Positions 1-44,094 of a stretch of 44,094 nt of DNA are shown piece after piece (position 1 is the stretch's first letter; the number at the start of each line of letters is the position of its first letter). The DNA comes from an uncultured Gammaproteobacteria bacterium (GTDB taxonomy: Bacteria > Pseudomonadota > Gammaproteobacteria > Arenicellales > JAANXG01), in the NCBI GenBank assembly GCA_947259955.1, contig CAMYOI010000006.1:1-44094 (forward strand), written 5' to 3'. The translations under genes and the position numbers were made by a program. The notes below the pieces were generated by a model. The model saw nothing but the letters and a program-made list of their open reading frames with translations, was not told the DNA's origin and ran no database searches.

Positions 1-17
1 ATTGGCACTCAACCCGG

Positions 18-611
18 TTATTTAACTACTTTCGTCGCACTTACCTTCTTCTTAGCCGCCGGCTTTGTCGCCGCCTTCTTCTTAGCTGCCGGCTTTATCA
101 CCACCTTCTTCGCAGCCGCCTTTTTCTTAGCTGCCGGCTTTTTCACCACCTTCTTCGCAGCCGCCTTCTTTCTCGCCACCGGTTTTCTTGCGCTCACTTT
201 TTTCTCGACAGTTTTCTTTTTAGCTGCCGCTTTCTTCGCCGTCTTGGCCCCCGCCGGGGTCAGACTCGTAATATGATGGCGCAGCGCATCGAATCCTTCA
301 CCAACTGCACGCAATGACACTTCACCTGCTTCTTTTACTTCGTCTAGTGCCCGGGAAAGATGCGGGGTTGAATCGGCTCCGGCCATTTTTCCCGTCACCG
401 ACGCCGTCTTTTTAGCAGCGGTACTTGCAGCGGTAGAGACATGATCCGCCAATTGCTCGAAAAAATGTTTGACTTCATTAGCCAGCTTCTCACCGGATTT
501 TTCGACCTCGCCAAGAAATGAGATCGCTGAATCCTTCAATTCAGTAGCTTCCCCAGGAAAGTCATGTTTTGTTTTAGATTTCTTGCGTTGTTTCTTTGCT
601 TTGGCAGACAT
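18..611 (-). CDS. AlgP/histone H1-like Lys-Ala-rich repetitive protein with a phasin-like helical N-terminal region
   Basis: 197-aa ORF; C-terminal half is KKAAAKKVVKKPAAKKKAAAKK repeats; N-terminal amphipathic helical region. Confidence 0.75.
   Translation of the reverse strand: MSAKAKKQRKKSKTKHDFPGEATELKDSAISFLGEVEKSGEKLANEVKHFFEQLADHVSTAASTAAKKTASVTGKMAGADSTPHLSRALDEVKEAGEVSLRAVGEGFDALRHHITSLTPAGAKTAKKAAAKKKTVEKKVSARKPVARKKAAAKKVVKKPAAKKKAAAKKVVIKPAAKKKAATKPAAKKKVSATKVVK
30..240. repeat. In-gene tandem repeats encoding the Lys/Ala tail (45-nt and 30-nt spacing of a CTTCTTAGCTGCCGGCTTT-type unit)
   Basis: TTAG(C/C)(T/C)GCCGGCTTT recurs at about 52, 82 and 127, i.e. spacings of 30 and 45 nt (10 and 15 codons). 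Confidence 0.75.
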
Positions 612-891
612 TTGAGCACTCTCCTAGCCGTTGATTCGTTTCACCGGCACTTTAGCATTCACCATGATAATGAGTGAATCACATTTTGATGTTTGTCACA
701 TATCAACAATTGTTTATTGTGAAGAAGACACTGTCAGACCTACCCGCCAGTAATATTGAACATATCGCGATTAGAATTTCCACCCTGATGCACTTCGCGT
801 GCGTTCGATTGTTTGATTGCCGGATTGACCGCAGCATTTTCACCAGTGCACGCGGGACGTATCCGCATGTGGCATGCAGCGATATCCCGCA

Positions 892-2526
892 CTAGATATC
901 CTCCGCTTCCATTTTTATGGCGCCGCAGGGACACTCCAGCGCACACATACCGCATCCCTTGCAATAGTCGTAGTTGAATTCGAAGCGCTTGCCCGGACCC
1001 AGTTTCACTACCGCGTTATCCGGGCATATCCCATAGCAGTTGTCGCACTCGAAACAGTTGCCGCATGACAGGCATCGCCGGGCCTCATATAGGGCGTTTT
1101 CCGCGTCGAGCCCCTTGATCACCTCGTCGAAGCTGGTCTGCCGCCGTATCAGATCAAGCTGCGGTCGCACGGTTTTCGGCGCATCGTCGTAGTACCAGGT
1201 ATTCAGGCTCTCGAAGGACGCCAGGTCATGCTTGGGTCGGGGGCTGTAAGTCTCGCCGCGCAGCCAGGCATCGATGTTGCGTGCCGCTTTTTTTCCGTGG
1301 CCCACTGCGACGGTGACGGTGCGTTCGGACGGCACCATGTCGCCACCCGCAAACAATCCATCACGACCTGTCATCATCTGATCGCTGACCTCGACAACAC
1401 CGTCCTTGGCGATTTCGACGCCTGGCGCCCTCTCGAGGAAGGAGGTGTCGACATCCTGCCCCAGCGCCAGGATCAGCGTGTCCGCTTCCAGCGTTTCGAA
1501 CTCACCCGTCGGCTGCGGGCGGCCATTGTCGTCAATGCGCATTTTTTCGACGGTGAACGTGGTTTCGTCTATCTGCTTGATGGTGCGCAGCCAGTGGATC
1601 ATAACGCCCTCCTCCTCGGCCTCGGTGGCTTCGAAGTCGTGGGCCGGCATCTCGTTGCGCGATCTGCGGTAGACAATCATAGCTTCATCGACCCCCAGCC
1701 TTTTCGCCGTGCGGGCCACGTCCATGGCCGTGTTGCCACCGCCATAGACGATCACCCGGCGGCCAAGCTGCGGGGGCTCATCACCCGTTTCCATATCGCG
1801 CAGCATGCTGACCGCGTCCAGGATCTTTCCGGCGGCGTGCGCCGGAATGTTCACCCTTTTTGCAAGGTGGGCACCTACGGCAATGAATATGGCATTGAAT
1901 CCCTCCCCGAACGCAGCCTCGATGTCGTCCACTTTAGTATTGAGTTCGATGGCCACGCCCAGCCCGGCAATACGCTGTATCTCCGCGTCCAGTACGTCAC
2001 GGGGCAGCCGGTACTTCGGAATTCCAAACCGCATCATGCCGCCCGCCATCGGCCCCGCTTCGCGGACGGTCACGGCGTGCCCCATCCGGCGTAAATGGTA
2101 GGCGGCGGACAAGCCGCTGGGTCCGGCGCCGACGACCAGCACCCGTTTGCCGGAATCATCTGCAACGCGTCCTGGTTCCCACCCCAGCTCGAGCGCCTGG
2201 TCGCCGAGAAAACGCTCCACGGAGTTTATGCCCACCGCGGTATCGAGCCGGGCCCGGTTGCAGACATCTTCGCAGGGGTGATAGCAAACCCGGCCCATGA
2301 CCGCGGGCAGGGGGTTGTCTTCCATCAGCTTCTGCCATGCCTCATGGTAGTTCCCTTCCTCGGCGTGATAGAGCCAGCTTTGGATGTTTTCACCGGCGGG
2401 ACAGGCGTTGTTGCAGGGCGGCAATCGATCCAGATAGACCGGCCGCGACGTCCGCCATGAACCGGTCAGATTGGCGAGGCTGGTGCCGGGATCGAGAGTA
2501 ATCGCGTAGGGGTGCTCCGACTTCAT
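892..2526 (-). CDS. GltD-like NAD(P)H/FAD-dependent oxidoreductase with C-terminal 2x[4Fe-4S] ferredoxin domain, associated with 2-oxoacid:ferredoxin oxidoreductase
   Basis: N-terminal Cys motif (CNNACPAGENIQSWL), two Rossmann motifs (VVGAGPSGLSAAYHL, VYGGGNTAMDVART), C-terminal CLSCGNCFECDNCYGICP and CKGCGMCALECPCGAI; overlaps the porB-like stop by 4 nt. Confidence 0.9.
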   Translation of the reverse strand: MKSEHPYAITLDPGTSLANLTGSWRTSRPVYLDRLPPCNNACPAGENIQSWLYHAEEGNYHEAWQKLMEDNPLPAVMGRVCYHPCEDVCNRARLDTAVGINSVERFLGDQALELGWEPGRVADDSGKRVLVVGAGPSGLSAAYHLRRMGHAVTVREAGPMAGGMMRFGIPKYRLPRDVLDAEIQRIAGLGVAIELNTKVDDIEAAFGEGFNAIFIAVGAHLAKRVNIPAHAAGKILDAVSMLRDMETGDEPPQLGRRVIVYGGGNTAMDVARTAKRLGVDEAMIVYRRSRNEMPAHDFEATEAEEEGVMIHWLRTIKQIDETTFTVEKMRIDDNGRPQPTGEFETLEADTLILALGQDVDTSFLERAPGVEIAKDGVVEVSDQMMTGRDGLFAGGDMVPSERTVTVAVGHGKKAARNIDAWLRGETYSPRPKHDLASFESLNTWYYDDAPKTVRPQLDLIRRQTSFDEVIKGLDAENALYEARRCLSCGNCFECDNCYGICPDNAVVKLGPGKRFEFNYDYCKGCGMCALECPCGAIKMEAEDI

Positions 2527-3542
2527 AGCTCTACGCCCTCCTCGATCAAGCCGAAGCGCTCGATATTGAAATCCGCCATGCGCTGCAACTGACTGATGCG
2601 CGCGGTGTCTTCATGATCCTTTCGAAACAGGTGTGCGAAGCGTTTCTGTGTCCGGAGGTAGTCTTCCACCGGCACCTTTCGCCGGATTTTGTAGGAACCG
2701 GTTAGCATCCCATGCTCCGCTTCGAACAGGGGGAACAGGCCGCACTCCATCGCCAGCCGGGCGATGCGGATCGTGTCCTGCGCGGCTGAGCCCCATCCCA
2801 GCGGACAGGGCACCATGATATGAATATAGCGCGCCCCTTCGATATCCATGGCCTTGGAAACCTTGGCCTCCAGGTCGTGCAGATCGGCGACGCTCGCCGT
2901 GGCCACATAGGGGATGTTATGAGCCATTGCGATCAGCGGTACGAACTTGCCGGTGCCGAAAACGTTGCCGGGCGCATCGCCGACCGCGGGCGTTGTCGCC
3001 GTCCGCGCTGCGGGAGGCGTGGCGCTGGAACGCTGCACGCCGGTGTTCATGTAGGCCTCGTTGTCGTAACAGACGTAGAGCACATCGTCATTGCGTTCGA
3101 ACATGCCCGACAGGCATCCGAAGCCGATGTCGGTGGTGCCGCCGTCGCCACCCTGGGCTATCACCTTGACCCGATCCTTGCCCTTGACGCGGTACGCCGC
3201 CGCGACCCCGGTGGCGACCGCGGGTGCGTTGCCGAACAGCGAGTGCAACCAGGGAATCTGCCAGGAAGTTTCCGGGTAAGGCGTGGTGAAAACCTCCAGA
3301 CACCCGGTCGCGTTGACGGCCACTACCTGGCCATCGTTGGCGCGCATCGCGGAATCCAGCACGTAACGCGCCCCCAAGGCTTCACCGCACCCCTGGCACG
3401 CGCGATGCCCAGAGGTGATGGCGTTCGAGCGGTTGATGCTCGCCTGGACGGTGCGCCTGGTTTCGTCCAGCAGACGATTGCCCACGGTGTGGGTGCCGGT
3501 CTGATAAAACTTCAGTCTTTGTGAGCTTTGTGCGTCGGTCAC
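2523..3542 (-). CDS. porB: 2-oxoacid (pyruvate):ferredoxin oxidoreductase, beta (TPP-binding) subunit
   Basis: 339 aa; HRACQGCGEALGARY, GGDGGTTDIGFGCLSGMFERNDDVLYVCYDNEAYMNTGVQRSSATP (TPP/Mg motif) typical of PorB. Confidence 0.9.
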   Translation of the reverse strand: MTDAQSSQRLKFYQTGTHTVGNRLLDETRRTVQASINRSNAITSGHRACQGCGEALGARYVLDSAMRANDGQVVAVNATGCLEVFTTPYPETSWQIPWLHSLFGNAPAVATGVAAAYRVKGKDRVKVIAQGGDGGTTDIGFGCLSGMFERNDDVLYVCYDNEAYMNTGVQRSSATPPAARTATTPAVGDAPGNVFGTGKFVPLIAMAHNIPYVATASVADLHDLEAKVSKAMDIEGARYIHIMVPCPLGWGSAAQDTIRIARLAMECGLFPLFEAEHGMLTGSYKIRRKVPVEDYLRTQKRFAHLFRKDHEDTARISQLQRMADFNIERFGLIEEGVEL

Positions 3543-3556
3543 AGTATTCTCCTTTG

Positions 3557-4810
3557 CTATGCTTTCAGAACGCCGCCGGGATTCAGCGTGCGCAGTATAT
3601 TCTCGGCTATGGGACCGGAATGCCGCGTGTCACGGGCACGCGTCAACTGCTGTTTGATTGCCTGCCAGTTGAGATCCAGGAACGTCACGTCGTCCAGCTG
3701 GTCACCGGTGGCTTTCTGGAAAATCTTCGTCAGGGATGCACGCGTGATGGACCGCCCGCCAAGGCCGGCGATAACCGTGTAAACCGGCAGCCCGATACCT
3801 CGCAGGGACATGCGAACGTTGGAGGCCAGTACGCCGCCGAGGCCCGGTGACAGGCTCTTTTCGATGCAGACCACGCGCTGGGCCTCCGACAAGGCCTGAC
3901 GCAGTGCTTCCAGTGGAAAAGGCCGGAACGACGTGATGTTGATGGCGCCTATGGCGACGCCGTCGTGGCGCATCGTGTCGACGACCTCCTTGATGGAACC
4001 GCTCACGGACCCGAGCGCGACGATGATCGTTTCCGCATCTTGAGTCCGGTAGGCCTGCAGCAGTGCGCCCGCGGTTCGGCCGAATATTTCCTCGAACTCC
4101 GCGGAGATTTCGGGAATCATCAACAGGGCGTCCATCTGTTTCTGGTGCGCCAGATACCGGACCTCGGTAAACGCCTCGGGGCCAACCATCGCGCCGATGG
4201 AATACGGGTCCGAAGGGTCCAGCACCTGTACGGGTTCGAAGGCCGGCAGAAATCCATCGACCTGGGCCTGATCGGGAACATCGATCGGTTCATAGGCGTG
4301 AGTAAGAATGAATCCGTCCATACAAACCATGACCGGGCAGCTCAGTCGTTCCGCCAGGCGGAAGGCCTGGATGTGCAGATCGACCGCTTCCTGGTTGGTT
4401 TCGGCGAACAACTGGATCCAACCCGAATCCCTCATCGACATGCTGTCGGAGTGGTCGTTCCAGATGTTGATTGGGGCGCCGATGGCGCGGTTCCCGATGG
4501 TCATGACGATGGGCAGCCCAAGTCCCGCCGCGTTGTATACGGCCTCTGCCATGAACAAAAGGCCCTGACTTGCCGTGGCGGTATAACTGCGGGCGCCGGC
4601 TGCAGAGGAACCGATGGCCACCGACAATGCGGCGAATTCGGATTCCACGTTGATGAACTCGCATTGCTTCAGTTTGCCGCTCTTCACCAGAGCGCCAACT
4701 CCTTCGACAATATGGGTCTGCGGCGTGATCGGGTAGGCGCAGACCACCTCGGGGCGGCACAGTGCCACGGCCTCGGCCACGGCCTGAGAGCCTTCCATTT
4801 GCTTACGCAT
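3557..4810 (-). CDS. porA: 2-oxoacid (pyruvate):ferredoxin oxidoreductase, alpha subunit
   Basis: 417 aa; AYPITPQTHIVE, INVESEFAALSVAIGSSAAGARSYTATASQGLLFMAE typical of PorA. Confidence 0.9.
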   Translation of the reverse strand: MRKQMEGSQAVAEAVALCRPEVVCAYPITPQTHIVEGVGALVKSGKLKQCEFINVESEFAALSVAIGSSAAGARSYTATASQGLLFMAEAVYNAAGLGLPIVMTIGNRAIGAPINIWNDHSDSMSMRDSGWIQLFAETNQEAVDLHIQAFRLAERLSCPVMVCMDGFILTHAYEPIDVPDQAQVDGFLPAFEPVQVLDPSDPYSIGAMVGPEAFTEVRYLAHQKQMDALLMIPEISAEFEEIFGRTAGALLQAYRTQDAETIIVALGSVSGSIKEVVDTMRHDGVAIGAINITSFRPFPLEALRQALSEAQRVVCIEKSLSPGLGGVLASNVRMSLRGIGLPVYTVIAGLGGRSITRASLTKIFQKATGDQLDDVTFLDLNWQAIKQQLTRARDTRHSGPIAENILRTLNPGGVLKA

Positions 4811-4825
4811 GTGTTGTCCTCGTGT

Positions 4826-5392
4826 TCATTGTTCGCTTGCCGACGCCATCTCGAACGCCTCCCGGGCCGCGGCGACGTTCGCCTCCCCGACGGCACCCGG
4901 GAATTTACTCATGATTGCGCTTTCCACGGAGTCCATGCTCAACTGCCCGGATACAGCGGCGAACCCACCCAGAAGCGCCGCGTTGGGAAGCGGTCTTTTC
5001 ACGTGCTTCACGGCGAGTTCCGTCGCGCCGACGTCCTTGACGTGACCTTCGGGAAACGAACTGACGAATTCCTCGATGCCCAGCTCGTCGAAACTGCGCA
5101 TCGAGTTGATCAGAATGTAGCCGTCACTTGCCAGGCCGCCAAACACATCGACCGAATGCAGAAGCGTCGGATCCTGGATGATTACGGCGTCGGGATTCTG
5201 GATCGGCTCGCGAATTCGTATTTCCTTGTCGTCAATCCGGCAGAACGAAACCACGGGTGCGCCCATTCTCTCCGAGCCGAAACTTGGAAACGCCTGGGCG
5301 TTCTTGCCCTCCAGAAAGGCGGCGATGGATAACATTTCGGCCGCGGAGACCACACCCTGCCCTCCTCGGCCGTGTATGCGGATTTGAAACAT
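4826..5392 (-). CDS. porG: 2-oxoacid (pyruvate):ferredoxin oxidoreductase, gamma subunit
   Basis: MFQIRIHGRGGQGVVSAAEMLSIAAF; the listed ORF is extended to 5482, but the internal Met at 5392 fits the family start. Confidence 0.88.
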   Translation of the reverse strand: MFQIRIHGRGGQGVVSAAEMLSIAAFLEGKNAQAFPSFGSERMGAPVVSFCRIDDKEIRIREPIQNPDAVIIQDPTLLHSVDVFGGLASDGYILINSMRSFDELGIEEFVSSFPEGHVKDVGATELAVKHVKRPLPNAALLGGFAAVSGQLSMDSVESAIMSKFPGAVGEANVAAAREAFEMASASEQ

Positions 5393-5643
5393 TCGTCTCC
5401 TCGTTTTTAATTGGTCTCGATTTTGTTTCGGCCGCCTTGGCCGAATATGCGGCTGTATCCGAGCAGCGGCAATTTTTATCACGTTGCGCGGAGGAGGTTC
5501 TTGACCTCAGTCAGTATTCTGCGGATTATCGACAGGCTGCGACCGTCGAATAGGCCTCATTAAAGGTCCGAACCGGTCCCGTCTAACCCGGATGAAACAA
5601 CAAATTTCGTTATAATTTGACTTAACAGAAAAACTAATGGCTA

Positions 5644-5670
5644 GCCTGCAATATGCAGGCCATCGTTTTT
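5644..5670 (+). terminator. Strong hairpin GCCTGCA-ATA-TGCAGGC followed by CATCGTTTTT, terminator/attenuator-like
   Basis: 7-bp perfect stem (5644-5650 / 5654-5660) and T-run; outer AAAAAC...GTTTTT symmetry. Confidence 0.5.
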
Positions 5671-5716
5671 CCTCCGGCAGCGGTTCGAGGTGCCGATTTG
5701 GAAAACCTCAATGCAA

Positions 5717-5758
5717 GGATGACGCCGTCGTCATCCGCTTTAATAAAAGCAACCGGTT
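5717..5758 (+). promoter_or_regulatory. Consecutive hairpins in the leader of the DddP-like gene
   Basis: GGATGACG-CCGT-CGTCATCC (5717-5736), GCTTT-AATA-AAAGC (5737-5750), AACCGGTT (5751-5758), just before ATG at 5765. Confidence 0.4.
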
Positions 5759-5764
5759 TAAAAA

Positions 5765-7003
5765 ATGAATCTTAGCGCTTCTCTTGCAGATAGTCTGGTC
5801 AGCGATGATGACTGGAGCGATCTCCACCGCTATCAGCGAATTCCGCAGATCGACTTCAGCAGGCTGTACGACTATCGACTGGGCCGCTTGAAGTCCGCGC
5901 TGCGGGACGCAGAGGCCTCCATGTGTGTTCTGGTCAATCCGATCAGCCTGCGCTACGCCGTCGACTACCGAAACTACGCGCTCTATCAGTCCCATATTCC
6001 CACCACGTATCTGTTTGTGCCGGTCGACGGGCCACTCGTCATCCACGGCGCATACGATCCGTCGCCCGCGGTGGAACATGTGCGTCGCGGTCGCCCGATC
6101 TCCTTTTTCGACGGCGGAACGGAACTCGGGGAATTCGCCGGTCTCCTGGCCGACGACGTTGTCGAGTATCTGCATGAGATCGGCACCGACAACAGGCGTG
6201 TGGCGGTCGAATACGTAAACCCGAGCCTCACGCAGGCCCTGATGCGGCGTGGCCTCGACGTGATCGACGGCGTCGCGATTTCCGAGTCGGCGCGTGTGAT
6301 CAAATCGGAAGAAGAGATCGCCTGCATGCGATGGGCCATTGCGGCCGCCGAACTGGGCATCGCCAAGGTGCGGGAGGTGTTGAAGCCCGGCGTCACCGAG
6401 CTACAGCTCTGGGCGTTGTTGAACTACACCAATATTGCCAATAATGGAGACTGGCATGACGGTCGTGTTCTGGTGTCCGGCCCAAGAACCAATCCCTGGT
6501 GCCAGGAAGCTTCCAGCCGCCGCATCGAATCCGGCGACCTCGTCGGACTGGATACCGACATGATTGGACCCTTCGGTTATTTTGCGGACATCTCGCGCAC
6601 GTTTCAGTGCGGCCCCGCCAAACCGACCAGGCGCCAGAAGCGGCTTTATCGCAATGCCGTCGAGGAGATCGAATCCAATCTAAAAATCGTCCGTGCGGGT
6701 ATCTCGCTTGTTGAATTCCAGGAGAAATCATTCACCGTTGCGGAAGCCTTTCATCAGAACGCTTATCCTTGCATCATCCATGGCGTTGGCATGTGCGATG
6801 AGTATCCGAGGGTCAACCCGGTCTTCCGCGGCCCCAACCCTTACGACGGTACGCTGGAGAGCGGCATGGTGATCTGCGTGGAGAGCTACATGGGCGAGGT
6901 CGGTGAGCGCGACGGCGTCAAACTCGAGCAGCAGGTCCTGGTTACCGAAGACGGCTACGAGATGCTTACCGCATTTCCGCTCGAAGCGGATCTTCTCGAC
7001 TGA
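5765..7003 (+). CDS. dddP-like: M24 peptidase-fold metalloprotein, DddP-like (putative DMSP lyase family)
   Basis: 412 aa; VSGPRTNPWCQEASSRR, LDTDMIGPFGYFADISRTF, IHGVGMCDEYP, MVICVESYMGEVGERDGVKLEQQVLVTEDGYEMLTAFP closely resemble DddP motifs as I recall them. Confidence 0.7.
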   Translation: MNLSASLADSLVSDDDWSDLHRYQRIPQIDFSRLYDYRLGRLKSALRDAEASMCVLVNPISLRYAVDYRNYALYQSHIPTTYLFVPVDGPLVIHGAYDPSPAVEHVRRGRPISFFDGGTELGEFAGLLADDVVEYLHEIGTDNRRVAVEYVNPSLTQALMRRGLDVIDGVAISESARVIKSEEEIACMRWAIAAAELGIAKVREVLKPGVTELQLWALLNYTNIANNGDWHDGRVLVSGPRTNPWCQEASSRRIESGDLVGLDTDMIGPFGYFADISRTFQCGPAKPTRRQKRLYRNAVEEIESNLKIVRAGISLVEFQEKSFTVAEAFHQNAYPCIIHGVGMCDEYPRVNPVFRGPNPYDGTLESGMVICVESYMGEVGERDGVKLEQQVLVTEDGYEMLTAFPLEADLLD

Positions 7004-7016
7004 ATCTTCCGCCGGG

Positions 7017-7035
7017 GCAGCCCGGCCGCCGCGGT
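7017..7035. repeat. Partial copy of the GC-rich intergenic repeat (GCAGCCCGGCCGCCGCGGT)
   Basis: 19-nt exact match to 19128-19146. Confidence 0.6.
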
Positions 7036-7062
7036 CGGTATTGTGGGAAAATGTGAGAGAAT

Positions 7063-8892
7063 GTGAGCGTGCAGGATGCCCTCGATATTCTGAAGAGCAC
7101 GTTTGGCTACCGCGAGTTCCGTCATCATCAGGCGGAGATCGTGGAGACCCTGGTCAACGGCCGCGACGCCCTGGTTCTGATGCCCACCGGCGGCGGCAAA
7201 TCCCTGTGTTATCAGATACCGGCAATGCTCCGCGACGGTGTGGGTATCGTCGTCTCGCCGCTCATCGCGCTGATGCAGGATCAGGTGGAGGCATTGGGTC
7301 AGCTCGATATTCGAGCCGCATTTGCCAATTCCTCAATGGATGTCAGGGCACAGCGTCAGGTAGAAAACGCGCTGTTGGCTGGTGATCTGGATCTTTTGTA
7401 CATCGCACCGGAGCGCCTGCTCAAGGAGCATACGCTGAATCTGCTGAGCCGGTCACAACTCGCTTTGTTCGCCATCGACGAAGCGCACTGCGTGTCGCAA
7501 TGGGGACACGATTTTCGTCGCGAGTACCAGCAGCTGTTCGTATTACATCAACGTTTTCCCGATATACCGCGAATCGCCCTGACGGCAACCGCTGACGCCC
7601 GTACACGTAAAGAGATCGTTTCGCAGCTTGATCTGCGCGATGCCGCGGTTTTTGTCAACAGCTTCGACAGACCCAACATTCGCTACACCATTAACGAGGG
7701 TCAGAATGCGCGTGACCGGCTGTGGCGATTTATCGAACTCGAACACGTCGATGATGCTGGTATCATATACTGTCTGTCGAGAAAAAAGGTGCAGGCAGTC
7801 GCGGCCTGGTTATCCGCGAAAGGCAGGACCGCCCTGCCCTACCATGCCGGATTGTCCGACGAAACCAGGCGCCTGCATCTGCAGCGTTTTCTGTACGAAG
7901 ATGGTGTCATCATAGTCGCGACCATTGCTTTCGGCATGGGGATCGACAAACCGGACGTTCGATTCGTCGCCCATCTCAACCTGCCTAAAAGTATCGAAGC
8001 CTACTATCAGGAGACCGGCCGTGCGGGCCGAGACGGACAACCTGCCAACGCCTGGATGGCCTACGGACTCCAGGACGTAATATTGCTGCGGCAAATGTCT
8101 CAGGAATCCGATGCCGACGAACAGCACAAACGCGTGACCTGGTCGAAACTCGAGGCGTTGCTAGGCCTCTGTGAACAGACATCGTGCCGTCGACAGGCAC
8201 TGTTATCCTATTTCGGAGAACAGCTTGACGCTCCATGCGGAAACTGTGACAACTGTCTCGATCCCCCCGAGACATGGGACGGCACCGAGGCCGCGCAAAA
8301 AGTGCTCTCCTGCGTCTATCGCGCCGGCCAGCGCTTTGGCGTCAACTACATTATCGATTTATTAACGGGCAAGGCCGACGAACGAATTCTACGGAACCGT
8401 CACGACGGGCTGAGCACCTTCGGCATCGGGACCGGGCACACGGCAGCGGAGTGGCGAAGCATTTTCAGGCAACTCGTTGCGCAGGGCTATCTTGTTTCGG
8501 ATATAGTTGGACACGGAACGTTGCGGCTGACGGAAAAGGCCCGCCCTCTGTTGCGGGGAGAACACGCCATGCAGATGCGCCGCCAGCGCAAACCGCTCAA
8601 AACGAAGGAATCCAAAACAGTTTCTTTCGCGACTCTTTCGGGTGTCGATTCGCAACTGTTCGAAAAACTGCGCGCGTATCGGTCACAACTTGCGCACCAG
8701 CGTGCCATCCCGCCCTACATCATTTTTCATGACAAAACGCTGCATGAAATGGCGCAACAACGCCCGAGAAACGAAAACGACCTGCGGGCCATCACCGGGG
8801 TGGGCGAGAAAAAACTTTTAGAGTACGGCGCCGGATTCCTGAATATTGTTGAGGAATTCATGACGTCACTGAACGTTCCGGAAAGCCGATAA
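7063..8892 (+). CDS. recQ: ATP-dependent DNA helicase RecQ
   Basis: 609 aa; [42 protein letters not shown], zinc site CGNCDNC, C-terminal HRDC-like region; GTG start. Confidence 0.96.
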
Positions 8893-8902
8893 AATCCGAC
8901 TG

Positions 8903-9757
8903 GTGCGAGCCCTGTTCATATTCGTCGTAACCGCATTGGCGTCTGCGGGCTGCTCGATTCTCGACACGGTTAACACGCTTTCATCGGAAAGCGGCAGTTC
9001 TTCCGTTGGTGACATCGCGTACGGCCCGCATCCACGTCAACGGCTCGACCTTTACCGGCCCGATAAGCCCGGTAACGATAGCGCAATCATCGTGTTTTTC
9101 TACGGCGGTGCCTGGGCCAGCGGCGAACGCTCGGAGTACGAATTCGTGGCGCGCAGGCTGGCGACTCTGGGTCACTATGTCGTAGTGCCGGACTACAGGT
9201 TATATCCGGAGGTGACTTTTCCGGATTTCGTATATGACGGTGCCGACGCCACGGCGTATGTCATGAGAAACATGACCGAACTTGCCGGCGTGACGCGCCC
9301 GCTTTTTCTTGCAGGTCATTCAGCGGGCGCCCATATCGCCATGCTGCTGGCGGTGGATCCTCGATACCTAGCCCGGGTGGGGCGTGATCGCAGTGAACTG
9401 GCCGGGGTGATCGGTCTGGCCGGGCCCTACGATTTTCTGCCGCTCGAATCGGACAGTCTGAAGCGGATTTTCCCAACTCCCGAGACGCGGCGCGACTCTC
9501 AGCCGGTGAACTTCGTCGATGCCGGCCAGCCGCCGGTATTTCTTGCGCACGGCGACCGGGACGAACGGGTGTGGTTGCGCAATTCGTTGAATATGACCGA
9601 GAAGCTGGAATCGGCTGGAAACAGCGTAACGCTAAAAATATACCCGGGGTTCGATCACACCGACCTGATCAAGCCATTCGTGTCGTTTGTTGATGACGAT
9701 GCCGGGATTCTGCGGGATATCGAGGCGTTTATCTCGGCACAAGCGGCAAAGAATTAA
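8903..9757 (+). CDS. Alpha/beta hydrolase (carboxylesterase-like lipoprotein)
   Basis: 284 aa; lipobox-like SAGCSILD, YGGAWASGERSEYE, GHSAGAHIAMLLAVD, HGDRDERV, H near the C-terminus; GTG start. Confidence 0.85.
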   Translation: MRALFIFVVTALASAGCSILDTVNTLSSESGSSSVGDIAYGPHPRQRLDLYRPDKPGNDSAIIVFFYGGAWASGERSEYEFVARRLATLGHYVVVPDYRLYPEVTFPDFVYDGADATAYVMRNMTELAGVTRPLFLAGHSAGAHIAMLLAVDPRYLARVGRDRSELAGVIGLAGPYDFLPLESDSLKRIFPTPETRRDSQPVNFVDAGQPPVFLAHGDRDERVWLRNSLNMTEKLESAGNSVTLKIYPGFDHTDLIKPFVSFVDDDAGILRDIEAFISAQAAKN

Positions 9758-9854
9758 ATCGCGTTTATATCGGTGTGCAATCGTGGCTGAACCAATCACG
9801 ATTCGTCCACTGCGGGCCTGAATCCCGCTCTTAACCAAATCGGGCGAGCTGGTT

Positions 9855-10637
9855 TTACTCGTCGTTTGCCTTGTCGTCGCTGCCCCACCGTTGCGCCGCC
9901 TTCAGCATCTCGATTGGAAACGGGAAAAAGATGGTCTGATTGCGCTCATGGGACATGTCCATCATAGTCTGCAGATAACGCAGCGTAATCGAGTCGGGTT
10001 GGCCGCGCAGTACCCCCGCCGCTTCGGTCAGCTTGTATGAAGCCTGTAGTTCTCCCTCGGCGGAGATGACCTTGGCTCGCCGCATCCGCTCGGCTTCGGC
10101 CTGACGTGCGATCGCCCGCACCATGCTCTCATCGAGGTCCACGTGCTTGATCTCAACGTTGGCTACCTTGATCCCCCACGCGTCGGTCTGCTTGTCGAGA
10201 ATATGCTGGATGTCATTGTTGAGCTTCTCACGTTCCGCGAGCATTTCGTCCAGTTCGTGTTGACCGAGGACCGAACGCAGCGTTGTCTGCGCCAGCTGGC
10301 TGGTGGCTTCATGAAATTGCTCAACCTGGATAATGGCCTTCTCCGGATCCACGACCCGGTAATACACCACCGCGTTGACCTTCACGGAAACGTTGTCTCG
10401 CGAAATCACATCCTGGGTTGGCACGTCCAGTACCCGCGTTCGCAGGTCTACCCGGACCATCTGCTGTATGGGGGGCACGATGATGATCAGGCCGGGACCT
10501 TTGACCGTCTGGAACCGACCGAGAAAAAACACCACCCCACGCTGGTACTCGCGCAGTATTTTGATAATCAGGAACGCGATGATGATGACCAGCGCGAACG
10601 CGGTCACGAAAAAAGGATTCACCAGAAAATTCATCAT
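9855..10637 (-). CDS. Slipin/stomatin-like SPFH (band 7) family protein
   Basis: [65 protein letters not shown]; overlaps the nfeD stop (ATGATG). Confidence 0.92.
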
Positions 10638-12061
10638 TTCTCCTCGACAGGTTCTACAATCAGGGTTAAACCATCCAGTTCCCGCACCTTGACCCGTTGT
10701 CCTTCGCGTACCGGCCGCTCGGTTCGGGCCGACCACAATTCGCCGTGAATGTGGACGTTTCCGGTGCCCTCAAAGTCCTCCAACGCTTCGCCAACGCTTC
10801 CAAGCATCTGCTCCCGACCGCTGACGACGGGTTTTTTGCGCTGGCCCAGGGCGATGGAGATCAGGGCAAAGACAAACAGAGCGGTGAGGGCGGTCACCGT
10901 CACGATCAGGGGGATTGAAAGCTGGAATGCCTCGATCTCCGTTTCTATCAGGATCAGGGAGCCGATTATGAACGCCGCCGCTCCGCCAATACCCAGCACG
11001 CCGAAACTCGGCACGAATAGCTCACCTACCATAAACGCGATGCCGAGCAGTATCAGCGCCAAACCCGCGTAGTTCACCGGCAGAACGTGGAATGCATACA
11101 ATGCCAATAACAGGCAGATCGCTCCCAGCACGCCCGGAAACATCGCGCCGGGATTGGACAGCTCGAAAAACAAACCGTATACACCCAGAATAATCAGAAT
11201 GTACGCGACATTGGGATTGGTGATGACGGCCAGCAATCTGGTACGCCAGTCGGGCTCAACCGTTTCGACAACGAGATCCCCGGTGTCCAATTGCAATGCG
11301 CCGCTCTGCAGATTCACGCTGCGGCCGTCCAGCTGTTGGAGCAGATCGGGAATGTCCTTGGCGACCAGGTCGATGACGTTTTGCTCCAGGGCATCCTCGG
11401 CGGTCAGGTTTACCGCCGAGCGCACGGCCTCGACCGCCCACTCTTCGTTCCGCCCGCGCAGCCGGGCGAGTCCTTTAATATACGCCACGGCGTCGTTGAT
11501 CACTTTGCGCTGCAGGGCACTACCCTGCTCGGTCGATTCCGATTCCGACCCGGTGCCTTCTGCTGTCTCGTCGTCTGGTTCCGCGGTCTTGCCGGATTTT
11601 TTGCCTTCGGCCGGTTTTTTCTGTTCGCCGAGCCCGCCGGGCGTCATGCTTACCGGCGTGGCCGAACCAAGATTGGTCGCAGGAGCCATCGCCGCCGCGT
11701 GACTGGCATACATAATGTACGTGCCGGCGCTGGCGGCTCGCGATCCCGGCGGTGAGACGTAAGCGATTATCGGTACACTGCTGGCTAGTATCGCGCTGAT
11801 AATCTCCCGCATCGAGGTATCCAATCCGCCAGGGGTGTTCATCCGCAGGATGACCAACGCCACTCCGGCGGTTCCGGCCTCCTCGATGCCGCGCACGATG
11901 AAATCGCTGGATGCCGGCCCTATCGCCCCCTCCAGCTCCAGCACGATAGCCCGCCGCGCCTCGGTCTGCCCGGTCGCCAACGCGGTGGTCAGAACGAGCA
12001 CAAGGCCCGCAGCCAAGGCCGCAATCCCTGTGGAAAACGCGAATCTGCGGGGTAAATCCAT
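10634..12061 (-). CDS. nfeD: NfeD family membrane protease (ClpP-like serine protease)
   Basis: Ser-protease-like N-terminus ([36 protein letters not shown]), TM segments and C-terminal NfeD OB domain; adjacent to slipin. Confidence 0.92.
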
Positions 12062-12242
12062 CACGATACCGCCCAGCAACCTAGTTAATTAGTCTAAAAA
12101 TACCAGTTCGCGGCGCCCAAGTCGCCCCGCGAATACTGGCGCCACCTCATTTCTATGACAGCAAACTCCCCGAGACGTTGCACGGCGTAGTATTCGACCG
12201 TGGCCCACACCGCATAGCGTGGATCGGACCATGGCGACCGGG

Positions 12243-13352
12243 CTACCGAACCAGGATGCTTGCAAGTCGATTCAGGATGATCCCAATCTCATCCGCTTCG
12301 AGCGGAACCAGTTCGAGGACAAGTTTTCCTTTGGTGTCGCCACTCAGCATGACCCAGATGGACGGCTCACCCGCGCGAAGCTTTTCAACCAAGGATGCGG
12401 CATCCATTCCTGCGCTGGTTGGGTCTATTGCCAGGCAGGCACGGGGAAACGGCATTCCGGCCTTGTCCGGATCCGCAGACGCACTGACCCCGGGGAGTCG
12501 ACCGGCATGTCTTACGAATTCCAATACTTTCTGTTCCTGCCGATTACGCCAATCGGCAAGGTCGAAATCCTTTCTATCCGTGAGCGCCGCAAGCGCACCA
12601 AGGATCCCTTCCTTGGTGGCTTTCATCGAACGTCCGATACCTTTTTCCTGCGCACGAACGGCATCGACCAGTTCAGGATCTCCCAGCACCAGACCCGCGG
12701 TTGGACCGGCCAAATATTTCTGTGCGCTGACTATCAGCAAATCGGCTCCCGTTGCCAGCAGTTCATCGATACGCATATCCTGCGCCGCGCCGTCGATGAT
12801 TGCAGGAAGACCATGGCGGTGGGCCGAGGATACTGCCTCTCGCATCGGAATCGATTCACCCCGAGTCAATCGGGACGAGACCAGCAAGAGACAAGCTGCG
12901 CGGTCATCCGACATTGATTCTTCCAACTGGTCGATAGAACACGCATCGTCAAAACCGGCCAGCACCGGCCTGGCGCCGGCAAGCCGTACGTCCTGGACAA
13001 TCGGGTGGCCATAGTCGACCGCATGTCCTGCTGGAAGTATCACACGGTTCGACATCCCCGCCGTGTCGGGCAGCGCCCTTATCTTTTCGATCGAAAGACC
13101 GGTCATGGTGGCCGCAACGGCAAGCGATATGCCGGCCGAAGTGCAGTGAACCACGGCCCCGGCCCGGGCGCCGGTCAGCTCCGAAATCACGCGGCTCGCG
13201 GTTGCCTGGAGCTCGTCGATAACAAAAAAATCCGACAAGGCTTCGCACACAGCCCGGCGGACGTTTTCCGTTGAGCGGGAAACCCCCAACGGGGTGTACG
13301 TCCCGTGGGCATTGATTACACGAGTCAACCCATACAGTTCGTGCGCACTCAA
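12243..13352 (-). CDS. SelA-like PLP-dependent (fold type I) aminotransferase/ammonia-lyase family enzyme
   Basis: 369 aa; LTRVINAHGTYTPLG, DGAAQDMRIDELLATGADLLIVSAQKYLAGPTAGLVLGDPEL (Schiff-base Lys context). Confidence 0.8.
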   Translation of the reverse strand: MSAHELYGLTRVINAHGTYTPLGVSRSTENVRRAVCEALSDFFVIDELQATASRVISELTGARAGAVVHCTSAGISLAVAATMTGLSIEKIRALPDTAGMSNRVILPAGHAVDYGHPIVQDVRLAGARPVLAGFDDACSIDQLEESMSDDRAACLLLVSSRLTRGESIPMREAVSSAHRHGLPAIIDGAAQDMRIDELLATGADLLIVSAQKYLAGPTAGLVLGDPELVDAVRAQEKGIGRSMKATKEGILGALAALTDRKDFDLADWRNRQEQKVLEFVRHAGRLPGVSASADPDKAGMPFPRACLAIDPTSAGMDAASLVEKLRAGEPSIWVMLSGDTKGKLVLELVPLEADEIGIILNRLASILVR

Positions 13353-13720
13353 TTCAGATCGATGGCGTACTCGCGCAATAACTCAAGCGGAACGACCTCG
13401 AGCGCCTTGATATGGGTTTTGGTTACGTATACACGTGGCGCCTGACCGCTTTTGTAGGCTTCCAACCATCGCGCCGCACATAGGCACCAGGTGTCGCCTG
13501 GCCGCAATCCGGGGAAGTCGAAATCCGGCATCGGGGTCGAAAGGTCATTTCCCCTGGACTGAGAGAAATCCAGAAATTCACGGGTTGCCTCGATGCAGAC
13601 GGTGTGCGACCCGAGATCCTCGTCGCAGGTGTTGCATTTGCCGTCGCGGAAAAAGCCCGTCAGCGGATTTTCACCGCAAGGTTCCAGGGGCTCGCCCAGT
13701 ACATTTATCGAGTTATCCAT
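13349..13720 (-). CDS. DUF2237 family protein
   Basis: MDNSINVLGEPLEPCGENPLTGFFRDGKCNTCDEDLGSHTVCIEATREFLDFSQSRGNDLSTP...GLRPGDTWCLCAARWLEA; likely start at the internal Met (13720). Confidence 0.85.
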   Translation of the reverse strand: MDNSINVLGEPLEPCGENPLTGFFRDGKCNTCDEDLGSHTVCIEATREFLDFSQSRGNDLSTPMPDFDFPGLRPGDTWCLCAARWLEAYKSGQAPRVYVTKTHIKALEVVPLELLREYAIDLN

Positions 13721-13892
13721 TTTTACACCCATCTCAGGATCGCAGCCTTCATATTGACAAAAAATGTGTGCTTCATTTTCGGCCACTCGACTCATCCCGT
13801 AAAGTGCTTTCTCACCTCGGCCGAACTGCACCCCGCGGTCGGGGCTCGGAGATTGTTGCTTAATCCACCGCCAAGATGGCAAAGTCTGCCGC

Positions 13893-14702
13893 ATGGGTGC
13901 GAATGAAAATAAATTGAAGTCAGACTTTTTCAATAGCGGCTGGTGCCGATTCCCTTTGGATCCTGATCTGGCCGCGTGGGTTCAACATTCGTTGCCGGCC
14001 GCCCGCTATGCCGTGGCTGAACCCGATAACAGGCATTGGTTTCGCTGCGGAGGCACGTGGTTCGTTGGTGTTCATGCCCTGCCAAATGATGGCCACGGCG
14101 CGGTTGGTCAGGGCCCACGGCTTAAATGTGCGGCGGTCGATTTCATCACTCATACGCTGGGTCTGAACCGATTCGAATGGGACCGCGCGCAGATTTCGGT
14201 CTGCTATCCGGGCTTTCCTCAACCCATGGACACCGAGTCGGACGCAGCTTACCGTTTTCGGCTCGATCGCGATTCGGCGCATGTAGACGGGCTTCTGGCT
14301 GAGGGCGGAGAACGCCGAAGACACCTGCGTGAGCACCACGCATTCATTCTGGGCATTCCGCTCGTCGAAACAGACGCCAAGGCCTCCCCGTTCGTCGTTT
14401 GGGAAGGCTCCCACGTGATCATCAAGGAAGTGTTCCGCGTTGCCTTGGAAGGAATACCGGCACATTCGTGGTGCGAAGTCGATATAACCAATGATTATCA
14501 TGCCGCGCGCCGACAAGTGTTCGAGAGCTGTCGGCGGATCGAGATACCGGCGAGACCGGGTGAGGCTTACCTGGTTCACAGACTTGCACTGCATGGCATG
14601 GCACCCTGGCGATCGTCGTCCACGGATTATCCCGATGGGCGGATGATTTGTTACTTCAGACCGGAAATCGGTGGTCCATTCGACTGGTTACTGGCTGCCT
14701 GA
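13893..14702 (+). CDS. Putative Fe(II)/2-oxoglutarate (phytanoyl-CoA dioxygenase-like) oxygenase
   Basis: 269 aa; candidate HxD (SAHVDG), distal H (VHRLALHGMAPW) and R (DGRMICYFRPE). Confidence 0.55.
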   Translation: MGANENKLKSDFFNSGWCRFPLDPDLAAWVQHSLPAARYAVAEPDNRHWFRCGGTWFVGVHALPNDGHGAVGQGPRLKCAAVDFITHTLGLNRFEWDRAQISVCYPGFPQPMDTESDAAYRFRLDRDSAHVDGLLAEGGERRRHLREHHAFILGIPLVETDAKASPFVVWEGSHVIIKEVFRVALEGIPAHSWCEVDITNDYHAARRQVFESCRRIEIPARPGEAYLVHRLALHGMAPWRSSSTDYPDGRMICYFRPEIGGPFDWLLAA

Positions 14703-14705
14703 TCG

Positions 14706-15551
14706 ATGACACCCGTCGTTATCACCCTGGTCTTTACGGCCGCGCTGCTTCACGCGGTGTGGAATGCAATGATGAAATCCGGCGGATCGCCGGAGTTCAG
14801 CGTTGCGGCCTTTCAACTGGTCGGCGGGTTGATTTGCCTTGCTTTGGTATCTTTAGTGCCGCCGCCGGACCGTGCAAGCTGGCCCCTGATCCTGGCATCC
14901 GTCGTGATTCACAACGCCTACTATCTCACCCTCGCCCAGGCTTATCGCGCTGGGGATCTTTCGCAAGTCTATCCGCTGTTCCGCGGCCTCGCTCCCGTGA
15001 TGGTCGCCGTGGGCGCCGCCCTGGTCGCCGGAGAATGGCTCTCACCCGGTATTTGGACCGGTGTCGTACTGGTCAGCATGGGCGTGAGTAGCCTTGCTCT
15101 GTTTGGCGGGACATTCGGCCGCATGTCGCGTCAGTCTGTTTTCTGGGGGCTGACCACCTCCATCCTGATTGCCCTGTATACCGTGGTCGACGGTCTCGGT
15201 GTAAGAACCGCCGGTAACAGTCTGAGCTACATTCTCTGGCTGAACGTATTCGAAGGGATACCGATAATTTGCGTGCTGCTCGTTTTTAGAAAATCGGCGT
15301 GGTTCAGTTACATTAAGGGCAACGCAGCCGGCGTGATCGCCGGGGGCATTGCCGCATCTACCGCCTATGGACTGGTCATGTTCGCCATGAGCCTGGGCGC
15401 GATGGCCGTCGTATCCTCATTGCGGGAAACCAGCGTGATCTTCGCCGCAATTATTGGCAGCGTGTTCCTGCGTGAACCTTTCGGCGCCGCCCGCGTCCGT
15501 GCGGCCATTCTCGTCGCCGCCGGCATTATCTTGATGAAGCTGCTTGGATAG
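14706..15551 (+). CDS. EamA/DMT family transporter
   Basis: 281 aa, about ten TM segments, two EamA repeats (YRAGDLSQVYPLFRGLAPV; SLRETSVIFAAIIGSVFLREPFG). Confidence 0.9.
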   Translation: MTPVVITLVFTAALLHAVWNAMMKSGGSPEFSVAAFQLVGGLICLALVSLVPPPDRASWPLILASVVIHNAYYLTLAQAYRAGDLSQVYPLFRGLAPVMVAVGAALVAGEWLSPGIWTGVVLVSMGVSSLALFGGTFGRMSRQSVFWGLTTSILIALYTVVDGLGVRTAGNSLSYILWLNVFEGIPIICVLLVFRKSAWFSYIKGNAAGVIAGGIAASTAYGLVMFAMSLGAMAVVSSLRETSVIFAAIIGSVFLREPFGAARVRAAILVAAGIILMKLLG

Positions 15552-15571
15552 TATGGACTTCGACCAGATTT

Positions 15572-16456
15572 TCAGGGATCGCCCGAACCGGAAATAGCCC
15601 GGGCAGCCTCGAGGAGGTTGACGAAATAGTCTTCGGCCAGGGGGTCGAGCGCCACGACCCGCCCGCCTATCTCCGCTGCCAGGGTTGCCGCTATCCGGTC
15701 GCTGAATTGCTTTTGTACGAATATCGTACTGATCCCCTCCCGCTGGATCATTTCTATCAAACGCGCCAGTGCGCGGGGCCCGGGCTCTTTGCCTTCATGT
15801 TCGACTGCCAACTGCTCCAAACCGTAGGCGCGGGAAAAGTATCCCCACGCCGGATGGAACACCAGAAACCGCCTGCTTTCGGCACGTTCGGTGAGGCCTC
15901 GAATGTTGGTGTCGAGCTCGAACAAATCTGCGATAAAACGATCGGTATTGCTTTCGTACGAATCGCGGTTTACTGGATCGATCTCTAGCAGATAGTCACG
16001 AATCGTAGCGGCAATCTGCCTCACCACCATCGGATCGAGCCAGATGTGTGGATCCAGTCCCGAGTGTGAATGGCTGTCGGCATTATTCGCAGCATTGCCG
16101 GGGTCCAATGCCTTAGTTTTCATGGGGATCAATTCGATGCCTTTGCGCACATCGATAACCATCAGGCCTGGATTGGCCGCCTCGATCCTTTCCATCCAGA
16201 CCGTTTCGAACGGTGCACCGATACGCACAAATGCGTTCGCTTCCGCCAGATCCGCCATCTGCCGCGGGGTGGGCTCATAGGTTGCCGGGCTGTGTCCCGG
16301 CTGCACCATGCTCTCCACATCGACGTGTTCTCCGCCGACGCGCTCGACGAAATGCTTGAGTGGGAGCACGCTGACAAAAAGTTTGATCTGGGCAGAGCCG
16401 GCGGGGCTCCAGCACGCGCTCAGAAAACACAGCAAAAAGGCCAGGGTCGATCGCAT
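15572..16456 (-). CDS. znuA: Zinc/manganese ABC transporter periplasmic substrate-binding protein (ZnuA family)
   Basis: MRSTLAFLLCFLSACW signal, VLPLKHFVERVGGEHVDVESMVQPGHSPATYEPTPRQM, short His region DSHSHSGLDPHIWLDP; start set at internal Met. Confidence 0.88.
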   Translation of the reverse strand: MRSTLAFLLCFLSACWSPAGSAQIKLFVSVLPLKHFVERVGGEHVDVESMVQPGHSPATYEPTPRQMADLAEANAFVRIGAPFETVWMERIEAANPGLMVIDVRKGIELIPMKTKALDPGNAANNADSHSHSGLDPHIWLDPMVVRQIAATIRDYLLEIDPVNRDSYESNTDRFIADLFELDTNIRGLTERAESRRFLVFHPAWGYFSRAYGLEQLAVEHEGKEPGPRALARLIEMIQREGISTIFVQKQFSDRIAATLAAEIGGRVVALDPLAEDYFVNLLEAARAISGSGDP

Positions 16457-16517
16457 CCGTGTAGCCGCGGCGTGGGGTGTCGTTTCTTTTTCAGGATACG
16501 GGGCGAATGCAAGCGAT

Positions 16518-17075
16518 CTATTCGCTCGTCGATCCCAACACCCAGAATTTTTCCCGGCTAACCACACCGAGCATCTCGCGACCATCAATGTTTCGAGTGG
16601 TACCGGACTCCGCAATTTCGTAGAACACGCTGCGGCCCAGCAGCGCATCCAGACGGTCCCGGATCCGGATCAACGGAACCGGGCCCCGGTCGTCTTCCTC
16701 CACCCACAGCGGATGGTCGGAATCGACGACAACCACATCACCGACATTGGTCTGAAAAGCGATTGCAGCACCCGTGGTCTCGACAATCGACTCCATTTTC
16801 ACCGCGATGAACGGGGCAAGATCTACCTGTACGAGGATCTTTTCATGGGGCGTAATCAGAAAGAAGCCATCGTCGTCCCGGCGGAGCAGGGTAGAAAAAA
16901 GCCTTACCATCTCCGGTCTGTCGATCGACGACCCCTGGTGGAACCAGGTGCCGTCCCGGCCAATGCGCATATCGATATCCTGAACACAATCCGGATGCCA
17001 GCGATGCACCGGGGGCAGATCGGTGCGCGCATGGTGACGCAATGCCTGAATCAATGAATCCGGATCGAAGGCCAC
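16518..17075 (-). CDS. DUF1285 domain-containing protein
   Basis: 185 aa; GTWFHQGSSIDRPEMVRLFSTLLRRDDDGFFLITPHEKILVQVDLAPF. Confidence 0.85.
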   Translation of the reverse strand: MAFDPDSLIQALRHHARTDLPPVHRWHPDCVQDIDMRIGRDGTWFHQGSSIDRPEMVRLFSTLLRRDDDGFFLITPHEKILVQVDLAPFIAVKMESIVETTGAAIAFQTNVGDVVVVDSDHPLWVEEDDRGPVPLIRIRDRLDALLGRSVFYEIAESGTTRNIDGREMLGVVSREKFWVLGSTSE

Positions 17076-17078
17076 GGA

Positions 17079-17948
17079 TCAGTTGCCGAACTGGCGGGAA
17101 AGCGCGACGAGGGACTCTTCCGACGCCGTACCCTGTGACCTCGAAAGAACCAGGGCGACGTCACCCAGGCGTTTGTACAATTCACAATAGTCCGGTTCCC
17201 ATGCATTGAGTGCCGCGATTTGTTTTGCAACGGTCCTGTGATCGCCGCGGGCGATGGGACCGGTGAGCGCGTCCGTCGTGTCCAGTTTGAGAACGTTGTC
17301 GATGGTCTCTCGAACGATGGGTTCCACTATGGCAAACGCGGTTTCGCGAGCAATGCCCGCTCGTGCATACGCCTGAAGTCCGATTTCCAACAATGCGGTG
17401 AGGTAGTTGCAGGAGAATACCGAAGCGGCGTGGTAGATCTCCTTGTGCTCCGGATCGATGGAAAACATCCGGCCGCCAACCGCTTCGAAACTACGAGAGA
17501 GCACCGCGGCCGCGTCGGGATCCCCCTCTATCCCGCAGAATGTTCCCGCAAAGGTTTCAATGCACATTGCGGGGTCTGCAAAGCTCTTCACCGGGTGCAC
17601 GCTGGCAATCGACGCACCCCGCTCTTTTGCCGATCCGAGTGCCGCAGATCGGATCGCTCCGCTGCAGTGAAATACGATATTGTCCGGATCCAGCAATCCG
17701 GAATCGGCCAGCCCTCGGCAACAATCCGCGAGCCGATCGTCGGGCGTGCCGATCAGAAATACATCGGCCCGCTTCATCTGTCCGAGACTCGCTTTGGGCC
17801 GGCCCGCACCCATAAAGGACACTGCGCTCTTGGCACTCCGCTGCGACCGATTGAGTACGTCCCCAATGCTGAAAACCGAGTGGTCCACCCACAACCGGCC
17901 CATCGTCCTGCCGACGCTGCCACAGCCGATGATGTTCAAGGATTTCAT
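17079..17948 (-). CDS. Rossmann-like/DUF2520 domain-containing protein (predicted NADP-dependent oxidoreductase-like)
   Basis: 289 aa; MKSLNIIGCGSVGRTMGRLW, FHCSGAIRSAALGSAKERGASIASVHPVKSFADP. Confidence 0.85.
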   Translation of the reverse strand: MKSLNIIGCGSVGRTMGRLWVDHSVFSIGDVLNRSQRSAKSAVSFMGAGRPKASLGQMKRADVFLIGTPDDRLADCCRGLADSGLLDPDNIVFHCSGAIRSAALGSAKERGASIASVHPVKSFADPAMCIETFAGTFCGIEGDPDAAAVLSRSFEAVGGRMFSIDPEHKEIYHAASVFSCNYLTALLEIGLQAYARAGIARETAFAIVEPIVRETIDNVLKLDTTDALTGPIARGDHRTVAKQIAALNAWEPDYCELYKRLGDVALVLSRSQGTASEESLVALSRQFGN

Positions 17949-18086
17949 AACGCTTGCGAGATTAAATGATAGAGCCCGGATACTAATCGATTAAAATGAT
18001 CCTTCAAAATCGGTAACATTCGATTCATTCGCACCGTGGCCCTGAAACCTTCCATCCGATGACATGGTAATGCTTCACTGAATCCA

Positions 18087-19082
18087 ATGCGAACGGCAGC
18101 AGTCAGTACAGTCACTTTCATTCTCTTTCTGCTCGCGTTCGAACTGCTGTTCCGGTTCGTGGTGTACGTCGACAAAGGTTCGCGGGAAGACCGGTACCTG
18201 GTCATGCCCCACGGCGTGCTTGGATGGTCGCTCAACACACGGATGCGGTCCAAACACCTGAAAAACCGGTGCGGAGAGCCTGTCGCAATGGCCGCCGCCC
18301 CGCATCACCTCATATTAAAGTACCCCGGCACTAACGGAGCAAAGAAAGTTGTCTTCCTTGGGGACTCATTTACCCATGCTCACGAGGTATCCACGGGGAT
18401 GGCCTATTACGACGTATTCGAGCAACTCGAAGCGGAGAACTATGCAGTATACGCGGTGGCTGTTGGTGGATACGGCAACCTCCAGGAATACATGGCGCTG
18501 CAGGACGTGTTTGACGAGATCCAACCCGACATCGTTGTGTGGCAGCTCACCGGCAACGACATCAGCAACAACGTTTTTGAACTCGACGACAGTTCCGTGC
18601 GGAACAATCAGCGGCCACGGCCCTACTTGAATCCCGAGGACGGTGTGATCCGTCTGCAAAATCCCGGTTTCTGGCTGTTTGACTGGAGCGAGGGCTTTAC
18701 CTTCCTGTTCGAAAAACTGCTGATATTGGATTCGCGGTACGATCTTGGATTGATCCGGTGGCTGGACTCCCTTGGCAGCATGGATGAGGGCTCCCGGGAA
18801 AAATTAGACGCCCGCGGCCTTGCTGTTCTGGACATTCTAATAAAACGGGCGGTAAAGACGTACCCCGATACCACGTTCATCGGCTTTTCGATCGGACCGA
18901 AGTTCGACAACGAGTATGAGGAAATATTTACCGGCAATGGCGCCCTGTATCTCCCGGCATTCTACGAATCTCTGGATGCCGTTGAGCACACGGACTGCAG
19001 ACCTCTGGACAACCACTGGAACCACGCCGGAAACGCGGTCGCCGGTAAAATTCTCAGCGAACGGCTGCGGCAGATCCCCTAA
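18087..19082 (+). CDS. SGNH/GDSL-like hydrolase with N-terminal membrane anchor
   Basis: 331 aa; TM at N-terminus, VFLGDSFTHAHEV, WQLTGNDISNN, DNHWNHAGN. Confidence 0.8.
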   Translation: MRTAAVSTVTFILFLLAFELLFRFVVYVDKGSREDRYLVMPHGVLGWSLNTRMRSKHLKNRCGEPVAMAAAPHHLILKYPGTNGAKKVVFLGDSFTHAHEVSTGMAYYDVFEQLEAENYAVYAVAVGGYGNLQEYMALQDVFDEIQPDIVVWQLTGNDISNNVFELDDSSVRNNQRPRPYLNPEDGVIRLQNPGFWLFDWSEGFTFLFEKLLILDSRYDLGLIRWLDSLGSMDEGSREKLDARGLAVLDILIKRAVKTYPDTTFIGFSIGPKFDNEYEEIFTGNGALYLPAFYESLDAVEHTDCRPLDNHWNHAGNAVAGKILSERLRQIP

Positions 19083-19127
19083 GCCGGGTCCCCGTACTCC
19101 GCGTATTTGCTAGAATGCCGGCATGCA

Positions 19128-19165
19128 GCAGCCCGGCCGCCGCGGTGCAAGATGCGGGCTGGTTG
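19128..19165. repeat. Copy of a GC-rich intergenic repeat (GCAGCCCGGCCGCCGCGGTGCAAGATGCGGGCTGGTTG)
   Basis: First 19 nt identical to 7017-7035; 19135-19165 matches 37488-37518 at 26/31 with the last 14 nt identical. Confidence 0.65.
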
Positions 19166-19274
19166 ATGCCTTCTTTTTCGACCTGTTTGGAGACGCATGA
19201 TGGATACAAACGTTGATTCAGCCCTGGGGCAGCATCCGCTGAGAGCCAGAGCGATCGGAGGCGGGACGGAGGAG

Positions 19275-20150
19275 ATGACGAACTGGTATCTGAAATCCGA
19301 GGCCGGTCCGCTGCGCGACGTACTTCTGGGACCCGTTGAAGGCTTTCGCTGGCTCGGCGAGGAAAACGCTGAATACAGCTCCCTGGTGCGGGATTCCCTT
19401 CGCAAGGGGCGCGTATTCGACCAGGCGCTGACCGAGCGACAGCATACCGAGATGGTCGACGCCTATGAAGATGCCGGGGTCAACTGCCATTTCCTGCCCG
19501 TTGACGAGGGAACGCCGATGCAGGTGTACGCGCGCGACTCTTCTTTCATGACCCCCTACGGTGCGGTCATATGTCAAATGGCAAATCCCCGGCGTCGCGG
19601 AGAGTACGCACCGGCCCTGCGGTTTTACCTGGAAAACGAAATCCCGATCTACGACATGGTGTCGATGGGCAGTTTCGAGGGCGGCGACTTCAATATGATC
19701 AAGCCCGGTGTAGCCCTGGTGGGCTACACGGACCACCGCTCCGAGAAAGCAGCCGCCGAACAGGTGGCAAGCTGGTTCACCGGCGAAGGGTGGGAGATCA
19801 AATTCGCCCCTATCGACCCTTTCTACGTCCACATCGACCTAATGGTGTGCATGCTGACAACGGATTGCGCGGCGGTGTGCCTGGAGACCACGGAGGAGGA
19901 CATCGTCAGTTGGCTAAGGGAGAAAAACATCGAGATCGTGCCGGCCACATTCGAGGAGACGATGGCGCTGGGCTGCAATGTCGTTGCGCTGGGCAACGAT
20001 AAAGTACTGTCCACGCTGGCTGCGAAGGACCTCAACCAGAAGATGCGTGCAATCGGCCTCGAGGTCTATGATCCCGACATGACCATGTTTACCTGGGCGG
20101 GCGGTGGCGTGCACTGCATGTGTCAGCCTCTGCGCCGCGACGCCGATTGA
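19275..20150 (+). CDS. Arginine deiminase/amidinotransferase superfamily enzyme
   Basis: YARDSSFMTPYGAVI, FEGGDFNMI, HIDLMVCML, GGGVHCMCQPLRRD (Cys nucleophile context); GGAGG RBS favours 19275, although the ORF is open from 19197. Confidence 0.85.
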   Translation: MTNWYLKSEAGPLRDVLLGPVEGFRWLGEENAEYSSLVRDSLRKGRVFDQALTERQHTEMVDAYEDAGVNCHFLPVDEGTPMQVYARDSSFMTPYGAVICQMANPRRRGEYAPALRFYLENEIPIYDMVSMGSFEGGDFNMIKPGVALVGYTDHRSEKAAAEQVASWFTGEGWEIKFAPIDPFYVHIDLMVCMLTTDCAAVCLETTEEDIVSWLREKNIEIVPATFEETMALGCNVVALGNDKVLSTLAAKDLNQKMRAIGLEVYDPDMTMFTWAGGGVHCMCQPLRRDAD

Positions 20151-20151
20151 C

Positions 20152-20368
20152 ATCGGACAAGTCGAGCAAAACCATTGGAGAGGAGTCGCAGCGCATCGGG
20201 TACAAAGGAGATGTTGCCGCGAAGGTCAAACCCGTCGAGGCGGCATTTGATGTGCATATCGAGTAGGGCCCGATCCTCGAAACGGAAAACGCCAAACCGG
20301 AGGAGCTTGAAGCTGGCTGCAACGTCTTGCTGCACGCCATACTGGATATGGACAGGCGTCAGGGCTAA
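20152..20368 (+). pseudogene. Internally deleted relic of an M20-family amidohydrolase (N-carbamoyl-L-amino acid hydrolase/allantoate amidohydrolase-like)
   Basis: Translation from 20152: TSDKSSKTIGEESQRIGYKGDVAAKVKPVEAAFDVHIE*GPILETENAKPEELEAGCNVLLHAILDMDRRQG*; HIE(Q>stop)GPILE motif followed directly by a C-terminal-type KPEELEAGCNVLLHAIL motif. Confidence 0.75.
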
Positions 20369-20392
20369 TCCCCGACAGGCGGGTTTGCCCGG

Positions 20393-21433
20393 TCAGTCTT
20401 TTTCCGAATCGATCGTGGTCATGATCCGTTCGATGTAACGATCCCCGGAAACCGTGTTCTCGTTGATCATCGCGTCAAGAGCTGTCACGGTGGTGTCGTC
20501 GAGTGCTATATCTCCGGCGGCGGCATTCTCTTTCATGTGATCGATGCTCCGGGTTCCGGGAATCGGTATCATCGTTCGGTCAGCGCGCGCAAGGAGCCAG
20601 GCCAGGGCAAGCTGGGCCATGGTGCAATCATGTTCCTCGGCAACCTTGGCGAATGGAATCAGCAGCTTGACGTTTTTTTTAAAATTGTCTGGCTCGAAGC
20701 GGGGCCTGGCGATGGTAGCGCGAATGTCGTCCGTTGCCAGCTCGGAAACATCGTGACATTTCCCGGTCAGAAACGCACGCGCCAGCGGTGAAAACGGAAC
20801 GAACGTCACACTAAGCTCGCTGCAAGCCTCGAGAATCCGCCGCTCGGGGGTACGCACCCACAGCGAATACTCCGATTGGAGTGCGGTGATTGGATGCACC
20901 GCATGGGCCCGTCGCAGGCTGGTGGTCGATACTTCCGACAAACCGATGGTTCGAATTTTCCCCGCCGCTACAAGTTCCGACAGCGCGCCGATACTGTCCT
21001 CTACCGGCACATTGACATCAATTCTGTGCAGATAATACAGGTCGATGACATCCGTTCGAAGACGCCGCAGACTGTCTTCGCAGGTCTTTTTCAACACCAC
21101 CGGTCTACCGTCCGTTTCCGTTCTACCGCTGGCGCCCTTGAAGATTCCACATTTGCTGGCAAGCGTGAAATCACTCCTGCGATGAGCCAGCGTCCGACCG
21201 ATCAGTTCCTCACTGTGACCCATGCCATACATCGCGGCGGTATCCAGAAATGTGTAACCGGCATCCAGGGCTTGCAGCAGCAGGCGTCCTGATTCGCCAT
21301 CGTCAGCCGGTCCGTACCCCATTGAAACGTTCATACAACCCAGGCCGATTGCGGAAACCTCGAAGGGCCCTATTTTCCTCTTGTGCATGCCTCTATGTCC
21401 TGTAAACAATTGACGCTTTATACTATCCATCAC
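20393..21433 (-). CDS. Aldo/keto reductase
   Basis: 346 aa; GLGCMNVSMGYG, FLDTAAMYGMGHSEELIG, DLYYLHRIDVNVPVEDS, GLSEVS, IPIPGTRSIDHMKENAAA. Confidence 0.95.
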   Translation of the reverse strand: MMDSIKRQLFTGHRGMHKRKIGPFEVSAIGLGCMNVSMGYGPADDGESGRLLLQALDAGYTFLDTAAMYGMGHSEELIGRTLAHRRSDFTLASKCGIFKGASGRTETDGRPVVLKKTCEDSLRRLRTDVIDLYYLHRIDVNVPVEDSIGALSELVAAGKIRTIGLSEVSTTSLRRAHAVHPITALQSEYSLWVRTPERRILEACSELSVTFVPFSPLARAFLTGKCHDVSELATDDIRATIARPRFEPDNFKKNVKLLIPFAKVAEEHDCTMAQLALAWLLARADRTMIPIPGTRSIDHMKENAAAGDIALDDTTVTALDAMINENTVSGDRYIERIMTTIDSEKD

Positions 21434-22532
21434 TCCGGCCGATCAAATCCACGATGGCTTTCGTGACAGCCACCGTACCCTGGTCCCCGCCGTATTCGAC
21501 AGGTCGAATTCTTTTTTCGCTAAAACCTCTTTGCACCGCCGCCTCTATCGACAACGCCGCGTCGGCCAGCGCCTCGACTCCCGATCTGTCGTGTAGATAG
21601 TCGAGCATCATCGAACCACTCAATATTGCCGCCAGTGGATTGGCCTTGTCCTGCCCCATGATATCCGGTGCGCTGCCATGGGCCGGTTGAAACAGGCCGT
21701 GATCATCTCCAATCTCGGCGCAACAGGCGATTCCCATTCCCCCGACCAGGCCCCCTGCCAGATCAGAGATGATATCGCCGAACATGTTTTCCATGACCAG
21801 CACATCAAATTCCCAGGGCCGCCTGATGAGATCGAGCGCCTGCGCGTCGACATAGTTGCAGGAAGTTTCTATGTCCGGATAGAACCGAGCGCGCTCGTGG
21901 AATATCTTTCTGAAAAACGCCATCGACTGGAACACGTTGGCCTTGTCCACACAGGTGACTTTTCCTTTTCCACCCCTTTGCCTTCGTTTTTGCGCCAGTC
22001 TGAAGCCGAATTCATGCAGTCTCTCCGTCGTGGCGCGGGATATTTTCAGGGTTTCCCGAACTTCCTCATCGCCAATGACGACGGAACGATTATGTATCGC
22101 CGCCGAGTAAAACAGCCCCTCCGTGGACTCGCGAAGCACCACCAGATCGATTTCTGACGCTCTGTCGTCGGCCAGCATTTTCGGGGCGTTTGGATAAGCC
22201 TTAACCGGCCTGATCCCGGCGTAGAGTTGAAATATCTCCCTCAACCTCAGATGGGGAGAGACCTCGGTTCCGTTGGCATGGCGTACGCTCGGTAGTCCGA
22301 TGGCCCCGAGAAAAATCGCGTCCGCCGCTTCGGCCTTTTTCTCCGCACCGGGTGCCATTTCGAGGCCTGTTTCACGGTAGTAAGCCGCCCCTCCCGACAA
22401 TTCCGAATACACCAATGCAAAGCCGCGTCTGCGACGGCAAGCGGCTTCGAGCACCTCCAGTGCGGCGTTCGTGACGTCCACGCCAATCCCGTCACCCTTG
22501 ATCACAACGATATTGAATCGGTTGGTTGTCAT
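21423..22532 (-). CDS. Isocitrate/isopropylmalate dehydrogenase family protein
   Basis: 369 aa; VIKGDGIGVDVT, ESTEGLFYSA, ENMFGDIISDLAGGLVGGMG, PAHGSAPDIMGQDKANPLAAILSGSMML. Confidence 0.93.
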   Translation of the reverse strand: MTTNRFNIVVIKGDGIGVDVTNAALEVLEAACRRRRGFALVYSELSGGAAYYRETGLEMAPGAEKKAEAADAIFLGAIGLPSVRHANGTEVSPHLRLREIFQLYAGIRPVKAYPNAPKMLADDRASEIDLVVLRESTEGLFYSAAIHNRSVVIGDEEVRETLKISRATTERLHEFGFRLAQKRRQRGGKGKVTCVDKANVFQSMAFFRKIFHERARFYPDIETSCNYVDAQALDLIRRPWEFDVLVMENMFGDIISDLAGGLVGGMGIACCAEIGDDHGLFQPAHGSAPDIMGQDKANPLAAILSGSMMLDYLHDRSGVEALADAALSIEAAVQRGFSEKRIRPVEYGGDQGTVAVTKAIVDLIGRSDG

Positions 22533-22773
22533 TTAAATATCGAGCCCGGGGAATCGGGCGATGATACAGACGGCACATTGTGCAAACAAATAAATATCAA
22601 CATGTTGAGCGCGCACGTTGAGTATTTTGTTTAACCTTCACGCCCCACCGGGGCGGCCGTGCGGGTCAGCCGCAAAATCCCGTGACGCGGGTCGAATTGC
22701 AACGCAGACCGGGAAAAATAAGCGCCGGAGTGTTAAACTGCCCCCCGACAAATGAGTAACCTGAGGAGCTCCT

Positions 22774-23289
22774 ATGGTAAGCACGATAATCGCTCCGATT
22801 GACGGCACTGAACATTCGGACAATGCGCTGCGCTTTGCATCGGACATTGCAAAAAAGTACGATGCCAAACTCGTGCTGGTTCACGCTCTCCTGCGCGGAA
22901 CATCTGTCGCCATCATGCAGGAAATTGCGGAAGAAAAGGGTTTCCTGGAGCAGGTCAAGGATGATCTTGCAAATGTGGAAACCATCCCCATCGCAACGGT
23001 CGCCGGGGTCGCGGCACCCATGGAAGTGCTTCCCAACGAAACGCTGGAAGAATTCGGACGTCTGTTACTGAAGAGCGCTGAGGATAGTATCACCGGTGTC
23101 GGCGAGATCGAGCTTAGGGTAGTCGACGAGGATCCCGCGAAAGCCATTCTTCAGAGCGCGGAAGAAGAGCGCGCCGACCTTATCGTAATCGGCAGCCGCG
23201 GTGTTGGAGATCTTAAGTCGCTTCTGCTTGGCAGCGTATCGCATAAAGTAGTCGAGCAGGCGAGCTGTCCGTGCGTGGTGGTAAAATAA
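22774..23289 (+). CDS. Universal stress protein (UspA family)
   Basis: 171 aa; IIAPIDGTEHSDNALRFA, DLIVIGSRGVGDLKSLLLGSVSHKVVEQASCPCVVVK. Confidence 0.95.
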   Translation: MVSTIIAPIDGTEHSDNALRFASDIAKKYDAKLVLVHALLRGTSVAIMQEIAEEKGFLEQVKDDLANVETIPIATVAGVAAPMEVLPNETLEEFGRLLLKSAEDSITGVGEIELRVVDEDPAKAILQSAEEERADLIVIGSRGVGDLKSLLLGSVSHKVVEQASCPCVVVK

Positions 23290-23332
23290 TGACCCAGCGG
23301 AAATTCACTTCGTCAAATGCGGGAGAACGATA

Positions 23333-23761
23333 ATGACTAAAATAGCCCAGCTACTGAAAACAAAAGGTAACGAGGTCTGGTCGGTGAAGCCGACCGACCT
23401 GGTCCTGGACGCGGTAAAGATGATGGCGGCCAAGGGTGTCGGAGCATTACTGGTAATGGACGGAGACAAACTGGTAGGGATTTTCTCTGAACGTGACTAC
23501 GCGCGCAAGATCGTACTGGAAGGCAGATCGTCCGGGGATACCTCAGTGGCTGATATCATGACCGAAAACGTCATCCACGCCACCCCCGATCAGAGCATCG
23601 AGGAGTGCATGGGCATCATGACCGAGAGCTATTTTCGCCACCTACCGGTGGTCGATCAAGATCGAGTTATCGGCATAATCTCTATCGGTGATCTGGTCAA
23701 GGTCATCATCGTCGAACAGAGGGAACTGATCAAACAACTCGAACATTACATCAGCGGCTGA
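23333..23761 (+). CDS. CBS-domain protein
   Basis: 142 aa; two CBS repeats (VLDAVKMMAAKGVGALLVMDGDKLVGIFSERDYARKI; ECMGIMTESYFRHLPVVDQDRVIGIISIGDLVK). Confidence 0.95.
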   Translation: MTKIAQLLKTKGNEVWSVKPTDLVLDAVKMMAAKGVGALLVMDGDKLVGIFSERDYARKIVLEGRSSGDTSVADIMTENVIHATPDQSIEECMGIMTESYFRHLPVVDQDRVIGIISIGDLVKVIIVEQRELIKQLEHYISG

Positions 23762-23767
23762 TGCTAA

Positions 23768-25672
23768 TCAGGTATTGCTAAGTTTTTCGGCCTTCTCGCT
23801 GGCGGTCAGCCATTCGGCCTCCGCCTCATCCAGTGACCTGTCGATCCCGGCCTTTCTCAGCAGCAGCTCCTTAAGTCGTGGCTTGTGGTTTTCTTCATAG
23901 AGTGTGTTGTCGGTCAGTTCGCTCTCTATTTTTCGCTTCTCGTCGGTGAGACGCCCGATATCGGCCTCGGCCTTTCTGATCGAATGGGTCAGCGGCTGCA
24001 GCCGCTTCCGCAGCTCCGCCCCGCGGCGCCTTGTTAGCCTTCGATCCGTGCATATCTCCATTTTGCCGGCTCGGCCGCTGTCGTCCGACCCCTTCAACAA
24101 CTGTTTTCTTCGCCCCAGCCAATTCGCGTAGTCATCCAGGCTCTGCTCGTAGCGCTCTACACGGCCCCGATCTACCAGCAGCAGATCGTCGCAGCTTACT
24201 CTCAGTAGATGTCGGTCGTGGGATACCAACACCATGGCACCCGAAAAATCCTGCAGTGCATAAGCCAGAGCCTGACGCATTTCGATATCCAGATGGTTCG
24301 TGGGCTCATCGAGCAGCAGCAGGTTAGGTTTTCGGTAAACGATCATAGCGAGTACGAGACGGGATTTCTCACCTCCGGAAAACTGTGATACCGGTGCCAA
24401 AGCTTGTCCATTCGAAAAACCGAATTCGCCGAGATGGTCACGCAAATTCTGTTCTCCCGCCGCCGGTTCAATCTGCCTCATGTGCTGTATGGAAGACCAC
24501 TCCGGGCTAAGTTGATCGAGTTGCCGTTGGGCAAAGTATCCGATATTGACATCCCTGTCCGTGTGGCGTTCACCCGTCAGCGGCTTCAGCTCTCCTGCCA
24601 GCAATTTGATCAATGTCGACTTCCCCGCCCCGTTGCTTCCCAGCAACCCAACCCGGTCTCCCGGCACCAGACGCAGCTTCACGTTTGACACCACAGTGGA
24701 TCCATCGTATCCCGCAGAGCAATTGTCGAGTTTTACCAGCGTTGCAGGCAGTTTTTCCGGAGGCCGCATAGAGAATCGAAACTCTGAATCGACGTGGGCA
24801 GGTACGATGAGAGTCATTCTCTCCAGTGCCTTCAGGCGGCTCTGGGCCTGCCTGGCCTTGGTTGCCTTGTACCTGAAACGATCTACGAACGACTGAATAT
24901 ATTTGACCTCCCGCTGCTGTCGCAGAAACCGGGAACGCTCGTGGGACAACTGCTCTAGACGACGCTTTTCGAAGGCCGCATAGTTGCCCCTGAACAAACT
25001 GATCTTTTCCAATTCGATATGCAGGATATGATCCACGGTACGATCAAGAAAATCTCGATCGTGGGAAACCATCATCAGGGCACCGGAATAAGAACGCAGC
25101 CACTGCTCCAGCCACACTATGGCATCCAGATCAAGGTGATTCGTGGGCTCGTCGAGCAACAAAAGGTCCGACTGGCACATCAGCGCACGGCCGAGGTTCA
25201 AGCGCATGCGCCAGCCGCCCGAAAACGTCGAAACGGGTTCTTCGATCTGACTGGGAACAAAACCCAGACCATCCAAAAGCTGCGCCCCCCGGCTTCTCGC
25301 GGCGTAGCCTCCTATCGCATCCATCCGTGAGTGAAGTTCAGAAACTTTTACTCCATCGTCCTGTTGCTGCGCGATCACCAGCTCGGATTCGACTGTTCGA
25401 AGCCGTTTATCGCCATCGAGCACGTAGTCGATCGCGGAGCGCTCCGTCGACGCGGCCTCCTGTTCGACATGCGCGATGGTCCAGTCCGCCGGGACATGGC
25501 ATTCACCCGCGTCCGGCTGCAGCTCCTCGAGGATAAGCGAAAACAGGCTGGACTTGCCGCTGCCGTTCACCCCGGTAACGCCGACTTTCTGCCCAGGATG
25601 GATTTTTACGTTCGCCCCGGAAAACAGCACCCTGGCACCACGGCGCAGGACAAGATTATCGAAATGCAGCAT
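23768..25672 (-). CDS. ABC-F family ATP-binding protein (YheS/Uup-like)
   Basis: 634 aa; two ABC cassettes (GVNGSGKSSLF, LLDEPTNHLDLDAI; GSNGAGKSTLIK, LLDEPTNHLDIEM). Confidence 0.95.
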   Translation of the reverse strand: MLHFDNLVLRRGARVLFSGANVKIHPGQKVGVTGVNGSGKSSLFSLILEELQPDAGECHVPADWTIAHVEQEAASTERSAIDYVLDGDKRLRTVESELVIAQQQDDGVKVSELHSRMDAIGGYAARSRGAQLLDGLGFVPSQIEEPVSTFSGGWRMRLNLGRALMCQSDLLLLDEPTNHLDLDAIVWLEQWLRSYSGALMMVSHDRDFLDRTVDHILHIELEKISLFRGNYAAFEKRRLEQLSHERSRFLRQQREVKYIQSFVDRFRYKATKARQAQSRLKALERMTLIVPAHVDSEFRFSMRPPEKLPATLVKLDNCSAGYDGSTVVSNVKLRLVPGDRVGLLGSNGAGKSTLIKLLAGELKPLTGERHTDRDVNIGYFAQRQLDQLSPEWSSIQHMRQIEPAAGEQNLRDHLGEFGFSNGQALAPVSQFSGGEKSRLVLAMIVYRKPNLLLLDEPTNHLDIEMRQALAYALQDFSGAMVLVSHDRHLLRVSCDDLLLVDRGRVERYEQSLDDYANWLGRRKQLLKGSDDSGRAGKMEICTDRRLTRRRGAELRKRLQPLTHSIRKAEADIGRLTDEKRKIESELTDNTLYEENHKPRLKELLLRKAGIDRSLDEAEAEWLTASEKAEKLSNT

Positions 25673-25746
25673 TGTCCGGATTGTATCCCATTCGCAATTC
25701 GCCCGAATCGGATATCATTGAAAAGCATTTCCTGGAGGACGCAGCG

Positions 25747-26522
25747 ATGGCCAGCTATCTCGAAAATGCGAAGATTACGCTGCCGGGGATCGTGGAATAC
25801 CTGTCCGGTAATCCTGCTCGGCCTAATTTGCATGTATAAACGCGGCCTGCCGGGCGGTGACGCTTCGCGGCGCCTGATCGATCAGGCCGCTCGCTCGTTC
25901 GAGGCCGAGCTGCATACCGGGCATTACGGCAAAACCCATTCCGATGCCGGGCAGTTGGCCTGGATGGTGTCCAAGCTGTGTACCGGCGCGCCGCGCCGCG
26001 TGCTGGACCTCGGAACGGGGAACGGATACGTGGCAATGGCAGTTGCCAGTCATGCTCCCCAATCATTCGTGACCGGTGACGCTCCCGTTCCCTGACGAGC
26101 GGTTCGACGGCGTGGCAAGCCGCTACGCATTCCACCATTTTCCGCGGCCCGACATCACGCTGTCGGAGATCCGCAGGGTGCTCCGCCCCGGCTGTCAATT
26201 CGTGCTTGCCGACGCTGTCCGCGAAGACCGCGACAACGTCGATTTCATTAACGCGTTCCAGAAATTGAAACCGGACGGTCACGTCGAAATGCTGCGATCC
26301 GCCGATCTGATTCAGGCAATTCAGCAACACGGATTTCGTCTGGAGGCGCAGCTCGGGACAGCTCTGACTTTCGATCGAACGGCAAACCGGAAGTACGAAG
26401 ATCTGATCCGAATCACACCCGATGCCGTTCTGAACGCCTATGCGCTGTCCCAGGAAAACGAGCTCATCGAGCTGACAGTTCCCATACGCAGCGCCGTGTT
26501 TGTCAAACAAGAGTCCCTATGA
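25747..26522 (+). pseudogene. Class I SAM-dependent methyltransferase, apparently broken (internal deletion and frameshift)
   Basis: Motif I LDLGTGNGYVAMAVASHAPQSFVTG in one frame ends at a stop (26093-26095); TLPFPDERFDGVASRYAFHHFPRPDITLSEIRRVLRPGCQFVLAD continues in another frame from 26076, with the usual segment between motifs I and II missing. Confidence 0.7.
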
Positions 26523-26648
26523 GGTCGGAGGCGGAGGAAAACCACCAGACGCTGACGCAAGGAAGCGCCTGCCCGTTGGATTTCTGGTCAAAATGTCCGG
26601 ATTGTGATACACAGCGGGCCCGACGCAATCAATCTGCGGGGTAACCAC

Positions 26649-28949
26649 ATGATTTCCAAGGTCGCCGTCATAGGCTCCGGCACCATGGGTTCCGGCATTG
26701 CCGCGCAGCTGGCCAACGCAGGAATCGAAGTACTGCTGCTCGATATCAAGGCAAGCGGCGTTCATGCCAATGCCATCGCAGAGCGCGCTGTCGAGCGTTT
26801 GAGAAAAAGCAACCCGCCGTTGATCGTGCATCGAGATGTATTGGAAAACATCGCTGCGGGCAACATCGAAGACGATCTTCCTGCGATCGCCGATTGCGAC
26901 TGGATCGTCGAAGCCATTGTCGAGCGCCTCGAATTGAAAAAAGAGCTGTATCACGATATCGACAAGTATCGCAAACGGGGCGCGATCGTTTCTTCGAACA
27001 CATCCACGATTCCGATGTCACTGCTGGTGGAAGGCATGCCGGCGGATTTTCGAAACCACTTTGCCATCACCCATTTTTTCAATCCCGTTCGGTACATGCG
27101 GCTCCTTGAACTCGTCCAAGGGGACGAAACCGCTGAACAGGTTATGGACTTACTGAGGCGGTTCAATGATGAAAAAATGGGCAAGGGCATCGTCGATTGT
27201 CGCGACACGCCCGGATTTCTGGCCAATCGCGTGGGCGTGTTCGCACTTCAGGTCGGAATCGACGAGGCAATCCGCTGCGGACTCGGCGTAGAAGATGCAG
27301 ATGCGCTGATGGGGCGCCCCATGGGTATTCCTAAAACCGGTGTATTTGGTCTGTACGACCTGATCGGTCTCGATTTGATGGTCGATGTTGTGAAGAGCCT
27401 CAAGAGCATACTCCCCGAAGGCGACGCGTTTCATCGCGTAAGCGAACCCAACTCGCTGATCAACAGGCTCATCGAGGAAGGTTACACGGGGCTCAAGGGC
27501 CGGGGTGGATTCTACCGCACACGGGACGGACAAAGAGAAGCGGTGGATTTATCCACCGGCGAGTGGTGCGCGACGCGCGGGACGGCGCCCGCGCTGGCGG
27601 AAGCCGGCGAGGAGAACGGCGTCAATGTGCTGATCGATGGCGACACGCCGCAGCACCGGTTTTGCCGCCGGGTTCTCGCCCGTGTACTGGCCTACGCGGC
27701 GGGTCTGTTACCCGAGGTAGCGGACAACCCCGCGCCAGTCGATGATGCGATGAAACTTGGCTACAACTGGATCCACGGACCTTTCGAACTTATCGACGCG
27801 ATCGGCACGTCAGGATTCATCAGCATGCTCGATGAAGAAGGCATTCCCAGACCAACTTATCTTACGGAAGCCGACGGACTGACCTGCTACCGGGTCGAGC
27901 AAAACCGGCTGGAAACGAGGCATGTCGACGGACACTACAGACCGCTTACACGCGCCCCGGGAATCATCAGATTCAACGAGGCGCGATGCACATTGCAAGC
28001 GCTGAGCGAGAATCAGTCGGCCAGCCTGTTCCGGCTGGAAAACGACATCGGTGTGGTCGAGTTTCACACTAAGGCCAACGCGCTGGATGAGGGCTGCATG
28101 GAGATTGTGGCGGATGCAGCCGCGCGTGCGGGCAGGGAGTTACGCGGTATTGTCGTGCACAACGACGGCCCGCACTTTTCCGCGGGCGTCAACCTGAACA
28201 GGTTCCGGGAAATGATCGAGCGCAGTGACTGGGACGGCATAGATGATTTTCTAAAAGATTTCCAGCACTCGGTCAGGGCACTGAAGTATTGTCCGGTACC
28301 CGTCGTGGCCGCGCCTTCGGGCCTCACCATCGGCGGCGGATACGAGGTCACCGCGCACTGCGACGTCCTCGTGGCACATACCAACATCGTACTCGGCCTG
28401 GTGGAATGTATGGTTGGCGTCATTCCAGGAGGCGGCGGGGTGAAGGATACGCTGCATCGATGGCATCAAATACTGGACGACTGGGAGCACGCCGCCCACC
28501 GGACGTTCATGAACATCGGCTGTGGAAAAACCGGAACGTCGCCGCAGCAGGCGGCGGAGCTCGCCTATTTTCGTCTGGCGCTGGATCGTCAGGTCATGAA
28601 TCGCGATCGCCTCCTCTCCTCCGCGTGCGAGGTAATCGACGAATTGTCCGAGAGTTACATGCCGCCCACGCCGCCGGTTTTCCACTGGTGCGGCGCGACG
28701 CCATTCAACGAAATGCGCCGACACCTTGAGAAAAATCATGACGCGGGACAGCTTATGGCCCACGATGTCACCGTCGGCACCGAGCTCGCCCACATCGTGA
28801 CGGGAGGGGAAACCGAGGCCCGTGACGGCGTTAGTGAGGATGAGCTGTACGCGGCCGAACGTCAGTCCTTCGTGACACTTGCCAGAACCGATGCAACACG
28901 CGCCCGCATTGTGCACATGCTGGACCGTGGCGGCCCATTGCGCAACTGA
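26649..28949 (+). CDS. 3-hydroxyacyl-CoA dehydrogenase/enoyl-CoA hydratase bifunctional protein (FadN-type order)
   Basis: MISKVAVIGSGTMGSGIAAQLANAGIEVLLLDIK (HAD Rossmann), HFFNPVRYMRLLELV, GRGGFY, then C-terminal crotonase domain (HFSAGVNLNRFREM; GGGYEVTAHCDVLVAHTNIVLGLVECMVGVIPGGGG). Confidence 0.92.
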   Translation: MISKVAVIGSGTMGSGIAAQLANAGIEVLLLDIKASGVHANAIAERAVERLRKSNPPLIVHRDVLENIAAGNIEDDLPAIADCDWIVEAIVERLELKKELYHDIDKYRKRGAIVSSNTSTIPMSLLVEGMPADFRNHFAITHFFNPVRYMRLLELVQGDETAEQVMDLLRRFNDEKMGKGIVDCRDTPGFLANRVGVFALQVGIDEAIRCGLGVEDADALMGRPMGIPKTGVFGLYDLIGLDLMVDVVKSLKSILPEGDAFHRVSEPNSLINRLIEEGYTGLKGRGGFYRTRDGQREAVDLSTGEWCATRGTAPALAEAGEENGVNVLIDGDTPQHRFCRRVLARVLAYAAGLLPEVADNPAPVDDAMKLGYNWIHGPFELIDAIGTSGFISMLDEEGIPRPTYLTEADGLTCYRVEQNRLETRHVDGHYRPLTRAPGIIRFNEARCTLQALSENQSASLFRLENDIGVVEFHTKANALDEGCMEIVADAAARAGRELRGIVVHNDGPHFSAGVNLNRFREMIERSDWDGIDDFLKDFQHSVRALKYCPVPVVAAPSGLTIGGGYEVTAHCDVLVAHTNIVLGLVECMVGVIPGGGGVKDTLHRWHQILDDWEHAAHRTFMNIGCGKTGTSPQQAAELAYFRLALDRQVMNRDRLLSSACEVIDELSESYMPPTPPVFHWCGATPFNEMRRHLEKNHDAGQLMAHDVTVGTELAHIVTGGETEARDGVSEDELYAAERQSFVTLARTDATRARIVHMLDRGGPLRN

Positions 28950-29147
28950 CTTGCAATATACCCCGCGGCCTTCACCAGCGCGGCCGGGCTGGATCCGCTT
29001 ACCAGGGGGCATCCGCGGCAACCCCGGAGTCGTTCGATGAACCATAGGTGGCGCTTGTCGGCTCGCCTGAATCTGCCATGACCAATACATTCGTCTGCGT
29101 CCCCTTTATCCTGGACACACCCTTACGCGCTGGAACGACCCGAGATA

Positions 29148-30116
29148 ATGAAAATTCTATTCGCCGACAAGTTTCCCCCCTCATTTGCCGAGAAACTCAA
29201 GCAAATGGGACACGATTGCTCCGTGAACCCGGATTTAAAGGCGGAGGAGTTGCCTACTGCGGTCGGCGACAGCGAAATACTGGTGGTACGCAGCACCCGC
29301 GTCGCCGCCGATACCCTGGAGTCCGCCGCCGGTTTGAAAATGGTTATCCGTGCGGGCGCAGGCACCAACACGATCGACAAGAAATGCGCCAGCGAGATGA
29401 ACATCCCTGTATGCAACGTGCCGGGCAGAAACGCCATTGCCGTGGCCGAACTCGCGATGGGATTGCTGATTTCCATCGACCGGCGCATCCCGGACAACGT
29501 CGTGCAACTCAGGCAGGGCAAATGGAACAAGAAACAGTTCTCGGAAGCCAGGGGGCTGTTTGGCAGCTCTATCGGGGTGGTGGGACTGGGTGCCATAGGC
29601 ATGGCGTTGGCGGAACGCGCGTATGCGTTCGGCATGAAGCTGCATATAGTCCGCAAGCCCGAGCGTTCGCCCGAAGTATCCAGCAGACTCACGGATCTCA
29701 ATGCGGTGGAATTGGAGAACCTGTTTGAACTGGCCGGAGTCTGTGAAATACTTTCGTTCCACACGCCCGCTTCTGAGGACACCAAGAAACTGGTCGGCGC
29801 CAAGCTGCTCGCCGCGATGAAGCCGGGGGCCATTCTACTGAACACTTCCCGGGGCGATCTCATCGACGAACAGGCCCTTATCGAGGCAATGGACGCCAAA
29901 GGCATCCGGGCCGGGCTGGACGTATACTCGGACGAACCGTCGTTCGCGCAAGGTATGTTCGATTCGGCCCTGGCACGCCATCCGAATGTTTACGGCACCC
30001 ACCACATCGGCGCCTCCACGGAACAGGCACAAGCCGCCGTGGCCCAGGGCGTGGTCGACATCGTCGAAGCCTTCAGCCGCGGCCGCGTCATGCATTGCGT
30101 TAATATGAAGACCTGA
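29148..30116 (+). CDS. serA: D-3-phosphoglycerate dehydrogenase (D-isomer 2-hydroxyacid dehydrogenase)
   Basis: 322 aa; VIRAGAGTNTID, GVVGLGAIGMALAERA, LLNTSRGDLIDEQALIEA; next to serC. Confidence 0.9.
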   Translation: MKILFADKFPPSFAEKLKQMGHDCSVNPDLKAEELPTAVGDSEILVVRSTRVAADTLESAAGLKMVIRAGAGTNTIDKKCASEMNIPVCNVPGRNAIAVAELAMGLLISIDRRIPDNVVQLRQGKWNKKQFSEARGLFGSSIGVVGLGAIGMALAERAYAFGMKLHIVRKPERSPEVSSRLTDLNAVELENLFELAGVCEILSFHTPASEDTKKLVGAKLLAAMKPGAILLNTSRGDLIDEQALIEAMDAKGIRAGLDVYSDEPSFAQGMFDSALARHPNVYGTHHIGASTEQAQAAVAQGVVDIVEAFSRGRVMHCVNMKT

Positions 30117-30148
30117 AATTTCAACTAGACTAACTTTGAGAGAACAAT

Positions 30149-31234
30149 ATGCCTGATCGCGTTCATAATTTCTGCGCAGGTCCCTGCACCCTGCCCTTGC
30201 CGGTGCTAGAGGAGGTGCGGGACGAATTCGTAAACTTCAACGACGAAGGTATGTCTCTGATTGAGATGAGCCATCGGGCCAGGGCCTACGATGAAGTTCA
30301 TCAGAATGCGATGCGGCTGGCTCTGGAGGTGTCCGGTGCCCCTGATGAATTCGGCGTCATGTTCATCCAGGGAGGCGCGACGCTGCAGTTCGCCATGGTC
30401 CCGATGAACCTGCTCGCAAATGCTCAGCGTGCCGGATACATCAACTCCGGGACCTGGGGCAAGGGGGCGATTACCGATGCAAAGCCCCACGGTGACATCT
30501 ACGTAGCGTGGGACGGTGACGAAACCGGCTACACCCGGATGCCGCACACCGCTGAGCTGAACGTCGAGCAGAATACGCGTTATCTGCACGTCACGTCCAA
30601 TGAAACCATCGGCGGCATACGCATGGCTGACTGGCCGGAAGTCGATGCCCCCCTGGTGGCGGATATGTCTTCGGACTACCTGTCCAGAGCAATACCCTGG
30701 GAAAAATTCGACCTCGTGTACGGCGGTGTGCAGAAAAACCTGGGGCCGGCGGGAATGGCCATCGTATTCGTTCGTAAATCCATCCTGGAAAACACCAGCA
30801 GGAATATCGCCCGCTACCTTCGCTACGACGTCCATCATGACAAGGATTCGCTTTTCAACACCCCACCCATGTTTACCATCTACCTCGTTGGCAAAGTGCT
30901 CGGCTGGATGAAAGACAAGGGCGGCCTGCCGGCCATCGAGCGGGAGGCGGCGGAAAAGGCCGCATTGTTGTATGACACCATTGACGCCAGCGACGGCTAC
31001 TATACGAGCCCCGTCGACAGGGCATGCAGATCACACATGAACGTTGTATTCCGACTTCCGACCGAAGACCTGGAAAAGAAGTTTCTCACTGACAGCCACG
31101 GTGAAAATCTGGTGAATCTGAAGGGCCACAGGAGCGTCGGCGGTTGCCGTGCCAGCATCTACAACGCCATGCCGACAAGCAGCGTCAAGGCGCTCGCCGA
31201 CTTCATGGCGGAGTTTCAGCGTGCAAACGGCTGA
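30149..31234 (+). CDS. serC: Phosphoserine aminotransferase
   Basis: 361 aa; HNFCAGPCTLPLPVLEEV, MSLIEMSHRAR, FIQGGATLQFAMVPMNLL, YGGVQKNLGPAGMAIVFVRK. Confidence 0.96.
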   Translation: MPDRVHNFCAGPCTLPLPVLEEVRDEFVNFNDEGMSLIEMSHRARAYDEVHQNAMRLALEVSGAPDEFGVMFIQGGATLQFAMVPMNLLANAQRAGYINSGTWGKGAITDAKPHGDIYVAWDGDETGYTRMPHTAELNVEQNTRYLHVTSNETIGGIRMADWPEVDAPLVADMSSDYLSRAIPWEKFDLVYGGVQKNLGPAGMAIVFVRKSILENTSRNIARYLRYDVHHDKDSLFNTPPMFTIYLVGKVLGWMKDKGGLPAIEREAAEKAALLYDTIDASDGYYTSPVDRACRSHMNVVFRLPTEDLEKKFLTDSHGENLVNLKGHRSVGGCRASIYNAMPTSSVKALADFMAEFQRANG

Positions 31235-31253
31235 AACATCGTAAGCCCCTTCC

Positions 31254-32522
31254 ATGACCACGATCAGGGCGTTCGACGGCTACCTCGTCAATTCGAATCG
31301 ACTGGAGAAGGTGGTATCGCCCGCGTATGATTCCTTGAGTGCAATGGAACGCCACGCCTTCTGCCTCGCACACCCTGACAACTACATCAACGCCATGCGA
31401 TCGGCGGACGAGTACCCGGAAGGCGAACGACCCACCCAGGCTGAAGTACTGCGGATCAACGCGGCGCACATCAAAAAAATGCTGGCCCAGGGCGATTTCG
31501 ACAAGCTGGATCAGCCCTCCCTCTTCATCTATCGTCTGGCGGTGGGGGACCATCAGCAGACCGCGGTGATATGCGAGATCCCCATAGACCACTACGACGA
31601 TGGCGAAGTTCTGAGACACGAGAACACCCGCTCCGATAAAGAAGATCTGTTGGCAGGCTATTTGGAAGTCGTGGGTGCGTCATCGAGCCCGGTATGCCTT
31701 GCCTACCGCGAAAACAAGGAAATCGATCAACTGATTGAATCGGTCAGCCAATCCCCGCCGCTATTTCGATTCAGTGCGCATGACGCGGTACAACAGACGC
31801 TGTGGCAGGTCGCGGATGAGGCTTTGATCGGGGAGTTCACCGGTCTTTTTTCAGGAGTATCCCAGACCTATCTGACCGACGGACACCACCGTTTCGCCGC
31901 CGGTTCACGGTTTGCCGCCAAACGGCGTCGCGAATATCCGGACCACGGCAAGGAAGAACATTTCAACTACATGCTGGTTGCGCTGTTTCAATCGGACCAG
32001 CTTCGGATACTGCCCTACAACCGGTGCGTAAAGGACCTCAACGGCATGACGACAGAACAATTCCTGTCGGCACTCTCGGATTCATTTCTGGTCAGGTCAT
32101 GCGATGCGGTTGAGGCCGAACCGACCAAACTACATGATTTTGGCATGTGCCTCGAAGGCGAATGGTACTCGCTGACGCTGAAATCTGCGGGCGGGCTCGA
32201 AATTAATCCGGTAGAGGCGCTGGATGTAAGCGTTGTGCAGAACTTCATACTTTCACGTGTGCTGGGGATACACGATGCGCGTTCGGACCCGCGCCTGGAC
32301 TATGTCGCCGGCGATACCGGTATGGAAGGACTGGAAAGGCGTTGCCGAAACGGTTGGGCGGTAGCATTCGCCTGCTATCCAACATCCGTGGAGGAACTCA
32401 TGCAGGTCGCGGACCTGGACGAGGTCATGCCGCCCAAATCAACCTACTTCGATCCGAAGATGCGATCGGGTATTTTCCTCAGATTGTATGGATCCGGATG
32501 TCGGCAACGTGCGGTTGGGTAG
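31254..32522 (+). CDS. DUF1015 family protein
   Basis: 422 aa; RAFDGYLVNSNRLEKVVSPAYDSLS, YLTDGHHRFAAGSRFA; immediately after serC. Confidence 0.93.
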   Translation: MTTIRAFDGYLVNSNRLEKVVSPAYDSLSAMERHAFCLAHPDNYINAMRSADEYPEGERPTQAEVLRINAAHIKKMLAQGDFDKLDQPSLFIYRLAVGDHQQTAVICEIPIDHYDDGEVLRHENTRSDKEDLLAGYLEVVGASSSPVCLAYRENKEIDQLIESVSQSPPLFRFSAHDAVQQTLWQVADEALIGEFTGLFSGVSQTYLTDGHHRFAAGSRFAAKRRREYPDHGKEEHFNYMLVALFQSDQLRILPYNRCVKDLNGMTTEQFLSALSDSFLVRSCDAVEAEPTKLHDFGMCLEGEWYSLTLKSAGGLEINPVEALDVSVVQNFILSRVLGIHDARSDPRLDYVAGDTGMEGLERRCRNGWAVAFACYPTSVEELMQVADLDEVMPPKSTYFDPKMRSGIFLRLYGSGCRQRAVG

Positions 32523-33019
32523 AAACCGCAATTCGCTATAAGTTCCTCGCCTGTTTTTTATTGGCGGGAACGCTGTCTGCGGACCTCGACGCATGCCCAT
32601 ACGAGACCGCCGAAGATACGCACAGCAGCGCTTTTGCCGCCGGTTGCCTGGTCCGGAGTGAAGGCAAAATGCTGGTGGTCCGTCACAAGTTCAGCGGCAA
32701 ACTTGGAATACCGGCAGGTTATTCCGACGGATTAGAATCAGCCCGATGCACCGCCTACCGGGAGACGCTGGAAGAAACCGGACTCGAAGTCAGGGTGCAC
32801 GAAATGCTCGAGGAGTTCGACGACGGCTTCAGACTGTTCCGTTGCAGCCTAGCCGATTACATTCCAACTTCTGACCCCGTTGACGTTCCCGCGTCGGGTA
32901 TAGCCGAGATTTCCGAAGTCATCTGGTTCGAACCGGACTCGGCGCCGCAACGGCAGTGGCGATTTCCCGAACAACACCCGGCATTGATGCTGCTGTTCGA
33001 TGCGTTGAGCTCGCAATGA
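32498..33019 (+). CDS. NUDIX hydrolase with probable N-terminal signal peptide
   Basis: Perfectly spaced NUDIX box GYSDGLESARCTAYRETLEETGL; hydrophobic N-terminus YKFLACFLLAGTLSADLDACP; start overlaps DUF1015 gene. Confidence 0.88.
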   Translation: MSATCGWVETAIRYKFLACFLLAGTLSADLDACPYETAEDTHSSAFAAGCLVRSEGKMLVVRHKFSGKLGIPAGYSDGLESARCTAYRETLEETGLEVRVHEMLEEFDDGFRLFRCSLADYIPTSDPVDVPASGIAEISEVIWFEPDSAPQRQWRFPEQHPALMLLFDALSSQ

Positions 33020-33023
33020 CGGG

Positions 33024-34244
33024 CTAAGACGTGAACGCCTGAATTCCGGTCTGGGCGCGGCCCAGGATCAATGCGTGAATATCGTGGGTCCCTTCGTAAG
33101 TATTTACCGTTTCTAGATTCATTACGTGACGGATAACGTGGTACTCATCCGATATTCCATTCCCGCCGTGCATGTCCCGCGCCATTCTCGCAATATCCAG
33201 CGCTTTCCCGCAATTGTTGCGCTTCATGAGAGAAATCAGTTCCGGGGCCCCCTGACCGTTGTCGATCATGCGGCCCAGTCGCAGCACGCCCTGAAGGCCC
33301 AGCGAGATTTCCGTTTGCATGTCGGCCAGTTTTTTCTGAATCAGTTGATTGGCTGCCAGCGGGCGTCCAAACTGTTTCCTGTCCAGCGTATACTGGCGCG
33401 CGGCGTGCCAGCAGAATTCTGCGGCGCCCAGGGAGCCCCAGGCAATGCCGAAGCGGGCGCGGTTCAGACATCCAAACGGGCCTTTCAGTCCTTTCCCGCC
33501 GGGCAGGACGTTTTCATGCGGGACGAATACCTCATCCATGGAAATACTGCCGGTCACGGATGATCGTAACGAAAATTTGCCTTCGATAGTCGAGGTCGAC
33601 AGCCCCGTCATGTCTTTGTCCAGCAGAAAACCCCGGATAACGCCCTCCTCGTCTTTCGCCCACACTACCATGACAGCCGCAACGGGGGCGTTGGTAATCC
33701 ACATCTTGCTGCCTGACAGTGAATAACCACCGTCAACCGGCCGTGCCCTCGAAATCATGCCGCCCGGATCGGATCCATGGTCGGGTTCCGTCAATCCAAA
33801 GCACCCGATCTTTTCTCCACTGGCCAGCCCGGGCAGGTACTTGTTGCGCTGAGCATCGCTTCCGTAAGCATAAATGGGATACATCACCAGGCTGGACTGC
33901 ACGCTCATTGCCGACCGGTAGCCGGAATCCACACGCTCCACTTCCCGGGCAATCAGGCCATAGGAAACATAACTGGCGCCGCTGCCCCAGGGCTCGGGCA
34001 GACTGGCGCCCAGAAATCCCAACTGCCCCATTTCCGACATGATCTGGGTATCGAATCGCTCAAGCCTGTAAGCTTCCCTAACCCGGGGCAGAAGCTGCTC
34101 CTGGCTGTAGACGCGCGCGCTATCGACGACAAGCCGCTCCTCTTCACTGAGCTGCTGGTCGAGTAGAAAGGGATCGTCCCAGGGGATTGAACTTTCGGCG
34201 GACGGTGCGGGAATGGTTGTTTGATACTCTGCTTGCGATGTCAT
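33024..34244 (-). CDS. Acyl-CoA dehydrogenase, glutaryl-CoA dehydrogenase-like
   Basis: 406 aa; [83 protein letters not shown]. Confidence 0.94.
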
Positions 34245-34301
34245 GGATTCGTATTGTCTCAGATGGACGCTGTGGGTGATTGTAATGAAATTCGCCAGAC
34301 G

Positions 34302-34358
34302 CTATCCATTTCTTATCCACTTCTTATCCACACGGTCTGTGGATAACTCTGTTGATAA
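34302..34358. promoter_or_regulatory. Cluster of DnaA-box-like 9-mers (putative DnaA binding locus)
   Basis: CTATCCATT 34302-34310, TTATCCACT 34313-34321, TTATCCACA 34324-34332 (11-bp period); reverse-strand TGTGGATAA 34338-34346 and TGTTGATAA 34350-34358. Confidence 0.75.
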
Positions 34359-34410
34359 AACAAATGTACAGGTCCAATCCCTAAGCGATCATTGATGTTC
34401 CGCCGTTTGA

Positions 34411-34480
34411 TTAAAAAGTATACATTCTTTTAAATTGTTTATTTATCATAAACTTATGAACTTTACTTCACAATTATTTT
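34411..34480. promoter_or_regulatory. Highly AT-rich tract (candidate duplex-unwinding element) next to the DnaA-box cluster
   Basis: 59 of 70 bases are A/T by hand count; contains near-consensus IHF site TATCATAAACTTA (34444-34456). Confidence 0.5.
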
Positions 34481-34554
34481 AAGCGTTGCGTGTTAAACCC
34501 GCTTGTCTGTTACGATTTCATTAATAATGTGTACAACTCTCACGAGCCGGCCGG

Positions 34555-35043
34555 ATGTCAGTGCCCGCCGCTGCGCCACACTTGCCTTCTGATCCGGGCA
34601 TGAACGCTAGCCCGCATTTCTCACCAGGATCCCTGCCCCGGCGAATGGCCGCCATCGTTTACGACTGCCTCCTGTTATGGGGCATCCTGTTCCTTGCAGG
34701 CTTGCCCCTGCCGATTGTTTCGGAGCATGTGCGGGAGCACTGGGTCGTTCAGACGTTGATCCAGGTGTACCTGCTGTCGACATGCCTGGTTTTTTTCGGC
34801 TGGTTCTGGACTCACGGCGGCCAGACGCTCGGAATGCGTGCATGGCAACTTAGAGTCGTCGGCGCGGACGGCGCGTCTATTACCTGGCGCTCCGCCGTCA
34901 TCCGGTTTTTTGGTGCAATACTGTCCTGGGCTGCGCTGGGTCTGGGTTTTTGGTGGGTGCTGATCGACCGCCAAAAGCTCGCTTGGCATGACCATTTGTC
35001 CGGCACAAGACTGATACGTCTAACCAAATCCCCAAAAATTTAG
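34555..35043 (+). CDS. RDD family membrane protein
   Basis: 162 aa; LPRRMAAIVYDCLLLWGILF, GQTLGMRAWQLRVVGADGASITWRSAVIRF, RQKLAWHDHLSGTRLI. Confidence 0.9.
   Translation: MSVPAAAPHLPSDPGMNASPHFSPGSLPRRMAAIVYDCLLLWGILFLAGLPLPIVSEHVREHWVVQTLIQVYLLSTCLVFFGWFWTHGGQTLGMRAWQLRVVGADGASITWRSAVIRFFGAILSWAALGLGFWWVLIDRQKLAWHDHLSGTRLIRLTKSPKI
34606..34633. repeat. 28-nt exact direct repeat copy 1 (GCTAGCCCGCATTTCTCACCAGGATCCC), within the RDD coding region
   Basis: Identical to 37273-37300. Confidence 0.9.
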
Positions 35044-35072
35044 CTTCGAAAAATGAGTTCAAACAGACTCTT

Positions 35073-36143
35073 TTAGTGGACGCGCCGGATGAAGAATACA
35101 CCCAGCATCGCGAATAGCATGGTCGGGAGAAATGCGCCCAAAAATGGAGAAATGTCGAAGATTTGAACGATCAACCCAAAACCCTTGTCCATTACGAAGA
35201 ACGCGAGGCCCAGCATAATGCCGGCGAACAGACTGCCGCCATAGCCTCCGCTTCGAACGCTTCTGAACACGAATGGGATCGCCAGAATAACCATCACCGC
35301 GGTAGCCAGCGGCGTTGCGATCTTTGCCCAGAAAGCCAGTTCATAGGCCTCAGTTTCCTGGCCGTTGTCGCGAAGATGGTTGATGTACTGAGACAACTGG
35401 TATGCCGAAAGTTGATCCGGACGAATCAGGAATACCGACAAAATATCCGTCGTAACGTCGGTACTCCAGTATGCTGCACGCGCGTTCTGGGATCGAGCAC
35501 TTTCCTTGTTGATCAGTGTCTGTACAATGCCTTGCAGACGCCAACGCTGCGCTTCTTCCACATAGTTTCCCTTGTTCGCGAATACCAGGGAGCGCAGCCG
35601 GCCGTCATCATCGAATTCGAACACCCTCACGTCGAGCAGTGACAGATCCGGCAAAACCTCTCCGACGTTTACATAGGATTTATTATCACGCATCCATAAG
35701 CCGAAATCGGACTGCTGATTGATGTTCTCCTGCAGAGCCTGCGCTCTGCCCCGCTGTGCCATGGTTTCCGAATACGGAGTCACAACCTCTCCGAGCAACA
35801 CAGCGGCCAGCGCCAGGAAAGCGCCCACTTTGAGCACCGAGCCGGTGAGCCGCGCTACGGATACGCCAGCTGCGCGGATCACCACCAGTTCCGAGTCCAC
35901 GGCAAGCGAAGACATGCCAAGAATTGAACCCAAAAGGGCCGACATCGGAAAGATTTCGTAGAGAATCCTGGGCGTAGACAGGATCACGAAACGAACCGCA
36001 TCCAGCACACCGTATGCTCCGGTACCGATGTCCGATAACTGATCGATGAAGGTAAGGAACGTAAACAATCCTACCAGCACCGACACGGCGATCAACACCT
36101 GATACAGAATGTGTTTGGCAATATAGTTATCCAGAATTCGCAT
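35073..36143 (-). CDS. lptG: LPS export ABC transporter permease LptG
   Basis: MRILDNYIAKHILYQVLIAVSVLVGLFTFLTFIDQLSDIGTGAYG, ILYEIFPMSALLGSILGMSSLAVDSELVVIRAAGVS; start at the internal Met. Confidence 0.93.
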   Translation of the reverse strand: MRILDNYIAKHILYQVLIAVSVLVGLFTFLTFIDQLSDIGTGAYGVLDAVRFVILSTPRILYEIFPMSALLGSILGMSSLAVDSELVVIRAAGVSVARLTGSVLKVGAFLALAAVLLGEVVTPYSETMAQRGRAQALQENINQQSDFGLWMRDNKSYVNVGEVLPDLSLLDVRVFEFDDDGRLRSLVFANKGNYVEEAQRWRLQGIVQTLINKESARSQNARAAYWSTDVTTDILSVFLIRPDQLSAYQLSQYINHLRDNGQETEAYELAFWAKIATPLATAVMVILAIPFVFRSVRSGGYGGSLFAGIMLGLAFFVMDKGFGLIVQIFDISPFLGAFLPTMLFAMLGVFFIRRVH

Positions 36144-36145
36144 CG

Positions 36146-37267
36146 TCAGGTGCCGCTGGATTTGGCCCGGGTGCGGCGCCACCTTATTCGGGGCAACGTC
36201 AAAAGAGGCGCATTTTTCTGCCTGCGATAAAGGAACACAGACGCCAGGAACAGGAATATCGCGTGCACCCACCAAAGCCCCACATTGGGGTCGAACCGGC
36301 TCTTGCTCAGCATCGCGACCGAGAATCCCAGAAAATTCGTGTAAAGAAAGTAGGCCATAAACGCCAGGATCATACTGGGCAGGCGGCCCTGGCGGGGATT
36401 GACAAAGCTTAGTGACAGCGCGAACACCGCAAGAATCGGCACCATAATGACCTTCGCTATGCGCCAGTGCCACTCACTGATCAGGGCAGGATGGGTATCG
36501 CGGAAAATCACGGCCGTGGGGCGCCCCTTTACCGGAGGCAACAACGAGAGATGGGACTTGGGTTCGATGCGCAGTGCGTAGGTCTCGAAATCCACGATCC
36601 GGTAGTCCGGCTGGCCAGGATTTCCTTCATATCGCGTACCGTTCTTGAGTACAAGAAAGCGGTCGTTGGTAAGTTCATCTTCACGTTGAAATGCATATTT
36701 GGATACAACGATCCCTTCCTTGCTAAACGAAGACTTGTATACGAAGACGTTTTCGTACCGATCCGCTTCGCGATCGAACGCCTCGACGAAATAAACCCCG
36801 CGCCCTTTCTTGGTTTCCATGAAAGTCCCGGGGATGACCCCGGTAACTTCACTGCGGTTACGATATTCCTGTTCAACATCGAATCCCTTTTTGATGGCCA
36901 GGGGCGTCAGCCAGAACGAGAAAAGCGCAACCAATCCGCCAACAATAACGACCAGTACGGATAGCGGCTTGAGAAAATCGACCGGACTGATTCCGCTCGC
37001 CGCCAGGACGACCATCTCGTTATCCCGGTTCCATCTGCCGAGGACCATGAGTATGGCAATGTACATCATGAGCGGAATAATGACGTCCAGGTATCCGACC
37101 GTCTTGAGCACGACCAGCGTCAGAATGGCTTCCACGGGCACGTCGCCCCTCACCGCCTGCTGCAGGAATCCGAGCGAACGGACCACGACGAAGATACTCA
37201 GGATGACGAATGTGACCGCAACGCTGGTCTGCAGGACCTCCCGTACCAGAGCCCGATTGACAATCAC
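36146..37267 (-). CDS. lptF: LPS export ABC transporter permease LptF
   Basis: 373 aa; IPLMMYIAILMVLGRWNRDNEMVVLAASGISPVDFLKPL; paired with lptG. Confidence 0.93.
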   Translation of the reverse strand: MIVNRALVREVLQTSVAVTFVILSIFVVVRSLGFLQQAVRGDVPVEAILTLVVLKTVGYLDVIIPLMMYIAILMVLGRWNRDNEMVVLAASGISPVDFLKPLSVLVVIVGGLVALFSFWLTPLAIKKGFDVEQEYRNRSEVTGVIPGTFMETKKGRGVYFVEAFDREADRYENVFVYKSSFSKEGIVVSKYAFQREDELTNDRFLVLKNGTRYEGNPGQPDYRIVDFETYALRIEPKSHLSLLPPVKGRPTAVIFRDTHPALISEWHWRIAKVIMVPILAVFALSLSFVNPRQGRLPSMILAFMAYFLYTNFLGFSVAMLSKSRFDPNVGLWWVHAIFLFLASVFLYRRQKNAPLLTLPRIRWRRTRAKSSGT

Positions 37268-37272
37268 CAGCA

Positions 37273-37300
37273 GCTAGCCCGCATTTCTCACCAGGATCCC
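37273..37300. repeat. 28-nt exact direct repeat copy 2 (GCTAGCCCGCATTTCTCACCAGGATCCC)
   Basis: Identical to 34606-34633; immediately upstream of the lptF start. Confidence 0.9.
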
Positions 37301-37513
37301 GAGCGATGGCGCAGGGGCGCACCGAACCGGCGAGGAGCGTAGCTGCGGTTCGGGTGAATTCCATGTTGAGGCAAAGCTGAACCAATCAGCGTCTGGACAG
37401 GCCGATCTTCGTTAAAAGCTGTAATTTTGAACAAGCTCTCCCATTCGGCGAATATGTCATTAACTTCGACAGGATATCAAACAATACGGCCGCCTGGGTG
37501 CGGCATGCGGGCT
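37276..37513. mobile_element. Putative MITE-like/degenerate mobile element with 9-bp terminal inverted repeats (AGCCCGCAT ... ATGCGGGCT)
   Basis: Perfect IR 37276-37284 / 37505-37513; internal 8-bp hairpin CCGAACCG/CGGTTCGG (37322-37353); noncoding; both ends have copies elsewhere in the window. Confidence 0.45.
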
Positions 37514-37617
37514 GGTTGGTATTTTTGACAAAAGTTGCAATAAAAAAGGACAATCGCCTAGCCGGATATGCGGCACAACTTCAAACCACGCACTTCAAGA
37601 TGAAAACGGGCAATTAA

Positions 37618-39099
37618 GTGAAATTCTCGGTAAAAGTCGCCAAAACAAGCAGCAAACAGGGGCCCTGTTGTGTAATCGGGGCATTTCAAGCAGAAGACCT
37701 GACCGGATTAGCCGGGGAGATCGACGCCCTCACCGGAGGCGCATTGAAAAAGCGGTTCGAATGCGGCGACTTCGAGGGAGAAAAAGAAGAGACCCTTGTG
37801 ATATTCGACCCTCCGGGACTGAATTGCGACAGGCTGCTCGTCGTCGGTTATGGTAAAAGCGATCAAACCGACACGATGCGTTACCGCACGGCATGTGCCA
37901 CGGTGGCCAAAAAACTGCGCAGCATGAAGGTCAGGTCCGCCACCGTCTGGATGCTGGGCGACGAGGTGGCCAATTGTGACATGGGAGCGAAGGCCAAGCA
38001 TCTTGTGGAAGCAATGGAAGACGCGGTCTACGAGTACAGTCACGACGGCAAGAAAACAAAGCGGCGCGACATTTCCGTGGCACTTGCCGTTAAAAACAAA
38101 CAGGAGGCGGACAACGCCGGCGAAGGCGTGAAGCGGGGATCGGCCGTCAACGCGGGTGTGAATCTGGCCAGGAACCTGGCCGATCTGCCAGCCAATATCT
38201 GCACTCCCACATACCTGGCCCGGCAAGCAACGGGCCTTCAGAAAAAATACCCCATCAAATCGCGGATACTCAACGAGTCGGAGATGAAAAAACTGGGCAT
38301 GGGATCGTTATTGTCCGTGTCCCGGGGCAGCAGGCAGCCCGCCAAACTGATCATCATGGAATACAGCGGCGGTAAGAAATCCCAGCGCCCGGTCGTCCTC
38401 GTAGGAAAGGGACTGACGTTCGACGCTGGTGGTATTTCACTGAAACCGGCGGCTAAAATGGATGAAATGAAGTATGACATGTGCGGCGCGGCAAGCGTGT
38501 TTGGTGCATTGACCGCCGCCGCGGAAATGAAACTAGCGCTTAATATCGTTGGCATCGTACCCAGTTCCGAGAACCTTCCGGACGGGGAAGCGAACAAGCC
38601 GGGTGATGTCGTAACGAGCATGTCCGGTAAAACCATAGAGATCCTCAATACGGATGCCGAAGGCCGCCTGATCCTGTGCGACGCTCTGACTTATGCGGAG
38701 CGCTTCAAGCCGCAGGCAGTCATCGACATCGCGACATTGACCGGTGCGTGCGTTGTCGCATTGGGCCACCACGCAAGCGGAATGATGTCCAACGATCAGG
38801 ACCTCGCCGATGAAATCATCGACGCCGGTAACAAGAGCCTGGACCGCGTCTGGCAGTTGCCCCTGTGGGAAGACTACCAGTCTCAACTGGACAGTAATTT
38901 CGCCGATATGGCAAACATAGGAGGCCCGGCAGCAGGCGCGATTACGGCCGGATGTTTCCTCTCCCGCTTTGCAGGATCCTTCAAATGGGGTCACATCGAT
39001 ATCGCCGGGACAGCCTGGCGAAGTGGAGGCAAGGAAAAAGGTGCAACCGGTAGGGTCGTGCCGCTGCTGAGCCAGTTCCTGATCGACCGCGTAAAGTAG
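37618..39099 (+). CDS. pepA: Leucyl aminopeptidase (cytosol aminopeptidase, M17)
   Basis: 493 aa; VGKGLTFDAGGISLKPAAKMDEMKYDMCGAASV, NTDAEGRLILCDALTYAERF; GTG start. Confidence 0.97.
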   Translation: MKFSVKVAKTSSKQGPCCVIGAFQAEDLTGLAGEIDALTGGALKKRFECGDFEGEKEETLVIFDPPGLNCDRLLVVGYGKSDQTDTMRYRTACATVAKKLRSMKVRSATVWMLGDEVANCDMGAKAKHLVEAMEDAVYEYSHDGKKTKRRDISVALAVKNKQEADNAGEGVKRGSAVNAGVNLARNLADLPANICTPTYLARQATGLQKKYPIKSRILNESEMKKLGMGSLLSVSRGSRQPAKLIIMEYSGGKKSQRPVVLVGKGLTFDAGGISLKPAAKMDEMKYDMCGAASVFGALTAAAEMKLALNIVGIVPSSENLPDGEANKPGDVVTSMSGKTIEILNTDAEGRLILCDALTYAERFKPQAVIDIATLTGACVVALGHHASGMMSNDQDLADEIIDAGNKSLDRVWQLPLWEDYQSQLDSNFADMANIGGPAAGAITAGCFLSRFAGSFKWGHIDIAGTAWRSGGKEKGATGRVVPLLSQFLIDRVK

Positions 39100-39133
39100 T
39101 CGATTTCAAACAGCACGCGGTTCGGGACAGCTC

Positions 39134-39571
39134 ATGACGCCGAAAATCGACTTCTATTTGCTCGACAGGCACGTTGCGGATGGCAGATTGCGCGCGGCCT
39201 GCCGCCTATGCAAGAAGATCCATGCTCTTGGCCACAGGATCTATGTAACGACACCCGATCTCGAGCAGGCGAAAGCCCTCGACGACATGATGTGGACGTT
39301 CGATCAGAGTTCCTTTGTTCCACATGGACTATACGATCCTGAAGGCTCCATCGTGGAGGTCCCGGTTGCCATCGGCCAACAACCGCCTTCCGGCGGTTAC
39401 TACAGCGTCCTCGTGACGCTGCTGGACACCGTTCCCGACCACTACGATGAATTCCCCCGCGTGGCGGAATTAGTGGATAATACGCCTGAAGACAAAGCAC
39501 GGGCCCGTGACCGTTACCGCTGGTACCGGACTCAGGGCTGTGACCTGCAAAAGCACGACATTACTATTTGA
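39134..39571 (+). CDS. holC: DNA polymerase III subunit chi
   Basis: 145 aa; ACRLCKKIHALGHRIYVTTPDLEQAKALDDMMWTFDQSSFVPHGLY; between pepA and valS. Confidence 0.94.
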   Translation: MTPKIDFYLLDRHVADGRLRAACRLCKKIHALGHRIYVTTPDLEQAKALDDMMWTFDQSSFVPHGLYDPEGSIVEVPVAIGQQPPSGGYYSVLVTLLDTVPDHYDEFPRVAELVDNTPEDKARARDRYRWYRTQGCDLQKHDITI

Positions 39572-39577
39572 TAACCT

Positions 39578-40240
39578 ATGTGGTTCAGACGCAAAAAAAA
39601 GACCGACGCGGATACCGCGCTGTCCGACACGCTGCGTTCGCTGCAGACTTTGTTGGACGAAGAAAGCCCCGCTAAAGATGACCAGGCGCCGGCGTCACCA
39701 GAGACGACACCGCAGCGTGAAATGGTGGAAAAAACTGATGGCGTCGAATCCAGCCTCAAACCCGATGAAAGAAACATCAGCAACGCGGTTGCGAGCGACG
39801 AACACCTGGATTGGGATTTCAATGTCGACCTGGCTGCGGAAGAATTGGCAGGCGACGTCGAGAAAATCGATCCCCTGGAATCGCTGGAATTAGAGGACGT
39901 CCCCGACCTGGATACCTCCGACATCGTTGAAGCCGTTTCCACGCGCGGCGACGGGGAAGCTGAAGTGGAGCCGATCGAAGATACACCGGCAGACAGAAGC
40001 ACCGACAATATTCCGGTTCTGAACAACATTGCGTACCTGCCGGAGAGGGAAGAAAACGATCGCCGTGACAAGGCAAAGGTGCTAAGTGAAACGCCGTTCA
40101 TGGATCAGTGCCTGAAGGACATCAGAAAACGACTCAAACGCAATGACCTGCCCGCCATGACCCTCGACCAGGAACAGCAGTTACGGACGGTCCTGACCTC
40201 GCTGCTGGCGCAGAAGACGTCCGGCAAATCCGAATCATAA
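39578..40240 (+). CDS. Hypothetical acidic protein, operonic between holC and valS
   Basis: 220 aa; MWFRRKKKTDAD start, Asp/Glu-rich low-complexity centre, helical C-terminus; 6-nt gap after holC. Confidence 0.7.
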   Translation: MWFRRKKKTDADTALSDTLRSLQTLLDEESPAKDDQAPASPETTPQREMVEKTDGVESSLKPDERNISNAVASDEHLDWDFNVDLAAEELAGDVEKIDPLESLELEDVPDLDTSDIVEAVSTRGDGEAEVEPIEDTPADRSTDNIPVLNNIAYLPEREENDRRDKAKVLSETPFMDQCLKDIRKRLKRNDLPAMTLDQEQQLRTVLTSLLAQKTSGKSES

Positions 40241-40341
40241 CAAATCTGATCCTGCCCGCCCGGCCCCGGTGGATTCAGGTGCCGAATGCGAGCCGCCCCG
40301 GGCTCGCGTATAATCCGCTGCCTTTGAAAACGTGAACCAGT

Positions 40342-43140
40342 ATGCCGCCAAGACAGTTGAACAAAGCCTATGATCCGCACGAGATAGAACAGGATCTCTA
40401 CGACCGCTGGGAATCAAAAGGGTGGTTTGCGCCTTCCGGCACGGGGAAACCTTACTGCATCATGATCCCGCCGCCCAACGTCACCGGCAGCCTGCACATG
40501 GGACATGCGTTCCAGGACACCATCATGGACGCATTGATCCGTTACCATCGAATGTGCGGTCGAAACACCCTGTGGCAGGCGGGCACCGACCACGCCGGCA
40601 TTGCCACACAAATGGTCGTGGAGCGCCAACTGGCTCATCAGGGCCAACACCGGCTGGACCTGGGCCGGGACGAGTTCGTAAAACGTGTCTGGGAGTGGAA
40701 AGCCGAATCGGGGGGCACCATTTCCAGGCAGCTGCGCAGGATGGGAGCATCCCTGGACTGGGAGCGCGAACGCTTCACCATGGACGAAGGATTGTCGCGT
40801 GCCGTACAGGAGGTGTTCGTTGAACTTTACAACGAGGACCTGATATACCGCGGTAAACGATTGGTCAACTGGGATCCCAAGCTGCACACGGCGGTTTCGG
40901 ACCTGGAAGTGGTATCGGAAGAGGAGGCGGGTCATCTCTGGAACCTGCGTTACCCCGTGGTGGGCGATGCCGGAAATTTCCTGACCGTGGCGACCACACG
41001 CCCCGAGACGATGCTGGGCGACACCGCGGTGGCGGTGCACCCGGAAGATGAGCGCTATCGAGATCTCGTCGGCCGAACGGTGCGGCTCCCCCTGGTTGAC
41101 CGGGAAATACCGATAGTCGCGGACGAGCATGTCGATCCCGAGTTCGGATCGGGCTGCGTCAAAATCACACCCGCGCACGATTTCGACGACTATGAGGTCG
41201 GTCTGAGGCACGGTCTGGAAATGATCAACATTTTCGATCCTGATGCCGCCGTCAATCTTCCCGGCACGCCATATCACGGCTTGGATCGATACGAGGCCAG
41301 AAAGAATATCGTACGGGATCTGGATCAGCAGCATCTCCTGGCCGGCATCGAGGACCACAAACTCATGGTGCCGCGGGGCGATAGGACCGGAGAAGTAATC
41401 GAACCCTATCTGACCGACCAGTGGTTCGTCAGGGCGGCACCGCTTGCCGAGGAATCCATCAAGGCGGTCGAGGACGGCCGCATCAGATTCGTGCCGGAAA
41501 ACTGGGCTCACACCTATTTCGACTGGATGCGCAACATAAAGGACTGGTGTATTTCCCGCCAGCTCTGGTGGGGCCACCGCATCCCCGCATGGTATGACCC
41601 GGATGGCGATATCTACGTCGCACGAACGGAACAGGATGCGGCCGCCCAGGCGCGGGCAAAAAAAGGGCAGGATCTGGAGCTCTATCAGGACCCGGATGTA
41701 CTCGACACCTGGTTTTCATCTGCGCTTTGGCCCTTTTCCACCCTGGGGTGGCCGGATGAGACAGCGGAGTTGAAAACTTTCTACCCCACCAACGTGCTGG
41801 TGACCGGGTTCGACATCATTTTCTTCTGGGTGGCCAGAATGGTGATGATGGGTCTGAAATTCATGGGCGATATCCCGTTTCACGAGATCTATGTCCACGG
41901 ACTGGTGAGCGACGCGCACGGACAGAAAATGTCCAAATCCAAGGGGAATGTGCTCGATCCGCTGGACCTCATCGACGGCATCGACCTGGATTCACTGGTC
42001 ATGAAAAGAACTACGGGGCTTATGCAGCCGAAGATGGCATCCAAGATCGAGGCCCACACCCGCGCTGACTATCCGGATGGCATCCCCGCGTTCGGCACGG
42101 ATGCGCTGCGCTTCACGTTCGCATCTCTTGCTTCGACCGGCCGCAACATCAATTTCGACCTGGGCCGGATCGGGGGATACCGAAATTTTTGCAACAAGCT
42201 GTGGAACGCTGCGCGTTTCGTATTGATGAATACTGAGGGCCAGGATTGCGGTCGAAGTGACGGCAAAGGGAGCGGTGAACTCGAGCCGAGCCTGGCGGAC
42301 CGCTGGATTGTTTCTCGATTGCAACAGGTGGAAGTCGATACCCAACAGGCAATCCAGGGCTATCGTTTAGACCACATGGCACAGGGCCTCTATCAGTTCG
42401 TCTGGAATGACTACTGCAGCTGGTATCTTGAACTCTGCAAGGTCGTCCTGTCCGATGACGATGCCCGTCCGGCGGAGAAACGGGCAACACGCCGGACGCT
42501 GGTACGCGTGCTCGAGACGTCGCTGCGCATGCTGCACCCGATCATGCCATTCATCACCGATGCGCTATGGCAGGAGATCGCAGTTCTTGCCGACAAGCGA
42601 GGCGAGACCATCATGACCCAGCCCTATCCTCAACCCCAACCGGAAAAGATCGACGACAGTGCTCTGGCGGAAATGGACTGGGTTCAGGCGGTAATCGGCG
42701 GAGTTCGCAATATTCGGGGCGAGATGAACATCGACCCGAACAAGCCTGTCACGGTGCTGTTGCAGAACGCCTCTTCAGACGACGCGGAGTATCTGTCAAG
42801 AAACACCCGCTACCTGAAACGATTCGGAAAATTCGACAGCGTGTCAATCGTTTCCGATGACGAGGCGCCCGACTCCCCTGCAGCAGCGCTGGTAGGCGGA
42901 ATGCGGATTCTCGTTCCACTGGGAACCCTGATCGACAAGGCGGCGGAACTGGCCAGGCTGGAACGCGAGCAGGTCAAGGCACGCAAAGACATGGACCGGA
43001 TTCAATCCAAGCTCGGCAATCTCAATTTCGTCGAGAAGGCGCCGGCGGATGTCGTTGCCAGTGAACGCGTGAGGGCGGACAAGCTGGGGACCATGCTCGA
43101 GAACCTTGCACTTCAGATCGAGAAAATCCGGGCGTTATAA
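40342..43140 (+). CDS. valS: Valyl-tRNA synthetase
   Basis: 932 aa; [16 protein letters not shown] (HIGH), [18 protein letters not shown] (KMSKS), C-terminal coiled coil. Confidence 0.98.
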
Positions 43141-43470
43141 CAGGGCATCGGTCCGGGCGGACATGATGAAATCGTTGACGTGCAGCCCGCCGATTTTATG
43201 CGTCCACCAGCTGACCGTGACGCGCCCCCACTCGGTCAGGAGCGAGGGATGGTGGCCCTCCTGCTCCGCGAGCTCCCCCACCTTGTTCGAAAAGGCCAGC
43301 GCCTGTTCGAAATTTCTGAACTTGAAGGCCCGGGTCAGGCGCTTGACGCCGTCCACCTCGATGATTTCCCAATCGGGGATCTGGGATTTCAGCTCTCCGA
43401 TCTGATCCGGTGTAACCCGTGGTGCATCGGCCCGGCACGCTTCACAGTGTCTGGTTTCAAGTTCTGTCAT
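43135..43470 (-). CDS. phhB: 4a-hydroxytetrahydrobiopterin (pterin-4a-carbinolamine) dehydratase
   Basis: 111 aa; [64 protein letters not shown]. Confidence 0.95.
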
Positions 43471-43509
43471 GGAGAGATATCCTCTGCAGGGGTCTGATTG
43501 CTGATTCTA

Positions 43510-44094
43510 TCAGCATCGCGGCTGAAAAATACTGACCGCCGCCACCGCGGCCGTCTCGATTCGCAAAACATGACTGCCCAAAGAGACGGGTTGCGCGCCG
43601 CTCTCGAGCAGTTGCGATATCTCATGATCACTGAACCCCCCTTCGGGACCAATACAGATTGCCACCCGGTCGGTGGAATATTCCGGAAGTACCGGAACAC
43701 CATCAGGTGTGGCCAAATACAGCGGTATGGCGTTGTTTTTCATAGTCGAGGCGAATTCTGCGGGAGACCGCACCTGGTCGATCCTCGGCAGGTACGGATT
43801 ATGACTCTGCTTACATGCCTGGATGCACACCCGCATCCAGCGCGGCGCACTATGGGATTCGGGTTTTACCACGCTGCGGTCGCACAGCAGCGGAACATAC
43901 TGAAATATACCCAGCTGGGTCGTCATATCCAGCAGGACGCGATGACGGTCGCCTTTGGGTACCGCAGTAGCGAGCGTGATTTGAGGCCGGGGCCTGTCAA
44001 TCTGTCTGACGAAATCAACCCGCAGTAGCATGGCGGTTCGATCCAACGAAACGATCTTGGCCCCGGCACGCCGACCCTTGCCGTCAATGAGTGC
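43510..44094 (-). CDS. rsmE: 16S rRNA (uracil1498-N3)-methyltransferase, 5' end cut by the window edge
   Basis: PRWMRVCIQACKQSHNPYLPRI, ICIGPEGGFSDHEISQLLESGAQPVSLGSHVLRIETAAVAAVSIF; frame stays open to the window end. Confidence 0.9.
   Translation of the reverse strand, partial: ALIDGKGRRAGAKIVSLDRTAMLLRVDFVRQIDRPRPQITLATAVPKGDRHRVLLDMTTQLGIFQYVPLLCDRSVVKPESHSAPRWMRVCIQACKQSHNPYLPRIDQVRSPAEFASTMKNNAIPLYLATPDGVPVLPEYSTDRVAICIGPEGGFSDHEISQLLESGAQPVSLGSHVLRIETAAVAAVSIFQPRC

Follow-up and report, generated by a model that had tools for sequence, protein, structure and literature searches.

In Escherichia coli, the DnaA-reactivating sequences DARS1 and DARS2 are defined by three DnaA boxes that are equally spaced in both loci, with box I oriented opposite to boxes II and III (PMC5742627). 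In the K-12 record (NC_000913), the DARS1 core, TTATCCACT-ATTCC-TGTGGATAA-CCA-TGTGTATTA, lies between bioD and uvrB at 813107-813141, and the DARS2 core, TTATTCACC-TTTTC-TGTGGATAG-AGT-TGTGAAGAA, is found in the rppH-ygdT-mutH region near 2969135-2969169. The IHF sites of DARS2 were published as lying 3 bp apart (PMC4245941). The minimal set of datA consists of boxes 2, 3 and 7 with one IHF site between boxes (PMC5742627). DARS sites have so far been dissected in E. coli and its close relatives, and conservation of their regulatory sites has been documented for E. coli-proximal species (PMC4245941; PMC8682772); DARS-like sequences are stated in a review to occur in many proteobacteria (PMC10380432).

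The DNA analyzed here, a stretch of 44,094 nucleotides (hereafter the window), corresponds to contig C6 of a 6.08-Mb metagenome-assembled genome (MAG) in 831 contigs, which is 91% complete and 7.5% contaminated. A first-pass annotation of the window had singled out a DnaA-box cluster beside an AT-rich tract as a candidate replication origin or DnaA-control locus. As described below, this locus is most probably (with a probability of about 0.83) a DARS-type DnaA-reactivating sequence of an Arenicellales gammaproteobacterium, reactivation being assigned by analogy with E. coli. This reading builds on the anatomy of the locus, on how it is conserved, and on the finding that the genome has genes for compatible DnaA, Fis and IHF proteins, from which we infer protein binding and nucleotide exchange.

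Three-Box Core of the Locus

The locus occupies a 310-bp divergent intergenic gap between an acyl-CoA dehydrogenase gene (33024-34244, minus strand, start codon at 34244) and an RDD-family membrane protein gene (34555-35043, plus strand), the latter being followed by lptF and lptG homologues; these are the neighbours that the first-pass annotation had named. All of the five 9-mers that it had listed, starting at 34302, 34313, 34324, 34338 and 34350, were likewise present, and the full reading of 34302-34358 is CTATCCATTTC TTATCCACTTC TTATCCACA CGGTC TGTGGATAA CTC TGTTGATAA. It had overlooked the defining feature, namely, an inverted pair of boxes with a 5-bp spacer and a third box 3 bp further on. 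Box I (TTATCCACA, 34324-34332, plus strand), which is invariant in four congeners, is directed opposite to boxes II and III. Box II is the same TTATCCACA on the minus strand (34338-34346, plus-strand reading TGTGGATAA), head to head with box I at a distance of 5 bp, and box III is TTATCAACA on the minus strand (34350-34358, plus-strand reading TGTTGATAA), 3 bp from box II. The resulting 35-bp core (34324-34358, plus strand), TTATCCACA-N5-TGTGGATAA-N3-TGTTGATAA, showed 0 mismatches to the complete DARS-type pattern TTATCCACA-N5-TGTGGATAA-N3-TGTKGATAA, and its spacing is that of both DARS1 and DARS2. On the evidence of this core, the locus can be assigned to the DARS class; orthology with E. coli DARS1 or DARS2 would be a separate claim, which we do not make.

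Allowing up to one mismatch, 13 DnaA boxes were found in the window against 5.7 expected, four of them inside 46 bp. Of 200 second-order Markov sequences having the length and trinucleotide statistics of the window, not one contained even three such boxes per 60 bp, and thus the cluster is far beyond chance. The cluster might also be taken for a hairpin or a terminator, as the 9-bp inverted repeat can fold into a stem of 9 pairs (z = -3.6). No T-tail was found, however, and other copies of the core break the pairing yet keep the DnaA-box letters, e.g., TTGTCCACA...TGTGGATAA. Because the core and its fixed distances to the Fis and IHF sites described below are conserved, the reading as a chance cluster or a hairpin was refuted, and its probability is negligible.

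Upstream Boxes

Two extra boxes, CTATCCATT and TTATCCACT (34302-34321, plus strand), precede the core, and together with box I they had been reported as three same-strand boxes at 11-bp spacing. The spacing is real, but it reflects a recent 11-bp tandem repeat, one unit of which is missing in the sister species G003. Conservation of this spacing had been suggested as a check, and an alignment of the four congeneric gaps showed that the boxes at 34302 and 34313 are not conserved, the two more distant congeners having no boxes there. A helically phased upstream array was thus ruled out as a functional unit. The DnaA-box-like 11-bp unit, which occurs three times at 34302-34334 and once fewer in G003, represents a recent box duplication adjoining the DARS core.

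Predicted Fis and IHF Sites in the AT-Rich Tract

The 70-nt tract at 34410-34479, which the first-pass annotation had described as a DUE-like element, is indeed 84% AT with 11 G/C; it is the lowest-GC 70-mer of the gap, and across the window this value was reached by just four 70-mers, all overlapping. The IHF-type site reported in it, TATCATAAACTTA, was confirmed at 34444-34456 (plus strand), with one mismatch to WATCAAnnnnTTR and at +85 from the core end. Also overlooked was a predicted Fis-binding site at the start of the tract, GATTAAAAAGTATAC (34409-34423, +50 from the core end), which perfectly matches the consensus GnnYAnnnnnTRnnC as quoted in PMC4245941.

Both motifs were counted at fixed offsets from the core in loci belonging to the order, to the class, or to other classes within the phylum. 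A perfect Fis consensus was present at +50 to +52 in 12/12 loci of the genus, 23/30 of the order, 32/87 of the class and 10/21 of other classes, and an IHF motif with up to one mismatch was present at +84 to +87 in 6/12, 12/30, 47/87 and 6/21 loci, respectively. The counts expected from upstream positions of the same loci were 0.05-0.28 for Fis and 0.01-0.29 for IHF across the groups; for the 87 class loci, they amounted to 0.28 against 32 observed and 0.29 against 47 observed. Neither site was seen at these offsets in 29 of the 87 class loci. A column profile computed without any motif from 86 class loci peaked at +51 (G), +55 (A), +61 (T), +65 (C) and +85/+86/+96, the same positions as those of the motifs. 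One family, f10 of the order, had Fis at +40 and IHF at +74-75, a joint shift by one helical turn with their mutual distance kept. Further peaks of the profile at +2, +3, +9 and +46 from the core end (class loci L040-L069 and L155-L214) fall outside the Fis and IHF sites and could represent a weak DnaA site or a spacing signal.

Since the conserved Fis and IHF sites coincide with the AT tract, it is better explained as a predicted Fis/IHF region than as an unwinding element. When the four congeneric gaps were aligned, the three boxes proved almost invariant, and conservation extended to TTNGATTAAA and to the right-hand part of the IHF site. All three core copies of the own genome carry a perfect Fis site; the IHF site has one mismatch on C6 and two on C70 and is absent on C75, which makes it doubtful that all copies depend on IHF.

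Comparison with DARS1, DARS2 and datA

The locus shares with DARS1 the I-N5-II-N3-III geometry, an identical box II, a box I differing by one mismatch, and an intergenic position away from oriC. In contrast, E. coli DARS1 has no Fis consensus at +51 and just a 2-mismatch IHF-like site at +86, and it lies in another gene neighbourhood. With DARS2, the locus has in common the same geometry and the presence of IHF and Fis sites on the regulatory side (PMC4245941). The order of these sites is different, however: E. coli DARS2 reads core, IHF (+58, +74), Fis (+110), whereas the window locus reads core, Fis (+50), IHF (+85). Its neighbours also differ, since it lies beside neither mutH/ygdT nor ptsP-rppH, and the extra boxes IV-VI of DARS2 were not seen. 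In short, the locus has the box geometry and spacing of a DARS, an intergenic location distinct from oriC, and a regulatory side with both Fis and IHF sites, as in DARS2; the E. coli order and spacing of the DARS2 sites and the E. coli neighbourhood were not found.

The E. coli layout (core, IBS1-2, then FBS2-3) occurred in 0/87 class loci, a figure to be read with the fact that E. coli DARS2 itself, with 6 mismatches, would not pass the filter of up to 3 mismatches, so that the class comparison is biased towards DARS1-like cores. The order of the helper sites at the window locus thus constitutes a variant layout, which from the sequences compared appears to be widespread. Because the Fis/IHF order is reversed here, the activation scheme of E. 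coli DARS2 may not transfer to this locus.

The first-pass annotation had also named datA, and a datA-like titration or ATP-hydrolysis site lowering free ATP-DnaA would likewise combine DnaA boxes with an IHF site (PMC5742627). The box geometry does not fit datA as described there: datA has another box set with IHF between the boxes, and its effect on DnaA is opposite, whereas the geometry of boxes I-II-III is that of a DARS with both Fis and IHF outside the core and IHF 85 bp away. No further DnaA box with up to one mismatch was found in the gap beyond the predicted IHF site, and on this geometry we consider a datA-like function improbable.

Copies in the Genome and Neighbouring Genes

The own genome contained three exact cores, namely, the one in the window (34324-34358), one on C70 (L012, 3128-3162) between an acetolactate-synthase-like gene and folA-thyA in convergent arrangement, and one on C75 (L013, 4621-4655) flanked by a membrane-protein gene and an RND efflux gene; in the latter two, the perfect Fis site is at +51. 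Three congeners each carried three cores as well. The three own-genome copies share only about 35-50 bp and have unrelated flanks, which ruled out a mobile or repeat element, and a plasmid origin was rejected as PLSDB gave no match.

The core adjoins the acyl-CoA dehydrogenase gene in 4/4 members of the genus and in 0/11 other genomes of the order, so this neighbour is kept within the genus only. Meanwhile, 18 genomes from five families of the order have a core that precedes rdd in the same orientation, mostly 140-226 bp from the start. Together with the divergent intergenic location, this arrangement would suit a promoter under DnaA control that serves rdd, the acyl-CoA dehydrogenase gene or both, Fis and IHF acting as transcription factors; matches to consensus promoters exist at a frequency near chance (2 versus 0.9). 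The core-Fis module, however, recurs at the two other loci of the own genome, where the adjoining genes are unrelated and in one case convergent, and class-wide the cores were not linked to rdd. A promoter reading is thus unlikely, and a dual role as reactivation site and promoter control is possible.

Position Relative to the Replication Origin

Under the origin reading, the locus would be a chromosomal oriC or a second origin, at which the boxes load DnaA and the AT tract serves as the unwinding element, and the box cluster does adjoin an AT-rich tract within an intergenic gap. The first-pass annotation had proposed that dnaA and any canonical oriC be located, and a canonical rpmH-dnaA-dnaN-gyrB locus was found on another contig, C230. 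Its DnaA is 84% identical to the DnaA of two congeners, and C230 therefore belongs to the genus of the window. The dnaA-dnaN gap of C230 (about 6730-6931) is about 70% AT and contains two perfect DnaA boxes and a perfect IHF site, features that make it an ordinary oriC candidate. Like the window locus, this gap combines DnaA boxes, an IHF site and AT-rich DNA; unlike it, it lies beside dnaA, and it contained no three-box DARS core within 6 mismatches. On the same contig (L014, 3202-5414), gyrB directly follows dnaN with no recF seen between them, and its reading frame is broken into two ORFs that overlap (120 and 655 aa), indicating a frameshift or an assembly error.

An oriC should lie beside dnaA/dnaN or mnmG and be unique in the genome; there were three cores per genome, and no homologues of DnaA, DnaN, GyrB or YidC, the four origin markers covered by the search, were detected in any collected core locus. 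Distances were taken from 16 genomes with a core and dnaA on one contig, 10 with exact lengths and 6 with a rounded genome size, the own 831-contig MAG lying outside this set. Their 26 cores were 83 kb to 1.66 Mb from dnaA, at 0.04 to 0.95 of the replichore and many of them mid-replichore; E. coli DARS2 and DARS1 lie at 0.41 and 0.66. Several genomes had one origin-proximal copy (0.07-0.17) and one mid-replichore copy (0.57-0.73). Given the multiple cores, the canonical dnaA locus elsewhere, the distance of at least 83 kb in single-contig genomes, and the coincidence of the AT tract with conserved Fis and IHF sites, the locus is very probably not a replication origin, and the origin reading is very improbable. 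Of the first-pass proposal, therefore, the origin half was abandoned, and the DnaA-control half stood as the DARS alternative, which agrees with the core geometry, the Fis/IHF spacings, the conservation and the position away from oriC. In the two-copy single-contig genomes G172, G361, G395, G059 and G074, one core was often near dnaA (0.07-0.17) and the other farther out (0.34-0.73).

DnaA, Fis and IHF Genes and Proposed Mechanism

The genome encodes a Fis with 50% identity to E. coli Fis over 80 residues and an HTH_8 domain, as well as an IHF-alpha scoring over the curated cut-off. Its DnaA keeps R227, L290 and R285 of E. coli DnaA and the box-reading residues checked; R227 and L290 are named for DARS2 function in PMC4245941. 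A partial DnaA on C274 (1-230) showed 45% identity to the main DnaA of the genome and is probably contamination. A 268-aa DnaA-like match on C419 was rejected as Hda, since from its sequence and neighbours it looks like an IstB-type transposon ATPase. C419 carries an IS21/IstB-type transposon with a ParB-like gene, which together with C274 is a sign of contamination or mobile DNA in the MAG.

In the proposed mechanism, ADP-DnaA would assemble on boxes I and II, which face each other head to head, and on box III next to them, and Fis bound about 50 bp and IHF bound about 85 bp downstream would fold the DNA so as to put strain on the DnaA complex. ADP would then be released, and the apo-DnaA would leave and rebind ATP. 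The pool of initiation-competent ATP-DnaA could in this way be raised ahead of the next initiation at the separate oriC.

Distribution of the Core-Fis-IHF Layout

At least one core with up to 3 mismatches was found in 263/369 genomes of the class, typically one to three per genome, and a reversed-pattern control gave 0 cores in every genome searched. Many of the complete genomes sampled from other classes of the phylum lacked a core; family f203 carried cores with the same Fis/IHF layout, and the matches in f207 and f211 were mostly without these sites. No homologues of MutH, PtsP, RppH or YgdQ were found in any collected core locus, nor was there linkage of these loci to uvrB, mutH or ptsP except for UvrB in L204. 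Among the open-access papers searched, supplementary files aside, none was found to describe core, Fis and IHF in this order.

We tentatively propose, at somewhat less than even odds, that the helically phased arrangement of core, Fis at +51 and IHF at +85 is a widespread, so far undescribed DARS layout, and that many non-enterobacterial Gammaproteobacteria, along with some neighbouring lineages, have it as their predominant DnaA-reactivation element, with one to three copies being usual. If so, the core-IHF-Fis DARS2 and the minimal DARS1 of E. coli would be derived rearrangements. With the 35-bp signature and its fixed Fis and IHF offsets, DARS loci can be found from sequence throughout a class, uncultured lineages included, and it becomes testable whether the Fis/IHF order matters and how the number of reactivation sites and their position relative to oriC have evolved. 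Paired cores in the same orientation, 1-2.3 kb apart and resembling tandem DARS, were observed in Janthinobacterium and two other genomes (L128, 735 and 1778; G106 C3, 19495 and 21746; G237 C15, 2749 and 4938).
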